Of a stretch of 64,000 nt of DNA, positions 1 to 64,000 are shown piece after piece. Origin of the DNA: Collinsella aerofaciens. GTDB lineage: Bacteria > Actinomycetota > Coriobacteriia > Coriobacteriales > Coriobacteriaceae. The notes under the pieces are model-generated. The model worked only from the letters and a program-made list of their open reading frames with translations, had not been told where the DNA came from and ran no database searches. A program made the translations under genes and the position numbers. Position 1 is the stretch's first letter, and each line of letters starts with the position of its first letter. The DNA lies in NCBI RefSeq assembly GCF_028206795.1, contig NZ_JAQLFJ010000008.1, forward strand, positions 2,619 to 66,618. The letters are read 5' to 3'.

Positions 1-3
1 GGA

Positions 4-1065
4 ATGAAGGAGACCGAGAAGATCGAGATCATGCACTTCGACCAGGAGGGCTACCTCGAGGACGGCAGGAACGTCTACGAGGCCGGCAAGAAGATGACCG
101 CCCTGGCCGACCGCGTGCACGAGGAGGGCTACGACGCCGTCTTCCTGATGGGCGTCGGCGGCACCTGGGACGAGTTCATGCAGCTCGAGTACCTCATGAA
201 CAAGTTCGGCGACCGCGACCTCGAGGTCTACCTGATCCACGCCGCCGAGTGGAACGTCATGGGCCACAAGCGCATGACCGACAGGTCCGTCGTGCTGACC
301 GCCTCCGAGTCCGGCACCACCCCCGAGGTGCTCGAGGCCGTCGGCAAGATGAGGGAGATGGGCGTGCGCGTCTTCGCCATGACCAACCCCGAGGGCAAGA
401 TCGGCCAGGCCGTGGGCGCCGAGAACTGCGTCATGATGGCCTCCGACCACGGCGCCGGCGGCTGCGAGAAGGGCTACTACCTCGCCGACTGCTTCGGCCT
501 GCGCCTGCTCAACCGCCGCGGCTGCTTCCCCAAGTTCGACCTGTTCATCGAGCAGACGAAGGACGTCTGGAAGGACATGCTCGACATCCGCAAGCGCTTC
601 GAGCCGCGCGCCGAGGAGCTCGCCAGGAAGTACGCGCTGGCCGACTACACCATGTTCATCGGCTCGGGCGCGCTGTGGGGCGAGACCATCCTGTACTCCA
701 TGTGCCTGCTCGAGGAGATGCAGTGGAAGCGCATCCGCCACATCACCTCGCACGACTTCTTCCACGGCACGCTCGAGCTGCTCGAGCCCGGCGTCCCGGT
801 GTTCCTGTTCATGGGAGAGGACGAGTGCCGCGCCCTCGACGAGCGCGTCCGCGCCTTCCTCACCAGCGGCGTGACCGGCGACGAGGACTACGTCATCATC
901 GACACCGCCGAGTACGCGATCCCGGGCCTGGACGACGACTTCCGCGTCATCGTGTCGCCGTGGATCCTGTCCGTGCTGACCACCGACCGCCTCGCGCGCA
1001 ACTACGAGCTGGTCACCAAGCACAACCTCAAGTACCGCCGCTACTACCACCAGTTCGACTACTAA
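4..1065 (+). CDS. SIS-domain sugar-amine deglycase (FrlB/GfrE/GfrF/FraB-like), copy 1
   Basis: This 353-residue protein has two SIS (sugar isomerase) folds. Its C-terminal half matches the fructosamine-6-phosphate deglycase family: E238 and H254 are 16 residues apart in the block EMQWKR..HDFFHGTLELLEPG, which is the spacing of the catalytic Glu/His pair in FraB, and the end HNLKYRRYYHQFDY resembles the FrlB C-terminus. Such enzymes split a phosphorylated Amadori product into a hexose 6-phosphate and the free amine. The gene heads the mannose-family PTS genes, which suits a PTS-phosphorylated substrate. Codons are almost all C/G-ending and include AGG, unlike the PTS genes beside it. It is 99.7% identical to the gene at 5154 (three base changes, one residue, V324A). 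The ribosome site lies at the window edge and is mostly cut off. The SIS family is certain; the exact substrate is inferred. Confidence 0.85.
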   Translation: MKETEKIEIMHFDQEGYLEDGRNVYEAGKKMTALADRVHEEGYDAVFLMGVGGTWDEFMQLEYLMNKFGDRDLEVYLIHAAEWNVMGHKRMTDRSVVLTASESGTTPEVLEAVGKMREMGVRVFAMTNPEGKIGQAVGAENCVMMASDHGAGGCEKGYYLADCFGLRLLNRRGCFPKFDLFIEQTKDVWKDMLDIRKRFEPRAEELARKYALADYTMFIGSGALWGETILYSMCLLEEMQWKRIRHITSHDFFHGTLELLEPGVPVFLFMGEDECRALDERVRAFLTSGVTGDEDYVIIDTAEYAIPGLDDDFRVIVSPWILSVLTTDRLARNYELVTKHNLKYRRYYHQFDY

Positions 1066-1086
1066 TTTCATTTGGGGGAAACCGCA

Positions 1087-1506
1087 ATGAGGCAATACAT
1101 CTTCGCCAGCCACGCGCATTTTGCGACCGGCATCAAGGAGAGTACCGAGCTGCTCTCGGGCGCGCGCGATAACGTCCACGACCTGTCGATGTTTGTCGAC
1201 GGCCGCACCGATGTCGCCGAGGAGGCCGCCAAGCTCCTGGCGACCTTCGACCCCGCCGACGACGTAATCGTGTGCACCGACCTGTTTGGCGGCAGCGTCA
1301 ACAACGAGTTCACCAAGATCGTCCAGACGCGCCCCAACACCTACCTGGTTGCCAACATGAATCTGCCGCTGCTGATCCAGCTGCTCTTTTCGGACCAGGA
1401 GGCTCCCGCCGATCAGGTTATCCGCGAGATCCTCGCGGCTGACGACACGCGCGTCAAGTTTGTCAACGACCTGCTGACCGATGCGGATGACGAGGAAGAG
1501 TTCTAG
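1087..1506 (+). CDS. PTS system mannose-family EIIA component
   Basis: This 139-residue protein is the length of a single EIIA-man domain. His9, in the N-terminal stretch ASHAHFATGI, aligns with the phosphorylated His10 of E. coli ManX. It should take phosphate from HPr and pass it to the IIB protein encoded next, in the cytoplasm. The ATG at 1087 follows a GGGGGAA ribosome site. An in-frame TTG at 1072 would lengthen the protein but lies inside that site. The gene starts 21 bases after the deglycase stop, so the two are probably cotranscribed. The family is clear; the sugar is inferred from the neighbours. Confidence 0.93.
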   Translation: MRQYIFASHAHFATGIKESTELLSGARDNVHDLSMFVDGRTDVAEEAAKLLATFDPADDVIVCTDLFGGSVNNEFTKIVQTRPNTYLVANMNLPLLIQLLFSDQEAPADQVIREILAADDTRVKFVNDLLTDADDEEEF

Positions 1507-1563
1507 TCACCGCCTGCTATTAATGGGGCCGGGTTTCCGGCATGAGACCTTTGGGGGTCAATC

Positions 1564-2046
1564 ATGATTCAACTGCTTCGCGTCGACCATCGTCTGCTTC
1601 ATGGCCAGGTGGCCGTCTCTTGGGTCCAGGGCTTGGGTTCTGACTGCATCTTCTGCGTTGGCGACAAGGTTGCCAACGATCCCGTCTGGAAGACTACGCT
1701 CAAGATGGGAAAGCCGGCCAACGTCAAGCTCGTCATCAAGGACATGGAGCACGCCATCGAGGCCATCAACTCCGGTGTTACCGATAAGTACAAGATGATC
1801 ATCTGCGTCGCCAGCATCGCCGAGGCCAAGCAGCTTGTCGACGGCTGCCCGCAGATCACCTCCATCAACCTGGGCAACACCAAGTCCAAGGACGAGCAGC
1901 GTCCCGATGCCCGTAAGATCTCCCGCCAGATCTTTGTGACTGCTGCCGAGGAAGAGGACATTCGTGAGCTCGTCGGCCGCGGTGTCGAGGTCGAGATTCG
2001 CGCTCTGGCCGACGACCCCAAGGTCGATGCCCTAAGCGCCCTCTAA
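1564..2046 (+). CDS. PTS system mannose-family EIIB component
   Basis: This 160-residue protein begins with RVDHRLLHGQV, the phosphohistidine motif of mannose/fructose/sorbose-family IIB proteins (active His13). It receives phosphate from EIIA and phosphorylates the sugar as it enters through IIC/IID. Its length is that of a free-standing IIB domain. The gene lies 57 bases after EIIA with GGGGG upstream of the ATG. A GC-rich hairpin and a new promoter separate it from the membrane components, so the soluble and membrane subunits may not be made at the same level. Confidence 0.94.
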   Translation: MIQLLRVDHRLLHGQVAVSWVQGLGSDCIFCVGDKVANDPVWKTTLKMGKPANVKLVIKDMEHAIEAINSGVTDKYKMIICVASIAEAKQLVDGCPQITSINLGNTKSKDEQRPDARKISRQIFVTAAEEEDIRELVGRGVEVEIRALADDPKVDALSAL

Positions 2047-2057
2047 TTGAGAACCAC

Positions 2058-2080
2058 GGGCGGCGCGCACGGCGCCGCCC
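2058..2080 (+). terminator. GC-rich hairpin after EIIB, possible partial terminator
   Basis: GGGCGGCGC and GCGCCGCCC form a 9-bp perfect stem 12 bases after the EIIB stop. Only CTATT follows rather than a long T run, so termination may be weak. It would separate the SIS-IIA-IIB transcript from IIC-IID, or hold the 3' end of the first message. Confidence 0.5.
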
Positions 2081-2160
2081 CTATTCGTGGGCGTACCGGA
2101 TAAACGCTTTACCCGTTACCCCCATCTACCGTTCACCGGGAGTACACGCCCGTTGAGCGA

Positions 2161-2205
2161 TTGGTATTAAATAGTTTTCTCATGACTATATAATTGGTAT
2201 CAAAT
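2161..2205 (+). promoter_or_regulatory. Promoter with paired TTGGTAT operator-like sites ahead of PTS IIC
   Basis: A consensus -10 TATAAT lies at 2189-2194. TTGGTATTAAATA starts at 2161 over the -35 side and TTGGTATCAAAT starts at 2194 just after the -10. The same arrangement, with the same words and 35 rather than 33 bases apart, precedes the second deglycase at 5061. Two copies bracketing a -10 box look like regulator sites, perhaps for a GntR-type protein. No regulator is encoded in the immediate region, so the binding protein is unknown. A leader of about 140 bases follows before the IIC ATG. Confidence 0.65.
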
Positions 2206-2340
2206 CATTTGCACCGGTTTAGGTGTTAACAGCACACCGGTACAAGCTGGATCTGTCTAGGCGATTGTCGGCATGGAAAAGGGCGCGCTGACAAGTCGGG
2301 AATCGCCGCGCGGATCCAAGAGGGATCAAAGGGAGGAACA

Positions 2341-3114
2341 ATGCTTGTTCAAGCGATCCTCATCGGACTTATCGCTGCCTTCGGTAAGCTCGATTATCAG
2401 CTCGGTACGCTCTATGCGTTCCGCCCGATCGTTCTGTGCCCGCTCGTCGGCATAGTCCTCGGGGACCTGCAGTCCGGCCTCGCCATCGGTGCGAGCCTCG
2501 AGCTGCTCTTCATGGGTTCAATCTCCATCGGCGCTTACGTGCCGCCCGATGAGTGTATTGGCGGTGTGCTCGCCTGCGCCTTCGCTATTCAGCTGGGTCA
2601 GAGCACCGAGGCCGCTATCGCGCTCGCGATGCCCATCGCCACTCTGTGCCTGGCCATTAAGAACGTCGTCAACGCCGGTATGCCCCTTCTGGTCGACCGT
2701 GCCGACGTCTTTGCCAGCAAGGGTAACCTCAAGGGTATCTACGCTATGCACTGGATTATCGGTCTCGTGATTGTCGTCCTGGCCTTTATCCTGTGCTCGG
2801 TCTCCTTCTATCTGGGTGCCGACGCCGTTCAGGGCCTGCTCGACTTCATCCCGACGTTCGTCCTCGATGGCTTTGGCGTCGCAGCCAACATCCTGCCTGC
2901 CATGGGCTTCGCCATGCTCGGCCGTCTGGTGCTTACCAAGCAGCTCGTGCCGTTCTACTTCCTGGGCTTCCTGCTGTGCTCCTATGCCAACGTGCCCGTC
3001 CTCGGCGTCGCCCTGATCGCAATCATCATCGGCATCGACAAGTACGACCTGCTGGGCCTTGGTGGCGCCCAGTCCCAGCTTTCTGTGGAAGGGGATGAGG
3101 ACGATGACTTCTAA
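2341..3114 (+). CDS. PTS system mannose-family EIIC component
   Basis: This is a 257-residue hydrophobic protein with many membrane segments and the typical N-terminal run of mannose-family IIC, including LEELF-type text SLELLFMGSISIGAYVPPDE. With IID it forms the membrane channel that binds the sugar. The ATG follows a strong GGGAGGA site at 2331. Its acidic tail EGDEDDDF overlaps the start of IID. It is the first gene behind the TTGGTAT promoter. Confidence 0.94.
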   Translation: MLVQAILIGLIAAFGKLDYQLGTLYAFRPIVLCPLVGIVLGDLQSGLAIGASLELLFMGSISIGAYVPPDECIGGVLACAFAIQLGQSTEAAIALAMPIATLCLAIKNVVNAGMPLLVDRADVFASKGNLKGIYAMHWIIGLVIVVLAFILCSVSFYLGADAVQGLLDFIPTFVLDGFGVAANILPAMGFAMLGRLVLTKQLVPFYFLGFLLCSYANVPVLGVALIAIIIGIDKYDLLGLGGAQSQLSVEGDEDDDF

Positions 3115-3928
3115 TTCCGAGAACCAGATTACTCGCTCCGACCTCATTAAGAGCGCCGTGAACACCGGCGCCCTGGGCATGGAATTCTCCTGGACCTACT
3201 ACAAGCAGATGAACATTGCCTTCTGCCTGATGGTCGCCAACATGCTCAAGAAGATCTATGCCGGCCGTCCCGATGATTACGCCGAGGCCTTGCACCGTCA
3301 CAGCGCATTCTTCAACATCACCCCGCAGCTCGCTCCCTTCGTGGGTGGCATCGCGATGGCCATGGAAGAAAAGGTCGCTCGTGGCGAGGTTGAGCCCGAG
3401 AGCGTCAACGACATCAAGGCCGCCCTCATGGGTCCGCTTTCCGGCCTGGGTGACTCCTTCTTCCTGTCCACCCTGCGCGTCGTCGCCGCTGCCGTGGGCA
3501 TCAGCCTGTGCCAGGCCGGCAACGTCTTTGGCCCCATCGCCTTCCTGCTCGTCTACAACATCCCGGCGTTCCTGATTCGTATCTTTGGCGCTATCAAGGG
3601 TTATGAGCTAGGCATTGGCTTCCTCGACGAGGCTCAGAAGACCGGCCTGATGCAAAAGATCATGGCCTGCGTCGGCATTGTCGGCGTTATGGTCGTCGGC
3701 GCCATGAGCAAGGACATGTTCTGGGCTTCGTTGCCCATCGCCATCGGTCAGGGCGACTCCGCCCAGACTCTCCAGGACATCCTGGACGGCATCATGCCCG
3801 GTATGCTCGGTATGGCCGCCTTCTGGCTCTACTACTGGCTGCTCTCCAAGAAGATCAACCCGATGGTCCTGATCCTCTGCACCATGGTCGTGGGCATCAT
3901 CGGCGCTTACTTTGGCGTGCTTGCCTAA
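3104..3928 (+). CDS. PTS system mannose-family EIID component
   Basis: This 274-residue protein matches the EIID (ManZ-like) family: a long soluble N-terminal part with GALGMEFSWTYYKQMN and the conserved phrase LMGPLSGLGDSFF, then a hydrophobic C-terminal part. It partners IIC in the membrane. The chosen ATG at 3104 lies inside the last codons of IIC, an 11-base overlap that suggests translational coupling, and has GAGG just upstream. An ATG at 3095 in the same frame is an alternative. Confidence 0.94.
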   Translation: MTSNSENQITRSDLIKSAVNTGALGMEFSWTYYKQMNIAFCLMVANMLKKIYAGRPDDYAEALHRHSAFFNITPQLAPFVGGIAMAMEEKVARGEVEPESVNDIKAALMGPLSGLGDSFFLSTLRVVAAAVGISLCQAGNVFGPIAFLLVYNIPAFLIRIFGAIKGYELGIGFLDEAQKTGLMQKIMACVGIVGVMVVGAMSKDMFWASLPIAIGQGDSAQTLQDILDGIMPGMLGMAAFWLYYWLLSKKINPMVLILCTMVVGIIGAYFGVLA

Positions 3929-3976
3929 TATGTTCGAATCGCGCTTCCATCGCGTCTAACGGTTGCGTCGATCTTT

Positions 3977-4014
3977 GGGGGGCTTGTCGCATCTGCGGCG
4001 GCCCCCTGTTTTTT
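3977..4014 (+). terminator. Terminator-like hairpin after EIID
   Basis: GGGGGC (3978-3983) pairs with GCCCCC (4001-4006), with further pairing in the loop, and TGTTTTTT follows. It lies between IID and the epimerase gene. Some read-through is likely because no clear promoter is seen before 4041. Confidence 0.7.
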
Positions 4015-4040
4015 AAAACTCCGTACGAAAGGGGAGGGCT

Positions 4041-4886
4041 ATGGTCGTACCCGAGCTTTCGCTCATGAACATCAACCATCGTTACTACAGCATCGAGACG
4101 TTTTTTAAGGCTGCAGGTGAGGCCGGCTATCGCAATATCGAGCTGTGGACCGGCTCGATGCACCTGTATGTGGATTGCCATGAGCACGATTCGGTGGATA
4201 AGATTCGCGATCTTGCCGCCCAATACGGTATCAAGATCGTGTGCGTGTGCCCCGAGCAGAACAACCCCAAGCCGTGGAACGTCGCGGTGCGCGGTGAGGC
4301 GGGCCAAAAACGCATCCTCTCGTACTTTAAGAATGTGATCGACGTTGCCGTTGAGTTGGGCGTGCCGCAGATTCTGGTGACGAGTGGTTGGGCCTATCTG
4401 GACGAGCCGGCTGAGGACGCCTGGGCCCGCAGCGTTGCCATGCTGCGCTCGGTGTGCGACTACGCCGATACGCGCGGTATTCGCGTCGCGCTCGAGGCCC
4501 TGCAGCCATCGGAGTCCGTGTTGGTCAACACCGCACAGGATGTCGCGCGCATCCTCGAGGCGGTCGATCGTCCCAACCTGAAGGCCTGTATCGACTTTGG
4601 CGCCATGGAAGTTGCCGGCGACACGATCGACGGCTACTTTGAGGTTTTGGGCGACAAGATCGTTCACACCCACTTTGTAGATGTGGGCGGCGGCACGACG
4701 CATCTTGCCTGGGGCGACGGCGAGCGTGATATGCGTGCCGACCTCGAGGCACTCATGCGCCACGGCTATACGGGCTATGTCTCGGCCGAGACGTGTGATG
4801 GCCGCTACTATCAGGATCCGTCCAAGGCGACGACTCAGGTTATCGAGATGTATCGCCGTGTGACAGCGGAGATGGAAGCCGAATAA
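4041..4886 (+). CDS. FrlC-like sugar (fructoselysine 3-)epimerase, TIM-barrel isomerase family
   Basis: This 281-residue protein belongs to the xylose-isomerase-like TIM-barrel (AP endonuclease 2) family. Resemblance to E. coli FrlC is visible in GYRNIELWTGSMH, the ALEALQPSESVLVNTA strand, CIDFGAM, DGYFEVLGDKIVHTHFVD and GDGERDMRADLEAL. Glu and His residues at strand ends (E in LEAL, D in CIDFG, H in HTHF, E in SAETCD) fit the metal and catalytic site. FrlC interconverts fructoselysine and psicoselysine. Here it sits between the PTS genes and the second deglycase, which supports an Amadori-product pathway. A tagatose-3-epimerase-like activity on another ketose is the main alternative. Confidence 0.8.
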   Translation: MVVPELSLMNINHRYYSIETFFKAAGEAGYRNIELWTGSMHLYVDCHEHDSVDKIRDLAAQYGIKIVCVCPEQNNPKPWNVAVRGEAGQKRILSYFKNVIDVAVELGVPQILVTSGWAYLDEPAEDAWARSVAMLRSVCDYADTRGIRVALEALQPSESVLVNTAQDVARILEAVDRPNLKACIDFGAMEVAGDTIDGYFEVLGDKIVHTHFVDVGGGTTHLAWGDGERDMRADLEALMRHGYTGYVSAETCDGRYYQDPSKATTQVIEMYRRVTAEMEAE

Positions 4887-4895
4887 CTAAACTGC

Positions 4896-4941
4896 GCGGT
4901 TGCGCCGGAAACGCTTGGGCGGGTCTGGCGCAACGCTTTTA
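4896..4941 (+). terminator. Terminator hairpin after the epimerase gene
   Basis: GTTGCGCC (4899-4906) pairs with GGCGCAAC (4927-4934), followed by GCTTTTAT. It closes the IIC-IID-epimerase transcript before the promoter of the second deglycase. Confidence 0.6.
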
Positions 4942-5060
4942 TAGCTGGCGAGTTGTGGGGAACCCGTTGGCAGTAGCGCTCGAAATAGACAACTATTGGC
5001 GTTGTAATACCACTCGGGCGAGGAAACCGACCGTTCGCCGCAAATCTCCGTGAGTTTGGA

Positions 5061-5104
5061 TTGGTATTAAATAACAAGCAATCGTATGGCTATAATTGGT
5101 ATCA
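5061..5104 (+). promoter_or_regulatory. Promoter with paired TTGGTAT sites ahead of deglycase copy 2
   Basis: TATAAT lies at 5091-5096. TTGGTATTAAATAAC starts at 5061 and TTGGTATCA at 5096. The words match those at 2161 and 2194, while the sequence between differs. The second deglycase therefore appears to have its own promoter under the same control as IIC-IID. Confidence 0.65.
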
Positions 5105-5153
5105 GCAAGAAGCGCGATGTATAGAATTGCGCACATGTGATGGGAGGACACAC

Positions 5154-6215
5154 ATGAAGGAGACCGAGAAGATCGAGATCATGCACTTCGACCAGGAGGG
5201 CTACCTCGAGGACGGCAGGAACGTCTACGAGGCCGGCAAGAAGATGACCGCCCTGGCCGACCGCGTGCACGAGGAGGGCTACGACGCCGTCTTCCTGATG
5301 GGCGTCGGCGGCACCTGGGACGAGTTCATGCAGCTCGAGTACCTCATGAACAAGTTCGGCGACCGCGACCTCGAGGTCTACCTGATCCACGCCGCCGAGT
5401 GGAACGTCATGGGCCACAAGCGCATGACCGACAGGTCCGTCGTGCTGACCGCCTCCGAGTCCGGCACCACCCCCGAGGTGCTCGAGGCCGTCGGCAAGAT
5501 GAGGGAGATGGGCGTGCGCGTCTTCGCCATGACCAACCCCGAGGGCAAGATCGGCCAGGCCGTGGGCGCCGAGAACTGCGTCATGATGGCCTCCGACCAC
5601 GGCGCCGGCGGCTGCGAGAAGGGCTACTACCTCGCCGACTGCTTCGGCCTGCGCCTGCTCAACCGCCGCGGCTGCTTCCCCAAGTTCGACCTGTTCATCG
5701 AGCAGACGAAGGACGTCTGGAAGGACATGCTCGACATCCGCAAGCGCTTCGAGCCGCGCGCCGAGGAGCTCGCCAGGAAGTACGCGCTGGCCGACTACAC
5801 CATGTTCATCGGCTCGGGCGCGCTGTGGGGCGAGACCATCCTGTACTCCATGTGCCTGCTCGAGGAGATGCAGTGGAAGCGCATCCGCCACATCACCTCG
5901 CACGACTTCTTCCACGGCACGCTCGAGCTGCTCGAGCCCGGCGTCCCGGTGTTCCTGTTCATGGGCGAGGACGAGTGCCGCGCCCTCGACGAGCGCGTCC
6001 GCGCCTTCCTCACCAGCGGCGTGACCGGCGACGAGGACTACGTCATCATCGACACCGCCGAGTACGCGATCCCGGGCCTGGACGACGACTTCCGCGTCAT
6101 CGTGTCGCCCTGGATCCTGTCCGCGCTGACCACCGACCGCCTCGCGCGCAACTACGAGCTGGTCACCAAGCACAACCTCAAGTACCGCCGCTACTACCAC
6201 CAGTTCGACTACTAA
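5154..6215 (+). CDS. SIS-domain sugar-amine deglycase (FrlB/GfrE/GfrF/FraB-like), copy 2
   Basis: This 353-residue protein is the same as copy 1 except A324 for V324. It carries the E238/H254 deglycase signature and the RRYY C-terminus. The start is the ATG at 5154 behind GGGAGGA at 5142. Identity with copy 1 begins at the start codon and stops at the stop codon: the flanks GGA/CAC before and TTTC/GAGC after are unrelated. Only three base differences separate the copies, so duplication or gene conversion was recent. Codon use (almost all C/G-ending, AGG for Arg) differs from the PTS genes. Confidence 0.85.
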   Translation: MKETEKIEIMHFDQEGYLEDGRNVYEAGKKMTALADRVHEEGYDAVFLMGVGGTWDEFMQLEYLMNKFGDRDLEVYLIHAAEWNVMGHKRMTDRSVVLTASESGTTPEVLEAVGKMREMGVRVFAMTNPEGKIGQAVGAENCVMMASDHGAGGCEKGYYLADCFGLRLLNRRGCFPKFDLFIEQTKDVWKDMLDIRKRFEPRAEELARKYALADYTMFIGSGALWGETILYSMCLLEEMQWKRIRHITSHDFFHGTLELLEPGVPVFLFMGEDECRALDERVRAFLTSGVTGDEDYVIIDTAEYAIPGLDDDFRVIVSPWILSALTTDRLARNYELVTKHNLKYRRYYHQFDY

Positions 6216-6266
6216 GAGCTGGTCACAGGTCCGATATCTTGGCTGGTTGATATCTCGACCCTACAC

Positions 6267-6298
6267 AAGGGCGTCCGCATTGCGCGGGCGCCCTTTTT
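6267..6298 (+). terminator. Rho-independent terminator after deglycase copy 2
   Basis: AAGGGCG (6267-6273) pairs with CGCCCTT (6289-6295) around a GC-rich loop that can pair further, ending in TTTTT. It closes the sugar-amine module. Confidence 0.85.
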
Positions 6299-6319
6299 GC
6301 GTTGCTGCTGGCGCGGGGG

Positions 6320-6435
6320 TCCGGCGGAAAGTCCATCCCGGAATTTCAGCTCAGAGTGGGATGTGGTTTCCGGATGAGGCCTCCGGCGGAAAATGCATCC
6401 CAGTTTTTGGCCGAAAAACGGGACGCGGTTTCCGA
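6320..6435. repeat. Two tandem hairpin repeats (GGCGGAAA...TTTCCG family)
   Basis: Units at 6320-6374 and 6382-6435 both start TCCGGCGGAAA, contain CATCCC then GGGA, and end GGTTTCCG, so each folds into an imperfect stem of about 17 bp. A diverged third copy lies at 34474-34521. Spacing and structure resemble REP-type elements. With the terminator before them and the leader hairpin after, they fill the 403-base gap between 6216 and 6618. Confidence 0.65.
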
Positions 6436-6552
6436 CTGGCCTGGGGGATCGCCAGATTAAGCTGAGGGCCCGCCCCTATGTTTCCAAATGAATACGGTGT
6501 GAGCGGCTGCGACGGATTTTCCCCGCAAACACTCTAGTATGCTAAAGTACCC

Positions 6553-6582
6553 AGAAGACCGGCGGAGCTATGCCGGTCTTCT
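6553..6582 (+). promoter_or_regulatory. Leader hairpin upstream of the his operon
   Basis: AGAAGACCGGC and GCCGGTCTTCT form an 11-bp perfect stem 37 bases before the hisZ-hisG start. No T run follows, so it is not an ordinary terminator. No run of His codons, T-box or known riboswitch core was recognised. A role as processing, stability or protein-binding structure is possible. Confidence 0.4.
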
Positions 6583-6618
6583 GCTCTATGTGAAACACAG
6601 CATGAGGAGGCTCACCAG

Positions 6619-8334
6619 ATGACGGCCACACCGTGGGGATTCCGGGATATATTGCCCGAGGAGGCTCAGGCGCGCGAGGAGATTGCGCTGACGGTGAAGG
6701 GCTGCTTCAGGGAGCATCATTACCTTCCGGTCGAAACGCCGCTGCTCGAGGACAAGGGTTCACTCGAGGAAGGCGGCCGCATCGCGGACACGCCGTTTAA
6801 GCTTTTTGACGATGATGGCCGTCTGCTGGTGGTCCGTCCCGACAACACATTGCCGATCGTGCGTCTGGTCTCGACCCGCATGCGTGCGGCCGACCTGCCC
6901 CTGCGCCTGCGCTATGAGGCGCCGGTGGTTCGCGAGTGCCAGCGCAATGCCGGCGGTTCGCGTCAGTTCACCCAGCTGGGCTTTGAGCTTATCGGTGCGG
7001 GCGATACCGCGGGCGATGTCGAGATTGTCTCGCTCGTGGCCGAGGCCGTGCGCGAGCTGGCGCTGCCCGATGCGCGCATTATCGCAGGTAGCGTGCGTCC
7101 GTTTAAGGAGCTGCTCGCGGCGTGCGAGGATCGCGAGCTGGCCGCCGAGGCCTTGCGCTGCGTGCACGCCAACGACTTTGTGGGCCTCGATGCCCGCGTG
7201 GCGGCAAGCGCCGAGTCCGATGCCGTCAAGGCCGCCATTAGCGAGCTGCCGCGCTTGCACGGCGGCGCCGAGGTACTCGACCGCGTCGATGTGCTTCTGG
7301 CGGCGGCGGGCATTGTCGCGCCGCTCACGCGCGAGCTGCGCGCCCTGGTCGAGGGCCTGGCTCCCGAGGACGCCCAGGTGCTGTCCTTCGATTTCTCCAT
7401 CATGAACTCTTTTGATTACTACACGGGCCTGGTTTTTAAGGCCTATGCCGGTGGCCTGCCCGATCCGGTGGGCTCGGGCGGTCGCTACGACTCCATCTTT
7501 ACCGGTGCGTTCGGCGACGGCATCGAGGTGCCGGCGGCGGGCTTTGCCTTTTCGCTCGAGCGTCTGGAAGCCGCGCGCACCTCGGCCGAGGACGCTGCTT
7601 CCGATGGTGACCATGCCGTGGGCCGTGGCGCCGAGGGTCCGCTGCGTATCGCCGTGCCCAAGGGCTCGCTCAAGGCCGATACGCTCGATGTGCTCGAGGC
7701 CGCGGGCTTGGACGTCTCTGAGCTGCGCGATCCCGGCCGTCACCTGATCGTGCGTGGTCGCGACACACGTGCCGGCGAGGGCACGGTCGGCGATATCGAA
7801 TTTGTCATCGTGCGTCCCAGCGACGCGCCCGCTTTTGTGGGCTGCGGCGGTGCCGACTGTGGCATCTGCGGCTGGGACTCGCTTATCGAGGCAGACCTCA
7901 ACCTGCTGCAGCTGGTCGATCTGGGCTACGGCCTGTGCACCTTTATCGAGGCGGAGCCCGCGTGGCGCGCCGGCCAGGCCGAGCGCAACTATGCCCGCCG
8001 TGGGTCGCTTCGCGTGGCCACCAAGTATCCGCGCATCGCGAGTGCCTGGTATGCCGAGCGCGGCGTGAACGCCGACATCGTCTCGCTGCACGGCAACATC
8101 GAGCTGGGCCCCATTGTCGGCATGACCGATCGCATCGTGGATATTACCGCCACGGGTGCCACGCTGCGTGACAACGACCTGGTCATCACCGGCCGCATCA
8201 TGGACTGCACGGCCCGCTTCTTTGTCAATCCGGGTGCTGCGCGCCTTGATCCGCGCGTACGCAATCTGGCAGATCGCCTGGCCGCGGCCGTTAAGGACAA
8301 GCATTTTGAGCCCGTCGCGGGCTCGGCACAATAG
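6619..8334 (+). CDS. hisZG: HisZ-HisG fusion: ATP phosphoribosyltransferase regulatory plus catalytic subunit
   Basis: This 571-residue protein catalyses the first step of histidine synthesis, ATP + PRPP to phosphoribosyl-ATP. Residues about 1-330 are a HisZ/histidyl-tRNA-synthetase-like domain (TPWGFRDILPEEA, RPDNTLPIVRL, RYEAPVVRE, FDYYTGLVFKAY, GSGGRYDSI). Residues about 345-560 are a short-form HisG (LRIAVPKGSLKADTLDVL, TKYPRIASAWYAERG, SLHGNIELGPIVGMTDRIVDI). The two are normally separate subunits of a hetero-octamer, so the fusion fixes their ratio. The stretch CGGADCGICGWDSL carries three Cys where HisG usually reads like GAADLGIVGKD. GAGGAGG precedes the ATG. It heads the his operon. 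Confidence 0.93.
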   Translation: MTATPWGFRDILPEEAQAREEIALTVKGCFREHHYLPVETPLLEDKGSLEEGGRIADTPFKLFDDDGRLLVVRPDNTLPIVRLVSTRMRAADLPLRLRYEAPVVRECQRNAGGSRQFTQLGFELIGAGDTAGDVEIVSLVAEAVRELALPDARIIAGSVRPFKELLAACEDRELAAEALRCVHANDFVGLDARVAASAESDAVKAAISELPRLHGGAEVLDRVDVLLAAAGIVAPLTRELRALVEGLAPEDAQVLSFDFSIMNSFDYYTGLVFKAYAGGLPDPVGSGGRYDSIFTGAFGDGIEVPAAGFAFSLERLEAARTSAEDAASDGDHAVGRGAEGPLRIAVPKGSLKADTLDVLEAAGLDVSELRDPGRHLIVRGRDTRAGEGTVGDIEFVIVRPSDAPAFVGCGGADCGICGWDSLIEADLNLLQLVDLGYGLCTFIEAEPAWRAGQAERNYARRGSLRVATKYPRIASAWYAERGVNADIVSLHGNIELGPIVGMTDRIVDITATGATLRDNDLVITGRIMDCTARFFVNPGAARLDPRVRNLADRLAAAVKDKHFEPVAGSAQ

Positions 8335-8439
8335 CGCGAGCGCGCACGGGCGCCCCAACGTACGGGCTGCGGGCCGATTGGCGCCGCCGCCCGGCCTCTC
8401 GTTTTTCGAACACAACCTCGACCGATAGGGGATACCGAT

Positions 8440-9861
8440 ATGAAGACCATCAAGCTTGCTCCCGGTGAGCGCCTCGTTACCAAGCAGCTCAACCGCAAGG
8501 GCGTGCTGCCGCAAAACATCGTCGACGCCGCCCGCGATATCGTGGCCAACGTGCGCGCCAACGGCGATGCCGCGGTGCGCGATTACTGTCAGCGTTTTGA
8601 CGGCGTTGAGCTGCAGAGCTTCCGTCTGCCGCAAGAGCAGATCGATGCCGCGCTCGAAGGCCTCGATCCGGCCTTTGTCGCCGCGCTCGAGAAGGCCGCG
8701 CGCCAGATTCGCGAGTTCCACCAGCGCGAGGTCGAACAGAGCTGGTTTACCACGCGCCCGGACGGCACGATGCTCGGCGTTAAGGTGACCCCGCTCGCGG
8801 CGGCTGGCATCTATGTACCGGGCGGTCGCGCGCAATATCCCTCCACGGTGCTCATGAACGCCATTCCCGCCAAGGTTGCCGGCGTCAAGCGCGTGGTTAT
8901 GGTGACCCCGCCGCAAAAAGACGGCCTGATCAGCCCCTACACGCTCGCCGCGGCAAAGCTCGGCGGCGTGGACGAAATCTATATGGTGGGCGGCGCCCAG
9001 GCCGTGGCCGCGCTGGCATACGGTACCGAGACCATTCCGCGTGTCGATAAAATCACCGGTCCGGGCAACGCCTTTGTCGCCGCGGCCAAGCAGATTGTCT
9101 CGGGCGACGTGGGAATCGACATGGTCGCTGGCCCCTCCGAGGTCTGCGTACTGGCCGATGCCACGGCCAAGCCCATGGTGGTCGCGGCAGACCTGATGGC
9201 CCAGGCCGAGCACGATCCGCTGGCAGCCTGCTATCTGGTGACTTGCGACGAGCAGTTTGCGCGCGAGGTCGAGGCTGGTATCGACATTCTGGTGGCGCAG
9301 TCGCCGCGTGCCGAGATCACGCGCGCCTCGCTCGACAGCGAAGGCACCATCGTGGTGGCCGCCGATATGGCTGCCGCCGTCGAGGCCGTGAACACCGTGG
9401 CGCCCGAGCACCTGGAGCTGCACTGCAAGGATGCGATGGGCCTGCTTGGCGGCATTCGCAACGCCGGCGCCATCTTTGTGGGCGCTTGGAGCTCCGAGCC
9501 GCTTGGCGATTATGTTGCCGGCCCCAACCACACGCTGCCGACCGGCGGCACGGCCATGTTCTCCAACCCGCTTTCGGTCGAAGAGTTCGTTAAGCGCTCG
9601 AGCGTCATTTGCTATACGCCCGAGGGCCTGCTCTCCGACGCTCCCGCCACACAACGTCTGGCCGAGGCCGAGGGCCTGTGGGCGCACGCGCTATCCGCCG
9701 CTCTGCGTCGCCGTGTGCTGGAGCAGGGCGAGGATGCCGTGAGTGCCGAGTCTCTGGCTGCGGCCGACCTGACCAAGGTCGCCTGGCCGGGCGACGCCGT
9801 GGCGACGGTTGCCAAGGGTGTGGACCTGGCTTCCGCTGGCGCGACCGGCGAGGAGGCCTAA
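8440..9861 (+). CDS. hisD: Histidinol dehydrogenase
   Basis: This 473-residue enzyme oxidises L-histidinol to L-histidine with two NAD+ and a zinc ion. Seen motifs are [52 protein letters not shown] and [12 protein letters not shown], the usual substrate and metal loops. It is about 40 residues longer than many HisD proteins, with the extra length at the C-terminal end. The start has AGGGGA upstream. The 105-base gap from hisZG shows no clear terminator, so one transcript is likely. hisC follows after one base. Confidence 0.97.
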
Positions 9862-9862
9862 C

Positions 9863-10978
9863 ATGGCCGAACTCACGCCGCGCATGAAGGAGCTCGTCCA
9901 GCCCTACTTGGCCGGTATCGAACCCTACGATCCCGACTTTGCGCCCACGCGCATCAATCTTTCGGCCAACGAGAACACCTATCCCGTGCCGGCTGGCGTG
10001 CGCAAGGCGGTCGACGCGGCCCTGGCTGCCACGCCGCTCAACCGCTATCCCGACCCCATGTCCAACGACCTGCGCGATGAGCTTGCTGCCTGGCATGGCG
10101 TGGCACGTGAGAATATTTGCGTGGGCAACGGCGGCGACGAGCTGCTCTATAACTACCTGCTGGCGTTTGGCGGCGCGGGACGGACCCTGCTCAACTGCCC
10201 GCCGTGCTTTAGCGAGTATGCGTTCTTTGCGTCTCTGTGCCAGACCGAGGTGCGCGACGTGTGGCGTGATCCGACGAGCTTTGAGCTCGACCAGGCAGCC
10301 ATGCTCGCCGCGGCGCCGGAGTGCAACTTGGCCATCGTGACCTCGCCCAATAACCCCACGGGCGACGTGGCGCCGCTCGACTTTGTCGCGGCCCTGTGCG
10401 ATGCATGCCCCGGCATGGTCATGGTCGACGAGGCCTACGTTGAGTTTGCGGACGATTCGTTTGGCGCGACTACCACGGCGCAGGGGCTTATCGCCGAGCA
10501 TCCCAACCTGGTGATTCTGCATACGCTGTCCAAGGCGTTTGGCGCCGCCGGCACGCGTCTGGGCTATGTGATCGCGGCGCCCGAGGTCATCGATGTGTTT
10601 GCGGCGATTCGCCAAATCTACTCGGTTAACGTGCTAAGCCAGGCCGCCGCGCTTGCCTGCGTGCGTGCCCGCGATGCGTATGCGCCTGTGGTGGCACAGG
10701 TCGCATCCGAGCGCGAGCGCGAGTTGTGTGCCCTGCGTGCAATGGCTGCCGAGGGCATGCCCGTGGAGGCATGGCCGAGCGCGGCGAACTTTGTGCTCGT
10801 GCGCACGTCGCATGCCACGCGCGTGCGCGAGCGTCTGCGCGACGAGTATTCGATTTTGGTGCGCGACTTTAGCTACGCGCCGGGGCTCGCGGACTGCCTG
10901 CGCATTACCGTGGGCACCCCGCAGGAAAACGACGAGGTGCTGGCTGCGTTTGCCGCGCTGGTGAAGGAGGAGATGTAG
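9863..10978 (+). CDS. hisC: Histidinol-phosphate aminotransferase
   Basis: This 371-residue PLP enzyme transfers an amino group from glutamate to imidazole-acetol phosphate. It has the fold-type I features SANENTYPV, GNGGDELL, SPNNPTGD, VDEAYVEF and the PLP-lysine block HTLSKAFGAAGTRLGYV. The ATG at 9863 follows hisD by one base and uses the GGAGG inside the hisD end. A longer frame upstream exists but overlaps hisD. It ends in ATGTAG and abuts hisB directly. Confidence 0.96.
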   Translation: MAELTPRMKELVQPYLAGIEPYDPDFAPTRINLSANENTYPVPAGVRKAVDAALAATPLNRYPDPMSNDLRDELAAWHGVARENICVGNGGDELLYNYLLAFGGAGRTLLNCPPCFSEYAFFASLCQTEVRDVWRDPTSFELDQAAMLAAAPECNLAIVTSPNNPTGDVAPLDFVAALCDACPGMVMVDEAYVEFADDSFGATTTAQGLIAEHPNLVILHTLSKAFGAAGTRLGYVIAAPEVIDVFAAIRQIYSVNVLSQAAALACVRARDAYAPVVAQVASERERELCALRAMAAEGMPVEAWPSAANFVLVRTSHATRVRERLRDEYSILVRDFSYAPGLADCLRITVGTPQENDEVLAAFAALVKEEM

Positions 10979-11566
10979 ATGGACCGCTATGCCGAGGTGA
11001 CCCGCAAGACGGGCGAGACCGACATTGTCGTAAAGCTCGACCTGGATGGAAGCGGCGTGTGCGATATCTCGACCGGTGTGCCGTTTTTCGACCACATGCT
11101 CAACGCTTTTGGCCGCCATGGCCTGTTCGATCTGACGGTGCACGCGGTGGGCGACGTGGAGGTCGATGCGCATCATACCGTCGAGGACACGGGCATTGTG
11201 CTGGGCGAGGCGTTTTGCCAGGCGCTGGGCGACAAGGCGGGCATTACACGCTTTGCCGACGCGGCGATCGCCATGGACGAGACACTCGTGATGGCTGCTG
11301 TTGATATTTCGGGGCGCGGGCAGGCCTACTGCGAGCTGCCCGTGCCGACCGAGCGCGTGGGCAGCTTCGATACCGAACTGGCCGTCGAGTTCTTCTACGC
11401 CTTTGCGCGCGATGCCAAGCTCACGCTGCACGTGCGCGAGCTGGCGGGCGGCAACTCGCATCACATTATCGAGGCCGCCTTTAAGGCCGTGGGTCGCACG
11501 ATGCGCCACGCCTGCGAGCTCGATCCCCGCGTGCAGGGCATCCCCAGCACCAAGGGATCGCTGTAA
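10979..11566 (+). CDS. hisB: Imidazoleglycerol-phosphate dehydratase
   Basis: This 195-residue protein is a monofunctional HisB, which dehydrates imidazoleglycerol phosphate to imidazole-acetol phosphate using manganese. It shows the duplicated metal motifs DAHHTVEDTGI and GNSHHIIEAAFK plus GVPFFDHML. It lacks the phosphatase domain of the enterobacterial HisB fusion, so a separate histidinol-phosphatase is needed, and one is encoded at 14717-15628. The gene starts right after the hisC stop, with GGAGGAG inside the hisC end. Confidence 0.97.
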   Translation: MDRYAEVTRKTGETDIVVKLDLDGSGVCDISTGVPFFDHMLNAFGRHGLFDLTVHAVGDVEVDAHHTVEDTGIVLGEAFCQALGDKAGITRFADAAIAMDETLVMAAVDISGRGQAYCELPVPTERVGSFDTELAVEFFYAFARDAKLTLHVRELAGGNSHHIIEAAFKAVGRTMRHACELDPRVQGIPSTKGSL

Positions 11567-11579
11567 CCGTCACAAGGGT

Positions 11580-11620
11580 AAAACCACCACAAAGGGGACA
11601 GGCACCTTTGTGGTGGTTTT
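11580..11620 (+). terminator. Perfect inverted repeat between hisB and hisH
   Basis: A 16-bp perfect stem (11580-11595 with 11605-11620) closes a 9-base loop GGACAGGCA and ends in TTTT. Inside a biosynthetic operon it could attenuate or partly terminate transcription, or mark an RNA processing point. GGGACAG recurs in other intergenic sites of the window. Confidence 0.6.
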
Positions 11621-11645
11621 GGATGATGAGAAGTGGAGGGGTCGC

Positions 11646-12347
11646 GTGGGCGAACCGAAGATTGTGGTGGTCGACTACCACAAGGGCAACTTGTCGAGCG
11701 TCGTGCGCGGGCTTGCGCGCGCCGGTGCCGCCGCCTGCACATCGGACGATCCGGAGCAGATCCGCAACGCCGACGGCCTGGTCATCCCGGGCGTGGGCGC
11801 GTTCTATGACGCGATCGCCTTTATGCGTCAGGGCGGCGAGGCGGACGCGGTGCTCGACGCCGTCGCCGCCGGAACTCCGCTGCTCGGCATCTGCCTGGGC
11901 CTTCAGCTCTTTTTTGAGCGCGGCAACGAGGGCGTGCCTGCGGACGAGGGCATGGCTGCAGACGGCAGCACCCCTGAGCAGTCTGGCGGCCCCTGGGTCG
12001 ATGGCCTGGGCATCATGCGCGGTTCGTGTACGCGCTTGGAATCGAGTCGCCTGAAGGTGCCGCACGTGGGCTGGGACCAGGTGCACATGACGCCCGCCGG
12101 CGCGGCCGATCCGTTGCTCGCCGGTTTTGCCGAGGGCGCCAACATGTACTTCACCCACAGCTACGCGGTGGCCGACGACGCCGATGCCGCTGATGTTTTG
12201 GCGCGCACGCACTACACGCGGAGCTTCCCGTGCATCGCGCGTCATGGCAACGTGTGGGGTTGCCAGTTTCATCCCGAGAAATCCTCCGCGCTTGGTCGGC
12301 GCATCCTTAAGAACTTCGTCAACATCGTCGAGGAGGTTGGCCGATGA
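11646..12347 (+). CDS. hisH: Imidazole glycerol phosphate synthase, glutamine amidotransferase subunit
   Basis: This 233-residue class I glutaminase frees ammonia from glutamine and feeds it to HisF. It has VIPGVGAF, the nucleophile motif LLGICLGLQLFFE (Cys in GICLG) and the C-terminal QFHPEKSS His/Glu pair. The chosen start is GTG at 11646, where the family sequence begins (VGEPKIVVVDYHKGNLSS), with GGAGGGG upstream. Reading further upstream gives no family sequence. An insert of about 20 residues (NEGVPADEGMAADGST) follows the nucleophile loop. Its stop overlaps the hisA ATG by four bases. Confidence 0.95.
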   Translation: MGEPKIVVVDYHKGNLSSVVRGLARAGAAACTSDDPEQIRNADGLVIPGVGAFYDAIAFMRQGGEADAVLDAVAAGTPLLGICLGLQLFFERGNEGVPADEGMAADGSTPEQSGGPWVDGLGIMRGSCTRLESSRLKVPHVGWDQVHMTPAGAADPLLAGFAEGANMYFTHSYAVADDADAADVLARTHYTRSFPCIARHGNVWGCQFHPEKSSALGRRILKNFVNIVEEVGR

Positions 12348-13087
12348 TCCTGTTTCCCGCAATCGATCTGATCGGCGGCAAGGTCGTGCGCTTGGAGCGC
12401 GGTGACCGCAGCCGCTGCAAGGTATATTCCGACGACCCCGTGGCCGTTGCCCGCTCGTTTGCCGAGCAGGGCGCAAGCTGGGTGCACGTCGTCGACCTGT
12501 CCGCCGTCTTTGGCGAGGATGAGGACGCATGTGCCGCCAACTCGGCGGCGATCAAGGCCATCTGCGGCGTCGACGGTCTGTCCGTAGATGTGGGCGGCGG
12601 CGTCCGCTCGCTCGCGCGCATCGACGAGCTGGCAGGCTACGGCGCGCGTCGCATTGCGCTGGGCACCGTGTTGGTGACTGAGCCGGGTTTTGCCGAGGTG
12701 GCAGCCCAAGGTTTTGGCGAGCTGTTGGTGGCGGATATTGCCGCGCGCGATGGCCAGGTCAAGGTGAATGGTTGGCGCGACGGCGCGGGCGTGGCACTCG
12801 ACGATGCCGTGGCACAGCTTTCCGAGCTGGGCTTTAAGCACCTGGTGTATACCGACATCGCGCGCGATGGCATGCAGACGGGCATCGATGTGGCGGCGTA
12901 TCGCCATGTGGCCGAGGTCGCGGGCTTTTCCGTCGTGGCGTCGGGCGGTATCTCGACGCTCGACGACATCCGCGCGCTCGCCGCGGTGAGCGAGGGCGCT
13001 ATTGAGGGCGCCATCACCGGTCGCGCGCTCTACGAGGGCAACTTTACACTCGCCCAGGCGCTAGTCGCCGCCCGAGAGGAGGAGTAG
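12344..13087 (+). CDS. hisA: Phosphoribosylformimino-5-aminoimidazole carboxamide ribotide isomerase
   Basis: This 247-residue (beta-alpha)8 enzyme opens the ribose ring of ProFAR to give PRFAR. It starts FPAIDLIGGKVVRL, with the first catalytic Asp in AIDL, and has the matching half-barrel motif YTDIARDGMQTGID with the second Asp. Phosphate-binding glycines are seen in VGGGVRS and ASGGIST. It is translationally coupled to hisH by an ATGA overlap, and hisF follows after three bases. Confidence 0.97.
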   Translation: MILFPAIDLIGGKVVRLERGDRSRCKVYSDDPVAVARSFAEQGASWVHVVDLSAVFGEDEDACAANSAAIKAICGVDGLSVDVGGGVRSLARIDELAGYGARRIALGTVLVTEPGFAEVAAQGFGELLVADIAARDGQVKVNGWRDGAGVALDDAVAQLSELGFKHLVYTDIARDGMQTGIDVAAYRHVAEVAGFSVVASGGISTLDDIRALAAVSEGAIEGAITGRALYEGNFTLAQALVAAREEE

Positions 13088-13090
13088 CCC

Positions 13091-13873
13091 ATGCTTACCA
13101 AACGCGTAATTCCCTGTCTAGACGTCAAGGATGGCCGTGTGGTCAAGGGCGTCAACTTTGTGAGCCTGCGCGATGCGGGCGATCCGGTGGAGCTTGCCCG
13201 TGCCTACGACCGCGAGGGTGCAGACGAGGTCGTTTTCCTGGACATAACCGCCACGAGTGACAACCGTGCGACGACCATCGAGATGGCGGCGCATGCGGCC
13301 GAGGAGCTCGCCATTCCCTATACCGTGGGCGGCGGCTTTCGCGACCTGGCGGGCATGCGGACCATGGTTGCCGCCGGTGCCGACAAGGTGTCGCTCAACT
13401 CTGCCGCCGCGCGCGACCCGTCGCTGATCAGCCAAGCTGCCGCGGCGTTTGGCAGCCAGGCCGTGGTCGTGGCGATCGATGCCAAGCGCGTCGGCCTGCC
13501 TGGGCAGCCGGATGCCGACAAGTGGGAGGTTTTTACCGCAGGAGGCCGCAACGCCACGGGTATCGATGCAGTGGCATGGGCCGAGGAGGCGGCTCGTCGC
13601 GGCGCCGGCGAGATTCTGCTGACCAGTATGGATCGCGACGGCACCAAGGCTGGCTTTGACCTGGCGCTCACCCGCGCCGTGGCGCGCGCGGTGCCAATCC
13701 CCGTCATCGCGAGCGGCGGCGTGGGCACGCTCGAGCATTTTGCCGAGGGCGTGATCGAGGGCGAAGCCGACGCCGTACTGGCGGCCAGCGTCTTTCACTT
13801 TGGAACCTTCAGCATTCGCCAGGTGAAGGAGTACATGGCCTCGCAGGGCATCCCTGTCAGGTTGGACTTCTAG
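13091..13873 (+). CDS. hisF: Imidazole glycerol phosphate synthase, cyclase subunit
   Basis: This 260-residue barrel partner of HisH uses the released ammonia to convert PRFAR to imidazoleglycerol phosphate and AICAR. It starts [21 protein letters not shown] with catalytic Asp11. [15 protein letters not shown] holds the second catalytic Asp, and TVGGGFRD and [10 protein letters not shown] bind phosphate. The AICAR by-product is a substrate of PurH, whose gene lies at 35749. A long palindromic repeat begins at the stop codon. Confidence 0.97.
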
Positions 13874-13985
13874 CGCTGCGGCTTGCCCAGGCACCGCATC
13901 TTGCCGCTCAAACCGTAGCTCGCGTACCAAAGTACGCGTCGCTCCTCTTTCGCGGCAACCTGCGGCACCTGGACAACCCTCGCCG
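13874..13985. repeat. Dispersed palindromic repeat after hisF (copy 1)
   Basis: The core 13903-13968 matches 37425-37491 after purH almost base for base. Shared words are GCCGCTCAAACCGT, GCTCGCGTAC, GTACGCGTCGCTCCTCTTTC and GGCAC. Each copy folds on itself around CGCGTAC/GTACGCG. It fills most of the hisF-hisI gap. It could act as a 3' end stabiliser or a mobile hairpin element. Confidence 0.7.
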
Positions 13986-14021
13986 ACCTGTGGGGCTTAC
14001 TGTTATTACTTGGGAGAAATG

Positions 14022-14351
14022 ATGACTGAGGTAGTAGAAGCTGCTGATCTTAAATACGACGCCCGCGGGCTGATTCCCTGTGTGGTTCAGCAGTATGACA
14101 CCGGTGAGGTGCTTATGGTTGCTTGGATGAATGAGGAATCGGTGGGGCTGACGCTCAAGACCGGCACCACGTGGTTTTGGAGCCGCAGCCGCCAAGAGCT
14201 CTGGAACAAGGGCGCGACGAGCGGCAATATGCAGGAGGTCAAGGAACTCTGGGCCGACTGCGATAGCGATACGCTGCTGGTCAAGGTCGACTCGCCGGGT
14301 CCGGCCTGCCACACCGGCAACCGTACCTGCTTCTTTAAGAAACTCGCGTAG
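14022..14351 (+). CDS. hisI: Phosphoribosyl-AMP cyclohydrolase
   Basis: This 109-residue monofunctional HisI hydrolyses the purine ring of PR-AMP. Seen motifs are [35 protein letters not shown], the metal-binding [11 protein letters not shown] and a Cys-rich end [13 protein letters not shown]. The length is typical. Starts at 14019 and 14022 are adjacent ATGs; 14022 has the better distance from GGGAG. It is separated from hisF by the repeat but continues in the same direction. Confidence 0.96.
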
Positions 14352-14396
14352 GGCGGGCGCTCGATTAGACGCTCGGCCACCAGAAAGGATTGAACT

Positions 14397-14714
14397 ATGG
14401 GTGTGCGCACCGCAAACGTTCAGGATGGAAATATCGGAGAGACGCTGACAAGTCTGGCCGAGGTGATTCACGGTCGTCGTGATGCATCGCCGCAGGAGAG
14501 CTATACCGCGCGTCTGCTGACCGACGTCGAGGACGAGCTGCTCAAGAAGCTTGCCGAGGAGGCGAGCGAGGTGATCATGGCCTGCAAGGATAACGATCAC
14601 GATCACATCCGCTACGAGGCTGGCGACCTGATCTACCACCTGCTCGTGACGCTCGAGCGCTACGGCATCACCCTCGACGAACTGGCCGGCGAACTCAACG
14701 CCCGCCGTCACTAG
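14397..14714 (+). CDS. hisE: Phosphoribosyl-ATP pyrophosphohydrolase
   Basis: This 105-residue MazG-like all-alpha enzyme removes pyrophosphate from PR-ATP, the second pathway step. The block KKLAEEASEVIMACK followed by RYEAGDLIYHLLVTLE holds the E..E and E/D metal ligands. AGAAAGGA precedes the ATG. It is the last gene of the rightward cluster and meets the phosphatase gene tail to tail with two bases between the stops. Confidence 0.95.
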   Translation: MGVRTANVQDGNIGETLTSLAEVIHGRRDASPQESYTARLLTDVEDELLKKLAEEASEVIMACKDNDHDHIRYEAGDLIYHLLVTLERYGITLDELAGELNARRH

Positions 14715-14716
14715 TC

Positions 14717-15628
14717 TTAGGCGAGGGGCGTGGACTCCCATTCGCCGGTAGGGTGGGGGATGTCGAAGGTTCGATAGCCGCAGTCGTAGGCGTGGGCTTG
14801 CGCTTCGCGGATATTCCAGCAGATGTCGCAGGCGCGGTGCGCGTCCGAGCCAAAGGCGATGGGTACCTCGGCGTGGGCGAAGCAACGCAACAGCCCCGTC
14901 GAGGGGTAATAGTCGTCGAGGCCCTTGCGCGATGCGGCCGTCGAGACCTCAATGCGGCGACCCGTATCGTGGGCGCATTCGGCCATCTGCTCCCAAAACG
15001 GCGCCGGGTCAAAATCGGGCGCAAAGCCTTCCTTCGAAAAACGCATGACCAGGTCGGGGTGGGCCATCACATCAAAGTTGAGTGAGCTTTCGCAAGCACG
15101 GCACCAGTCGTCGACGTAGCGCTCCCACACGCCGAGCACGCCAAGGTTTTCCCAAACGTGCAGGTTGGTGTCGTCGTCGACCCAACCGCAGCGCGAATCG
15201 GGTGTATCGGGACGAGCGACGTTTTCCGTTCCCGCCGTGCCCGCGGCGCCGGCCATGATATCGCCTGGGTTGCCAATCCAATGCACGCTGCCCAAGCGCA
15301 CTATGGCACCCGCGGACCAGCGCTCAACCAAAGGCTCGCAACCTTCGTACCAGTCGCATTCAAAGCCATAGACAAGCTCGAGCTCCGGCGCGATCTGCGC
15401 GGCGAGCTTGCGGGCGTCCTCAAATGCCAGGCGATGTGCCGTCAGGTCGCCCTCGACAACTTGCACTTCGCAGTTGGCGTCCATGCTGGCGGGCAGGGTG
15501 AGATGGTCGGTCGAGACCATAGCGCGGCAGCCGGCCGCAGCAGCGGCGCGAACGTTGTCCTCAAACGAGGCATGGCCATCCGAAAACGAAGTGTGGGTGT
15601 GGCAATCGACCAGCGGGCAGGTGGGCAT
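14717..15628 (-). CDS. hisK: Histidinol-phosphatase, PHP family
   Basis: This 303-residue PHP-fold metallophosphatase has N-terminal DCHTHTSFSDGH, MVSTDHLTLP, YGFECDWYEG, GSVHWIG, DVMAHPDLVM and FGSDAHRACD, the usual seven or more His/Asp/Glu metal ligands. It would dephosphorylate histidinol phosphate, the step missing from the monofunctional HisB here, so the window codes for the full pathway. The ATG at 15628 has GGAG-like sequence upstream on its strand. It is transcribed toward hisE. Some PHP proteins have other phosphatase roles, but the position argues for histidine synthesis. Confidence 0.87.
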   Translation of the reverse strand: MPTCPLVDCHTHTSFSDGHASFEDNVRAAAAAGCRAMVSTDHLTLPASMDANCEVQVVEGDLTAHRLAFEDARKLAAQIAPELELVYGFECDWYEGCEPLVERWSAGAIVRLGSVHWIGNPGDIMAGAAGTAGTENVARPDTPDSRCGWVDDDTNLHVWENLGVLGVWERYVDDWCRACESSLNFDVMAHPDLVMRFSKEGFAPDFDPAPFWEQMAECAHDTGRRIEVSTAASRKGLDDYYPSTGLLRCFAHAEVPIAFGSDAHRACDICWNIREAQAHAYDCGYRTFDIPHPTGEWESTPLA

Positions 15629-15757
15629 GGCGACTCCTTTGCATTTGGCGAATCCGCTCCATTGTAATGGCGCAGCTCTCAACACGCCGCGCACGCCGGA
15701 GCTCGAAATCGATTGGAAAGGCTGCGCGGCGCCGGTGCGGCCTCGCTTGCTCTCAAA

Positions 15758-15818
15758 ACATGTACATCAGCCTCCAAAAGCTGCAAAAAATGACATGTTT
15801 GGAGGCTGATGTACATGT
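15758..15818. repeat. 21-bp perfect inverted repeat in a divergent intergenic region
   Basis: Arms 15758-15778 and 15798-15818 are exact reverse complements around a 19-base A-rich loop. The genes on both sides point away from it, so it is not a simple gene-end terminator. The 298-base gap (15629-15926) otherwise shows only GC-rich sequence before it and the LarC-like gene's ribosome site. Confidence 0.65.
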
Positions 15819-15926
15819 TTGGATAGGGGCGAGGGCGGCGACGGACGAAAGTCACGCCTGTGCCACGTCCGATGTGCTAGCGTTTGAGTGAACAAAACGA
15901 GCCCATGCGGAAAGGAGCCGGACCGT

Positions 15927-16412
15927 ATGCCATGCGATAGCACATCCCCGCTGTCTCGCGAGACCGATGCGCCCGAAACTATCGTCAAGCTGGAGTGCGA
16001 CATCGACGACGCGTCGCCCGAGGTGCTCGCCTACGCCGCTGACCGCCTGCGCGAGGCCGGCGCCCGCGAGGTGCATTGGCTGCCGCTTTACTGCAAAAAG
16101 GGTCGCCCCGGATGGCAGTTGCAGGTGATCTGCTCGCACGAGGATATCGAGCGCCTACAGACGATTATCTTTTTGGAGACCACGACCAACGCCGTTCGTC
16201 GCCAGGTGATGGAACGCGTTTGCCTGCCGCGCCGATTCGAGCAGGTGACAACGCCTTGGGGCGAGGTATCCGTTAAGGTGGCGACCCTGCCCGACGGCAG
16301 CGAGCGCGCGGCTCCCGAGTACGAGAATTGCGCCCGTCTTGCCCGCGAACATGACGTGCCGCTCCAACGCGTGATGCAGGCGGCTCAGAGCGCGGCGCTG
16401 CGATTCGAGTAA
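15927..16412 (+). CDS. LarC C-terminal-domain (DUF111/LarC2) nickel-insertion-like protein
   Basis: This 161-residue protein matches the second half of LarC, which makes the nickel-pincer cofactor of lactate racemase. Recognisable parts are LECDIDDASPEVLAYAADRL, WLPLYCKKGRPGWQLQVIC, IIFLETTTNAVRRQ and PEYENCARLAREHDVPL. The N-terminal half of LarC, and LarA, LarB and LarE, are not in the window. In some species LarC is split as LarC1/LarC2; here only a LarC2-type unit is seen. AAAGGAG supports the ATG at 15927 over the GTG at 15888. Loss of the full pathway or an independent role are both possible. Confidence 0.8.
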   Translation: MPCDSTSPLSRETDAPETIVKLECDIDDASPEVLAYAADRLREAGAREVHWLPLYCKKGRPGWQLQVICSHEDIERLQTIIFLETTTNAVRRQVMERVCLPRRFEQVTTPWGEVSVKVATLPDGSERAAPEYENCARLAREHDVPLQRVMQAAQSAALRFE

Positions 16413-16485
16413 CACGGTAGATGGGCTCCATATCCGCCAGATCCCGTATTCAGCCCCTAGCAACCCCACTCCGAAAGGACTCCCC

Positions 16486-17034
16486 ATGAAATACCTCATC
16501 GCCTCCGACATCCATGGCTCGGCATACTGGGCCGAGCGCCTCTGCACCGCCATCGAATCCGAGCAGCCCGACCGCATTGTGCTGCTGGGCGACCTGCTCT
16601 ACCACGGCCCGCGCAACGAGCTGCCGCGCGACTACGCCCCCAAGCGTGTGATTCCGCTGCTCAACGCCCTGGCCGACCGCATTATCGCGGTGCGCGGCAA
16701 CTGCGACGCCGAGGTCGACCAGATGGTCCTCGACTTCCCCGTCATGGCCGACTACGCCACGCTGTTCGACGAGACCGGCCGCGAGCTGTTCCTGACGCAC
16801 GGCCACGTCTTTGGCGCTGGCATGCATAACAGCGTCGACCACGCACCCGCGCTGCCTGAGGGTTCCGCGCTCGTCTACGGTCACACGCACGTCAAGGTCA
16901 ACGAGGAAAGCGCCGCGCACCCGGGTCTGTGGCTCTTCAACCCCGGCAGCGTGAGCATCCCCAAGGACGGCTCGCACAGCTACGGCATCTACGAGGGCGG
17001 CACGTTCCGCCACGTGGTCATGGAGGAGGACTAA
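16486..17034 (+). CDS. yfcE: YfcE-type metallophosphodiesterase
   Basis: This 182-residue calcineurin-like phosphoesterase has the motifs in order: SDIHGS, GDLLYHGPRN, RGNCDAEVDQ, THGHVFG and YGHTHV. These are the two-metal ligands of the YfcE/MJ0936 family, which hydrolyse phosphodiesters. The natural substrate is unknown. The ATG at 16486 follows GAAAGGA. The stop is three bases before mazG, so the two are cotranscribed. Confidence 0.92.
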   Translation: MKYLIASDIHGSAYWAERLCTAIESEQPDRIVLLGDLLYHGPRNELPRDYAPKRVIPLLNALADRIIAVRGNCDAEVDQMVLDFPVMADYATLFDETGRELFLTHGHVFGAGMHNSVDHAPALPEGSALVYGHTHVKVNEESAAHPGLWLFNPGSVSIPKDGSHSYGIYEGGTFRHVVMEED

Positions 17035-17036
17035 CC

Positions 17037-17897
17037 ATGGCCGAGCATATGGCTCAGCAAAATGCCGAGGGTTCGCGTGATCTGTCCACGCTGGTAGACG
17101 CGTCGGCCGAGCTGCAGCATCTGGTACAGACCATCTGGCGCCTGCGTCAGCCCGATGGCTGCCCATGGGACCGCGAGCAGACGCACCGCAGCATTGGCAA
17201 GAACATGATCGAGGAGGCCTACGAGGCACTCGACTGCATCGAGGCCGACGATGCCACGCATCTGCGCGAGGAGTTGGGTGACGTGCTGATGCAAGTCGTA
17301 CTGCATGCGCAGATCGCGGCGGACGCCGGCGAGTTTACGCTAGCCGACGTGGCGCGCGATATCGACGCCAAGCTCATTCGTCGTCACCCGCACGTGTTTG
17401 GCGATGCGGATGCCGACAACTCCGACGAGGTGCTCAAGATTTGGGACGAGGTCAAGCTTGCCGAGAAGACTGCCAAAGACCAGGCCGTGGCGGCAGGCGA
17501 GGCCGCGCCCGAGGGGCTGCTCGACGGCGTGCCCACGCACCTGCCGGCGCTGATGCAGGCGCAGAAGGTGTCGCGCAAGGCGGCTGCCGTAGGCTTTGAG
17601 TGGGAGACGGTCCAGGACGTGTGGGACGAGGCAGCTGAGGAGCGTGCCGAGTTTGAGGCCGAGGCTCCCGGAACGCCCGAGCGCGAAATGGAGTTTGGCG
17701 ATCTGCTCTTTGCCCTGGTCAACGTCGCGCGCAAGGAGGGTATCGACGCCGAGAGCGCCCTGCGTGCCAGCACGGCAAAGTTCCGCCGCCGCTGGGCCGC
17801 GATGGAGCAGATGGCGGCCGACGCCCACGTGGATCTTGCCGAGCTTTCGACCCATGGCCTCAACGACCTGTGGGACGCAGCAAAGGCAGGGGAGTAA
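17037..17897 (+). CDS. mazG: Nucleoside triphosphate pyrophosphohydrolase MazG
   Basis: This 286-residue protein has two MazG domains. The first has LRQPDGCPWDREQTHRSIGKNMIEEAYEALD and REELGDVLMQVVLHAQ (E-E..E..D metal ligands). A link like HPHVFGD..EVLKIWDEVK follows, and then a second copy EFGDLLFALVNVARKEGIDAESALR. It hydrolyses NTPs or dNTPs to the monophosphate, a house-cleaning role. ATGs at 17037 and 17049 are both possible; 17037 has GGAGGA upstream. Confidence 0.95.
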   Translation: MAEHMAQQNAEGSRDLSTLVDASAELQHLVQTIWRLRQPDGCPWDREQTHRSIGKNMIEEAYEALDCIEADDATHLREELGDVLMQVVLHAQIAADAGEFTLADVARDIDAKLIRRHPHVFGDADADNSDEVLKIWDEVKLAEKTAKDQAVAAGEAAPEGLLDGVPTHLPALMQAQKVSRKAAAVGFEWETVQDVWDEAAEERAEFEAEAPGTPEREMEFGDLLFALVNVARKEGIDAESALRASTAKFRRRWAAMEQMAADAHVDLAELSTHGLNDLWDAAKAGE

Positions 17898-17903
17898 TAC
17901 CGC

Positions 17904-17947
17904 GGGAGCGACGGGACAGACTTGTCCCATCGCTCCCATTATTTTTT
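17904..17947 (+). terminator. Terminator after mazG
   Basis: GGGAGCG pairs with CGCTCCC (17904-17910 with 17931-17937), with an inner GGGACA/TGTCCC stem, and TTTTTT follows at 17942. It is a strong rho-independent terminator. Confidence 0.88.
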
Positions 17948-17954
17948 AAAAAGA

Positions 17955-18010
17955 TTGTATCGCTTGGCTAACTTAGGGCATAATACAAAAAGTGCGACAA
18001 GGCTAACTTA
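17955..18010 (+). promoter_or_regulatory. Likely eno promoter with a repeated GGCTAACTTA word
   Basis: TTGTAT (17955-17960) and CATAAT (17979-17984), 18 bases apart, form a plausible promoter. The 10-base word GGCTAACTTA occurs at 17966-17975, in the spacer, and again at 18001-18010, just after the expected start. Two copies 35 bases apart could bind a regulator, but none is identified. Confidence 0.5.
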
Positions 18011-18074
18011 TGAACCTTCGCGCCGCTGCAGCGTGTAAGCCGCGTCGCCAAGCATTCAACCCGTTTCCAAGTGA

Positions 18075-19376
<1,302 letters not shown>

Positions 19377-19449
19377 GCAGGCGGCGTGTGCGGGGACGGA
19401 GCTGACTCGGATTCGCCTCGTTCCCGCCGGGCACTGTTGAGCACCATTG

Positions 19450-19481
19450 GGCGCTGGGCCATATGGCTCAGCGCCTTTTTT
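19450..19481 (+). terminator. Terminator after eno
   Basis: GGCGCTG.GCC pairs with GGC.CAGCGCC (19450-19460 with 19465-19475), followed by six T. It lies 73 bases after the enolase stop. Confidence 0.88.
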
Positions 19482-19572
19482 ATGTCGAGCAAGGGCCGCC
19501 GAAGGCGGTGCGCGCACTCGTGCTATAACTAAAGGACTTAGCGCAAACAAACCTCAACCGCACAAGGCGCAC

Positions 19573-20337
19573 ATGGATCAGATTTACGACAACAGGTACT
19601 ATTCCGCCGGTTCGCGTGAGCCGTCGCCTCGCCGTGCGCGCACGGTGCAGCTCGGTGGGTCCGCCTACGCCGGCGCCGACCGCTCCACGCAGCGCCCGAC
19701 AAGTACCTCGCGCCCCAATGCTCATGTGAATGCTTCGGCAGATGGACCGGTGCGCCCGGCACGTTCGTCGCATGCGTCGCGTCCCTCGGCCCAGACGCAC
19801 GACAGGTCGAGTAGGCCCTCGAGCCGTCTTTCGGGTTCGGACTTTATGCGCTACGCCAACGACAACGCGGTGATTAAGGCGATCTATGACTTTACGCATG
19901 GCTCTCTACGCCCGCTGTTTATCGGTATCGTGGTGGCGCTTGCGCTCGTGAGCCTGTATTTCCCCGTGCGCGATCTGTATGTGGCAAAACGCTCGAGCGA
20001 CATCTTGGCCAAGCAGGTCGAGATTCGCGAGCAATATAACGACGAGCTGCAAAAAAGCGTCGACAAGCTGCTCTCGGAGGAGGGTATCAGGGATGCGGCG
20101 TCCGAGGACCTGGGCCTGGTGATGCCTGGCGAGACTAGGATTGATGTCTTGGGCTTGGACGATGATTCGGACTCGTCGCCGGCTGAAAAGAAGTCGTCGA
20201 ACGCCAAGAAGGCCAGCGAGGTGGCCAAGGAGATCGAAGAAGTCGGCAAGGACGCGCCGTGGTACATTCAGACGCTCGACATGCTGTTTGGATTTAACGG
20301 CGTCGAGGGTCAGACGGTCGCGTCCAGCGGCGAGTAG
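19573..20337 (+). CDS. FtsB/DivIC-type septum formation initiator
   Basis: This 254-residue protein has a long, basic, Ser/Arg-rich N-terminal tail (residues about 10-90), one membrane segment (about 115-138, FIGIVVALALVSLYFPVRDLY) and then a short coiled coil (SSDILAKQVEIREQYNDELQ) and an acidic C-terminal tail. This layout is that of the FtsB/DivIC family, which links divisome proteins outside the membrane. Members are usually near 100 residues in Proteobacteria; long disordered tails are common in Actinobacteria. Placement after eno is the classic eno-ftsB order. The ATG at 19573 starts after weak ribosome-site sequence. Confidence 0.85.
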   Translation: MDQIYDNRYYSAGSREPSPRRARTVQLGGSAYAGADRSTQRPTSTSRPNAHVNASADGPVRPARSSHASRPSAQTHDRSSRPSSRLSGSDFMRYANDNAVIKAIYDFTHGSLRPLFIGIVVALALVSLYFPVRDLYVAKRSSDILAKQVEIREQYNDELQKSVDKLLSEEGIRDAASEDLGLVMPGETRIDVLGLDDDSDSSPAEKKSSNAKKASEVAKEIEEVGKDAPWYIQTLDMLFGFNGVEGQTVASSGE

Positions 20338-20365
20338 GCGAGTAGCGCCCGGAGGGGAGCCCGCA

Positions 20366-21367
20366 ATGACAAATTGCAAACGATATAAGGTGGCCGCGAT
20401 TGACCTGGGAACGGTGTCGTCGCGACTGGTGTTGGCGCAGGTCGAGGCCGGGGCGATCGTGGAATCGTCCAAGCATACCGAGATCACCGACTTGGGCGAG
20501 GGCGTGGACGCGACGGGGCGCTTTTGCGAGGCGGCCGTTGAGCGCGTGCTCGCTGCGTGCCGCATGTTTGTGGACGAAGCCCGTACCTTTGGGGCCGCGT
20601 GCATCTGCACCACCTGCACGAGTGCCGCGCGCGATGCGTCCAATGCCGCGCTGCTGCTGGACGGTCTGCGCGATCTGGGGCTCGAACCGCAGGTGATTCC
20701 GGGCGAGGTCGAGGCGCGCCTGACGTTTTTTGGCGTGGCGCACGACTTTGCCGGCGAGCGCATCATTGTTGCCGATTCGGGCGGCGGCTCCACGGAGCTC
20801 GCTACGGGTGTATACGCGCCGGAGCGCGGGATCTTCGCGCTGGAGGGAACGCGTTCGCTGGACATTGGTTGCCGTCGTGTGACGGAGCGTTTTTTCTCGG
20901 CGTTGCCGCCTTCGGACGGCGAGCTTGCTGCCGCTGCCGACTGGGCGGGCGAGCAGTTCGAGGCCTACTTTGAGAGCCTGCCGAGCGATTTTGAGCGCGC
21001 CGAGCGCTTGGTCGCGGTGAGCGGTACCGTCACCACACTCGTGGCGCTGGTCCACGAGCTGGAGCCGTACGACTCGAGCTTTGTGCACCTGCGCGAGCTT
21101 TCGATGGAGCAGATCTCGGACGCTATCGATCATATGTCTACGCTGGATGTGGAGGGTATCGCTGCGCTGCCGGGCGTGCAGCCCAAGCGCGCGGGCGTGA
21201 TTCTGGCCGGCGCCGTGGTGGTTCGCGAGCTCATGCGCGCCGGTGGCTACAAGACGCTCACCGTAAGCGAGAACAGCCTACTCGCTGGCATGGCCGCCAC
21301 TATCAACGAAACCCTCGACGGCGCGACCCCCACCATCGGCTGGACCCCGAGCCTGAGTGCTCTTTAA
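20366..21367 (+). CDS. ppx: Ppx/GppA family phosphatase (exopolyphosphatase-like)
   Basis: This 333-residue protein of the ASKHA fold has VAAIDLGTVSSRLVLAQV (phosphate 1), STELATG with the upstream DSGGGS (phosphate 2) and a final LTVSENSLLAGM. The family hydrolyses polyphosphate or pppGpp. It has the short form without the C-terminal HD domain. GGAGGGGAG upstream supports the ATG at 20366. The order eno-ftsB-ppx recurs in Actinobacteria. Which substrate it uses cannot be read from sequence. Confidence 0.9.
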   Translation: MTNCKRYKVAAIDLGTVSSRLVLAQVEAGAIVESSKHTEITDLGEGVDATGRFCEAAVERVLAACRMFVDEARTFGAACICTTCTSAARDASNAALLLDGLRDLGLEPQVIPGEVEARLTFFGVAHDFAGERIIVADSGGGSTELATGVYAPERGIFALEGTRSLDIGCRRVTERFFSALPPSDGELAAAADWAGEQFEAYFESLPSDFERAERLVAVSGTVTTLVALVHELEPYDSSFVHLRELSMEQISDAIDHMSTLDVEGIAALPGVQPKRAGVILAGAVVVRELMRAGGYKTLTVSENSLLAGMAATINETLDGATPTIGWTPSLSAL

Positions 21368-21478
21368 CCGTCTTCCTCTGAGTTGCGGTGAAATAGTTCC
21401 TAAATAAGCTGGTAAACGGTATAAACGGGGGTGCGGACAGAAAGTTGGACCGTGAAGCGGTCCGGACTGGAGGTTCGC

Positions 21479-22369
21479 ATGTACAGCAGGGAGAAGGTCG
21501 AGCTCTTCCTCCTGGCGACGGAGGACGGCATGGGGCCGACCGCCGCCGCGAAGTTCGCGGGGGTCTCGGTGGGCGCGGCCAAGAAGTGGGCGACGGGGCA
21601 CCTCCCGCACAGCTACACCGGGGCGCGCTGTAGAATCGGGGCGAGGAAACCGCCACGGAAGGAGGCCGGCTTGGGCCCCGACAAGTCGACCTACGCCCCG
21701 CCGGCGACCGGCCCGCTCGCCGGGCTCAACGAGGACCAGATAGAGAACCTGCTGCTCAGGGCGGTGTTGGCCGACCTAAAAGCGGAAGGGTGGGACCCGG
21801 CTTCGATCTCGAACAGGAGCAAGTGCGAGCTCGGCGAGAGATTGAGGCGGGCGACCGCCCTGCCCCTCCGCTCGATCACAGGTTTCTTGAGGATATCGAA
21901 GAGCTCCTATGAGTACTGGAGGCCCCGCGTCGCCGCGCCGCGCGACCGCGACGCCGACATACGCGACCGCGTGGTGCGCATCTTCCGCGAGGGCTCGGGG
22001 TGCTGGGGGTACCGCACCGTCTGGGCGCGCCTGCGCCGCGAGGGGGTCCGCGCCAGCGAGAAGCGCGTGGCCCGCGTGATGCGCGAGGAGGGCCTCGAGG
22101 TCGTCTACAACAAGAGGCGCGCCCGGGGCTACAGCTCCTACGCCGGCGAGGTCTCCAAGGCGCCGGAGAACCTCGTGAGCAGGAATTTCCACGCCGACGA
22201 GCCCAACCGGCTGTGGCTCACCGACATCACCGAGTTCAGGCTCCCGGGCGGCGAGAAGGTCTACCTGAGCCCGATCGTCGACTGCTTCGACGGGATGCCC
22301 GTCGCCTGGTCGATCGGGCTGCACCCCGACAAGCGCCTCGCGAACTCGAGCCTGCTCAAGGCCTGCGCG
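21479..22369 (+). pseudogene. IS3-family transposase, 5' part (interrupted)
   Basis: Encodes the first 297 residues: an HTH segment (SREKVELFLLATEDGMG..AAKFAGVSVGAAKKWA), a linker, an HTH_21-like region (FREGSGCWGYRTVWARLRREGV) and the first part of the rve integrase core with its first catalytic Asp in LWLTDITEF and second Asp in IVDCFD. Reading then runs into the IS21 end and stops at 22373. The missing end continues in the same frame at 24631. The ATG at 21479 has GGAGG upstream; a GTG at 21431 is also in frame. HTH and integrase parts are fused rather than split by a frameshift. Confidence 0.9.
22365..22369. repeat. Left target-site duplication of the IS21 insertion (GCGCG)
   Basis: GCGCG directly precedes the IS21 terminal TGTTAGCG and recurs directly after the other end at 24626-24630. 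Deleting the element and one copy rejoins the transposase reading frame exactly, which confirms the boundaries. Confidence 0.85.
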
Positions 22370-22518
22370 TGTTAGCGCTAATCTAAAATTGACCACTTTC
22401 GCAAACGCATCTCGCCGAATGCGCTAACGCGCTTTCGCCGAACCCGCTAACGTACTTTCACCAACTGCGCTAACGGAACTATGCTCCGATCGGGTATCCG
22501 ACCCGGGAGGAGCGGGAT

Positions 22519-23751
22519 ATGGAGCGAAACGTAATGGGAGAGCTGAATGTCTACAGGGGGTCCGGCGCGAAACCGAACTTCAGCGAGATCGCGAGGAGGC
22601 ACGGCATGGACCGGCACACGGTCGCCAAGTACTGGCGGGATGGCGAGTCCGCCGCCGACGGGAGGTCCGCGAGGGGCAGCGCCTTCGACCCGCTCGAGGA
22701 GGTGATCCGCGCGAAGGCCCAGCTGCCCGGCATGACCAAGATGGCCGTGTACGCGTTCCTGCGCGAGAGCCGCGGGGAGGGGCTGCCCGGGTACGGCGCC
22801 TTCACCGCATGGTGCCGGGCCCGCGACGTGCCCTTCGGAGGCGCGGGCGGCCGCGAGCCGCACCCGCGGTTCGAGACGCCCCCGGGCAGGCAGCTGCAGT
22901 TCGACTGGAAGGAGGGCATGAGGCTCGTCGACTCGGAGGGCGAGGTCTTCGAGTTCAGCGTGTTCACCGCGACGCTCGGCTACTCCCGGAAGCACCGCTT
23001 CATACCGGTCAGGAGCCGCACGCTCGACGACCTGCTGTCCTGCCTGCTCGCCACCTTCACCCGCCTCGGCGGCGTCCCGGAGGAGTGCATCACGGACAAC
23101 ATGTCGTGCCTGGTGACCGTCTCCGGTCGCAGGAGGACCAGGCAGGAGAGGGCGTGGCGGTTCGCGCGGGAGGCCGGCTTCGAGCTAAGGCTCTGCGCGC
23201 CGCGCTCGCCGCAGACCAAGGGCAAGGACGAGTCGGCCAACCGCTTCCTGAACCGCCTGCTCGCCTACGGCGGCGAGTTCACCGGGTGGGGCGGCCTCGC
23301 CGAGGCGGTGGCCCGGGTCGAGGCCCAGGCAAACTCGGAGCCGAACCGCACCACCGGCCTGCCGCCCGACGCGCTGTTCATGCGGGAGAAGGAGAGCCTG
23401 CGGCCCATCGGGAACCTCCGTCTCCTCGAGTCGATGGTGGGCGACGTGAGCGTCCAGACCGTCCCGCCGACCATGCTCGTCAGGGCCGCCGGCAGGGAGT
23501 GGTCCGTGCCCAGGCGCTGCATCGGCCGGCGCGTGAGCGTCATAGCGATGCCCGGCGGCCAGGTCGTGGTGAGGATGGCCGGCGAGGAGGTCGCCGTCCA
23601 CGACGCCGCGTCCGGGCCGTCGAGGCCAATCAACTACGACCCCGACCACTATGGGCAGGCCCTCGAGGGGAAGCGGGGCCTGGCCGACGCGGACATCGCC
23701 GAGGCCGCGCGCGCAAATCTCGCGCTGCTCGACTCGCTCGGAGGGGCGTGA
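22519..23751 (+). CDS. istA: IS21-family transposase IstA
   Basis: This 410-residue protein has an N-terminal HTH (SEIARRHGMDRHTVAKYWRDG) and an rve integrase core. GRQLQFDWKEGMRL holds the first catalytic Asp, ECITDNMSCLV the second, and SPQTKGKDESANRFLNRLL the Glu. It cuts and joins the element ends. GGGAGGAG precedes the ATG at 22519; the ATG at 22534 is an alternative. Its stop overlaps the istB start by one base. Codons are rich in AGG and almost entirely C/G-ending. Confidence 0.95.
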   Translation: MERNVMGELNVYRGSGAKPNFSEIARRHGMDRHTVAKYWRDGESAADGRSARGSAFDPLEEVIRAKAQLPGMTKMAVYAFLRESRGEGLPGYGAFTAWCRARDVPFGGAGGREPHPRFETPPGRQLQFDWKEGMRLVDSEGEVFEFSVFTATLGYSRKHRFIPVRSRTLDDLLSCLLATFTRLGGVPEECITDNMSCLVTVSGRRRTRQERAWRFAREAGFELRLCAPRSPQTKGKDESANRFLNRLLAYGGEFTGWGGLAEAVARVEAQANSEPNRTTGLPPDALFMREKESLRPIGNLRLLESMVGDVSVQTVPPTMLVRAAGREWSVPRRCIGRRVSVIAMPGGQVVVRMAGEEVAVHDAASGPSRPINYDPDHYGQALEGKRGLADADIAEAARANLALLDSLGGA

Positions 23752-24524
23752 TGGGCGCCGTCGCGGAGGGCAGCCCCTCGATCAGGGCGCAGGCGAACCT
23801 CTCCGCGCTCGGGCTGCACGAGATGGCGGCGTCCCTGCCCGACTACGTGAGGATGGTCGCCGCGGGCGAGCGGGGCTTCGCCTCCGCCCTCGAGGAGATG
23901 ACGCGCGTCGAGGTCGCCGCCCGGGAGGTCAGGATCACCAACCAGCGCATACGGTCGTCGGGGTTCCCCTACGTCAAGGGGCTGGCGGACTTCGACTGGG
24001 ACTTCCAGCCGTCGGTCCCGCGCGCCGAGATCGAGGAGCTCGCGACCCTGAGGTTCGTCGAGCGGGCCGAGAACGTCCTGTTCGTGGGGAGCCCCGGCGT
24101 GGGCAAGACGCACCTCGCCGTCGCGCTGGGCATCGAGGCGGTCAAGGCGGGGCGCGAGGTCAGGTTCGTGGACTGCGCCCGGCTCGTCGAGGACCTGGAG
24201 GACGCCTCGTCGCGCGGCATCCTCAAGAAGAGGCTCAAGTACTACGCCCACTCGAGGCTGCTGATCATCGACGAGCTCGGCTACCTCGACGTCGGCAGCG
24301 CGGGCGCGGACCTGCTGTTCCAGCTGATATCGACGTGCTACGAGCAGCGCTCGACGATCATCACCACCAACGTGGGGATCAGCGGCTGGGGCAGGGTGTT
24401 CGGGGACGACGTGGCGGCGAGCGCGATCGCGGACAGGGTGTGCCACCACTGCCACCTGGTCAAGATAACCGGCAGGTCCTACAGGCTGAAGGACCTGCCG
24501 AGGGACGGGCCCGTCAAGTCGTGA
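23751..24524 (+). CDS. istB: IS21-family helper ATPase IstB
   Basis: This 257-residue DnaC-like AAA+ protein has Walker A GSPGVGKTH, Walker B LLIIDELGYL, the sensor TTNVGISGW and the arginine region AIADRVCHHCHLV. It assists IstA in target choice and strand transfer. The start is the ATG in TGATG at the istA stop, implying translational coupling. Length is typical and the gene looks intact. Confidence 0.96.
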   Translation: MGAVAEGSPSIRAQANLSALGLHEMAASLPDYVRMVAAGERGFASALEEMTRVEVAAREVRITNQRIRSSGFPYVKGLADFDWDFQPSVPRAEIEELATLRFVERAENVLFVGSPGVGKTHLAVALGIEAVKAGREVRFVDCARLVEDLEDASSRGILKKRLKYYAHSRLLIIDELGYLDVGSAGADLLFQLISTCYEQRSTIITTNVGISGWGRVFGDDVAASAIADRVCHHCHLVKITGRSYRLKDLPRDGPVKS

Positions 24525-24630
24525 CCGGAATCGGTGAAATAACGTTAGCGCAACCGGTGAAACCGCCTTTGCGCAAACGGCGCGCCTGTTTAGCGAAACT
24601 GGTGAAAAATAGATTGACGCTAACAGCGCG

Positions 24631-24957
24631 GCGAGGCCGGCGGGCGCGCGCACGACGATCCACTCGGACCGGGGCGGCCACTACCGCTGGCCGGAGTGGA
24701 TCGGGATCTGCGAGGAGAACGGCCTGATCAGGAGCATGTCCGCGAAGGGCTGCAGCCCGGACAACTCGGCCTGCGAGGGCTTCTTCGGGCGCCTCAAGAA
24801 CGAGTTCTTCCACTACAGGGACTGGGAGGGCGTGACGGCCGAGGAGTTCATGGGAAGGCTCGAGGCCTACCTCGTGTACTATCGTGAGGAGCGGATCAAG
24901 AAGTCCCTCGGGTGGCTGAGCCCGATGGAGTACCGCAGGAAGCTTGGATACGCCTAG
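24631..24957 (+). pseudogene. IS3-family transposase, 3' part (interrupted)
   Basis: It continues the frame of the 5' part after the IS21 element. It holds TTIHSDRGGHYRW, SPDNSACEGFFGRLKNEFF with the catalytic Glu, and the IS3 C-terminus EEFMGRLEAYLVYYREERI..SLGWLSPMEYR. Joined to 21479-22369 it makes a 405-residue transposase with the full D-D-E set. It has no start codon of its own for the complete fragment, so it is not functional as it stands. Confidence 0.9.
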
Positions 24958-25028
24958 GCGCGGTCCAAGAAATCATCCGCACCCCCAACAGGATCTATTC
25001 CACCGCAACTTAGAGCCCCGCCGGCGTG

Positions 25029-25097
25029 TAAAAGAAACGAGCCCGCATCCCTTGGGGACACAGGCTCGAAAGCTCCATATGGTAGGGGCGGTGGGAC
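25029..25097 (-). pseudogene. Remnant of a second tRNA-Leu 3' end with its terminator
   Basis: Positions 25029-25097 repeat 25225-25294 with a few changes. The repeat covers a terminator hairpin (CGAGCC/GGCTCG, T-rich on the minus strand) and the last 20 bases of tRNA-Leu including CCA. The rest of the tRNA is missing and replaced by unrelated GC-rich sequence (25098-25224). It looks like the scar of a tandem tRNA duplication or of integration into the tRNA 3' end. Confidence 0.7.
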
Positions 25098-25224
25098 GTC
25101 CGCGCATTTGCTGCGCAAATACGCACCGGCTTCGGCCGCCTGTCGGCGCCCTCGCCGGCTCGCTACGGACGCTGCGCGTCCGCTTAACGCTCGCCCCCTC
25201 GCGGGTTCGAGTCCCACTGGCATC

Positions 25225-25265
25225 TAAAAGAAGCGAGCCCGCATCCCTGGGGAACACGGGCTCGC
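25225..25265 (-). terminator. Terminator of tRNA-Leu
   Basis: On the minus strand GCGAGCCCG pairs with CGGGCTCGC, then TTCTTTTA follows, 12 bases after the tRNA CCA end. Confidence 0.8.
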
Positions 25266-25276
25266 AAGCAATCACA

Positions 25277-25361
25277 TGGTAGGGGCGGTGGGACTCGAAC
25301 CCACAATCCTTGCGGCGAGAGATTTTAAGTCTCCTGCGTATGCCAATTCCGCCACGCCCCC
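25277..25361 (-). tRNA. tRNA-Leu, anticodon UAA
   Basis: The minus strand reads GGGGGCGTGGCGGAATTGGC with the Leu-type long variable arm, the anticodon loop ACTTAAAAT (anticodon TAA) and the T arm GTGGGTTCGAGTCCCAC. The acceptor stem GGGGGCG/CGCCCCT has one G-U end pair, and the CCA is encoded. Length is 85 bases, right for a class II tRNA. It reads UUA and UUG codons. Confidence 0.95.
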
Positions 25362-25392
25362 GTGAGACTAGAAGTCTAGCACAAGCCGTCCG

Positions 25393-26016
25393 TTACGCGT
25401 TGACGGCCATCGAGTGTTGGCCCGACTTCTCCAGGAACTCCTGGAACTTGGCTTCGTCGCCTTTGTTCTTGTACTGCAGGGCTAGCAGGTACTCCAAGCG
25501 GCAGCGCTTGACCGGGTCGTCGCCGACATCCTCGAGCATGCGCTCCAGCTCGGGAATGTCGTTGTGGCGCTTGAGGATCATCGTGTCGTACATCAGCTGA
25601 CACTCGTGCGCAACTGCCTCGGCCTGACCGCCCTCAAAGCCCTTGATCTCGTGCAACAGCTCTTTGGACTTTTTGCGGTCCTCCTGGCCAACATAGTAGT
25701 TAAAGGCCTTAATCACCAAGTCGACGCGCTGCATCTTGGGGAGGTTGAGTCCCAGCAGTAGGTCGAACATCTCGCTGGCACGCTCGTGGTCCTCGCGCAG
25801 CAGATAGGAGTTCAGACGCAGGTAGTCGCGGTTGTAGCGCGGGTACAGCATGCTGGTGAGTTTGCCGTCGAGCAAACGATCGAACTCGTCCCACTGCTTG
25901 GCAGCCATAAGCTGCTGCAGGCGCTTAAACGTGGTGCGTTTTTTGACGCTAAAGAACACCGACACGGCGATGCAGATGATAACGACGGCGGTCCAGAGGG
26001 TGCGGGAATCGGGCAT
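25393..26016 (-). CDS. Hypothetical membrane-anchored helical-repeat protein
   Basis: This 207-residue protein has one N-terminal membrane segment (TLWTAVVIICIAVSVFFSV, residues about 6-24) and a soluble helical part with TPR-like pairs (AAKQWDEFDRLLDGK, REDHERASEMFDLLLG, ALQYKNKGDEAKFQEFLEK). No catalytic motif is seen. It probably sits on the inner face of the membrane as a scaffold. It stands alone upstream of tRNA-Leu. Function is unknown. Confidence 0.8.
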   Translation of the reverse strand: MPDSRTLWTAVVIICIAVSVFFSVKKRTTFKRLQQLMAAKQWDEFDRLLDGKLTSMLYPRYNRDYLRLNSYLLREDHERASEMFDLLLGLNLPKMQRVDLVIKAFNYYVGQEDRKKSKELLHEIKGFEGGQAEAVAHECQLMYDTMILKRHNDIPELERMLEDVGDDPVKRCRLEYLLALQYKNKGDEAKFQEFLEKSGQHSMAVNA

Positions 26017-26179
26017 ATTAGGGTCCTTAGTCGCTCATAAAGCGAGCGGTATGACAACACGTACTAGATGTATTATACGCAGCGCGCAAGCAAACTGGCA
26101 TAAAAGCTCATCGAGGCCGAGTGCCATCGCTCGCTGCGGTACACTTACCTAAAGTAAACCATGAAGGGAGACATTACCT

Positions 26180-26467
26180 ATGAAGAAGATCGTTTTGGCT
26201 TGCGGTGCTGGCGCTGCTACTTCCACGCTCGTTGCCCAGAAGGTCGCTACTCTGCTCGACGCCAACGGTTATGCCGACAAGTACGAGATCGTGCAGTGCG
26301 CCATCTCCGAGGCCAAGGATTACTGCGACGAGGGCGCTGACCTGCTGATCGCCACCACCGTTGCCCCCGAGGGCCTCACCTGCCCGTACGTGAGTGGCGT
26401 GCCCTTCATGACCGGCATGAACCGCGTTGCCGCCGAGAAGGCCGTTCTCGACGTCATGGCTCAGTAG
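26180..26467 (+). CDS. PTS EIIB component, galactitol (GatB)-like
   Basis: This 95-residue protein has the GatB/lactose-type IIB fold start KKIVLACGAGAATSTLVAQKV with phosphocysteine Cys8, and later CPYVSGVPFMTGMN as in GatB. It would pass phosphate from a IIA to a sugar at a IIC. Neither partner is encoded nearby; the next gene is a VOC protein. AAGGGAG precedes the ATG. It may serve a distant permease or act as a phosphorylation-state sensor. Confidence 0.88.
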   Translation: MKKIVLACGAGAATSTLVAQKVATLLDANGYADKYEIVQCAISEAKDYCDEGADLLIATTVAPEGLTCPYVSGVPFMTGMNRVAAEKAVLDVMAQ

Positions 26468-26478
26468 GCGCTGACTGC

Positions 26479-26853
26479 ATGAGTGAGCAGAACGCCAACC
26501 CGGTAGAGCTCTTTGGTATGCGCGTTGCCCATGTGGGCATTAACGCCACCGACCCGGCAGACGCCCTGGAGATCGCGGAGCTGTTCTCGACGATGATGGG
26601 CCTGCCCGTCACCGAGACCCCGGTTTCGTACTTTAACGATTCGCTGGTCGAGATCATGAAGCAGAACGGTCGTGGCACCAAGGGCCACATCGGCTTTGCC
26701 GTTAACGACATCGATGCAGCTGAGAAGTGGTTTGCCGAGCGCGGGCTCGAGGTCAACGAAGAGTCGCGCGCGCTGCTGCCCGACGGTGGTACCAAGCTCG
26801 TGTACTTTAAGCGCGAGTTCGCCGGTTTCGCCGTGCACCTGTGCCGCGAATAG
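26479..26853 (+). CDS. VOC (glyoxalase/bleomycin resistance-like) family protein
   Basis: This 124-residue single VOC domain shows MRVAHVGINATD, ALEIAELFSTMMGLP, KGHIGFAVNDIDAAEKWFAERG and GTKLVYFKREFAGFAVHLCRE. His and Glu residues at the strand positions could bind metal. VOC proteins include lyases, isomerases and epimerases of small phosphorylated or keto compounds. It lies 11 bases after the GatB-like gene, so the two are one operon and probably one pathway. The reaction is not identifiable. Confidence 0.85.
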   Translation: MSEQNANPVELFGMRVAHVGINATDPADALEIAELFSTMMGLPVTETPVSYFNDSLVEIMKQNGRGTKGHIGFAVNDIDAAEKWFAERGLEVNEESRALLPDGGTKLVYFKREFAGFAVHLCRE

Positions 26854-26880
26854 CGCACAAGCTGCCATAGCTAGCAAAAA

Positions 26881-26912
26881 GGGATAGGGCCGCGTGGCCC
26901 TACCCCTTTATT
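26881..26912. terminator. Bidirectional terminator between VOC gene and histidine kinase
   Basis: GGGATAGGGCC pairs with GGCCCTACCCC (26881-26891 with 26896-26906), with TTTATTT on the plus side and an A run on the other. It serves the two convergent operons. Confidence 0.85.
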
Positions 26913-26928
26913 TATGCCGAGGGGCTTC

Positions 26929-28224
26929 CTACCGCGGCAGGCGAATCGTAAAGCGGCTGCCGACGCCCTCGACTGAGGTCACGCCAATGACACCGCCATG
27001 GCTATCGACGATCCACTTGGCAATGGCAAGCCCCAGGCCCGAGCCCTGCGCGCCGGCATTGCGTGCGTTGTCGGCGCGGTAGAACCGTTCAAACGCGTGA
27101 GCTGCGGATTCCTGGTTCATGCCGATGCCCTCGTCCTCAACGCTTATGTCGATTGTGCCCGCGCCCGCATCCGGCGTTATGCCAAATGTGACGGTCGTTC
27201 CCGCGTCCGAATACTTGGCGGCGTTTTGCACGATCACGCGTAGCGCCTGCTTCACGAGTGCCACGTCGACGGGCGCGTCGCAGCGCGAATCGCTGACAAG
27301 CGCGGTGTCGTACGCCAGCCGATACGTGTGCGCGGTATCGATCATCTGCGATTCCTCGCATACCTCGCCGACCAGTGCGGCCAGGTTGGTATCCGCACGC
27401 CGCAGGACCGTGCGCCCGGCATCGCCGCGTGCCAAAAACAGCAGCTGCTCCACGAGCTCTTGCATGTGCTCGCTTTCGGCCTTGAGGGACGCGATGGATT
27501 CCGCCAGCACGTCCGGGTCGTCTTTGCCCCAGCGATCGAGCATGTTTACGTAACCCTGAATCACCGCGATGGGCGTGCGCAGCTCGTGGCTCGCATCGTT
27601 GACAAAGCGCATCTGTTGCAGTTTGGCCTCTTGCATCTGGCGCAGTAGGCGGTTGAGTGCAACCTCGATGCTTGCCAGGTCGGCGTCGCCGGTAGTGACG
27701 CTCGGCGAGTCGACGCTTGCGCGCTCGATGGCTTGCTCCAGTGTTTCCATCTTGCCGCCGGCGAGTTGCATGCGGCCGAGTTCGTCCACGCGCAGGGCCA
27801 GATCGTTGAGCGGCGCCATGGTGCGGCGCACGCGGCGGGCGCCGCCGAGCATGTTGAGCACGCTGATGACCTGCCAACCCACAACGACAAGGTAGAGAGG
27901 CCATAGCGTGACGAGGTCCTGCGCGAGGGGGAAAGTCTTGGTGGTACGCGCAAGCTCGACGGTATAGGTGAGCGTTGTCAGGTCCCAGCCGCGCGCGGGC
28001 GTCAGCGTCATGCCGCGAACGGTGGCGCTGGGGATCCATCCTGCGGTAAACGCGCCGTTGGGCAGCGTCTGGTTGTATCCATAGACAAGGATCGCCGCCA
28101 CAATCACTACTAGCAGCAGGTCGAGCCAAACGTAGCTCATCAGGCGGCGCCACATATAGCTCCAGTTGATGGCGCGGGCGATGGAGGTGACGCGTTTGGC
28201 CTCGGCGTTACGCGCGGCAGACAT
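26929..28224 (-). CDS. Sensor histidine kinase (OmpR-pair type)
   Basis: This 431-residue membrane kinase has two membrane segments (about 30-50 and 105-125) around a small external loop, a HAMP-like stretch, the H box DASHELRTPIAVIQGY, the N box IVQNAAKYSD and the G boxes DEGIGM and GSGLGLAIAKWIVDSHGG. It phosphorylates the response regulator encoded just upstream, whose last 17 bases it overlaps. The ATG at 28224 was chosen; a longer frame would run through the regulator gene. The signal is unknown. Confidence 0.93.
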   Translation of the reverse strand: MSAARNAEAKRVTSIARAINWSYMWRRLMSYVWLDLLLVVIVAAILVYGYNQTLPNGAFTAGWIPSATVRGMTLTPARGWDLTTLTYTVELARTTKTFPLAQDLVTLWPLYLVVVGWQVISVLNMLGGARRVRRTMAPLNDLALRVDELGRMQLAGGKMETLEQAIERASVDSPSVTTGDADLASIEVALNRLLRQMQEAKLQQMRFVNDASHELRTPIAVIQGYVNMLDRWGKDDPDVLAESIASLKAESEHMQELVEQLLFLARGDAGRTVLRRADTNLAALVGEVCEESQMIDTAHTYRLAYDTALVSDSRCDAPVDVALVKQALRVIVQNAAKYSDAGTTVTFGITPDAGAGTIDISVEDEGIGMNQESAAHAFERFYRADNARNAGAQGSGLGLAIAKWIVDSHGGVIGVTSVEGVGSRFTIRLPR

Positions 28225-28987
28225 AGCCCACCCCGCGCACGGTCTGGATGATGCGGGCGCCGCCGGCGTCCTCGATCTTGGCGCGTAGATGCGCGATGTG
28301 CACGTCGACGTTGTTGGTGTCGCCCATGTATTCGTAGCCCAGCGCTTCGTGCGCGATGCGTTCGCGCGTGAGCACGGTCTCGGCATGCGCCATAAGCAGG
28401 GCGAGGACATCGAACTCGCGGGCCGTGAGCGCAATGGGCGAGCCGCCGACCGTGACTTCGCGGCGGTCGGGGTCGAGCGCAACCGAGCCCACGGCGAGCG
28501 TGGCGGGGGAGAGCGAGGCGGAAACCTGGGTCGAGTCACTGACCGGGGGCATCGCAGTGGCGCCGACACCCGTGCCGCCTGCCGCGCCCGTCCCGATGCC
28601 GCCAACGCCCGAAGCCGCCCGCACGGCCTCCGAGCGCTTCAACGCCACGCGGATCCGTGCGAACAGCTCCTCAATCGCAAACGGCTTGGTCAGGTAATCG
28701 TCGGCGCCGGCATCGAGCCCGGCCACCTTGTCCATCACGGCATCGCGCGCGGTGACCATTATCACCGGCACATCCTTGTGCTTACGGACGCGCCGCAGGA
28801 CCTCCATGCCGTTGAGCTGCGGCAACAGCACATCGAGCAGAATAAGATCGTAGTTGCGCTCCAGCGCCAGGTCCACGGCGGTGCGGCCATCGGCGGCGTG
28901 TTCCACCTGGTAGCCCTCGTGCTCCAGCTCGAGCGTCACAAAGCGGGCGATTTTCTCCTCGTCCTCTACGATCAGGATCCGTGCCAT
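28208..28987 (-). CDS. OmpR-family response regulator
   Basis: This 259-residue protein has a receiver domain with acidic pocket VEDEE, phosphoacceptor Asp52 (LILLDVLLPQLNG), VTARDA and the KPF lysine, and a C-terminal winged-helix DNA-binding domain (LTAREFDVLALLMAHAETVLTRE, YMGDTNNVDVHIAHLRAKI, VRGVGYVCRA). Residues about 122-164 between them are a Gly/Ala/Ser/Pro-rich linker much longer than usual. It pairs with the overlapping kinase gene. Confidence 0.96.
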   Translation of the reverse strand: MARILIVEDEEKIARFVTLELEHEGYQVEHAADGRTAVDLALERNYDLILLDVLLPQLNGMEVLRRVRKHKDVPVIMVTARDAVMDKVAGLDAGADDYLTKPFAIEELFARIRVALKRSEAVRAASGVGGIGTGAAGGTGVGATAMPPVSDSTQVSASLSPATLAVGSVALDPDRREVTVGGSPIALTAREFDVLALLMAHAETVLTRERIAHEALGYEYMGDTNNVDVHIAHLRAKIEDAGGARIIQTVRGVGYVCRA

Positions 28988-29005
28988 GCGTGCCCCCGTC
29001 TGCGA

Positions 29006-29548
29006 TTACTTGTCGTCGTTCAGATTTTGCTTGATGTCGTCCGCGGCATCGGCGGCGTGATTCATAAGGTTGTTGATGCTGCCGGGCACGTCGCCGTCGC
29101 TGTCGATGCGGTAGCGCATGCCAAAGAACAGGCCAATCAGCATCAGCCAAATCGTAGCGCCCCAGGCAAACAGGGCGATGATGGGGATCAGGATGGGGAT
29201 GTTGAGGATGATCGCATCGCGGCGCGTGGCGATAAACTTGGTGTCCAGGCTCAGGCGGAAGAGCTTTTTGAGGTACTCCCATACGCTGTCCATCTTCTTG
29301 GAGAAGTCGGTCTTTTCGCTCGACTTCTCGTAGGCGGCCTGCGCGGCGACCATCTCGGCTGAGGGCTCATCGACCGGCTCAGACTCGGTGGCGGCATGCG
29401 CTGATGTGGTCTGGGTCTTGCCCTGCGACTCGAGCCAAATGATGGCGTCCAAAACGTTGCCGTCGGCGGCATCGAGCGCGGCCTTGGCATCGGTGTAGCT
29501 CACGTTGCACTTGGTGCGGATGGTTTCAACTTTTTCGAGGTCGTCCAT
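29006..29548 (-). CDS. DUF4342-type protein with UBA-like N-terminus and membrane segment
   Basis: This 180-residue protein has an N-terminal UBA/TS-N-like helix bundle (MDDLEKVETIRTKCNVSYTD..ALDAADGNVLDAIIWLESQG), an acidic linker, an amphipathic stretch (WEYLKKLFRLSLDTKFIATRR) and a hydrophobic hairpin (ILNIPILIPIIALFAWGATIW..). This matches DUF4342. Function is unknown. It lies 18 bases upstream of the response regulator in the same direction, so it is probably cotranscribed with the two-component system. Confidence 0.8.
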   Translation of the reverse strand: MDDLEKVETIRTKCNVSYTDAKAALDAADGNVLDAIIWLESQGKTQTTSAHAATESEPVDEPSAEMVAAQAAYEKSSEKTDFSKKMDSVWEYLKKLFRLSLDTKFIATRRDAIILNIPILIPIIALFAWGATIWLMLIGLFFGMRYRIDSDGDVPGSINNLMNHAADAADDIKQNLNDDK

Positions 29549-29906
29549 GACCTGTCCTTTCGTTCGATGGGCGCGACGCCAGGCGATCTGCCTGGGCGCG
29601 AGCGTTGCGTTCGGCGGCCTGCGTTGCGCGGCGCCGCCCCGCCCTTGGTCGAACTCTATAGTGCAGGTTATAGATTAAGCGATTCTTGAGCCAAGATTAA
29701 TGTTGGATGAGTTTTTGGGTAGCGGTGGGAAAAGTATTAGACCTCGATAGCGGGGGATGTGGTGCCGGTGCAAAACGGCGTCAAAGGTTGGTCGAGCAGG
29801 CGGTTTCTCCATTGATGTCCGCACGACATGTGACACTTACCCTGCCGCCCTGCTCTGCCGCGGAGGCATGTACCCAAACAACGACCCTCTAAGGAGTTCG
29901 ATATTG
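29549..29906. other. Intergenic region between divergent genes
   Basis: This 358-base stretch separates two divergent units. On the minus strand near 29577-29606 GCCCAGGC and GCCTGGCG form a leader hairpin before the DUF4342 gene. AT-richer sequence at 29655-29705 probably holds promoters, for example TATAGT and GTTATAGATTAAG. No convincing coding frame is present apart from an upstream extension of the next gene. AAGGAG at 29891 is the ribosome site of that gene. Confidence 0.5.
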
Positions 29907-30146
29907 ATGAGTGACAACGCAAAGCATCTCGCAAAGAAGTGCGTTAAGGACGCGGGGCCGTGCCTCGCGCTGTGCGTAGCCGGCGCAGCGGTCGCGCTGC
30001 TGGCTTCTTTGGGGCCATTCGACGTGCTCCGAAGTGCCGTCTCTCTGCACGTTTGCATGGCCCTTGCCGGCGCCATGATGACCGGCGGCGTGCTCGATCT
30101 GGTTTTTTGGGTGCTTGACCCGTTTGGATGGAAGAACGAGGGGTAA
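29907..30146 (+). CDS. Small two-helix membrane protein, unknown function
   Basis: This 79-residue protein has two hydrophobic segments (about 15-34, GPCLALCVAGAAVALLASLG, and 42-68) and short charged ends. AAGGAG at 29891-29896 sits ten bases before the ATG at 29907. It precedes a metallophosphatase gene in the same direction. No family is recognised. Confidence 0.7.
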   Translation: MSDNAKHLAKKCVKDAGPCLALCVAGAAVALLASLGPFDVLRSAVSLHVCMALAGAMMTGGVLDLVFWVLDPFGWKNEG

Positions 30147-30222
30147 GCCCTAAGGGCTGGAACGGTTGGCTTAGTGATCGTGCAGAATGCGGGCTAGCGA
30201 CTTACAGGGAAGTGGTGATCCG

Positions 30223-30948
30223 ATGACGGTCTATGTGACGGGCGATATTCACGGCGGCGTCGACATGCAAAAGCTGCGCGACTGGGACCTTGGGGATAGT
30301 CTGACGAGCGACGACTATCTGATTATCGCCGGCGACTTTGGCTTTCCGTGGGATTTCTCTGCCGAAGAATGTGCCGACATCGCTTGGCTGGAATCGCGTC
30401 CCTATACCGTGCTGTTTGTCGACGGCAACCACGAGCGTTTCGATCACTGGGCGGAGCGCCCCATGGAGTTGTGGCACGGTGGGCTGACGCAGCGCCTGTC
30501 GGACACCTCTCCCATACGGCGCCTGGCGCGCGGCGAGGTTTTTGAACTCGACGGCTCAACGATCTTTACCATGGGCGGCGCCACGAGCGTGGACAAGGAA
30601 TACTGCATTCCGTATTCCAGCTGGTGGCCGCATGAGCTGCCGAGTGAGCGCAACTTTGAGGAAGCGCGGACAAAGCTCGACAGCGTGGGCTGGAGGGTCG
30701 ACTACGTGATCACCCACACCTGCTCTACGCGTATGCTTTCGCCCACGCTTTATCCGGCACCCGGCTGGAATTGCCCCACGGTTGATCGACTTACGGCATT
30801 TTTCGATGAGCTGGAAGACCGCTTGGATTACAAGCGCTGGTACTACGGGCATTTTCATCGGGATGCCAACCCGGCCGAGCGCCATACCGTGCTCTACGAT
30901 TGCATCATTCGCTTGGGTGACGAACTCCAGCCCTGGGATGTTGCGTAG
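30223..30948 (+). CDS. Metallophosphoesterase (calcineurin-like)
   Basis: This 241-residue protein has the metal motifs VTGDIHGG, IAGDFGFPWD, VDGNHERFD, DYVITHTCS and YYGHFHRD. The Asn-His and GH.H pairs fit a two-metal phosphoesterase. The substrate is unknown. The ATG at 30223 gives a start right before the first strand (MTVYVTGDIHGG); an upstream ATG at 30187 would add 12 residues with no homology. It converges on gluQ. Confidence 0.88.
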   Translation: MTVYVTGDIHGGVDMQKLRDWDLGDSLTSDDYLIIAGDFGFPWDFSAEECADIAWLESRPYTVLFVDGNHERFDHWAERPMELWHGGLTQRLSDTSPIRRLARGEVFELDGSTIFTMGGATSVDKEYCIPYSSWWPHELPSERNFEEARTKLDSVGWRVDYVITHTCSTRMLSPTLYPAPGWNCPTVDRLTAFFDELEDRLDYKRWYYGHFHRDANPAERHTVLYDCIIRLGDELQPWDVA

Positions 30949-30964
30949 GGGGCGGGATGGCTGG

Positions 30965-31975
30965 CTACTCGATCGTTACAGTGATGTTCTCCCGGTGCGC
31001 GCGGATGACGTCCCAGCTAAAGTGCTCGACCAGCTGCTCGGCAGAGCGCGGTGTGGTGTCCGGTGCGATGCCCGTTTGTCCGGCGAGCCATCCCAGCAGT
31101 GCCTCGGGCGTGCCAAAGCGGGCGCGTAGTTCGCCCAGGTCCAGATCGCGGTCGCGCTTGGAAAGGCGACGGCCATCCGGCGACATGAGCAGCGGAATAT
31201 GTGCGTAGTGCGGCGTGGGAAGACCCAGCAGATGCTGCAGGTAGATCTGGCGCGGCGTGGAGCCAAGCAGGTCGCATCCGCGCACGACCTCGGTGACGCC
31301 CATGGCGGCGTCGTCGACCACCACGGCTAGCTGATAGGCAAACACGCCGTCGCTGCGGCGCACCAAAAAGTCGCCGCACTCGGTAGCGAGTGCCTCGCAT
31401 TGGGCCCCGTACGTGCGGTCCACGAATTCGATCACGTCGTCTGCGAGGTCATCGACGGTGGGCACGCGCAGACGCGTGGCCGGGGCGCGCAGGGCGCTGC
31501 GGCGGGCGACCTCTTCGGCCGAAAGCCCTCGGCAGGCGCCACGGTAGATGGGCGTGCCGTCGCTGGCATGCGGCGCGCTCGCGGCGTGGAGCTCGGCGCG
31601 CGTACAAAAGCAGGGATAGGTGAGGCCGGCGTCTTGCAGCTGGCGCAAGGCGCTCTCGTACAGGTCGAGGCGATCGTGCTGGTAGTAGGGGCCATCGTCC
31701 CACTCGAGTCCTAGCCAGGCTAGGTCGTCAATCAGTTGAGCGGCAAGTTCCGGGCGCTTGCAGCGATCGTCCAGGTCCTCGATGCGCAACACGATGCTGC
31801 CGCCCTGGCTGCGGGTCGAAAGCCACGAGCACAGGCAGCTGAACACGTTGCCCAGGTGCATGCGGCCCGAGGGCGACGGGGCAAAGCGACCCACGACGGG
31901 CGTGGGAGCGGGAGAGGAGGTCGTCGTTGGCGCGTCCGCGGCGGGCGCTGCTATGTTGCGTGCGTTGATATCCAT
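30965..31975 (-). CDS. gluQ: Glutamyl-Q tRNA(Asp) synthetase
   Basis: This 336-residue protein is a truncated glutamyl-tRNA synthetase without the anticodon-binding domain. It shows GRFAPSPSGRMHLGNVFS (HIGH-like), LRIEDLDDRC, YPCFCTRAEL with Cys residues of the zinc site, LAVVVDDAAMGVTEVVRGCDLL and RRLSKRDRDLDLG (KMSKS-like). It attaches glutamate to queuosine of tRNA(Asp). The ATG at 31975 gives an N-terminal tail of about 28 Ala/Thr/Pro-rich residues; translation could also begin nearer the HIGH block. A general catalytic GluRS role is unlikely at this length. Confidence 0.88.
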   Translation of the reverse strand: MDINARNIAAPAADAPTTTSSPAPTPVVGRFAPSPSGRMHLGNVFSCLCSWLSTRSQGGSIVLRIEDLDDRCKRPELAAQLIDDLAWLGLEWDDGPYYQHDRLDLYESALRQLQDAGLTYPCFCTRAELHAASAPHASDGTPIYRGACRGLSAEEVARRSALRAPATRLRVPTVDDLADDVIEFVDRTYGAQCEALATECGDFLVRRSDGVFAYQLAVVVDDAAMGVTEVVRGCDLLGSTPRQIYLQHLLGLPTPHYAHIPLLMSPDGRRLSKRDRDLDLGELRARFGTPEALLGWLAGQTGIAPDTTPRSAEQLVEHFSWDVIRAHRENITVTIE

Positions 31976-32484
31976 GCGGACGAGTATAGCGCGGGACACG
32001 GTAGGGAAGGCGTTGCCGTGGCTCGCAAGTTGGCGGCGCTGCGCATTGCGCACGGCGGGTTTGCGGCTCAACGTCTCGATTGCCGCGCACTGACTCAGCC
32101 TCACAAACGACAGAAACCCCGGCAGCTCTTCGCAACTGCCGGGGTTTCCGCGGAAAAGGGGGACATGATCCTCGAGCGAACGGCAAAGGGGCAAACCGTT
32201 TTCGCTCAACTGCTTTATGCCCCTCGGCTGGCGGCTCAATCAGCGCATGCCGCGCCCACACAAAGCCGCTACACCTGTGACGGAGCTGTGAAGTGGTGTC
32301 TATCGTTGGTGCAGGCCATGCCAAGGAGTGTCCCAAATTGCCGGCAGATAAGGAACGTCCCTAAGTGCCAGACTCGGGTGGGACTTTTGTCCCATTTGAC
32401 GTTCCGTTGGCCCAGATATTCGTCATGTGTGCCCGTAAACGTGGGACAATGACGCTGTTGGTATCACAGACAAAGGATGTGCCT
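31976..32484. other. Intergenic region with two hairpins before the DUF2207 gene
   Basis: This 509-base gap lies between divergent genes. AAACCCCGGCAG (32114-32125) pairs with CTGCCGGGGTTT (32136-32147). A nested structure follows in which GGAACGTC (32352-32359) pairs with GACGTTCC (32398-32405) around TGGGAC/GTCCCA. No supported gene is seen: frames across it are Arg-rich and lack family sequence. The DUF2207 promoter probably lies between 32405 and 32470. Confidence 0.55.
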
Positions 32485-34431
32485 ATGAACGCCCCCGTTG
32501 CCAAGACCTGTCGGCAGCGCCGCCTATTCGCGCGATTCGCTTCCGTCTGCGCGCTCGTCGCGCTTGCGTTGTTGCTGCTGCCTGCCGCCGCGCATGCCGA
32601 CGGCTACTCTATGACCCAAACCTGTATCGGTGCCACGGTCGAGGCCGACGGCTCGCTGACCGTTGTCGAGGGGCGCCAGTTCGATTTCGATGACGACATC
32701 AACGGCGTGTTTTGGGAGATCAATGCGGGCACCAACCAGCAGGGCGGCGCGGCGGGTGTCAACGTGCTGAGCGTCGAGGAAGAGGACACCGCGTTCAACA
32801 AAGTCGATAGCGCAAACAAGGGTGACTCTGGCGTCTACACGGTCGAGCAGTCCGACGGCGGCGTAAAGATCAAGGTTTTCAGCCCCCACGAGAGCGGCGA
32901 TAGCGTGATCTATTACGTGAGCTACACCATGACCGGTGCGGTCATGAACTGGGCCGATACCGCTGAGCTCTACTGGAAATTTGTAGGTGACGGCTGGTCC
33001 GCGGATTCCGACGATGTCGAGATGGAGGTGTACTTCGCAAATGCCGCTGCCGGGACGGCGGCCGTCAAGGGCGATAACTTCCGCGCATGGGGCCACGGCT
33101 CGCTGACGGGCGACGTGTCGCTCGATGAGGACGAGCCCATGGTCACCTATACCATTCCCTGCGTGCATCAGGGCGAGTTCGCCGAGGCACGCATCGCCTT
33201 CCCCAGCGACTGGGTGCCGCAGCTTGCCGCCTCGGGCGAAGAGCGCATGTCGACGATCCTGAGCGAAGAAAAAGAATGGGCCGACGAAGCTAACGCCCGC
33301 CGCGCTCACGCTCGTATGATTGCCATTGCACTTGCCGTGCTAAGTGTTGTCGCGGCGGTGGCCTTTACCGGCACAATCGTTGTGCTCAAGCTGCGCCGCC
33401 GCAAGCCCAAGCCGCTTTTCCAGGACGAATATTTCCGCGATGTGCCTTCGGCCGACCATCCCGCCGTGCTTTCGGCCCTCATGAGCTGGAACGAGGTGCC
33501 CGATCAGGCATATATCGCCACGCTCATGAAGCTCACCGACGATCGCGTGATCAAGCTGGAAGAAGCGACCGAGACCAAGAAGAAGGGTCTGCTCCGTCGC
33601 GAAAAAGAGGAGCAGACGTATCGCATCACAGTGACCGACGAGGCCTGGAAGGCTGCCAAGAAGGACGGCATCGATCGCGATGTGCTCAAGGTCTTCTTCG
33701 CCGGCGTTAAGCCCGATAAGGACGGAGTCCGTTCGCGCACGTTTAGCGAGCTGGAGGAGTACGCTAGCGAGCGCACCACATCTGTTGGCGACAAGCTCGA
33801 GGACTATCAGAACACCGTTAAGGGCAAGTTGGCCGATAGCGAGTACGTTGCCTCGGACGGCATTGTCGCAATGGTGTTCTGCCTGGTTCTTGGTATTCTG
33901 ATCGCCTTTGTTCCCATGGGATCCATTTTCTTTACCGACGGCGCACAGGCGAACATTATCGCCGCGGTTATCTCGGTGCCGATTGTGCTGGTGGGTATTG
34001 GCGTGGGCCTTACGTTCCGCCGCTTTACTCCGGAAGGTGCCGAGGTAGCGGCCCGCTGCAAGGCGCTCAAGCATTGGCTCGAGGACTTCACGCGCCTAAA
34101 GGAAGCCGTCCCGGGCGATTTGGTGCTGTGGAACAAGCTGCTGGTGATGGGTGTGGCGCTGGGCGTTTCGAAGGAAGTCCTGCGTCAGCTTGCCGAGGCG
34201 GTGCCTCCCGAGGTGCGCGAGGCCGACGGTTTCTACGACAATTACCCCTGCTACTGGTGGTACTACCACCATTACGGCATTGATTCGCCGCTCGATTCGT
34301 TTAACGATGTGTATCACGAGAGCATCCGTGAGCTGGCTTCGAGTTCCGATAGCTCGGGCGGCGGCGGAGGCGGTGGCTTCTCGGGCGGCGGAGGCGGCGG
34401 CGTCGGCGGAGGCGGCGGCGGAACGTTCTAG
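32485..34431 (+). CDS. DUF2207-family membrane protein
   Basis: This 648-residue protein has a signal peptide (membrane run CALVALALLLLPAAAHA, cleavage near residue 34), an extracytoplasmic beta-rich domain (about 35-275, with FDFDDDINGVFWEIN), a membrane segment near 278-300, a cytoplasmic helical part, two more membrane segments near 468-488 and 495-515, and a Gly/Ser-rich tail (GGGGGGGFSGGGGGG). This is the YciQ/DUF2207 layout. Function is unknown. AAAGGATG lies before the ATG at 32485. Confidence 0.88.
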   Translation: MNAPVAKTCRQRRLFARFASVCALVALALLLLPAAAHADGYSMTQTCIGATVEADGSLTVVEGRQFDFDDDINGVFWEINAGTNQQGGAAGVNVLSVEEEDTAFNKVDSANKGDSGVYTVEQSDGGVKIKVFSPHESGDSVIYYVSYTMTGAVMNWADTAELYWKFVGDGWSADSDDVEMEVYFANAAAGTAAVKGDNFRAWGHGSLTGDVSLDEDEPMVTYTIPCVHQGEFAEARIAFPSDWVPQLAASGEERMSTILSEEKEWADEANARRAHARMIAIALAVLSVVAAVAFTGTIVVLKLRRRKPKPLFQDEYFRDVPSADHPAVLSALMSWNEVPDQAYIATLMKLTDDRVIKLEEATETKKKGLLRREKEEQTYRITVTDEAWKAAKKDGIDRDVLKVFFAGVKPDKDGVRSRTFSELEEYASERTTSVGDKLEDYQNTVKGKLADSEYVASDGIVAMVFCLVLGILIAFVPMGSIFFTDGAQANIIAAVISVPIVLVGIGVGLTFRRFTPEGAEVAARCKALKHWLEDFTRLKEAVPGDLVLWNKLLVMGVALGVSKEVLRQLAEAVPPEVREADGFYDNYPCYWWYYHHYGIDSPLDSFNDVYHESIRELASSSDSSGGGGGGGFSGGGGGGVGGGGGGTF

Positions 34432-34473
34432 CGAGCGCTTGCTTTGGGGTGGATCTTTCTGGGCGGTTGCCAG

Positions 34474-34521
34474 GGAAGATTCATCCCATTTTTGTGCATC
34501 GAAACGGGTCAAACTTTCCGC
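34474..34521. repeat. Third copy of the GGAAA-CATCCC-TTTCCG hairpin repeat
   Basis: GGAAGATTCATCCCATTTTTG through GAAACGGGTC to CTTTCCGC parallels the unit at 6382-6435 word by word (CATCCCA, TTTTTG, GAAAAACGGGAC, TTTCCG). It is diverged but clearly related. It lies 43 bases after the DUF2207 stop. Confidence 0.6.
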
Positions 34522-34545
34522 TGAGGACCTTCGCGCAAGGGGCAG

Positions 34546-34772
34546 TGGACAAAAAATGCCAAATATGAGTACTGTTGCTGCGTTGGTCACATATGTTTGC
34601 ACATAATAATGGCTCCTAATGAGAGTACTTCTCGTTAGGAGCCTATTTTATTGAACATTTGGGGAGCTACGTCAGCTCGTGCAGCTGGTCGTCATGCCTA
34701 CAAGCATCAAAAATGCCCCAAATCGCTGCTACTAAAAAGGTAACAGTACTCATATTTGATGTTTTTTGACCA
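34546..34772. repeat. Inverted-repeat element with arms containing AAATATGAGTACTGTT (locus A)
   Basis: The left arm 34546-34575 reads GACAAAAAATGCCAAATATG then AGTACTGTT. The right arm 34742-34772 is the reverse complement of a close variant. The 38 bases 34721-34758 are identical to 59104-59141. A terminator hairpin (34611-34643) lies between the arms. Together with the neighbouring repeat it accounts for most of the 410-base gap 34432-34841. Confidence 0.7.
34611..34650 (+). terminator. Terminator inside repeat locus A
   Basis: GGCTCCTAA (34611-34619) pairs with TTAGGAGCC (34635-34643), with further GAGA/TCTC pairing, then TATTTTATT. It could end the DUF2207 transcript. Confidence 0.8.
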
Positions 34773-34841
34773 CAGCTATTTGCAGATCACCAAGGCTACT
34801 CATTGGGGACAGACTTAAATGACTAGGTGTGGCTGCCTGGG

Positions 34842-35483
34842 CTAGGCTGTTAGGTCGAGTTCGTAGAGAAAGCTTTCACGCGGCATGTCGTGACGGCGCT
34901 CTTCGCGGTTGGCGCGGTGCGTGGCCGTGCGCTTAAAGCCGTGCAGCTCGTAGAATTTCCACGAGCAGTTGGAATCGGTATACAGGTGTGCGCTGGTCGC
35001 CCCGCACGAGGACAGATGTGAGATTGCGGCGTCGAGCAGCACCGATCCCACGCCCAGGCCGTGGACGTCAGGGTCGACGGCGAGCAGCGTGACCTCATTG
35101 TCATGCGGCAGTGGGCTTTTCTCGAGCAGGCGGTTGTTGGTTCGAATGGTGGCGCGCACAAACGAGAGATACTCGGCGCACGACTCGGGTTCTAGCTCAC
35201 GCATCTGCGACAGCAGTGTACGCTCAGTATCCATCCAATGTTCCCTGACGGCGGTGCCGGAGCTCTGTCCCGCACGCGCAAGCGAAATGCCGCGCGCCTC
35301 GCCATCTATAACTGCAACCTGCGAAAACGTTGAGGAAGAAAGGCAATAGGCGAGGTCGCACGCGGCTTCGAGGCGGTTGTACTCATCGTTATCCGAGTTG
35401 TTGTGCCAAAGCTGCTGCAAGATCAGCGCGATGGCGTCGAAATCTTCGGTATCAAACGGTCGGTAGAGAACCCGCGAGACCAT
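34842..35483 (-). CDS. GNAT-family N-acetyltransferase
   Basis: This 213-residue protein has the acetyl-CoA motif LLAVDPDVHGLGVGSVLLDAAI (motif A) and, after it, LYTDSNCSWKFYELHGFKRT (motif B). It transfers an acetyl group to an unknown amine. The N-terminal part (RPFDTEDFDAIALILQQLW) is typical of the family. It stands alone and is divergent from purH. Confidence 0.9.
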   Translation of the reverse strand: MVSRVLYRPFDTEDFDAIALILQQLWHNNSDNDEYNRLEAACDLAYCLSSSTFSQVAVIDGEARGISLARAGQSSGTAVREHWMDTERTLLSQMRELEPESCAEYLSFVRATIRTNNRLLEKSPLPHDNEVTLLAVDPDVHGLGVGSVLLDAAISHLSSCGATSAHLYTDSNCSWKFYELHGFKRTATHRANREERRHDMPRESFLYELDLTA

Positions 35484-35748
35484 GGTGCCTCTTTCTATTG
35501 CGGATACATATCGAGCACAGTTCTACCACGCCATTGGCATCTAATTATGGTGCTCCTGTGTTCCATGAACTCACCGTGCCCATCCCCTCCGCGCGCAAAC
35601 TTTTTCTGCACATGCGCCCGTTGCGGGGTGCATCGATGCGCTCGATGCGCTACATTGAATCAGTATTTTCAATGCCGCTGCGCGAGCGCTGCAGATCGAC
35701 GTATCACCGACTCACAGAGCACGGCGGCGTACCAGACAGGAGGACTGC

Positions 35749-37356
35749 ATGGGATCTGATGTGAAGATCGCACGCGCGTTGATCTCGGTTACCGATAAAA
35801 CGGGCGTCGTCGATTTCGCACGGACGCTGGTCGATGACTTTGGCGTCGAGATCATCTCTACGGGCGGCACGGCTCGTGCCATCGAGGACGCGGGCGTTCC
35901 CGTAACCCCCATCGAGGAGTTCACGGGCTATCCCGAGATGATGGACGGCCGCGTTAAGACCCTGCACCCCAAGGTTCACGGCGCGCTGCTGGCCCGCCGC
36001 GATTCCGAGCAGCACATGCAGGAGGCCGCTCAGCACGGCATTAAGCTGATCGACTTGGTCGTTGTCAACCTGTACGAGTTCGAGAAGACCGTCGCCAACC
36101 CCGAGGTCACCTTTGCGGATGCCATCGAGCACATCGACATCGGTGGCCCCTCCATGTTGCGCTCTGCCGCCAAGAACGCCGCGAGCGTTACCGTCATCTC
36201 CGACCCGGCCGACTATGATGCCGTCCTGGCCGAGATGCGCGAGACCGGTGGCTGCACCACGCTTTCCACCCGTCGTCGCCTGCAGGTGAAGGTCTACCAG
36301 ACCACCGCCGCCTACGACACGGCTATCTCCCGTTGGCTTGCCGCCCAGGCAAGCGACGTGGCGGACACCTCTGCCAAGCTCGAGATCTCGCTGGAAAAGG
36401 TCGACGACCTGCGCTATGGCGAGAACCCGCAGCAGAAGGCCACGGTCTATCGCTTTGCCGAGGGCTGCGAGAACACCGCGAGCTCTCAGTTCCCGCTCGT
36501 GGGCTCCGAGCAGATCCAGGGCAAGCCGCTCAGCTACAACAACTATCTGGACGCCGATGCCGCTTGGAACCTGGTCCGCGAGTTCGACGAGCCGGCCTGC
36601 GTGATCCTCAAGCATCAGAACCCCTGCGGTTCCGCCGTTGCCGAGGACATCACGGCCGCCTACGACCGCGCCTTCGCCTGCGATCCCAAGAGCGCCTTCG
36701 GCGGCATCATCGCCTGCAACCGCGAGGTTCCCTTTGAGCTGGTTGAGCACTTTGCCGATCAGAACAAGCAGTTCGTCGAGGTCATCATCGCCCCGAGCTA
36801 CACCGATGAGGCGCTCGAGCGCATGGCCAAGCGCCCCAACCTGCGCGTGCTGGCTACCGGCGGCGTGGACCACGGTGCCCATGTGGAGCTGCGCTCCATC
36901 GACGGCGGCATGCTGGTGCAGGAAGTCGACCACGTGACCGAGGACCCCGCGACCTTTACGTTCCCCACCGACCGTAAGCCCACCGACGCCGAGATGGCCG
37001 AGCTCGAGTTTGCCTGGAAGGTCTGCAAGGGCGTCAAGTCCAACGCCATCCTGGTCTCCAAGGGTAAGGCCGGCATTGGCATGGGCCCCGGTCAGCCCAA
37101 CCGCGTGGATTCCGCGTTGCTGGCCTGCGAGCGTGCTGAGGACTTCTGCGAGCGCGAGGGCGTGGAGAAGGGCGGCTTTGCCTGTGCAAGCGACGCGTTC
37201 TTCCCGTTCCGCGACAACGTCGACGTGCTTGCCGCGCACGGCGTGACCTGCATCATCCAGCCCGGCGGCTCCAAGCGCGATGACGAGAGCATCCAGGCCT
37301 GCAACGAGCATGGTATTGCGATGGTCTTCACCGGAGCCAGGCATTTTAGGCACTAA
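35749..37356 (+). CDS. purH: Bifunctional AICAR formyltransferase/IMP cyclohydrolase
   Basis: This 535-residue enzyme does the last two steps of IMP synthesis. Residues about 1-130 form the MGS-like cyclohydrolase ([61 protein letters not shown]). The rest is the AICAR transformylase ([69 protein letters not shown]). It also consumes AICAR from HisF. AGGAGG lies before the ATG. It is single, followed by the palindromic repeat shared with hisF. Confidence 0.98.
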
Positions 37357-37394
37357 TATCGTTACGCGGTTTTACCAAACCGCGTAACTGCTCG

Positions 37395-37497
37395 ACGCTG
37401 CGCCGGCCCCAAGCACCCCATCTCGCCGCTCAAACCGTCGCTCGCGTACAAGAAGTACGCGTCGCTCCTCTTTCGTGGCGACCTGGGGCACTTGGAG
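37395..37497. repeat. Dispersed palindromic repeat after purH (copy 2)
   Basis: The core 37425-37491 matches 13903-13968 after hisF. The unit folds around CGCGTAC/GTACGCG, with outer pairing of AAGCACCCCA against TGGGGCACTT. It begins 38 bases after the purH stop. A T-run hairpin (GCGCCGG..GGCGCGGGCGG near 37566-37590, then TTTTTT) lies further on and may end the transcript. Confidence 0.7.
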
Positions 37498-37634
37498 CCG
37501 GCTCGCTGGCTTATGCTCCACCAGTGGCCTTGGCTTGCTCCGAACGAAGGCTATCTATTGCCGTCTGCGCCGGTTGGCGCGGGCGGTTTTTTTGGGTATA
37601 ACGGTGCGGTGTATGTTTTTGAGAAAGGTTAGAT

Positions 37635-38345
37635 ATGGCCGTTGTGGATGATGCCGAGCTGTTTGGCAATGCCGAGGATCAGCGTGCGTACGAGGACTTT
37701 TGCGCCAATCAGGAGGCGGTCGAGAAGTTTACGCTCGACAAGCCCGCGCTTGTCTGCCGTTGGCGCATGTCCAACAAAAAGGTGCCCATGCTCAACCGCC
37801 ACATCCGCGCGCTGTCCGAGCGTCTGGTGCAGGGCGAGCCACTTACCCATAACATGCTCAGCTGGGCCAAGCAGCACGTTGAGTGGTCGCTAGCCGAGGG
37901 CGACTATACTGCGCACGACGGCGTGCTCATGCTGGTGATCGACATCAACGGCAACGCCGCCATGACAGTGGGGGAGTACGAGCCGCTCGCCGATACGTCA
38001 GCCAAGGCGCTGCGTGCCCGCTCTGCCGAGGCCCGTTCCGAGGCCGACGAAACCGGCGTGGCGCCCGAGCTGCTTGCTGCCGTCAACGACGGCGAGCTGG
38101 CCTTTGTGGCGCCGGCGGACGAGTGCCTGTGCGGCACGGCGACGCTCATCGAACAGCTGGCCCAGACCAAGGACATCCCGGTCGCGCGCGTAGATATTCC
38201 CGCGCAGCTTAAGGGCGCGCTGTTCCTGGTGAGCGACGAGCACGGCGTGGTCCCCGCAACCGAGACGGACGCCGCCGAGGCCGACGCCGCCACGGTCGCC
38301 TTCTTCGCCGATGGCTACGAAAAGCTCCGTGCCCGCCGTTCCTAA
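37635..38345 (+). CDS. Conserved-looking hypothetical cytoplasmic protein
   Basis: This 236-residue soluble acidic protein has no membrane segment. Segments such as WRMSNKKVPMLNRHIRALSERLVQ, HDGVLMLVIDINGNAAM and an Ala/Glu-rich tail show normal protein composition, and GAGAAAGG precedes the ATG, so it is probably real. No known family or catalytic motif was recognised. It stands alone between purH and a convergent regulator gene. Confidence 0.7.
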   Translation: MAVVDDAELFGNAEDQRAYEDFCANQEAVEKFTLDKPALVCRWRMSNKKVPMLNRHIRALSERLVQGEPLTHNMLSWAKQHVEWSLAEGDYTAHDGVLMLVIDINGNAAMTVGEYEPLADTSAKALRARSAEARSEADETGVAPELLAAVNDGELAFVAPADECLCGTATLIEQLAQTKDIPVARVDIPAQLKGALFLVSDEHGVVPATETDAAEADAATVAFFADGYEKLRARRS

Positions 38346-38363
38346 CCTCAAGGTGGGGTGGGC

Positions 38364-39551
38364 TTACTGAAGCGAGCGAGCGCGTTCGATGGCGTAGGCG
38401 AGCGACAGCTGCTCCATCTCCGGGGCGCATTTGTAGCTCAGTCCGGTGAGAGCCGTCACCTTATCGAGGCGATATCGAATCGTGTTCGGGTGCTGGCCAG
38501 TCTGCTTGGCGGTTCGCTCGATACGTCGGTCGTTCTCGATGAATGCGGCGAGCGTGGATTCCAGCTCGCTGCCATGCTCACTGTCGTGCTCGCGTATCGG
38601 CGAGAGAATCGCCTCCGAGAACGATCGCATCTCCGGGGTTTCCGCAAAAGGCATCACGGTTCTCAGGATGCCGAGCTGCGTATAGCGGACGGGACCCTCG
38701 GCTCGTTGACAAGATAGGCGCTGTGCGTAAATCGCCTGCGAGATCGCCTGCGCCACCGCCTCGTCTCCAAACAGAATATCGCTGATGCCAAGCCCTTCCG
38801 CTCCGCCATCGATGCCGCTAGCCTCGATGAGCTCCGTGAGCGCCTGCACGATTCGCTCCACATCGAGCGTCTGCTCCGAGTCGCTTGTCGCTACGAATAA
38901 CAGACCTCCGTCATAGGGTGCCAGCATGTTGTGGCATCCGGCGAGGGTCGATTTTGCACAGAGACGTTCGATTTGCAAAAACGTACGCGGGTCGAGGGGC
39001 TCTGCAAACGATGTGAACAGGGCGACCGCTTCGTCCAGAAATGACGGGTTGAGGCCTCGGATGCGTCGGCAGATGGACTCGGGCGATACGTCTGTCCTCA
39101 GGGCATCGATCTCGCGCTGTGCGAAGTCGATGGACGCGAGCTGCTCGATATGCCGTTTGACCTCATAGATGACGCTGTCAAAGAACAGTGAGTCGTCGGT
39201 CGTGAGAAAGACCGGGTAGTGCCGCGCGTTGGCGTAGCGGATGGCTTGGTCGGGAATCGGGATGTGCAGGACGTTTTTGATGATGAGACCGCTCGTTCCC
39301 TTGGCGACGAGGTATTTCACGGCTTCAGTGATGAGGTACGGGTCGTCCTTCGCATAGAGGAAGGTGCTGAGGACGATCTCGTCTGAGCTGAAGTTGACGC
39401 GCTGGTACTTGTTCTTGAGGCCGGGCATGAGTTCATAATCGAGGATCCCAACGCCGGAGACGGCACGCGAGATGCCATCGCTGCCGGCGATTAGACGGAC
39501 CGACCCCTCATATTCCCGTGAGAAGTCCGAGACGGTGTATAGCATCAACAT
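38364..39551 (-). CDS. PucR-family transcriptional regulator
   Basis: This 395-residue protein has an N-terminal PucR ligand-domain-like region (about 1-120, DGISRAVSGVGILDYELMPG, KGTSGLIIKNV, YPVFLTTDDSLFFDSVIYEV) and a C-terminal PucR HTH (about 335-390) with AFIENDRRIERTAKQTGQHPNTIRYRLDKVTALTGL. PucR-like proteins control catabolism of purines, amino acids or amines. It is divergent from the cyclodeaminase-like gene, with 211 bases between, and probably controls it. The start at 39551 has AGGG upstream; 39545 is also possible. Confidence 0.88.
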   Translation of the reverse strand: MLMLYTVSDFSREYEGSVRLIAGSDGISRAVSGVGILDYELMPGLKNKYQRVNFSSDEIVLSTFLYAKDDPYLITEAVKYLVAKGTSGLIIKNVLHIPIPDQAIRYANARHYPVFLTTDDSLFFDSVIYEVKRHIEQLASIDFAQREIDALRTDVSPESICRRIRGLNPSFLDEAVALFTSFAEPLDPRTFLQIERLCAKSTLAGCHNMLAPYDGGLLFVATSDSEQTLDVERIVQALTELIEASGIDGGAEGLGISDILFGDEAVAQAISQAIYAQRLSCQRAEGPVRYTQLGILRTVMPFAETPEMRSFSEAILSPIREHDSEHGSELESTLAAFIENDRRIERTAKQTGQHPNTIRYRLDKVTALTGLSYKCAPEMEQLSLAYAIERARSLQ

Positions 39552-39762
39552 CACCCTGTAAATCACTACAATAAATACCGGCATAAAAAGGATAATCGCA
39601 CATCCGTATGCCGTTGATGCGAGAAATAGTTCAAATATATGCTGATGGAACGAAAAATCAGATTGAGAATCGTTGTAGATTCCAACAAGAAATGATCCTT
39701 GGCGGCATCGTTACTAAACCGTACAGTGAAGCAACGTAAAGCTTTCGCTGAAAGGAGCGATG

Positions 39763-40794
39763 ATGGGGCAGATGGTGGTGCTTTCGGCCGAGGAAGTTTC
39801 CAAGGTGCTGACGATCGAGGATGCAATCGCTGCCGTGGAGGAGGCATATCGCCAGAAGGCAACGGGCAAGGGTGTTGCGTGGCCGATGGTATACGAGCAG
39901 TTCGAACCCGGCGTGGCCGATATGGATATCCGCTCGGGCGAGTTGGCGGGGAGCGGCCTCTTCGGCCTGAAGCTCACTGCTTGGTTCTCTCAGAATCCCA
40001 AAAAGGGGCTCCCCGAGATCTTTGGCACTACGCTGCTGTGCGACAACGCGACGGGCGAGCCGTTGGCGCTGCTCAATGCCTCCGCCGTCACTGGACTTCG
40101 CACCGGTGCTGCCGCTGCGCTCGGCGCCAAGTGGCTGGCTCGGGCGGATGCGTCCAAACTGCTTGTTGCGGGTGCCGGCCACATGAGCACCTATATGGTG
40201 GCGGGCGTGCTCGCCGCCTGTCCCAAAGTGAGCGAGGTCAAGGTGTGGGAGCCGGTTTCCGATGCCGCGCCCGAGGCTCGCGTCGAGCGCATACGAGACG
40301 AGCTCGCCCATATCTTGGGCGCTTGCGAGCATGCTCGCGAGGCATCCACCTATTCCATCGAGGCGACGGCCGACGGCCAAGGCGCCGCGGCAGAGGCCGA
40401 CATCATCGTGACGATCACGCCTGCGACCAAGCCTATCATCCCCGATGCATGGGTGCGCCCCGGTGCGCATATCTCCTGCGTCGGTGCCGACATGCCCGGC
40501 AAGCAGGAGCTCGCCTCGGCGCTTGTCGCCCGTGCCGCTGTTTACGTCGACGACCGCGAGCAATCGGTCGCGTCCGGCGAGCTGGAGATTCCGGTTGCCG
40601 AGGGTGCCATCACACCCGAGGACATCAAAGCGGAGCTCGGCGAAGTCATCGCCGGCACGGCTACGGGGCGTTCGGATGACGAGCAGGTGACGGTGTTCGA
40701 TACGTCGGGCATCGCCGTTCAAGACCTTTCGGCATCGAAAATTGCCTACGACCGCGCCGTCGAGGCGGGGCTGGGCACCGTGGTGGAACTGTAA
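39763..40794 (+). CDS. Ornithine cyclodeaminase/mu-crystallin family protein
   Basis: This 343-residue protein has the NAD(P)-binding Rossmann motif LVAGAGHMSTYMVAGVLA, the family text LNASAVTGLRTGAAAALGAKWLA and DIIVTITPATKPIIPDAWVRPGAHISCVGAD. Members include ornithine cyclodeaminase, alanine dehydrogenase and ketimine reductase. It is followed 24 bases later by an aminotransferase, so a two-step route for an amino acid is likely. AAAGGAG fits the ATG at 39763 better than the ATG at 39760. Confidence 0.88.
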   Translation: MGQMVVLSAEEVSKVLTIEDAIAAVEEAYRQKATGKGVAWPMVYEQFEPGVADMDIRSGELAGSGLFGLKLTAWFSQNPKKGLPEIFGTTLLCDNATGEPLALLNASAVTGLRTGAAAALGAKWLARADASKLLVAGAGHMSTYMVAGVLAACPKVSEVKVWEPVSDAAPEARVERIRDELAHILGACEHAREASTYSIEATADGQGAAAEADIIVTITPATKPIIPDAWVRPGAHISCVGADMPGKQELASALVARAAVYVDDREQSVASGELEIPVAEGAITPEDIKAELGEVIAGTATGRSDDEQVTVFDTSGIAVQDLSASKIAYDRAVEAGLGTVVEL

Positions 40795-40818
40795 GAAAGT
40801 CAAGGAAAGGAAACGACA

Positions 40819-41949
40819 ATGCAGATCAAGGATTTCGCCGTCGAGCAGTGGATGAACGAGTGGGAGACCAAGTGCACCCACAACGTTGCGGAGACGTGCG
40901 TCTACTCCCTCACGCTCGACCAGCTGTTCGAGCTTACGAACACCGACAAGAAGGCGTGGCTCGATAGCCTGTGCTCGCGCCGATTCACCTACGGAGACAT
41001 CGAGGGACAGCCCGGCTTCCTCGAGGGGGTCGCGCGTCTCTATAAGACGGTCGAGCCCGGGCATATCGTGCCCACGCACGGCGCGACCGGCGCCAACTCC
41101 CTGGTTATTTCCACGCTCGTCGAACCGGGCGATCATGTAGTCTCCGTCAAGCCCACCTACCAGCAGCTTTATTCGATTCCCGAGATGTGCGGTGCGAAGG
41201 TCGATATCCTTCAGCTCGATCGCAAGAACGGTTACCACGTCGACGTCGACGCACTCGATGCCTTGGTGACCGACGATACCAAGCTCATCTGCATCAATAA
41301 CCCGGACAACCCCACGGGCGCCCTGCTCGACGCCGATACGCTCAAGGCGATTGTCGAGGTCGCACGCAAACACGACGCGTGGCTGCTCTGCGACGAGGTC
41401 TACCGTCTGCTTACTCAGACGGATGAGTACGCCGAGTCCGTGGTCGACCTGTACGACAAGGCCGTCGCCACCGCATCCATGTCCAAGGTCTGGTCGTTCG
41501 CCGGCCTGCGTCTGGGCTGGGCGGTCACCAAGAGCCCGGAGCTCCGTCGCGCGCTGCTCTCGCATCGCGACTACAACCTGATTTCCGCCGGCATATTCAG
41601 CGAGTCGGTGGCGGAGCTGATTCTGGGCAACGCTTCCGTGATCCTTGAGCGCAGCCGTCGCATCGTCCGTCAGAACCTTGCTGTTCTGGAGAAGTGGGTC
41701 GAGAGCGAGCCGCACCTGTCGTTCGTCAAGCCCGAGGCGGGTAGCACCGCGCTCGTGTATTACGACTACGACATTGACTCCAGGACGTTCTGCACCGACA
41801 TGATTAAGAAGTCCGGCGCGCTCGTCACCCCGGGCGATTGCTTCGAGGAACCCAAGAGCATGCGCATCGGCTATGCATACTCCGACAACACCGATGACCT
41901 GCAGAAGGGCCTGGATGCCATTTCGGCGTACATGCGTACGCTCGAGTAG
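40819..41949 (+). CDS. Class I/II pyridoxal-phosphate aminotransferase
   Basis: This 376-residue fold-type I enzyme has HGATGANSLVISTLVEPGD, CINNPDNPTGALLD, LLCDEVYRLL and the PLP lysine in ATASMSKVWSFAGLRLGW. It begins QIKDFAVEQWMNEWETKCTHN, an N-terminal segment shared by a subgroup of aminotransferases acting on unusual amino acids. AAAGGAAA precedes the ATG. It forms an operon with the cyclodeaminase-like gene under the PucR regulator. The substrate is unknown. Confidence 0.9.
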   Translation: MQIKDFAVEQWMNEWETKCTHNVAETCVYSLTLDQLFELTNTDKKAWLDSLCSRRFTYGDIEGQPGFLEGVARLYKTVEPGHIVPTHGATGANSLVISTLVEPGDHVVSVKPTYQQLYSIPEMCGAKVDILQLDRKNGYHVDVDALDALVTDDTKLICINNPDNPTGALLDADTLKAIVEVARKHDAWLLCDEVYRLLTQTDEYAESVVDLYDKAVATASMSKVWSFAGLRLGWAVTKSPELRRALLSHRDYNLISAGIFSESVAELILGNASVILERSRRIVRQNLAVLEKWVESEPHLSFVKPEAGSTALVYYDYDIDSRTFCTDMIKKSGALVTPGDCFEEPKSMRIGYAYSDNTDDLQKGLDAISAYMRTLE

Positions 41950-41969
41950 AGGCTCGAGGCCGAAGTGAT

Positions 41970-41999
41970 GGGGCCGATCGGTTTAGGACCGAGGGCCCC
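41970..41999 (+). terminator. Terminator-like hairpin after the aminotransferase
   Basis: GGGGCC pairs with GGCCCC and TCGGT with ACCGA around TTAGG. A pyrimidine-rich tail ACTCTCTCTC follows, not a pure T run. Confidence 0.6.
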
Positions 42000-42040
42000 T
42001 ACTCTCTCTCAAGGCTACCGAACACTATTGTCACATTAGA

Positions 42041-42076
42041 TGCCCACGGGGTCGCATCGCTGCGACGCCGTGGGCA
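42041..42076 (+). promoter_or_regulatory. Long leader hairpin before the BceRS-like pair
   Basis: TGCCCACGG.GTCGCA pairs with TGCGAC.CCGTGGGCA around a four-base loop, 42 bases before the response-regulator ATG. It could be a leader structure, or the end of the previous transcript. Confidence 0.45.
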
Positions 42077-42118
42077 TAATGGTGTGGAAAGTGCAAGTTA
42101 CGAGAAACGGGAGGACAC

Positions 42119-42790
42119 ATGGCGCTGATTTATGTCGTTGATGACGACGAGCCCATTCGTCGCGAGCTTGTCGATATCCTTGCCCGTGCCGGTTTTGAGG
42201 TCGAGGCCTGCGAATCGTTCGAGCACGTCTCGCGCGATATTCTCGCTGCCGCGCCCGATCTGGTACTGCTCGACCTCACGCTTCCTGTCAAAGACGGCCA
42301 ACACATCTGCCACGAAGTCCGTCGCGAATCCGAGGTCCCCATCATCGTCCTCACTTCGCGCACGACCGAGATTGACGAGGTCATGGCCATGACGCTCGGC
42401 GCGGACGATTTTATTTCCAAGCCCTATAGCGCGCGCGTGCTCGTGGCGCGCATCAACGCGCTGCTGCGTCGCACCGCGGCGGCAGGCGAGCGCAGCACGC
42501 TCGTCCACAAGGGATTGGAGCTCGACCTCGCCCGCTCCATGGTCACCAACACGCAAACCGGCACTAGCACTGAGCTCACCAAAAACGAGCTGCGTATCCT
42601 CTCGCTGCTTCTGAGCCGCGCGGGCAAGATCGTCTCGCGCTCGGCCATCATGCAAGACCTGTGGGATTCCGATGCCTTCGTGGACGACAACACGCTCACC
42701 GTCAACATCAACCGCCTGCGCACCACGCTCGACAAGATCGGCGTCAAGGGGTATCTGACCACGCATCGCGGCCAGGGCTATTCGGTCTAG
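42119..42790 (+). CDS. OmpR-family response regulator (BceR-like)
   Basis: This 223-residue protein has a receiver domain with VVDDDEP and Asp52 (LVLLDLTLPVKDG), the KPY lysine block and a winged-helix C-terminus (LTKNELRILSLLLSRAGKIVSRS, DDNTLTVNINRLRTTLDKIG, HRGQGY). The final block is that of BceR/VraR-type regulators that respond to peptide antibiotics. GGGAGGA precedes the ATG. It is paired with the kinase gene ten bases later. Confidence 0.95.
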   Translation: MALIYVVDDDEPIRRELVDILARAGFEVEACESFEHVSRDILAAAPDLVLLDLTLPVKDGQHICHEVRRESEVPIIVLTSRTTEIDEVMAMTLGADDFISKPYSARVLVARINALLRRTAAAGERSTLVHKGLELDLARSMVTNTQTGTSTELTKNELRILSLLLSRAGKIVSRSAIMQDLWDSDAFVDDNTLTVNINRLRTTLDKIGVKGYLTTHRGQGYSV

Positions 42791-42799
42791 GTGCCAGCT

Positions 42800-43843
42800 A
42801 TGTCGTTTGGCAAGTTCTTTAAAGATGCGCTGTTGCCCGTCGCCGTGTGGACGTGCGGCGTGCTGCTGAGCTGCTTTGTGCTGACGGTTGCCGGCGCACC
42901 CGTTTCTATCGTGGTCGTGGCGGTTGGCGTGTCCTTTATCTTCGGTATGCTCGGCATCGTGATCGAGTACACTCGCCGTCGCCGTTTTCTGCGTCAGTTG
43001 GAGCGCGCGGCAGAGGAGCTCGAGAGTCCCGCATGGGTCCAGGAGATGGTGCAATGCCCGACCTATGCCGAGGGCGAGCTCGAGTACGAGGTCTTGCGCC
43101 GGGTGGGCAAGGCGGCATGCGACGAGGTTGCCGAAGGCCGGCGTCAGACCGATGACTATCGCGACTATATCGAGAGCTGGGTCCACGAGGCCAAGCTGCC
43201 CCTGGCGGCGGCCCATCTGATTTTGGAAAACCTGGATGGCAGCGAAGACGACCTGTCGCGTGTGGATGACCTGGGTCGCGAGCTGGCTCGCGTGGAGCGC
43301 TATATCGACCAGGCACTGTACTACGCGCGCTCGGAAGTCGTGGAGCGCGACTACCTGATTCGTCGCTGGAATCTCAAGACCTTGGTGACGGGCGCGATTA
43401 AAGCCAACGCGCGCGAGCTTATCGCGGCGCACGTGGCTCCGGTGTGCGAGAACCTCGACTTTGAGGTCTTTACCGACGAGAAGTGGCTCGAGTTTATTCT
43501 AGGCCAGCTTATTCAGAACAGCATCAAATATGCGCGCGAGGACGGCGCAAAGATCGTGTTTTCGGGCGCGTTGCTGGACGAGGGCCTGGCGAGCGAACGC
43601 ATCGAGCTTACCGTCGCGGACAACGGCTGCGGCGTGAGCGCGGCCGACCTGCCGCGCGTGTTCGAGAAAGGTTTTACCGGCGACAACGGCCGCACCACCA
43701 AGCGCGCAACGGGCATCGGCCTCTACCTGGTGGCGCGTCTGTGCTCCAAGATGGGCATCGACGTCACCGCAGCATCCGACTCCGGCGAAGGCTTTGTCGT
43801 AACGTTTTCCTTCTCAACGAATAAGTTTCAATATTTCGAGTAA
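42800..43843 (+). CDS. Sensor histidine kinase (BceS-like, intramembrane-sensing type)
   Basis: This 347-residue kinase has two close membrane helices (about 10-30 and 36-58) with almost no external loop. The H box is WVHEAKLPLAAAHLIL rather than the usual HELRTP, the N box LGQLIQNSIKYAR, and the G boxes ADNGCGVS and GIGLYLVARL. This matches BceS-type kinases that sense through an ABC transporter. No such transporter is encoded within reach. GTG 42791 and ATG 42800 are both possible starts. Confidence 0.92.
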   Translation: MSFGKFFKDALLPVAVWTCGVLLSCFVLTVAGAPVSIVVVAVGVSFIFGMLGIVIEYTRRRRFLRQLERAAEELESPAWVQEMVQCPTYAEGELEYEVLRRVGKAACDEVAEGRRQTDDYRDYIESWVHEAKLPLAAAHLILENLDGSEDDLSRVDDLGRELARVERYIDQALYYARSEVVERDYLIRRWNLKTLVTGAIKANARELIAAHVAPVCENLDFEVFTDEKWLEFILGQLIQNSIKYAREDGAKIVFSGALLDEGLASERIELTVADNGCGVSAADLPRVFEKGFTGDNGRTTKRATGIGLYLVARLCSKMGIDVTAASDSGEGFVVTFSFSTNKFQYFE

Positions 43844-43892
43844 CGCATGCGGCAGACGTCCGCCCAAACAAAAACGTGCAGCCCAAACAAAA

Positions 43893-44051
43893 CGTGCCAC
43901 CCCAAACGGGGCGGCACGCCATCTTTTATCAGCCAACTCGCTGAAGTAAGGCTGCGAAGGCCGCGGGGCCGGGAGGGGTTTCCTAAGGGCACATCCCGCA
44001 GCCGCAACGCGGCGAGGACGTGCCCGTGGAAACCCCGCAGGCCCCGCGGCC
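43893..44051. terminator. Compound hairpin region between convergent kinase and uspA genes
   Basis: CGTGCC.CCCC pairs with GGGG.GGCACG (43893-43903 with 43908-43918). A second, long structure pairs GGCCGCGGGGCC (43959-43970) with GGCCCCGCGGCC (44040-44051), then GGTTTCC with GGAAACC and GGGCAC with GTGCCC inside. The first could end the kinase transcript and the second the uspA transcript. Confidence 0.6.
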
Positions 44052-44064
44052 GGTGGGAGCAACG

Positions 44065-44502
44065 CTACTTTACGACCAAGATGTCGCAGTCGGTGTTGCG
44101 CAGCAGGAACGTCGAAATCGAGCCCAGGAGCGCATACTTGATCGAGGACAGACCGCGAGCGCCGCAGAGCACCAGGTCGGGCTTGACCACGTCGAGCATC
44201 TCGTCCTTGAGCGTCTCGCGAATACGGCCGGCGCGAATCATAACCTCGACCTCGGGAATATCGGGATTGGCCTTGGCCTCTTCGAGTTGCTTGGCGATGG
44301 AGTTCTTAAATGCCTCCTCTAGGCCGTTGACCAGATCGACCGGATAGGAACCGGCGCTCTCGAGTGCCGTGGAATCGATGACGTGGCCGATAATCAGCTT
44401 GGCGCCGTTGTTCGCGGCGACCTTGATGGCGCGTGCGAGCACAAAATCCTGCTGCTCAGTACCGTCGAGTGAAACAAATACCTTGGTATAGCCCTCGTTC
44501 AT
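44065..44502 (-). CDS. Universal stress protein (UspA family)
   Basis: This 145-residue single Usp domain begins YTKVFVSLDGTEQQDFVLARAIKVA and ends with the ATP-binding type loop CGARGLSSIKYALLGSISTFLLRNTDCDILVVK (G-2X-G-9X-G-S/T pattern). It probably binds ATP and modulates stress survival. GGAGG precedes the ATG at 44502. It is single, divergent from uppP. Confidence 0.93.
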   Translation of the reverse strand: MNEGYTKVFVSLDGTEQQDFVLARAIKVAANNGAKLIIGHVIDSTALESAGSYPVDLVNGLEEAFKNSIAKQLEEAKANPDIPEVEVMIRAGRIRETLKDEMLDVVKPDLVLCGARGLSSIKYALLGSISTFLLRNTDCDILVVK

Positions 44503-44750
44503 GGTTTCCTCCTTGGTCTATCGCACGGGCGCGGGGCTCGTGCGTCGGGCGGGCGCGGATGCGTGACCGCCGGACACTTTATCTTGTTGCAGTTATACCC
44601 AAGGATTTGGGTTTGACCGCTCGCAATTCTGTGAACGGGCGAGTTTTTTGGTAAGGGTAGGCGCAGGCGCGCCGCCAACGGTTGATAATGGGACATCGCC
44701 CGCACCGTCCGCAGAACAACTATCGGTGGGTGTCTAACGAGGGGGTCCCT

Positions 44751-45725
44751 TTGGATATCATTGAGCTTCTAAAATCTGCCTTCATGGGCCTAGTCGAGGG
44801 CATTACCGAATGGCTGCCTGTTTCGTCGACCGGTCACATGATCTTGGTGGACGAGTTCGTCAAGATGAACGTGAGCGAGACGTTCTGGAATATGTTCCTG
44901 GTCGTGATTCAGCTTGGCGCCATTTTGGCCGTCTGCGTCCTGTTCTTCTACGACCTCAACCCGTTTTCTCCCAGCAAGGGCAAGGAGGGCCGTCGCGACA
45001 CCTGGGTGCTGTGGGGCAAGATTGTGCTCGGCTGCATTCCCGCCGCGGCGATCGGTCTGCCGCTTAACGACTGGATGGAGGAGCATTTCTATAATGCTCC
45101 CGTCGTGGCGCTGGCGCTCATTGTGTACGGCGTGCTGTTTATTGTGATCGAGAACTGGCGCGCGAACAAGCGCGACCAGGCTGCTCTTGCCGGTTCGTTT
45201 GGTTCGAGTGCCGTGGTGGCGGGCGGACGCCCCGCTGGTGCGCATTTTGCCACTCCCGCTGCGGCTGCCGCTTCAGACGATGACGATAACCTGGACTTTG
45301 GCTCCATCACTACGCTCGAGGATCTGAGCTGGAAGACCGCGCTGGGTATCGGTTGCTTCCAAGTGCTTTCGCTGATTCCGGGCACATCGCGCTCCGGCTC
45401 CACGATCATCGGCGGCCTGCTGCTGGGCTGCACGCGCTCGGTGGCGTCTAAGTTCACGTTCTTCCTGGCCATTCCCGTCATGTTTGGTGCGAGTGCGCTC
45501 AAGCTGGTCAAGTACTTTATTAAGGGCGGCACGTTCGGCACCAACGAAATCGCCATCCTGGGCGTGGGCTGCGTCGTCGCCTTTGTGGTGTCGCTCATTG
45601 CCATCAAGTGGCTTATGGGCTTCGTGCGGCGTCACGACTTTAAGTGCTTCGGCGTCTACCGCATCATCCTGGGCATCGTGGTTCTCGCGTACTTCTTTGT
45701 CCTGGAGCCGATGCTCGGCCTCTAA
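44751..45725 (+). CDS. uppP: Undecaprenyl-diphosphatase UppP/BacA
   Basis: This 324-residue membrane phosphatase recycles the peptidoglycan lipid carrier. Motifs are GLVEGITEWLPVSSTGHMILV and, in the second repeat, LIPGTSRSGSTIIGGLLLG. Family members are near 270 residues; the excess is an insert at about 141-186 with NKRDQAALAGSFGSS and DDDDNLDFGSI, a charged, Ala-rich cytoplasmic loop. The start is judged to be TTG at 44751, with GAGGGGG five bases upstream and the family sequence starting there. In-frame ATG and GTG codons further upstream add no homology. Confidence 0.92.
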   Translation: MDIIELLKSAFMGLVEGITEWLPVSSTGHMILVDEFVKMNVSETFWNMFLVVIQLGAILAVCVLFFYDLNPFSPSKGKEGRRDTWVLWGKIVLGCIPAAAIGLPLNDWMEEHFYNAPVVALALIVYGVLFIVIENWRANKRDQAALAGSFGSSAVVAGGRPAGAHFATPAAAAASDDDDNLDFGSITTLEDLSWKTALGIGCFQVLSLIPGTSRSGSTIIGGLLLGCTRSVASKFTFFLAIPVMFGASALKLVKYFIKGGTFGTNEIAILGVGCVVAFVVSLIAIKWLMGFVRRHDFKCFGVYRIILGIVVLAYFFVLEPMLGL

Positions 45726-45744
45726 CTTAGTTGACGCTGCGCGA

Positions 45745-45836
45745 CGGCCAGGGCGACAACTTGTCATTCAAAGGGGGTGGCATGACCAAAAGGTCTATGC
45801 CGCCCTCTTTTCATGCCAATTTGTTCGCCCTGGCCG
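45745..45836. repeat. Long imperfect palindrome after uppP
   Basis: Arms of about 43 bases (45745-45787 and 45793-45836) pair with few mismatches: CGGCCAGGGCGA with TCGCCCTGGCCG outside and GGCAT with ATGCC inside. It lies 19 bases after the uppP stop in the 333-base gap before pcrA and has no pure T run. Confidence 0.6.
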
Positions 45837-45966
45837 CCGCTCGCTACCGTGGCCATGACATCGGCGGTTCCGTGATTGTCAATAGATTGGTGCAAAGCAA
45901 CCTGACCCCATTGCGCCAAATCCGCTGGGGCGGGTCTGACGGTGGCGCACGGAGTCGTGGTGTGAT

Positions 45967-45997
45967 TTGCGTCGGTGTCCGCGCGGCTCGGTATACT
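45967..45997 (+). promoter_or_regulatory. Likely pcrA promoter
   Basis: TTGCGT (45967-45972) and TATACT (45992-45997) are 19 bases apart. The -10 box is close to consensus, and the pcrA ATG lies 62 bases downstream. Confidence 0.5.
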
Positions 45998-46058
45998 GGT
46001 ACGGCTCAAACTATGGCGCTGCCCGCAGGCGCGCCGTCCGTCAGATGAGGAGTCGCCC

Positions 46059-48953
46059 ATGACCCAGCCCCTGCCCTGGGAAAAGAACGCCGCGGTACCC
46101 GTACCGCCCGCGCCGGAACCCGTGCCGCTCGATGCATACACCGCCCCCGCTGCGCCGGAGCCCGAGCTCGTTCCGCTCGACATCTACGACGCTCCCGCGC
46201 CGGCGCCCAAGCCCGCCAAACCGCTCGTCGACATCGACAGCCTTAATCCCGCCCAGCGCGAGGCGGTCCTGTCCACCGAGGGCCCGTTGCTGGTGCTCGC
46301 CGGCGCCGGCTCGGGCAAGACCCGCGTCTTGACCTTCCGCATCGCACATATGCTCGGCGACCTGGGTGTTAAGCCTTGGCAGGTTCTTGCCATTACGTTT
46401 ACCAACAAGGCCGCGGCAGAGATGCGCGAGCGTCTGGCGGCACTCATTCCCAGCGGCACCCGTGGCATGTGGGTGTGTACCTTCCATGCTATGTGCGTGC
46501 GCATGCTGCGCGAGGACGCCGACCTGTTGGGCTACACCGGCCAGTTCACCATCTACGATGACGATGACTCAAAGCGCATGGTGCGCGACATTATGCAGGC
46601 GCTCGGCATCGAGCAAAAGCAGTTCCCCATCAACATGATCCGCAGCAAGATTAGCTCGGCCAAAAACGCCATGATCGGCCCCGAGGACATGCTCAAGAGT
46701 GCCGATAGCCCCAACGACAAAAAGGCCGCGCAGGTCTACCTAGAGCTGGAGCGCCGCCTGCGCGCCGCCAATGCGATGGACTTTGACGACCTGCTCGTGC
46801 GCGCGCTCGAGCTGCTGCGCACCCGTCCCGAGGTGCTCGATAAGTACCAAGAGCGCTTCCGCTACATTAGCGTCGACGAGTATCAGGACACCAACCACGT
46901 CCAGTACGAAATCGCCAACCTGCTGGCCGCTAAGTACCAAAACCTCATGGTCGTGGGCGACGATGACCAGTCCATTTACAGCTGGCGTGGCGCCGACATC
47001 ACCAACATCCTGGACTTTGAGAAGGACTTTAAAAACTGCAAGACCGTCAAGCTGGAGCAGAACTATCGCTCTACGGGTCACATCCTGAGCGCCGCCAACG
47101 CCGTGGTGCGCCACAACTCGCAGCGCAAGGACAAGCGCCTGTTTACGGCCGAGGGCGATGGCGAGAAGATCCAGGCCTTCCAGGCGAGCGACGAACGCGA
47201 CGAGGGTCGCTGGATTGCCGGCGAGATCGAGAAGCTGCATGCCAAAGGCACGAGCTACGACGACATTGCCGTGTTCTATCGCACCAACGCCCAGTCGCGT
47301 ATCCTCGAAGATATGTTCCTGCGCGCGGGCGTGCCCTACAAGATCGTGGGCGGCACGCGATTCTTCGACCGTGCCGAGATCCGTGATGTCATGGCCTACC
47401 TTAAGATGATCGTGAACCCGGCCGACGAGATGAGCGTCAAGCGCGTCATCAACACACCGCGCCGTGGCATCGGCTCCACCTCGATCCAAAAAATCGAGCA
47501 GCTGGCGCGCGACAACCGTTGCTCGTTCTTCCAGGCTTGCGAGATTGCGTGTGCCGAAACCGGCATGTTTAGCGCCAAGGTCCGCAATGGCCTGTCAAGC
47601 TTTGTGTCGCTGGTGCGCGAGGGCCGCCGCATGGACGGCGAGCTCAAGGACGTCGTCGAGATGATTGTCGATAAGACGGGCCTGCTGCAGGCGTTTCGCG
47701 CCGAGGGCACCATGGAGTCTGAGAGCCGTGCCGAGAACATCCAGGAATTCCTGGGCGTCGCTGCCGAATTTGAGGAGACGCACGAGGACATCGAGGGTAC
47801 GCTCGAGAGCTTGGAAGAGCTGCGCGCTGCCGGTGTTGCCGACGTGCCTGCCGGCGCCGAGCCCGTCGTGGTGAGCGCGCCCGCGCCCGAACCGGGGCCA
47901 TCTGCCCCGGTATCCTCGTTTGAGGCACTCGTCGGCGCGCGCGATGCCGCAGGTTCCAATCCGCTCGATAGCCTAGCCGCCCCGGCGCTCTCGCCGCAGG
48001 ATGCCCTGGCCGCCGCCATCGCGGGCAACGCGTATGCCGCGCCGACGGGGATGCCGGCGGGTGCCGTGCATGCCGACGAGATCGAGCGCACCTACGGTCC
48101 GCTCACCTGTAAGGCGCTGCCGGCACTCATGGAGTGGCTGGCCCTGCGCTCCGACTTGGATTCCCTGGCCGGCGAGACGCATGCCATTACCATGATGACC
48201 ATCCACTCCGCCAAGGGCCTGGAGTTCCCGGCGGTGTTCGTGGCCGGCATGGAGGAAGGCATCTTCCCGCACGTGCACGATTTTGGCGGTAGTGACGATC
48301 CGGGCAAGCTCGAGGAGGAGCGCCGCTTGGCCTACGTCGCCATCACGCGTGCTCGCAAGCGCCTGTTCCTGACCTATGCGGCCACGCGTCGCACCTACGG
48401 CTCGACCTCTGCCAACCCGCGCTCGCGTTTCCTCAACGAGATTCCGTTTGAGGATATCGAGTTTAGCGGCATCGGTTCTGCCGGTTTTGAGGGCACGGGC
48501 TGGGAGAAGCGCGGCGACCGTCACGGCACCTTTGGCTCGGGCATGGGCTCGGATATGTACGGCGGCAAGGTGTTTGGCTCGCATACGCGCTCGACCGGCG
48601 GTTCCGGTTCGCGCGGCGGATCGAGCTTTGACGATTTCTTTGGCGGCAGCAGTTACGGGACCGAGCGCCATCGTGGGGTTTCGCCTGACGCCGGCCGTGT
48701 TGCCTCGACTTTTGGTTCGGGCGCGTCGCGAGCCAAAAAGCCGTCTTCCAAGGTGTCCCCGACGGTGGAGCGCAAGGTCGATCGTGCCAGCGCATCGCAG
48801 GACTTTGCCGCGGGCGATACCGTGAGCCACAAGACTTTTGGCACGGGTACCGTGATCTCGGTCGCCGGAGACATGATCGAGGTTCAATTCGAAAAGACCG
48901 GCCAGACCAAAAAGCTTATGAAGGGCTTCGCGCCGATCGTCAAGCTGTCGTGA
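46059..48953 (+). CDS. pcrA: ATP-dependent DNA helicase PcrA/UvrD
   Basis: This 964-residue superfamily 1A helicase acts in repair and replication restart. It shows LNPAQREAVLS (Q motif), Walker A GAGSGKTRVLTFRIA, FTNKAAAEMRERL, VDEYQDTNHVQYEI (Walker B), GDDDQSIYSWRGAD, LEQNYRSTGHIL, TIHSAKGLEFPAVF and EERRLAYVAITRARKRL. A Pro/Ala-rich tail of about 60 residues precedes the helicase. Residues about 590-672 are an Ala/Pro-rich insert. The C-terminus (AGDTVSHKTFGTGTVISV..) is the PcrA RNA-polymerase-binding Tudor-like domain. GAGGAG precedes the ATG at 46059. Confidence 0.96.
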   Translation: MTQPLPWEKNAAVPVPPAPEPVPLDAYTAPAAPEPELVPLDIYDAPAPAPKPAKPLVDIDSLNPAQREAVLSTEGPLLVLAGAGSGKTRVLTFRIAHMLGDLGVKPWQVLAITFTNKAAAEMRERLAALIPSGTRGMWVCTFHAMCVRMLREDADLLGYTGQFTIYDDDDSKRMVRDIMQALGIEQKQFPINMIRSKISSAKNAMIGPEDMLKSADSPNDKKAAQVYLELERRLRAANAMDFDDLLVRALELLRTRPEVLDKYQERFRYISVDEYQDTNHVQYEIANLLAAKYQNLMVVGDDDQSIYSWRGADITNILDFEKDFKNCKTVKLEQNYRSTGHILSAANAVVRHNSQRKDKRLFTAEGDGEKIQAFQASDERDEGRWIAGEIEKLHAKGTSYDDIAVFYRTNAQSRILEDMFLRAGVPYKIVGGTRFFDRAEIRDVMAYLKMIVNPADEMSVKRVINTPRRGIGSTSIQKIEQLARDNRCSFFQACEIACAETGMFSAKVRNGLSSFVSLVREGRRMDGELKDVVEMIVDKTGLLQAFRAEGTMESESRAENIQEFLGVAAEFEETHEDIEGTLESLEELRAAGVADVPAGAEPVVVSAPAPEPGPSAPVSSFEALVGARDAAGSNPLDSLAAPALSPQDALAAAIAGNAYAAPTGMPAGAVHADEIERTYGPLTCKALPALMEWLALRSDLDSLAGETHAITMMTIHSAKGLEFPAVFVAGMEEGIFPHVHDFGGSDDPGKLEEERRLAYVAITRARKRLFLTYAATRRTYGSTSANPRSRFLNEIPFEDIEFSGIGSAGFEGTGWEKRGDRHGTFGSGMGSDMYGGKVFGSHTRSTGGSGSRGGSSFDDFFGGSSYGTERHRGVSPDAGRVASTFGSGASRAKKPSSKVSPTVERKVDRASASQDFAAGDTVSHKTFGTGTVISVAGDMIEVQFEKTGQTKKLMKGFAPIVKLS

Positions 48954-48960
48954 TCCTGGC

Positions 48961-49090
48961 GGACCTGGGCGGGCGTATAGGGCAACATCGCCTGCTCGGG
49001 CAGTCCTGCGCAAGACGGAGAGCACATTAAGTGCTCTCCTTTGCGTGCGGAACTCGCGATCGATGTTGCCCTATACGCCCGCCCAGGTCC
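48961..49090. repeat. Giant palindrome with 30-bp perfect arms after pcrA
   Basis: 48961-48990 and 49061-49090 are exact reverse complements over 30 bases. Inside, GAGAGCAC and GTGCTCTC form a tip hairpin around ATTAA (49019-49039), with partial pairing between. It starts seven bases after the pcrA stop. No long T run is present. Confidence 0.8.
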
Positions 49091-49172
49091 TTGGGTAACG
49101 GTGCTTGCGAACGTCGCTCTGCTCGTCCGCTTTTTGATCTGGAGAGCCGGGTGGGCTGATAAATAGATATGG

Positions 49173-49210
49173 CAAGGGGCTCTCCCGCACATGGACGGGA
49201 GAGCCCCTTG
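49173..49210. terminator. Terminator-like hairpin after manA
   Basis: CAAGGGGCTCTCCCG (49173-49187) and CGGGAGAGCCCCTTG (49196-49210) form a perfect 15-bp stem. It lies just past the manA stop on the minus strand and could serve convergent pcrA too. T runs are short on both sides. Confidence 0.7.
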
Positions 49211-49234
49211 TTGCGTTTGGGTTGTTGGTGCGAC

Positions 49235-50167
49235 CTACAGGTGGCTGATGATCAGTTCCATCTTGCCTTCGAGGTCGATGGAGCTGACGGTGCTCGGGGC
49301 CAGCAGGTGGCTTCCCTTGTGGACGGGGTCGCCGCAGACGGTGCCTTCGCCGTCGATGACCGACAGGCACATGAAGGGCCAGCGCTGGTCGAGGGTCTTG
49401 CTGCCGTTGACGCGCACGCGATCGACGGTGTAGCAGGGGTTGGACTCGAGCTCGGTCACGCCGTCCACCTCGGGCGCGGTCACCGTGCCGTCGGTCGGAG
49501 CCTGAGCATCAAAGTCGATGCAGTCGAGGCTCTGCTCAATGTGTAGCGGGCGCAGCTTGCCGTCGGTGCCGGGGCGGTCGTAGTCGTACAGGCGATAGGT
49601 CACGTCGCTCGACTGCTGCGTCTCCAAAATGAGCGTACCAGTCTTGATGGCGTGCACGGTACCGGAGTCAATCTGGAAAAAGTCACCCTTGTGAATCGGC
49701 AGCACGTTGAGCATGTCGTCCCAACGGCCTTCCTCGATCATCTGTGCGGCCTCGGCGCGGTCTTTGGCACGCTGGCCGACGATGATCGTGGAGCCGGGCT
49801 CGCAGTCCAGCACATACCAGCACTCGGTTTTGCCCAGACTGCCGTTCTCGTGCTCGGCGGCGTACTCGTCGTTGGGGTGAATCTGGATCGAAAGGTCGTC
49901 CTTGGCGTCCAGAATCTTGATGAGCAGCGGGAACTCCTTGCCCTCGCAATTGCCAAAGAGCTCGCGGTGCTCGGCCCACAGCCACGAAAGTGTGTGGCCT
50001 GCATACGGGCCCTCCGCAATCTGGCAGTCGCCGTTGGGGTGGGCCGAGATGGCCCAGCACTCACCGATGGGACCTTCGGGAATGTCGTAGCCAAATACGG
50101 TTTCGAGCTGGCGGCCGCCCCAGATCTTCTCGTGGAAGATCGGCGTGAGTTTAATCAAATCGGACAT
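49235..50167 (-). CDS. manA: Mannose-6-phosphate isomerase, class I
   Basis: This 310-residue zinc enzyme interconverts mannose 6-phosphate and fructose 6-phosphate. It matches the short (Firmicutes-type) class I family: LTPIFHEKIWGGRQLETVFG, LLIKILDAKDDLSIQIHPNDEYA (zinc ligands Gln, His), KTECWYVLDCEPGS, GDFFQIDSGTVHAI and YDYDR. The ATG at 50167 is seven bases from GGGAG; the ATG at 50173 is also in frame. It may be cotranscribed with the GntR gene upstream on the same strand. Confidence 0.95.
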   Translation of the reverse strand: MSDLIKLTPIFHEKIWGGRQLETVFGYDIPEGPIGECWAISAHPNGDCQIAEGPYAGHTLSWLWAEHRELFGNCEGKEFPLLIKILDAKDDLSIQIHPNDEYAAEHENGSLGKTECWYVLDCEPGSTIIVGQRAKDRAEAAQMIEEGRWDDMLNVLPIHKGDFFQIDSGTVHAIKTGTLILETQQSSDVTYRLYDYDRPGTDGKLRPLHIEQSLDCIDFDAQAPTDGTVTAPEVDGVTELESNPCYTVDRVRVNGSKTLDQRWPFMCLSVIDGEGTVCGDPVHKGSHLLAPSTVSSIDLEGKMELIISHL

Positions 50168-50239
50168 GTGCATACTCCCATAAGGTTGTGCGGGTGCCGC
50201 GTAAGACAGCTCAAAACGAGCACCCACCGGATTGCAAAA

Positions 50240-50959
50240 CTAGGCCAGCGTTACGTTGTGCAGCTCAAAGCGGTCGCCTACGTTGTGCGAGATAGAATAT
50301 TCAAACGCGGTGCCGCTATCCAAGAAGCCAATCTGGTTGAGTTCGAGCAGGGGAGAGCCGGGTTTGGTATCCAGGCGCTCAGCCTCTTCCTCAGTTGCCG
50401 CGACGGCGCGAATGGTGCGGTGGAAACTCGAGATCTTGAGTCCGCACTGCTCGCGGATGAAGCTGTAGACCGACGCGTACAGGTCTTTTTTCTTAAGACC
50501 CGGAATCAGCTCGAGTGGCATATAGGTGTACTCGATAACGATGGGCTGACCATCGACCTCGCGTACGCGCACGATGTGATAGGCAAAGTCGTCTTCGGCC
50601 ATTCCCAGCTGGGTCGCAACCTCTGCCGGCGGATTGACGATCGAGAAATCGTAGACCACCGAGGTCACCTTCTCCCCGCGATGCTCGTACGAAAAGCCTT
50701 GGGCGCGGTCGTTCTTGCCTTGGAAAAACACCTGGCCAGGAAGCCCCGCCGTGTCCTTAACGTAGGTGCCCGATCCGCGCCGGCTGGTAATTAGGCCTTC
50801 CTCGGTGATTTGCTCAATAGCTCGTTTGACGGTGATTTTGGAAACGCCATAGAGCTCGCAGAACTCAACGACGGTGGGTAGCTTGTCGCCCGGTTTAAGA
50901 GCGCCGTCCTCGATGCTTCGACGGATATCTGCAGCTATCGCCTCGTATTTGGGAATCAT
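50240..50959 (-). CDS. GntR-family regulator with UTRA domain
   Basis: This 239-residue protein has an N-terminal winged helix (KYEAIAADIRRSIEDGALKPGDKLPT, GVSKITVKRAIEQITEEGLI, RRGSGTYV) and a C-terminal UTRA effector domain (HIVRVREVDGQPIVIEYTYMPLELIPGL). HutC-subfamily members bind phosphosugars. It is divergent from the GH1/PTS operon and is the likely regulator of it. GGAGG precedes the ATG. A palindromic GTATAC at 50999-51004 in the shared region may be its site. Confidence 0.93.
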   Translation of the reverse strand: MIPKYEAIAADIRRSIEDGALKPGDKLPTVVEFCELYGVSKITVKRAIEQITEEGLITSRRGSGTYVKDTAGLPGQVFFQGKNDRAQGFSYEHRGEKVTSVVYDFSIVNPPAEVATQLGMAEDDFAYHIVRVREVDGQPIVIEYTYMPLELIPGLKKKDLYASVYSFIREQCGLKISSFHRTIRAVAATEEEAERLDTKPGSPLLELNQIGFLDSGTAFEYSISHNVGDRFELHNVTLA

Positions 50960-50996
50960 GTAATCCTCCCTTCATATTTGCGTTGATATAAAGAGA

Positions 50997-51095
50997 GTAT
51001 ACCTACTTAAAAAGCATCCATATGGCTTTCATCAAAGAAGTTCGATAAAGAAAAATAAAAAAGACGCTTTACATAATAAATCAGAGCGCTATAGT
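50997..51095. promoter_or_regulatory. Divergent control region: putative GntR site and cellobiose-operon promoter
   Basis: GAGTATACCT (50997-51006), centred on the palindrome GTATAC, lies 40 bases before the GntR start and could be an operator. On the plus strand TTTACA (51068-51073) and TATAGT (51090-51095), 16 bases apart, make a good promoter for the GH1 gene, with a leader of about 160 bases. The leader contains GGGGACAG and an imperfect GTTTGC/GCAAAC pairing. Confidence 0.5.
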
Positions 51096-51261
51096 TACAG
51101 ACAACAAGCGAGATGCATTGGCGTTTGCTTGTGCTGTTTGGGGACAGTTTTGTTTTGGCGGGTTGGATATCGGTATGACCGGTGCGCGCCCGCGCCGGAT
51201 AACCTGCCAAAGCAAACCCGTCTCCAACCGGAAGCTCTAGAACACGAAAGCGAGGACTTTG

Positions 51262-52662
51262 ATGGCACAGTATCAGCTGCCCAACGACTTCTTCTTTGGC
51301 GCTGCTATGTCCGGCCCGCAGACTGAGGGTCAGTGGAACCAGGGCGGCAAGCTCGAGAACCTGTGGGACACCTGGTCCATCCAGGATCTGGGCTCGTTCT
51401 ACAACTGCGTTGGCTCTTATGCCGGCAATGACTTTATGGCCAAGTACCAGGAAGACCTTCGCATTTTGAAGGACTTGGGCCTGAATACCTATCGCACTTC
51501 CATCCAGTGGAGCCGTCTGCTCGATGCCGACGGCAACCTTAATGAGGAGGGCGCTGCGTGGTATCACGAGCTGTTCCGCGCCTCTCGCGAGGCCGGCCTG
51601 GAGCCGTTTGCCAACTTGTACCACTTTGACATGCCCACCTACCTCTTTAACCGTGGTGGCTGGGAGAGCCGTGAGGTCGTCGAGGCTTACGCGCATTACG
51701 CCGATGTCGCCTTCCACGAGTTTGGCCAGGAGATTAAGTACTGGTTCACCTTTAACGAGCCCATCGTCGAGCCCGAGCAGCGCTATCAGGAGGGCGTGTG
51801 GTTCCCGCAGCTCCATGACTTCAACCGCGCCCGCACCGTGCAGTATCACATCTCGCTGGCGCACGCGCTGGCCGTGGCCAACTATCGTCGCGCCTATGAC
51901 GAGGGCGTTATTCGCGCCGATGCCAAGATCGGCATGATCAACTGCTTTACCCCGGTCTATACCAAGGAGAACCCCAACGAGGCAGACCTCGAGGCCGTGC
52001 GTATGACCAGCGGCATCAACAATCGCTGGTGGCTCGACCTTATTACCAAGGGCGAGCTTCCTGCCGACGTGCTCGACAGCCTGGCTGAGGGCGGCGTTAA
52101 GCTCCCGTTCCGTGCCGGCGACCAAGAGATTCTCAAGCAGGGTGTTGTCGACTGGCTCGGCTGCAACTACTACCACCCCACGCGTGTTCAGGCGCCGGCG
52201 AGCAAGGTCGACCAGTACGGCCTGCCGCACTTTGCCGACGAGTACGTATGGCCCGACGCCGTTATGAACGAGAGCCGTGGCTGGGAGATCTACCCGCAGG
52301 GCCTCTACGACTTTGGCATGGACTGCGCTAAAAACTACCCCGACCTTGAGTGGTTCGTTTCCGAGAACGGCATCGGCATCATGGACGAATACAAGAACCG
52401 TGACGCCGAAGGAACCATCCAGGATGACTACCGCGTCGACTTTGTACGTCAGCACCTGGAGTGGGTGGCCAAGGCAATTGCCGAGGGCGCCAAGTGCCGC
52501 GGATACCATTACTGGGCCGTCATCGATAACTGGTCTTGGGCTAATGCCTTTAAGAACCGTTACGGTTTTGTCGAGGTCGACCTTATGGACGGCTACAAGC
52601 GCCGCCTTAAGAAGTCAGCGGCCTGGCTCAAACAGGTCGCCACAACCCACGTGGTTGATTAG
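51262..52662 (+). CDS. Glycoside hydrolase family 1, 6-phospho-beta-glucosidase type
   Basis: This 466-residue GH1 enzyme has FFFGAAMSGPQTEG, the acid/base motif FTFNEPIVEPEQ and the nucleophile motif EWFVSENGIGI, with the C-terminal FKNRYGFVEVD. Its place ahead of cellobiose-type PTS IIC, IIB and IIA indicates hydrolysis of cellobiose 6'-phosphate or a related phospho-beta-glucoside to glucose and glucose 6-phosphate. The ATG at 51262 follows GAGG. The phospho-specificity is inferred from the PTS context. Confidence 0.92.
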   Translation: MAQYQLPNDFFFGAAMSGPQTEGQWNQGGKLENLWDTWSIQDLGSFYNCVGSYAGNDFMAKYQEDLRILKDLGLNTYRTSIQWSRLLDADGNLNEEGAAWYHELFRASREAGLEPFANLYHFDMPTYLFNRGGWESREVVEAYAHYADVAFHEFGQEIKYWFTFNEPIVEPEQRYQEGVWFPQLHDFNRARTVQYHISLAHALAVANYRRAYDEGVIRADAKIGMINCFTPVYTKENPNEADLEAVRMTSGINNRWWLDLITKGELPADVLDSLAEGGVKLPFRAGDQEILKQGVVDWLGCNYYHPTRVQAPASKVDQYGLPHFADEYVWPDAVMNESRGWEIYPQGLYDFGMDCAKNYPDLEWFVSENGIGIMDEYKNRDAEGTIQDDYRVDFVRQHLEWVAKAIAEGAKCRGYHYWAVIDNWSWANAFKNRYGFVEVDLMDGYKRRLKKSAAWLKQVATTHVVD

Positions 52663-52782
52663 CGACCGGGCGAACGCCCAGACCGCGCGCCGCCGCGCGA
52701 AACACATGGCACATCTGGTGGCAGAGGGCGACAGACCACCGTGCGCATAGGAAAAGGCCGGATTTGAAAGTTAGGAGCAATC

Positions 52783-54126
52783 ATGGCCAGTGACAACGGA
52801 AAGAGCTTCCTCGACAAGTTTGCCGAGGTCTCTGCGAAGGTGGGAAACCAGGTTCACCTGCGTTCCCTGCGTGACGCCTTCGCGACCATCACGCCGCTCT
52901 ATATCCTTGCGGGTATCGCGGTTCTTATTAACAACGTCGTGTTCCCTCTGTTCCCGCTCGATGCGGCGGGCCTTGCCAACCTTCAGACGTGGGGTTCGGC
53001 AATTACGCTGGGCACCCTCAACGTCTCTGCCATTATCTTGGCCGGATTGATTGGCTACAGCCTCGCTAAGAACAAGCGTTTCGATAACCCGCTCGCTTGC
53101 GTGGTCGTCGCTATCTCTGCTTTCGTCATCATGATGCCGCAGCAGATCACCGCCTCGCTTGCCGCCACGAGCCCGCTGCTCACCGACAAGATCACCTCCG
53201 CCGAGGTCACGGGCGCCCTTTCGACTGCCAACACCGGCACCAACGGTCTGTTCTCGGCTATTATCATCGCCCTGCTTTCCGTCTCGCTCTTCATCAAGAT
53301 TTCTGGCGTCGAGAAGCTCAAGGTTAAGCTGGGCGAGGGCGTGCCTCCCGCGGTCTCCAACTCCTTCAACGTCATGATCCCGATGCTGCTCAACCTCGCG
53401 ATCTTCGCTCTTGCCGCAGCCCTGCTCGCCGTGTGCGCCGGCACCGATCTGTGCACCATCATCTCCACGTGCATCTCCAACCCGCTCAAGAGCATCATGA
53501 ACGCCGGTCCGTGGGCTGTTATCCTCATCTACACCCTTGCTAACCTGCTGTTCTGCGTCGGTATTCACCAGTCCACCATCTCTGGCGCTACCGTCGAGCC
53601 GATCCTGACCATGCTCATCGTCGACAACATGGCTACCTTTGCCGCCGGTGGCACCATCCAGCCCGATCACTACATGAACATGCAGATCGTTAACAGCTTC
53701 GCCCTCATCGGCGGCTCGGGCTGCACCCTCATGCTTCTGCTCGACACGCTCCTGTTCTCCAAGAACAAGGCTTCCGAGACCGTTTCCAAGATGGCTATCC
53801 TGCCTGGTCTGTTCAACATCAACGAGCCGGTTATCTACGGTTACCCCATCGTGTACAACCTGCCGCTCATGATCCCGTTCGTTCTTCTTCCCGACCTGTT
53901 CATCGGCATCACCTATGGCCTTACCTGCGCAGGCATCATCAGCCCCTGCATCGCCCAGGTGCCCTGGACTATGCCTCCCGTCATCAATGCCCTGCTCGCT
54001 ACGGGCTTTGACTGGCGCGCCGGCGTGTGGCAGGCTCTCGAGATTGTCATTGGCATGGCCGTCTACCTGCCCTTTATGAAGATTTCCGAGAAGGCAATCG
54101 CCAAGCAGGAGGCTCTCGCCGAGTAG
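52783..54126 (+). CDS. PTS cellobiose-family EIIC permease
   Basis: This 447-residue protein has about ten membrane segments and matches the lactose/cellobiose IIC family: KVGNQVHLRSLRDAFATITPLYILAG at the start, GIHQSTISGATVEP, FNINEPVIYGYPIVYNLPLMIPF in the sugar-binding region and WTMPPVINALLATGFDWRAGVWQ near the end. It imports the beta-glucoside while IIB phosphorylates it. TTAGGAG lies upstream. It follows the GH1 gene by 120 bases. Confidence 0.95.
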   Translation: MASDNGKSFLDKFAEVSAKVGNQVHLRSLRDAFATITPLYILAGIAVLINNVVFPLFPLDAAGLANLQTWGSAITLGTLNVSAIILAGLIGYSLAKNKRFDNPLACVVVAISAFVIMMPQQITASLAATSPLLTDKITSAEVTGALSTANTGTNGLFSAIIIALLSVSLFIKISGVEKLKVKLGEGVPPAVSNSFNVMIPMLLNLAIFALAAALLAVCAGTDLCTIISTCISNPLKSIMNAGPWAVILIYTLANLLFCVGIHQSTISGATVEPILTMLIVDNMATFAAGGTIQPDHYMNMQIVNSFALIGGSGCTLMLLLDTLLFSKNKASETVSKMAILPGLFNINEPVIYGYPIVYNLPLMIPFVLLPDLFIGITYGLTCAGIISPCIAQVPWTMPPVINALLATGFDWRAGVWQALEIVIGMAVYLPFMKISEKAIAKQEALAE

Positions 54127-54155
54127 AACGCCTAACGTTCGTCCCTTTCACCGTT

Positions 54156-54186
54156 GCGGGCACCGGTACGCGGTGCCGGTGCCCGC
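54156..54186 (+). terminator. Hairpin between EIIC and EIIB
   Basis: GCGGGCACCGG (54156-54166) pairs with CCGGTGCCCGC (54176-54186). CTCTCCCTTGTG follows rather than a T run. It may stabilise the upstream message or reduce read-through between IIC and IIB. Confidence 0.55.
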
Positions 54187-54286
54187 GGCTCTCTCCCTTG
54201 TGTAAAGATGCAGGGGGTGGGCACAATAGCCGCAAGGAATAAAACCAGTCGTCGTCTGCGCGCCGCGCAGTTATAAGGAGGAAACC

Positions 54287-54589
54287 ATGAAGAAGATCAT
54301 GCTCTGCTGCAATGCCGGTATGTCCACGAGCCTGCTGGTCCAGAAGATGCAGGCCGAGGTTGCAAACCGTGGTCTGGATATTGAGGTCGAGGCTCGTCCC
54401 ATGAACGAGGCCCACGATCACCTGGGCGAGTGCGACATGTTGCTGCTTGGTCCGCAGATCGGCTACACCAAGGGCGATTTTGAGAAGGAGGCCGCCGGTC
54501 GTTTCCCGGTCGAGGTCATCAACATGGTCGACTACGGCCGCATGAACGCTGCCGGCATCATCGACCACTGCGTCAGCGTGATGGGCTAG
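54287..54589 (+). CDS. PTS cellobiose-family EIIB component
   Basis: This 100-residue protein begins KKIMLCCNAGMSTSLLVQKM; Cys8 in CNAGMS is the phosphocysteine of the lactose/cellobiose IIB family. It takes phosphate from the IIA encoded next and gives it to the sugar in IIC. AAGGAGGAAA precedes the ATG. Length is typical. Confidence 0.96.
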   Translation: MKKIMLCCNAGMSTSLLVQKMQAEVANRGLDIEVEARPMNEAHDHLGECDMLLLGPQIGYTKGDFEKEAAGRFPVEVINMVDYGRMNAAGIIDHCVSVMG

Positions 54590-54598
54590 GTGCTCCGC

Positions 54599-54931
54599 AT
54601 GGAGGATATGAACGAACTGCAGATGACCTGCTTTGAGATCATCAGCTACGTCGGTACCGCCAAGAGCATGTACATCAATGCCGTGCAAAAGGCCAAGGAG
54701 GGCGATTTTGACGCCGCCGAGGAGCTTATCAAGCAGGGCGACGAGGCCTATAACGGTGGCCACGATGTTCACATGGGGCTTCTGAAGAAGGAGGCCAACG
54801 GCGAGCGTAACGGCGAGGCCCCGTTGATTCTGCTGCATGCCGAGGACCAGATGGCCGGCACCGAGACCATGCGCGTCATGGCGACGGAGCTCATCGAGAT
54901 CCACAAGCAGCTGCAGGCACTTAAGGCCTAG
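54599..54931 (+). CDS. PTS lactose/cellobiose-family EIIA component
   Basis: This 110-residue helical protein matches ChbA/LacF: QMTCFEIISYVGTAKSMYINAVQKAKEGDFDAAEELI, and LLHAEDQMAG with the phosphorylated His80. It forms a trimer and passes phosphate from HPr to IIB. The start is uncertain: GTG 54590, ATG 54599 and ATG 54608 are in frame and none has an ideal ribosome site; ATG 54599 fits family length. Confidence 0.94.
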   Translation: MEDMNELQMTCFEIISYVGTAKSMYINAVQKAKEGDFDAAEELIKQGDEAYNGGHDVHMGLLKKEANGERNGEAPLILLHAEDQMAGTETMRVMATELIEIHKQLQALKA

Positions 54932-54988
54932 TTGGCGTTATCGCCGCGATGGGCCGTGCGGTCCAACAGACAACACAGTCCCTTTGAC

Positions 54989-55027
54989 GGGCGCCGGGAG
55001 TCTCCGCCTCCCGGCGCCCTTATATTT
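54989..55027 (+). terminator. Terminator after the cellobiose PTS operon
   Basis: GGGCGCCGGGAG (54989-55000) pairs with CTCCCGGCGCCC (55008-55019), then TTATATTT. Confidence 0.82.
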
Positions 55028-55077
55028 GGCGAAGGCCCTGCGCGACCTTTTGAGCGGTCGTTTGCGTTTTCACAGAT

Positions 55078-55119
55078 AAAACCTGCCAAAACAAACCTGT
55101 CCCTTTTTGGCAGGTTTTT
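55078..55119 (+). terminator. Hairpin with CCTGTCCC loop upstream of the ROK kinase gene
   Basis: AAAACCTGCCAAAA (55078-55091) pairs with TTTTGGCAGGTTTT (55105-55118), and the T run continues. The loop carries CCTGTCCC, the complement of the GGGACAG string seen in other hairpins. It is symmetrical and could work in either direction. Confidence 0.7.
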
Positions 55120-55172
55120 GCCTTGGGAGCGGTACCATACAGGCAATGTTTAAACGAGAAAGGCGGGCTCCC

Positions 55173-56126
55173 ATGGAACCTAAGCAGTATTACATCGGCA
55201 TTGACGTCGGCGGCACTTCGGTTAAGGAGGGCCTGTTCGACGAGGACGGTAACCTGCTGGCCAAGGCCAGCGTGCCCACGCCGCCTATCGTTGACGCCGC
55301 GGGCTTTGCCGCGGTGACCGAGGCTATCGACCAGGTGGTCGCCAAGGCCCAGATTCCGCGCGCCTTTGTGGCGGGTATTGGCCTGGCCGTTCCGTGCCCC
55401 ATCCCGGCATCGGGCGATGCCAAGGTCAAGGCCAACATTGCCATTAACCTGCCCGAGCTAAGAGTCGCCATTCAGGAGCACTGCCCCGACGCGGTTGTTA
55501 AATACGAGAACGATGCCAACGCCGCTGCCATGGGCGAGGCCTGGCTCGGCTCTGCCAAGGGCGTACAGAACGTGGTGATGGTCACCATTGGTACCGGCGT
55601 GGGTGGCGGCGTCATCGTCAACGGCGACGTGGTATCGGGCGTTGTGGGCGCCGGCGGCGAGATTGGCCACATGTGCCTGAACCCGGCTGAGGAGCGCACC
55701 TGCGGCTGTGGCGGCCATGGCCATCTGGAGCAGTATTCCAGCGCCACCGGCGTGGTGAGTAACTACCTTGCCGAGTGCAAGAAGGCGGGCGTCGAGCCCA
55801 TCGAGCTCACCGGGCCTTCTGATTCCAAGGACGTGTTCCAGGCCTGCCGCGAGGGTGACAAGCTCGCGCTGGCAGCTGCCGATACCATGGCCGACTATCT
55901 CGGCCGCGCCCTGGCGCTTATTGCCAACGTGGTCGATCCCGAGATGTTCCTGATCGGCGGCGGTGCTTCCGCTTCGGCCGATGTCTACCTCGACAAGGTC
56001 CGCGAGCACTTTAAGCAGTACGCGCTCTCCGCCTCGCGCGAGACGCCCATTAAGGTCGCTTCGCTCGGAAACGACGCCGGCATCATCGGTGCCGCCTACG
56101 TAGCCCTGCGCGCTGCCGGTAAATAG
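55173..56126 (+). CDS. ROK-family sugar kinase (glucokinase-like)
   Basis: This 317-residue protein has the ATP motif YYIGIDVGGTSVKEGLFDEDG, ENDANAAAMGEAWLG with catalytic Asp, TIGTGVGGGVIVNG and the zinc region GHMCLNPAEERTCGCGGHGHLEQYSSATG. The last usual zinc Cys is His here (CGCG..GH rather than CGCG..GC). It probably phosphorylates the glucose released by the GH1 enzyme. The ATG at 55173 lies where the family starts; a longer in-frame frame to 55107 has no homology. Confidence 0.92.
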   Translation: MEPKQYYIGIDVGGTSVKEGLFDEDGNLLAKASVPTPPIVDAAGFAAVTEAIDQVVAKAQIPRAFVAGIGLAVPCPIPASGDAKVKANIAINLPELRVAIQEHCPDAVVKYENDANAAAMGEAWLGSAKGVQNVVMVTIGTGVGGGVIVNGDVVSGVVGAGGEIGHMCLNPAEERTCGCGGHGHLEQYSSATGVVSNYLAECKKAGVEPIELTGPSDSKDVFQACREGDKLALAAADTMADYLGRALALIANVVDPEMFLIGGGASASADVYLDKVREHFKQYALSASRETPIKVASLGNDAGIIGAAYVALRAAGK

Positions 56127-56128
56127 CT

Positions 56129-56157
56129 GGTGCAAGGGGGGCAGGTTACTTTGCACC
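56129..56157 (+). terminator. Hairpin after the ROK kinase gene
   Basis: GGTGCAA (56129-56135) pairs with TTGCACC (56151-56157). A further ATGGTGCAAAAGGGACAG follows and could form a competing pair. There is no T run, so termination is doubtful. Confidence 0.4.
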
Positions 56158-56292
56158 AACATGGTGCAAAAGGGACAGCCTTGGCCTCCATGCCTGCCCC
56201 AAAATATGCCGTGGCCCTTCCGTCTGCGAAGGCTCGGCATCGGCGTGCTACCATAGCTACGTCCAAGTACACATATCAAGTGGAGGATATCC

Positions 56293-57216
56293 ATGGCAAA
56301 CGTTCTTGTCTTTGGTCACCAGAACCCCGATAACGACGCCATCATGAGCGCCGTCGTCCTGTCCCAGCTGCTTAACCAGGTTGAGTATGCCGGCAACACC
56401 TACGAGGCCTGCGCCCTTGGTCAGCTTCCGGCCGAGTCCGCCAAGTTGCTCGCCGACGCCGGCATTGCCGAGCCCCGCGTGATTGATTCCGTCGAGGCCG
56501 GTCAGCTCGTCGTCCTCACTGACCACAACGAGTCTGCCCAGTCCGTCGCCGGCCTTAAGGACGCCACGGTCTTTGGTGTTGTCGATCATCACCGCATCGG
56601 CGACTTCGAGACCGCCGGCCCGCTGCACTACATCTGCCTGCCCTGGGGCTCCAGCTGCACCATCGTCACCAAGCTCGCCGGCGTGCTCGGCGTTGAGCTT
56701 TCCGACGTCCAGGCCAAGCTGCTGCTCTCGGCCATGATGACCGACACGCTCATGCTCAAGAGCCCCACCACCACCGATGTCGACCGCGCCATCGCCGCCA
56801 AGCTCGGCGAGCAGGTGGGCGTCGACCCGGTTAAGTTTGGCATGGAGGTCTTCCTCACCCGTCCGTCCGGCTCCTTCACTGCAGCCGAGATGGTCGGCAA
56901 CGACATCAAGATGTTCGAGCCCGCTGGCAAGAAGCTGCTCATCGGCCAGTACGAGACCGTCGACAAGACCCGTGCACTCGGCATGATCGACGAGATTCGC
57001 GAGGCCATGCGCGCCTACGCCGCCGAGAAGGGTGCCGACGGCATTGTCCTGTGCATCACCGACATCATGGAGGAGGGCTCGCAGGTCCTGCTCGAGGGCG
57101 AGACCGAGGCTGCTCAGAAGGGCCTGGGCATTGCCGACGAGCACGACGGCGTCTGGATGCCGGGCGTCCTCTCCCGTAAGAAGCAGGTCGCTGCCCCCAT
57201 CATGGCCGCCTGCTAG
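56293..57216 (+). CDS. ppaC: Manganese-dependent inorganic pyrophosphatase (family II)
   Basis: This 307-residue DHH-family enzyme splits pyrophosphate. It shows VLVFGHQNPDNDAIMSAV, LTDHNESAQS, GVVDHHRIGDFE, GSSCTIVT and, in the DHHA2 half, ITDIMEEGSQVL and PGVLSRKKQVAAP. It has no CBS insert. GTGGAGG lies upstream of the ATG. It is single, with its own terminator. Confidence 0.97.
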   Translation: MANVLVFGHQNPDNDAIMSAVVLSQLLNQVEYAGNTYEACALGQLPAESAKLLADAGIAEPRVIDSVEAGQLVVLTDHNESAQSVAGLKDATVFGVVDHHRIGDFETAGPLHYICLPWGSSCTIVTKLAGVLGVELSDVQAKLLLSAMMTDTLMLKSPTTTDVDRAIAAKLGEQVGVDPVKFGMEVFLTRPSGSFTAAEMVGNDIKMFEPAGKKLLIGQYETVDKTRALGMIDEIREAMRAYAAEKGADGIVLCITDIMEEGSQVLLEGETEAAQKGLGIADEHDGVWMPGVLSRKKQVAAPIMAAC

Positions 57217-57235
57217 GTTTAGTTGACCGAACGCC

Positions 57236-57275
57236 ACGACCGGATCGCGGACGCCCCGCGCTCCGGTCGTTTTTT
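57236..57275 (+). terminator. Terminator after ppaC
   Basis: ACGACCGGA (57236-57244) pairs with TCCGGTCGT (57262-57270), with GCGGACGC..-type pairing in the loop, followed by TTTTT. Confidence 0.85.
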
Positions 57276-57414
57276 GTGCACGGCGCCGCGTCGTCTCTCG
57301 GACAGGTGTGCCCGTGCCGTTGAGCAAATAATGTTCAACCTGTGGTTCCGCTTTTCGGCCACGCCTGCGTGCTTGTCGTGCAGGGTAGGCTAGATGCAAG
57401 CGTAATACGTTAGA

Positions 57415-57450
57415 GCGCGGCGCCGCCACTTGGGCGGGCCGTGCTTTTTT
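57415..57450 (+). terminator. Terminator-like hairpin 33 bases before nhaA (possible attenuator)
   Basis: GCGCGGC pairs with GCCGTGC and CCGCC with GGCGG around ACTTG, then TTTTTT (57445-57450). A typical terminator this close to a start codon, after a probable leader, suggests conditional termination. A small stem ACGGGAA/TTCCCGT and AAAGGAG follow before the ATG. Confidence 0.6.
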
Positions 57451-57483
57451 AAGACGGGAACTTTCCCGTGAAAGGAGCCGCCC

Positions 57484-58842
57484 ATGGCAGCAACTGAGCA
57501 GCTGTTCAACGTTCGTGAGCGCAAGCGCTTTGAACGTCACGACATTTGGGAGCGCATCGCCGAGAACGGCACGATTTCCGCCGCGGTCATGGTGATTGCC
57601 GCCATCGCCGCCGTCATTTGCGCCAATACCGATGCCTACGAGGCCATCCATCACTTTTTGGAGACCCCGCTGTATGTGGGTCTGGGCAACCTTACGGCTG
57701 GTCTCACCGTTGAGCTTTTCGTCAACGACTTCCTCATGGCGATTTTCTTTTTGTTGGTGGGCATTGAGCTTAAGTACGAGATGACGGTCGGCGAGCTCAA
57801 AAACCCGCGTCAGGCCATGCTTCCCATGCTGGCAGCCGTGGGCGGCGTCGTCGTTCCCGCCTGCATCTACCTGATCTTTAACCATGCCGGCGCGCACAAC
57901 GGCTGGGCCATTCCCATGGCAACCGATATTGCCTTTGCGCTGGGCGTGCTGTCGCTTTTGGGCAATCGCGTGCCCAACGGCGTGCGCGTGTTCTTCTCGA
58001 CGCTCGCCATCGCCGACGACCTCATCTCCATCGCCGCCATCGCCATTTTCTACGGTCAGAGCCCCAATCCGTTTTGGTTGGGCGCCGCCGCGCTTGTGAC
58101 CTGCGCGCTCGTGTGGCTCAACAAGACGCAGCATTACCGCCTTGCCCCGTATTCGGTACTGGGTCTGCTGTTGTGGTTCTGCATGTTCAAGAGCGGCGTG
58201 CACGCTACGCTTGCTGGCGTCATCTTGGCCTTTACCATCCCGGCCAAGTGCGGCGTCAAGCTCGATAGCCTCACCGATTGGTTGGGCGAGTGCCTGCCGC
58301 TGCTCGATGACCGTTACGATGACGAGGCACACATCCTGGGCCAGCATGACTTTACCGTCTCGACCACCAAGGTCGAGCGCGTCATGCACCGCGTGACCCC
58401 GCCGCTCATCCGCATGGAGCGTCTGATCTCCACGCCGGTCAACTTTGTGATCCTGCCGATCTTTGCGTTCGTAAACGCTCAGGTTCGCTTAGTGGGCGTG
58501 GACATGAGCACGCTGCTCACCGACCCGGTGACGCTCGGCGTGTACTTTGGCATGCTGCTGGGCAAGCCGATCGGCATCTTTGGTATGACGTTTGCCCTGG
58601 TTAAGCTTAAGATCTCCGAGCTGCCGCATAACGTTAACTGGCACATGATTGCCGGTGTGGGCATTCTGGGCGGTATCGGCTTTACCATGTCGATCCTCAT
58701 CAGCGGCCTCGCCTTCCCGACGGCCCAGTTTGAGGTCTTGGCCGCAAAGGCCGCCATTCTTGCCGGCTCTGTCACCGCGGCCGTGCTGGGCATGATCTAC
58801 ATGAGTGTGATCTGCAAGCACCCCGCGCCCAAGGACGAGTAA
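57484..58842 (+). CDS. nhaA: Na+/H+ antiporter NhaA
   Basis: This 452-residue integral membrane protein exchanges Na+ or Li+ for protons. Family blocks seen are FLMAIFFLLVGIELKYEM, GGVVVPACIYL, GWAIPMATDIAFALGVLSLLG (with ion-binding Asp), TLAIADDLISIAAIAIFY (the paired Asp of the ion site) and GKPIGIFGMTFALVKL. AAAGGAG precedes the ATG. It is a single gene. Length is somewhat above E. coli NhaA because of tails at both ends. Confidence 0.97.
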   Translation: MAATEQLFNVRERKRFERHDIWERIAENGTISAAVMVIAAIAAVICANTDAYEAIHHFLETPLYVGLGNLTAGLTVELFVNDFLMAIFFLLVGIELKYEMTVGELKNPRQAMLPMLAAVGGVVVPACIYLIFNHAGAHNGWAIPMATDIAFALGVLSLLGNRVPNGVRVFFSTLAIADDLISIAAIAIFYGQSPNPFWLGAAALVTCALVWLNKTQHYRLAPYSVLGLLLWFCMFKSGVHATLAGVILAFTIPAKCGVKLDSLTDWLGECLPLLDDRYDDEAHILGQHDFTVSTTKVERVMHRVTPPLIRMERLISTPVNFVILPIFAFVNAQVRLVGVDMSTLLTDPVTLGVYFGMLLGKPIGIFGMTFALVKLKISELPHNVNWHMIAGVGILGGIGFTMSILISGLAFPTAQFEVLAAKAAILAGSVTAAVLGMIYMSVICKHPAPKDE

Positions 58843-58928
58843 GAGCGCGAAAACCGGCTCCAGAACCGATTCGGGCGCGTTCAAAATGCGGATTCGGGCG
58901 GTGCTTGCCGCCTGCCAGACACGCCAGT

Positions 58929-59180
58929 GGTCAAAAAACGCCGTTTGTGAGTACTGTCACAAACGGCGTATCATTTTAGGTGCGGAAAATAATGAACAAA
59001 GTTATAAGAACTGTACGTTAATGAGTGACCATCGACTTCCAATTTGGCGCTAGCTGACGGTGATTAGGAAGTTTCAAGTCGAGTTTTGCCGATTTCGACC
59101 AAGAATCGCTGCTACTAAAAAGGTAACAGTACTCATATTTGCCCTTTTTTGGCCACAAATTTGCCCTTTTTTGGCCACAA
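58929..59180. repeat. Inverted-repeat element related to locus A (locus B), with a 22-bp tandem duplication
   Basis: The left arm 58929-58960 (GGTCAAAAAACGCC..GTGAGTACTGT) and right arm 59123-59156 (reverse complement type GTAACAGTACTCATATTTG) face each other. 59104-59141 equals 34721-34758 over 38 bases. The left arm also folds into a 13-bp perfect hairpin (58938-58950 with 58957-58969) that could end the nhaA transcript. ATTTGCCCTTTTTTGGCCACAA is present twice in tandem at 59137-59158 and 59159-59180. It accounts for most of the 395-base gap 58843-59237. Confidence 0.7.
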
Positions 59181-59237
59181 GTCCTAAAACAAGCCTCGCC
59201 AAGGTCGGGAAGCGGGCCAAATCGCCGGCCTCGAGGC

Positions 59238-59492
59238 TTATTCCACGGTTCCGTAGACGGCGCCCCAGCCGTGGGCGGCTAGGGCCGAGTTAAGCTGGTC
59301 ACACAGCGACTGGCGGTCGTAATAGCCGGGCGGTAGCAGGTTGACGATTTCCATGAGATCGGGCGCCAGGTCCAAGATCTCGGCCTGCACGATCAGGTCC
59401 AGGCGGTCGATGGCGTGGCGATCGTAAAACAGTCCGTCGACCAGGCGCTGCAGGTCGCCGAATTCCTCGGCCCTAAACGATCCGTACTCCAT
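59238..59492 (-). CDS. Small hypothetical protein
   Basis: This 84-residue acidic, helical protein (EYGSFRAEEFGDLQRLVDGL, VQAEILDLAPDLMEIVNLLPPGYYDRQSLC) has no membrane segment. A perfect AGGAGG sits five bases before the ATG at 59492, favouring it over an upstream ATG at 59543. No family was recognised. It is divergent from the aminotransferase gene. Confidence 0.72.
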   Translation of the reverse strand: MEYGSFRAEEFGDLQRLVDGLFYDRHAIDRLDLIVQAEILDLAPDLMEIVNLLPPGYYDRQSLCDQLNSALAAHGWGAVYGTVE

Positions 59493-59641
59493 AGTGCCTC
59501 CTTGGGCGCCCCACGCCGCCATGCGCGGCGATTCGTAATTCATTGCGATGAACTTAATCTATCACGGCTTCATACCGTTGCGGCGGTGGCGGTCTATACT
59601 TAGACGAACTGCAACGTACCGCTTCGCGAAAGGTCGCACCC

Positions 59642-60946
59642 ATGCAGACGATCTACCAGAAGATGGAAACCACCGAACTCGATGCCGCCATCGAGGCGCT
59701 CAAAGCCGAGGTAGCCGAGGTCAAGGCCAAGGGCCTGGCGCTCGACATGGCCCGCGGCAAGCCGTCGCCCTCCCAGGTGGACATCTCTCGACCCATGCTC
59801 GATATCCTCAATGCCGATGCCGATCTGCACGACGGCAACGTCGACTGCTCCAACTACGGCTGCTTTGAGGGCATTCCCTCGGCACGCAAGCTGGCGGGGG
59901 AGTTCCTGGGTTGCCCTGCCGAGCAGACGCTCGTGCTGGGCTCGTCGAGTTTGCTGATTGAGCACGACATCGCCGGCATGTTCTGGCGCTGTGGCTCGTG
60001 CGGCAGCGAGCCCTGGGACGCCTACGAGGCAGCGCACGACGGCAAGAAGGTCAAGTTCCTGTGCCCCGTTCCCGGCTACGATCGCCACTTTGGCATCACC
60101 GCCGATCTGGGTATCGAGAATGTCCCCGTCGCGATGACCGACAACGGCCCCGACATGGACGAGGTCGAGCGCCTGGTTGCTGCCGACGACTCCATCAAGG
60201 GTATCTGGTGCGTGCCCAAGTATTCCAACCCCACGGGCATCACCTTTAGCGAGGACACCGTGCGCCGCCTAGTCGAGATGCCCACGGCCGCGCCCGATTT
60301 CCGCATCTTCTGGGACAACGCCTACTGCGTGCATGACCTGTACGACGAGACCGACGAACTTGCCAACATCTTTGACCTCGCTCGCGCGGCGGGCACCGAG
60401 GACCGTGTGGTGGCCTTTGCCTCGACGTCCAAGATCACCTTCCCGGGCGCCGGCATCGGCTTTATCGGTGCGAGCCCCGCGGTTATCGCCGAGTTCTCCA
60501 AGCGCCTGAAGGCCGGCCTTATTAGCGCCGATAAGCTCAACCAGCTGCGTCACGTGCGTTTCCTTCCCACCATCGAGGCGGTCAAGGAGCACATGAAAAA
60601 GCATGCCGAGTTCCTGCGTCCGCGCTTTGAGGCCGTCGAGCGCAAGCTCACCGAGGGCTTGGGCGACACGGGCTGCGCCACCTGGACGCACCCCCGCGGC
60701 GGCTACTTTGTAAGCTTCGATGGTCCCGAGGGCTCGGCCCAAAAGGTCGCCGCGCTTTGCGCCGACCTGGGCGTCAAGCTCACGCCGGCCGGTGCCACCT
60801 GGCCCTATGGCAAGGACCCGCGCGACACCAACATCCGCATCGCGCCGAGCTATCCCACGGTCGAGGACCTGGAGGCCGCGCTCGATGTGCTGGTGCTGGC
60901 CGTTAAGCTTGTCGCTGCCGAGCTTGCTCGTGCCGAGCGCGCCTAA
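59642..60946 (+). CDS. Aminotransferase, putative aspartate aminotransferase subgroup If
   Basis: This 434-residue fold-type I enzyme matches the divergent Asp_aminotransf family: LALDMARGKPSPSQVDIS, NYGCFEGIPSARKL, FLCPVPGYDRHFGI, YSNPTGITFSEDTVRRL, FRIFWDNAYCVHDL, FASTSKITFPGAGIGFIGAS (PLP Lys) and WTHPRGGYFVSFD. It probably makes aspartate from oxaloacetate. GCGAAAGG lies upstream of the ATG. It is followed by a STAS gene 51 bases later. Confidence 0.92.
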   Translation: MQTIYQKMETTELDAAIEALKAEVAEVKAKGLALDMARGKPSPSQVDISRPMLDILNADADLHDGNVDCSNYGCFEGIPSARKLAGEFLGCPAEQTLVLGSSSLLIEHDIAGMFWRCGSCGSEPWDAYEAAHDGKKVKFLCPVPGYDRHFGITADLGIENVPVAMTDNGPDMDEVERLVAADDSIKGIWCVPKYSNPTGITFSEDTVRRLVEMPTAAPDFRIFWDNAYCVHDLYDETDELANIFDLARAAGTEDRVVAFASTSKITFPGAGIGFIGASPAVIAEFSKRLKAGLISADKLNQLRHVRFLPTIEAVKEHMKKHAEFLRPRFEAVERKLTEGLGDTGCATWTHPRGGYFVSFDGPEGSAQKVAALCADLGVKLTPAGATWPYGKDPRDTNIRIAPSYPTVEDLEAALDVLVLAVKLVAAELARAERA

Positions 60947-60997
60947 CGCGCGGCTTCCCGTACTATCCGCACTTTCGATACGTAAAGGAGCGTATAC

Positions 60998-61312
60998 ATG
61001 GATTTGGGTATTTCCACCAACCCCACGCCAGAGCTCTACACCATTAAGGTGACCGGTGAGATCGATATCTCTAACGCCGATAGCCTGCGCAACGCCATCG
61101 ACCTGGCGCTCGAGCAGCCCACCGAGGCCGTTGAGCTCGATTTTGCCCAGGTGAGCTACATCGATTCGACGGGCATTGGCGTGCTCGTGGGCGCCGCGCA
61201 CCACGCGGTCGACCACGGCAAGCGTTTTGGCTGCGTCAACGTGCAGCCCCCGGTGATGCGCGTGGTTCAGCTGTTGGGCGTCGACCAGGAGATTTCGATC
61301 ACCGCTGCATAA
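60998..61312 (+). CDS. STAS-domain protein, anti-sigma factor antagonist-like
   Basis: This 104-residue single STAS domain (LYTIKVTGEIDISNADSLRNAID, VELDFAQVSYIDSTGIGVLVGA) has the phosphorylatable Ser57 in the DSTGIG motif, as in SpoIIAA and RsbV. Such proteins bind an anti-sigma factor kinase. No partner kinase is encoded in the window. GTAAAGGAG precedes the ATG. Confidence 0.92.
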   Translation: MDLGISTNPTPELYTIKVTGEIDISNADSLRNAIDLALEQPTEAVELDFAQVSYIDSTGIGVLVGAAHHAVDHGKRFGCVNVQPPVMRVVQLLGVDQEISITAA

Positions 61313-61465
61313 TCTTTGCCCCCAAAAGGGCGTGCCGTTTGGCATATGTTTGTGATGCGCTCGGACGTTTTGGCGTCCGGGCGCTATACTTGACCGAATG
61401 AATAGACGAGTTCCGGCCGAATGGCGCGGTGCGGGCTCGACTCACATCGAGCCTTGGAGGTATGT

Positions 61466-62038
61466 GTGTTTGGTATTGGAGAGGGTGAGCTCGCGATCAT
61501 CGTGGTCTTCGGCTTTTTGCTGTTTGGCCCGGATAAGCTCCCGCAGATGGGCCGCACGATCGGCCGTGCCATCCGTCAGTTCCGCGAGACGCAGGAAAAG
61601 ATGACGGCCGTTGTTCAGTCCGAGATTATCGATCCGGTGAGCGAGGCCGCGTCGGCCCCGGTCAAGCCCAAGAAGACTGCTGCGACCGACGACGATTCCG
61701 ATGTGGACGAGGATGCCGCCGAGACGGCAGCGCCCGCCAAGAAGGAGACCTTTGCCGAGCGTCGCGCCCGTCTTGCTGCCGAGAAGGCCGCAAGCGAGGG
61801 TGCTGCTGAGGGCGAAGGCGCTGTTGATGAGGCCGAGGGTACAGAGCCTGCTGCTGCCGTCGAGCCCGAGCCTGCTGCAGAGCCCGAGCCCGAGCCGGCA
61901 GAGCCCACGACGGCTGACCTCTACGCCCGTCGTCCCCGCAAGCGCAAGGCCGTCGTCGACCAGCTCGCCCGCGAGCTCGAGGTCGAGGACGATGCCGAGG
62001 CTGCTGCCGCCGACGCCCCGAAGGGAGGCGATGAGTAA
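61466..62038 (+). CDS. tatA: Sec-independent protein translocase subunit TatA/TatB
   Basis: This 190-residue protein has the N-terminal Tat helix (GEGELAIIVVFGFLLFGPDKLP) and amphipathic helix (MGRTIGRAIRQFRETQEKM), then a long Ala/Glu/Pro-rich acidic tail. The FGP hinge is clear. The start is GTG at 61466, five bases after GGAGG, because the family begins with FGIGEGEL; upstream codons do not match. The order tatA/B-tatC forms a minimal translocase; whether it acts as TatA, TatB or both is unclear. Confidence 0.92.
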   Translation: MFGIGEGELAIIVVFGFLLFGPDKLPQMGRTIGRAIRQFRETQEKMTAVVQSEIIDPVSEAASAPVKPKKTAATDDDSDVDEDAAETAAPAKKETFAERRARLAAEKAASEGAAEGEGAVDEAEGTEPAAAVEPEPAAEPEPEPAEPTTADLYARRPRKRKAVVDQLARELEVEDDAEAAAADAPKGGDE

Positions 62039-62829
62039 TGCCGATCGGACCTGCGCGCATGCCGCTCTTCGATCACCTGGGAGAGCTCCGTCGCCGCCTG
62101 ACCATCGTGGTCGTTTCGGTGTTTGCCGCCGCCATCGTGCTGTACTTTGCCACGCCCGTGGTGCTCGATATTCTTGAGGACCCCATCCGCTCCTTTGTGC
62201 CGGACGGTAAGTTTTACATCACCACCACGCTCGGCGGCTTTGGCCTGCGCTTCTCGCTTGCCATCAAGATGGCCGTGGTCATGTGCACGCCCATGATCAT
62301 CTGGCAGATTCTGGCATTTTTCCTGCCGGCACTGCGCCCCAACGAGCGCAAGTGGGTTGTGCCCACGGTGCTCGCCTCGACGGTGCTGTTCTTCCTGGGT
62401 GCCATCTTCTGCTACTTCATCATCATCCCGGCGGGCTTTGAGTGGCTCATCGGCGAGACCTCGGCCGTCGCCACGGCGCTGCCCGACCTGGAGAACTACG
62501 TCAACATGGAGCTGCTCTTTATGATCGGCTTTGGTGTGGCGTTTGAGCTGCCGCTCATCATCTTCTACCTGTCCGTTTTCCACATCGTGTCCTATGCGGC
62601 CTTCCGCAGCGCCTGGCGCTACGTGTACGTAGGCCTGCTCGTGGGTTCGGCTGTGATTACGCCCGACGGCTCGCCCGTTACGCTGGGTCTCATGTATGGC
62701 GCCCTGCTCTCGCTCTACGAGATTTCGCTCGCCATCGCTCGCGTGGTCATTACCGCGCGCGAGGGCAAGGAGGGCCTGTTCGTGAGCCGTCTGGACCTGT
62801 TCTCGGACGACGAGGACGACGAGGAGTAA
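62038..62829 (+). CDS. tatC: Sec-independent protein translocase subunit TatC
   Basis: This 263-residue protein has six membrane segments and matches TatC: MPLFDHLGELRRRLTIVVVSV, FYITTTLGGFGLRFSLAIKMAVVMCTPMIIWQI, FFLPALRPNERKWV and FGVAFELPLIIFYLSV. It recognises twin-arginine signals and forms the translocase core. The ATG overlaps the tatA/B stop by one base. An acidic tail (DLFSDDEDDEE) ends the protein. Confidence 0.97.
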   Translation: MPIGPARMPLFDHLGELRRRLTIVVVSVFAAAIVLYFATPVVLDILEDPIRSFVPDGKFYITTTLGGFGLRFSLAIKMAVVMCTPMIIWQILAFFLPALRPNERKWVVPTVLASTVLFFLGAIFCYFIIIPAGFEWLIGETSAVATALPDLENYVNMELLFMIGFGVAFELPLIIFYLSVFHIVSYAAFRSAWRYVYVGLLVGSAVITPDGSPVTLGLMYGALLSLYEISLAIARVVITAREGKEGLFVSRLDLFSDDEDDEE

Positions 62830-62835
62830 ATCGGT

Positions 62836-63192
62836 ATGCACGAGGTTGGCATTGTCAACGGCATACTCGATACAGTGATTCGCGCGGCGCGTGGGGCGGG
62901 GGCCTCGCGCGCCGTTTTGGTAACGCTGCGTATCGGGGATATGACCGAAGTTGTGCGCGAGGCGCTCGACTTTGCGTGGGAGACGTTTCGCGACGAGGAC
63001 CCGCTCACGCGCGGCTGCGAGCTTGCCGTGGAGGAGGTCCATCCACAAAGCGAGTGTCTGGACTGCGGCGAGGTTTTCGACCACGATCGCTTCCACTGTC
63101 GCTGTCCTCAGTGTGGTGGTGCCAACGTGCGCCTACTGCACGGCCGCGAGCTCGATATCGCAAGTATCGAAATCGAAACCCCCGACGATTAG
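62836..63192 (+). CDS. hypA: Hydrogenase maturation nickel metallochaperone HypA
   Basis: This 118-residue protein starts MHEVGIVNGILDTV, whose His2 helps bind nickel, and has a zinc site with two Cys pairs (CLDCGEVF and CPQCGGANV). It delivers nickel for [NiFe] hydrogenase or another nickel enzyme. It lies six bases after tatC, so an operon with the Tat genes is likely. Confidence 0.96.
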   Translation: MHEVGIVNGILDTVIRAARGAGASRAVLVTLRIGDMTEVVREALDFAWETFRDEDPLTRGCELAVEEVHPQSECLDCGEVFDHDRFHCRCPQCGGANVRLLHGRELDIASIEIETPDD

Positions 63193-63247
63193 CCCGCTAG
63201 CCATCTGGTGATGGGGTATAAAGGGGCCAAAGTAAGGAGCGCTAAGT

Positions 63248-63931
63248 ATGGCCGAGAAAACGATTGATATTGCATCGCCGATTCTGTCGCGCAACGAGCG
63301 CCTGGCAGATCAGCTGCGTCAGCGATTTAATGAGACAAACACCTACGTGATCAATGTGCTGTCGAGCCCCGGCTCGGGTAAGACCACCACGATTCTGGGC
63401 ACCAACGAGCGCCTGCGTGACAAAGCCGGCCTGCGCTGTGCTGTCATCGAGGGCGATATCGCCTCGGACGTCGACGCCATCACCATGAAGGAAGCCGGCA
63501 TGCCCGCCATTCAGATCAACACGGGCGGCCTGTGCCACCTCGAGGGCAACATGATCATGGAGGCCGTCGATGCCTTCGACCAGGCCGTCGGTCTGGAGAA
63601 AATCGACGTCATCTTTATCGAAAATGTGGGTAACCTGGTCTGCCCGGTCGACTTTGACCTGGGCGAGAACCTGTCCATCATGATCCTATCGGTGCCCGAG
63701 GGCGATGACAAGCCCATCAAGTACCCGGGCATCTTCCAGCACGCCGGCGCGCAGCTGCTCAATAAGGTCGACGTGGCCCCGGCTTTCGATTTTGACATGG
63801 ATAGGTATACTAAGACACTCGATGACCTCAATCCGCAGGCGCCGCGGTTTGCCGTGAGCGCGCGCAAGGGCGAGGGCATGGATGCCTGGTGCGATTGGCT
63901 CATCGGGCAGATTGAGCAAGCAAGGGCGTAA
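63248..63931 (+). CDS. hypB: Hydrogenase maturation GTPase HypB
   Basis: This 227-residue G3E GTPase shows the P-loop VLSSPGSGKTTTIL, AVIEGDIASDVDA, INTGGLCHLEGNMI with the metal-site Cys and His, FIENVGNLVCPVDFDLGE, and LLNKVDVAP for guanine binding. It lacks the N-terminal His-rich or CCXXC nickel-storage tail. It works with HypA to insert nickel. GTAAGGAG lies before the ATG. Confidence 0.97.
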   Translation: MAEKTIDIASPILSRNERLADQLRQRFNETNTYVINVLSSPGSGKTTTILGTNERLRDKAGLRCAVIEGDIASDVDAITMKEAGMPAIQINTGGLCHLEGNMIMEAVDAFDQAVGLEKIDVIFIENVGNLVCPVDFDLGENLSIMILSVPEGDDKPIKYPGIFQHAGAQLLNKVDVAPAFDFDMDRYTKTLDDLNPQAPRFAVSARKGEGMDAWCDWLIGQIEQARA

Positions 63932-63985
63932 GTCGGCCGCCAAGAGGGCGGGCGCAGCCGCAGACACACGAGATAGGAGCCTCTT

Positions 63986-64000
63986 TTGAAGCTCATCATC
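63986..64000 (+). CDS. Start of a further gene, cut by the window end
   Basis: TTG at 63986 begins a frame reading MKLII. AGGAG at 63974-63978 lies seven bases upstream, so it may be the next gene of the hyp operon. Too little remains to assign it. Confidence 0.3.

Follow-up and report, generated by a model that had tools for sequence, protein, structure and literature searches.

How can two genes on one chromosome stay almost identical when their likeness stops at the start codon and at the stop codon? The question is raised by two deglycase genes in the 64,000-nucleotide stretch of Collinsella aerofaciens DNA analysed here (the window), copy A at 4..1065 and copy B at 5154..6215, both on the forward strand. 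Each is 1062 bp long with the same ATG and TAA, and they differ at three bases, gene positions 813, 957, and 971, which amount to V324A in copy B relative to A and two silent changes. When the window was compared with itself by blastn, this pair was the longest repeat by far, the runner-up being 101 bp at 86%. In the 100 bp 3' of the stop codons the two copies match at 25 of 100 bases, which bears out the first-pass annotation in its description of a near-identical 1062-bp pair ending at ATG and TAA. That annotation had also described differing flanks on both sides. The 3' difference is visible in the window; the ribosome-binding-site side lies beyond it, as the window extends only three bases (GGA) left of copy A, and A's upstream edge was therefore judged from relatives. 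The difference does hold in two close relatives, G001 and G021: over the 60 bp before the ATG, A and B agree at 13/60 and 15/60 positions, and no identical base runs past the ATG.

The 353-residue SIS-type product of copy A is, from sequence matches, likely a sugar-amine 6-phosphate deglycase of the GfrF/FrlB type, as is that of copy B. It scored 61.6 bits against NCBIfam NF008481 (cut-off 430) and 19.4 against Pfam SIS (cut-off 25), and its PDB profile matches included 2a3n (E 5e-105) and 3eua, a "fructose-aminoacid-6-phosphate deglycase" (8e-42). The nearest solved structures are 2a3n, which we take to be GfrF/STM4540, and 8glr. A structure model had a mean pLDDT of 84, falling below 50 over residues 334-353, which adjoin the subtype residues discussed below. 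Between the copies, on the same strand, lie genes for PTS EIIA of the mannose/fructose/sorbose family (1096..1506, by sequence match), EIIB (1564..2046), EIIC (2341..3114), and EIID (3104..3928), and a FrlC-like TIM barrel resembling fructoselysine 3-epimerase, with a score below the curated cut-off (4041..4886). The leader of copy B (4887..5153) follows; its last 60 bp do not resemble the leader of A in G001 and G021 and are similar to B leaders in the G002 group of genomes. The right edge of the locus is the first gene of a his cluster (6619..8334, forward strand), with histidyl-tRNA-synthetase-like and HisG domains.

A mannose-family PTS and an FrlC-like gene next to the deglycases are the Gfr/Frl context, and by sequence the two copies enclose a set of PTS and epimerase genes that is of the Amadori-compound type. 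The substrate of both enzymes would accordingly be of the fructoselysine/glucoselysine type. The Salmonella gfrABCDEF fructoselysine/glucoselysine PTS operon likewise combines EIIA, EIIB, EIIC, and EIID with two deglycases, and GfrE and GfrF are encoded in one operon as enzymes with different substrates (PMC12675984). Compared with that description, the two Collinsella deglycase genes share 79-100% DNA identity and stand on either side of the PTS genes, and the FrlC-like epimerase is an addition. Mobile DNA was considered and set aside, a plasmid search having given a single match, to an 899,693-bp Collinsella replicon.

A search of 43 genomes of the genus gave 17 with a match and 26 without a match at E 1e-60. 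Eleven A/B pairs were compared: those of the window, G001, G021, six G002-group genomes, G015, and G017. The pair counts omit G018 (N runs in the copies), L005 (two copies, 0 differences), and L014 (N run), and the nucleotide matrix omits the 51-52% relatives G029 and G038; a third match in G015 is a 49% paralog. Across 10 two-copy genomes the identical run past ATG or stop was never longer than one base. Over 300 bp upstream, local similarity of the A and B flanks did not exceed the maximum of 100 shuffles in 9/10 genomes, the exception being G015, slightly above (22 vs 20). Downstream flanks fell below the shuffle maximum in 6/10; the likeness in the other four (G002, G006, G026, and G031) we attribute to an EIIA relative that follows both copies.

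The first-pass annotation took the missing flanks as strange for a duplication. That surprise finds no support in the comparison, as the paralogs look old, with flanks diverged or replaced, and recombination would be confined to the coding sequence because only this stayed similar enough. A recent duplication of the bare open reading frame, inserted behind a second ribosome-binding site, would also give identity stopping precisely at ATG and TAA with unrelated leaders. It is nevertheless very improbable, since the G002 group, whose copies lie 104-130 bases from those of the window, already has a gene in the B position behind a similar leader, and distinct A and B residues (324 V/S and 332 R/A) are found in 8/8 pairs outside the window clade. 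Still less credible is an assembler having put one gene in two places. Several draft assemblies do break inside the deglycase gene, but such breaks are the expected product of two real near-identical copies. Moreover, two copies are present at 5149 and 5148 bp spacing in G001 (on a 2.43-Mb contig) and G021, on the single contig of G002, and on a 2.25-Mb contig of G024, and the window copies differ at 3 bases.

The number of differences between A and B varies widely among the genomes: 3 in the window, 0 in G001 and G021, 29-85 in the G002 group, 122 in G015, and 219 in G017, the copies of the last two standing in different operon contexts. In the window clade, copies are thus far more alike within a genome (0-3) than they are to those of the G002 group (104-130). 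In G031 the same holds for the interior of copy B (80-953), which shows 0 differences from the A beside it and stands 15-17 bases away from the A copies of five further genomes. The dS values are 0.009 between window A and B, 0.149 from the window to G017 A, and 0.24 to either G026 copy. Over the whole gene, paralogs are not closer than orthologs in G017 (219 to its own partner, 48 between G017 A and the window) or in the G002 group, where A copies differ among genomes by 2-25 bases, less than from their own B; whole-gene homogenisation there is therefore partial.

Concordant runs exceeded all 2000 of 2000 permutations in 6/6 G002-group pairs. When only silent sites were used, the observed value in these pairs was reached by 0, 1, 29, 33, 54, and 187 of 2000 permutations. 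G015 and G017 gave little or no conversion signal (37 and 692 of 2000), and the value for the window (121 of 2000) is uninformative with only 3 differences. In a tree of the gene interior, the G002-group copies, A and B together, make up one clade (100/100) and those of the window clade another (98/95), although five of six G002-group B copies and the G003 copy are still a subclade (96/93), and label changes number 7 vs a shuffled mean of 7.7. In a tree of the 3' end (117 columns), 8/8 B copies outside the window clade fall on one side with the single copy of G003, and the window-clade copies fall with A, a split with weak support (79/95); when both ends are combined, G015 B and G017 B are not united with the other B copies. 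A-type ends also turn up in B settings, in the B position of G009 and behind a B-type leader in L031. Mosaic tracts together with conflict between trees of gene segments are the mark of gene-converted paralogs. The 11 pairs and the trees thus support conversion confined to the coding sequence, which the first-pass annotation had proposed alongside replacement of one copy.

The identical pairs of G001 and G021 contain no mosaic, and conversion and wholesale replacement look alike there. The same exchange could in principle have brought in B from the DNA of another strain, which the identical pairs fit equally well and with which the crosswise sharing of bases 813 and 957 between the window copies and those of G001 would agree. 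Incoming DNA, however, would also be limited to recombination in the coding sequence, the flanks being unmatched, and the B interior of G031 is identical to the A of that genome and to none of the other A copies in the comparison. We consider such a replacement improbable and conversion within the chromosome the better account.

This leads to the question why the ends remain distinct. Residues 324 and 332 (V and R in A, S and A in B) may mark two old enzyme subtypes, and selection on subtype residues (13-24 and 323-343), rather than rare conversion at repeat ends, is a serious possibility, if a less than even one. Many end differences change amino acids, G015 and G017 again show these residues at 324 and 332, and single genes from beyond the genus have comparable sets. 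Against this, the end effect is also seen at silent sites (p 3e-4, with linked sites and with end zones, up to 100 and from 950, picked after the profile was seen), and the pattern is expected without selection under the tuf model, where conversion is aborted at the ends of the gene. The ends of A and B also agree in the window clade and, for the most part, in G009, whose B-position gene, seen at both ends with the middle not covered, is A-type at 9/9 5' sites and at 12/12 from 967 to 996 and B-type at 1029.

Both window copies lie 48 bases from G017 A and 213-215 from G017 B, which suggests that A has overwritten B, and conversion from A to B over the whole gene is the most likely course in the window clade. 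At 22 sites separating A and B in the G002 group, window A has 11 A-type, 9 B-type, and 2 neither, and window B has 10, 10, and 2. As the types are mixed, the direction rests on nearness to G017 A and on residues 332 and 343.

Recombination between the repeats had been predicted to delete or amplify the unit between them. One-copy strains do exist: G003 and G004 each have a single deglycase with the upstream flank of A and the downstream flank of B, as after loss of the PTS segment by a crossover. No close PTS unit was found elsewhere in these two genomes; the PTS DNA search took in 12 of the 26 genus genomes lacking a deglycase match at E 1e-60. Amplification found no counterpart, as each of the 17 matching genomes in the 43-genome search had two close copies at most. 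An apparent third deglycase in L005, a 77-bp stub before an N run, reads as scaffold overlap.

Taken together, we are confident that A and B are paralogs of long standing that undergo gene conversion, with probable loss of the PTS segment by crossover, and not a fresh duplication. They would probably once have headed two tandem PTS operons for Amadori compounds of the fructoselysine/glucoselysine type, perhaps arisen by operon duplication. Homologous recombination between the direct repeats, presumably RecA-dependent, would repeatedly copy one gene into the other; only the still-alike coding sequence would recombine, giving tracts that stop at the start and stop codons, where homology runs out, as in tufA/tufB. 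In the window clade a conversion, most likely of A into B, would have spanned the whole gene, and the same recombination resolved as a crossover would remove the PTS segment.

Salmonella tufA/tufB gives a precedent for conversion tracts that end at coding-sequence bounds: the two genes, about 1.1-1.2 kb long and nearly identical, lie on the same chromosome, and their identity stops at these boundaries (PMC5485169). Unlike that pair, the Collinsella genes encode a catabolic enzyme, keep old residue differences in many genomes, are known here from sequence alone, and are direct repeats 5-8 kb apart, so that crossovers can delete the segment between them. With long-lasting concerted evolution in prokaryotes, the window clade and the G031 interior share paralogs more alike within than between species, but the Collinsella case lies inside one genus with whole-gene homogenisation in some genomes only (PMC6053082). 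A limited literature search on Collinsella or deglycases with gene conversion, judged from the entries listed, found no description of the locus. The process is already known; the locus appears to be new.

For genome surveys, draft assemblies that break in the deglycase gene may lead to misreading of its presence, copy number, and operon content. An unlikely further reading is that the twin deglycases act as a recombination-driven switch of catabolic range, in which biased A-to-B conversion merges two old subtypes at the head of PTS operons, or spared ends keep them apart, and a crossover drops the transporter; strains would then differ in the Amadori compounds they use. The locus itself offers a natural series of unusual completeness, which begins with paralogs that show no conversion and leads by way of partial mosaics and full identity to single-copy derivatives, and in which the end effects of gene conversion become measurable on sequence data, in a human gut commensal and beyond the usual tuf and rRNA models.

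The two deglycase genes at positions 4-1065 (copy A) and 5154-6215 (copy B) of the window are separated by genes for EIIA, EIIB, EIIC and EIID of the mannose/fructose/sorbose PTS family and for an FrlC-like epimerase. Two other Collinsella genomes, G001 and G021, have the same arrangement with an A-B spacing of 5149 and 5148 bp, respectively, and are grouped here with the window as the window clade. In G001, copy A is preceded by a LacI-family gene, a gene whose 166-aa product has no Pfam match and genes for two GntR-UTRA regulators, and copy B is followed by his genes. The deglycase scores under the curated cut-offs of both Pfam SIS and NCBIfam NF008481, and a profile search gave 2a3n (5e-105), which we take to be GfrF (STM4540), 8glr (1e-104) and 3eua (8e-42), named fructose-aminoacid-6-phosphate deglycase. 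Fructoselysine use has reportedly been found in Collinsella intestinalis. The Salmonella gfrABCDEF operon likewise encodes these four PTS components, together with a pair of deglycases, GfrE and GfrF (PMC12675984). The window also contains direct repeats at 13874-13973 and 37396-37496 (86% over 101 bp), 25010-25097 and 25206-25294 (83% over 89 bp), and 34721-34774 and 59104-59157 (93% over 54 bp). At the head of its his cluster, positions 6619-8334 encode a 571-aa protein with a histidyl-tRNA-synthetase-like domain (residues 7-316) and a HisG domain (399-555), a HisZ-HisG-like fusion.

Both copies are 1062 bp long and differ only at gene positions 813, 957 and 971, with V324A as the single protein change. 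Base 813 of copy A and base 957 of copy B are those of G001, and base 971 falls in the subtype residue 324, valine in A and alanine in B. In the 100 bases downstream of the two stop codons of the window, 25 match. Because the window holds only three bases before copy A, the left edge was examined in the relatives, where A and B match at 13 (G001) and 15 (G021) of 60 upstream positions and are unlike from the very last base before the gene. The first-pass annotation, which had described near-identical genes whose identity ends at the edges of the coding region, is thus borne out.

Among 11 pairs, the number of A-B differences within a genome is 0 in G001 and G021, 3 in the window, 29-85 in the G002 group (G002, G006, G007, G024, G026 and G031), 122 in G015 and 219 in G017. 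All eight pairs from outside the window clade have V324 and R332 in copy A against S324 and A332 in copy B. The leader of window copy B resembles that of the G002-group B copies, yet the genes are 104-130 bases apart. A and B look like old paralogs rather than a new duplication. By eye, the leader of G015 copy B resembles that of G017 copy A, and leaders and gene copies may have been reshuffled too. In G002, G006, G026 and G031, a second EIIA-EIIB-EIIC-EIID set lies 3' of copy B, with identities to the G001 proteins of 67% (EIIA), 42-43% (EIIB), 42-44% (EIIC) and 38-39% (EIID). We infer that the pair arose by duplication of the operon, after which the deglycase alone would have stayed alike; this would explain the lack of matching flanks. 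Four G002-group genomes (G024, G002, G006 and G031) also carry a tandem EIIC-EIID duplication, 2.1-6.7 kb past the ATG of copy A. No such duplication was observed in the window or in G007 and G026. Its repeats are 97.8-99.6% identical over approximately 1.0-1.2 kb covering EIID and the last part of EIIC, and identity drops to 79-88% where EIIC begins. The same patchiness as in the deglycase pair suggests conversion there too.

Within the six G002-group pairs, 109 sites differ between A and B in at least one genome. At the gene ends (bases 1-100 and the final 113 bases) 24 of 38 such sites differ in all six pairs, compared with 0 of 71 in the interior (Mann-Whitney 5e-9; silent sites 3e-4), p-values that are generous given the linkage between sites and the choice of zones once the data had been inspected. 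Runs of agreement in all six pairs are longer than in 2000 of 2000 permutations; with silent sites alone, 0, 1, 29, 33, 54 and 187 of 2000 permutations reach the observed value. G015 (37 of 2000) and G017 (692 of 2000) give little or no conversion signal. Since bases 1-32 are identical within the G002-group pairs, tracts can be followed only beyond site 33 and not to the ATG. G031 A and B have no differences from 80 to 953, while the B interior is 15-17 bases away from every one of the other five A copies in the group, which makes G031 A the most likely donor.

The trees differ by gene region. For the interior, A and B copies of the G002 group cluster in a single clade (100/100), and those of the window clade in a second one (98/95). 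A subclade of five of the six G002-group B copies plus the G003 copy (96/93) is in keeping with partial conversion, as the A copies of the group are, across their full length, closer to one another (2-25 bases) than to their own B (29-85). In the 3'-end tree, in which no fork reaches the starred threshold, the eight B copies from outside the window clade and the single G003 copy are split (79/95) from every A copy and both copies of the window clade. A tree of both ends combined places G015 B and G017 B apart from the remaining B copies. Together with the mosaics of the relatives and the unlike flanks, the contrast between interior and 3'-end trees lends good support to conversion confined to the coding region, as the first-pass annotation had proposed, beside replacement of one copy, and as is our main conclusion.

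In the window clade, B was probably overwritten by A, as the A and B genes of the window, G001 and G021 all lie 48-55 bases from G017 A and 213-217 from G017 B, and carry A-type residues at 332 and 343. The direction in the window clade is not settled by the 22 sites that distinguish the two copies in the G002 group, as window copy A is mixed (11 A-type, 9 B-type and 2 neither). The B-position gene of G009 is A-type at 9 of 9 5' sites and 12 of 12 sites in 967-996 and B-type at 1029, and another locus (L031) has a B-type leader followed by A-type bases at 5 of 5 5' sites. In G012, 55-base contig stubs end exactly at gene positions 1 and 1062; such stub lengths would correspond to assembly k-mers.

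Deglycase protein matches (E 1e-60) were found in 17 of 43 genomes of the genus, with two copies at the locus in 11 (10 full-length plus G018, which has N runs) and one in 6. Genome groups were defined by gene comparison and not by a species tree, and records titled C. aerofaciens fall in both the window clade and the G002 group. In four further genomes, G008, G009, G010 and G012, the contig with the PTS unit breaks off inside the deglycase gene at either end, as expected from two nearly identical copies. Recombination between the copies had been suggested to delete or amplify the unit. For deletion, single-copy relatives were found: the left flank of G003 aligns with G024 through the gene and the right flank from the gene on, the PTS genes between being absent, and G004 shows the same pattern against G001. 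The G004 gene is 2 bases from window copy A and 3 from copy B, and approximately 5 kb of other genes separate its B flank from the his cluster. No close EIIA-EIID segment lies elsewhere in G004 (best match 95 bases at 81%) or in G003 (best match the FrlC-like gene next to the deglycase, 69%). Both genomes thus carry the collapsed unit that the first-pass annotation had asked for, provided that the draft assemblies miss no contig. Amplification found no counterpart, with a third close copy in 0 of the 17 matching genomes.

The 1e-80 threshold is passed by 8 of 22 additional genomes from the family, with one match apiece, and at five loci outside the genus (L016-L019 and L022; 21 kb per locus) a single deglycase heads a single PTS operon. 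The pair is therefore a Collinsella feature as far as sampled. These single-copy genes encode S324/A332 (L016, L017 and L022) or L324/R332 (L018 and L019), a hint that the wider group contains two ancient enzyme subtypes. Conversion at the deglycase pair belongs to a known class of processes, to which the present case contributes the locus itself, a series of stages, two single-copy derivatives and evidence for a tendency of A to overwrite B.
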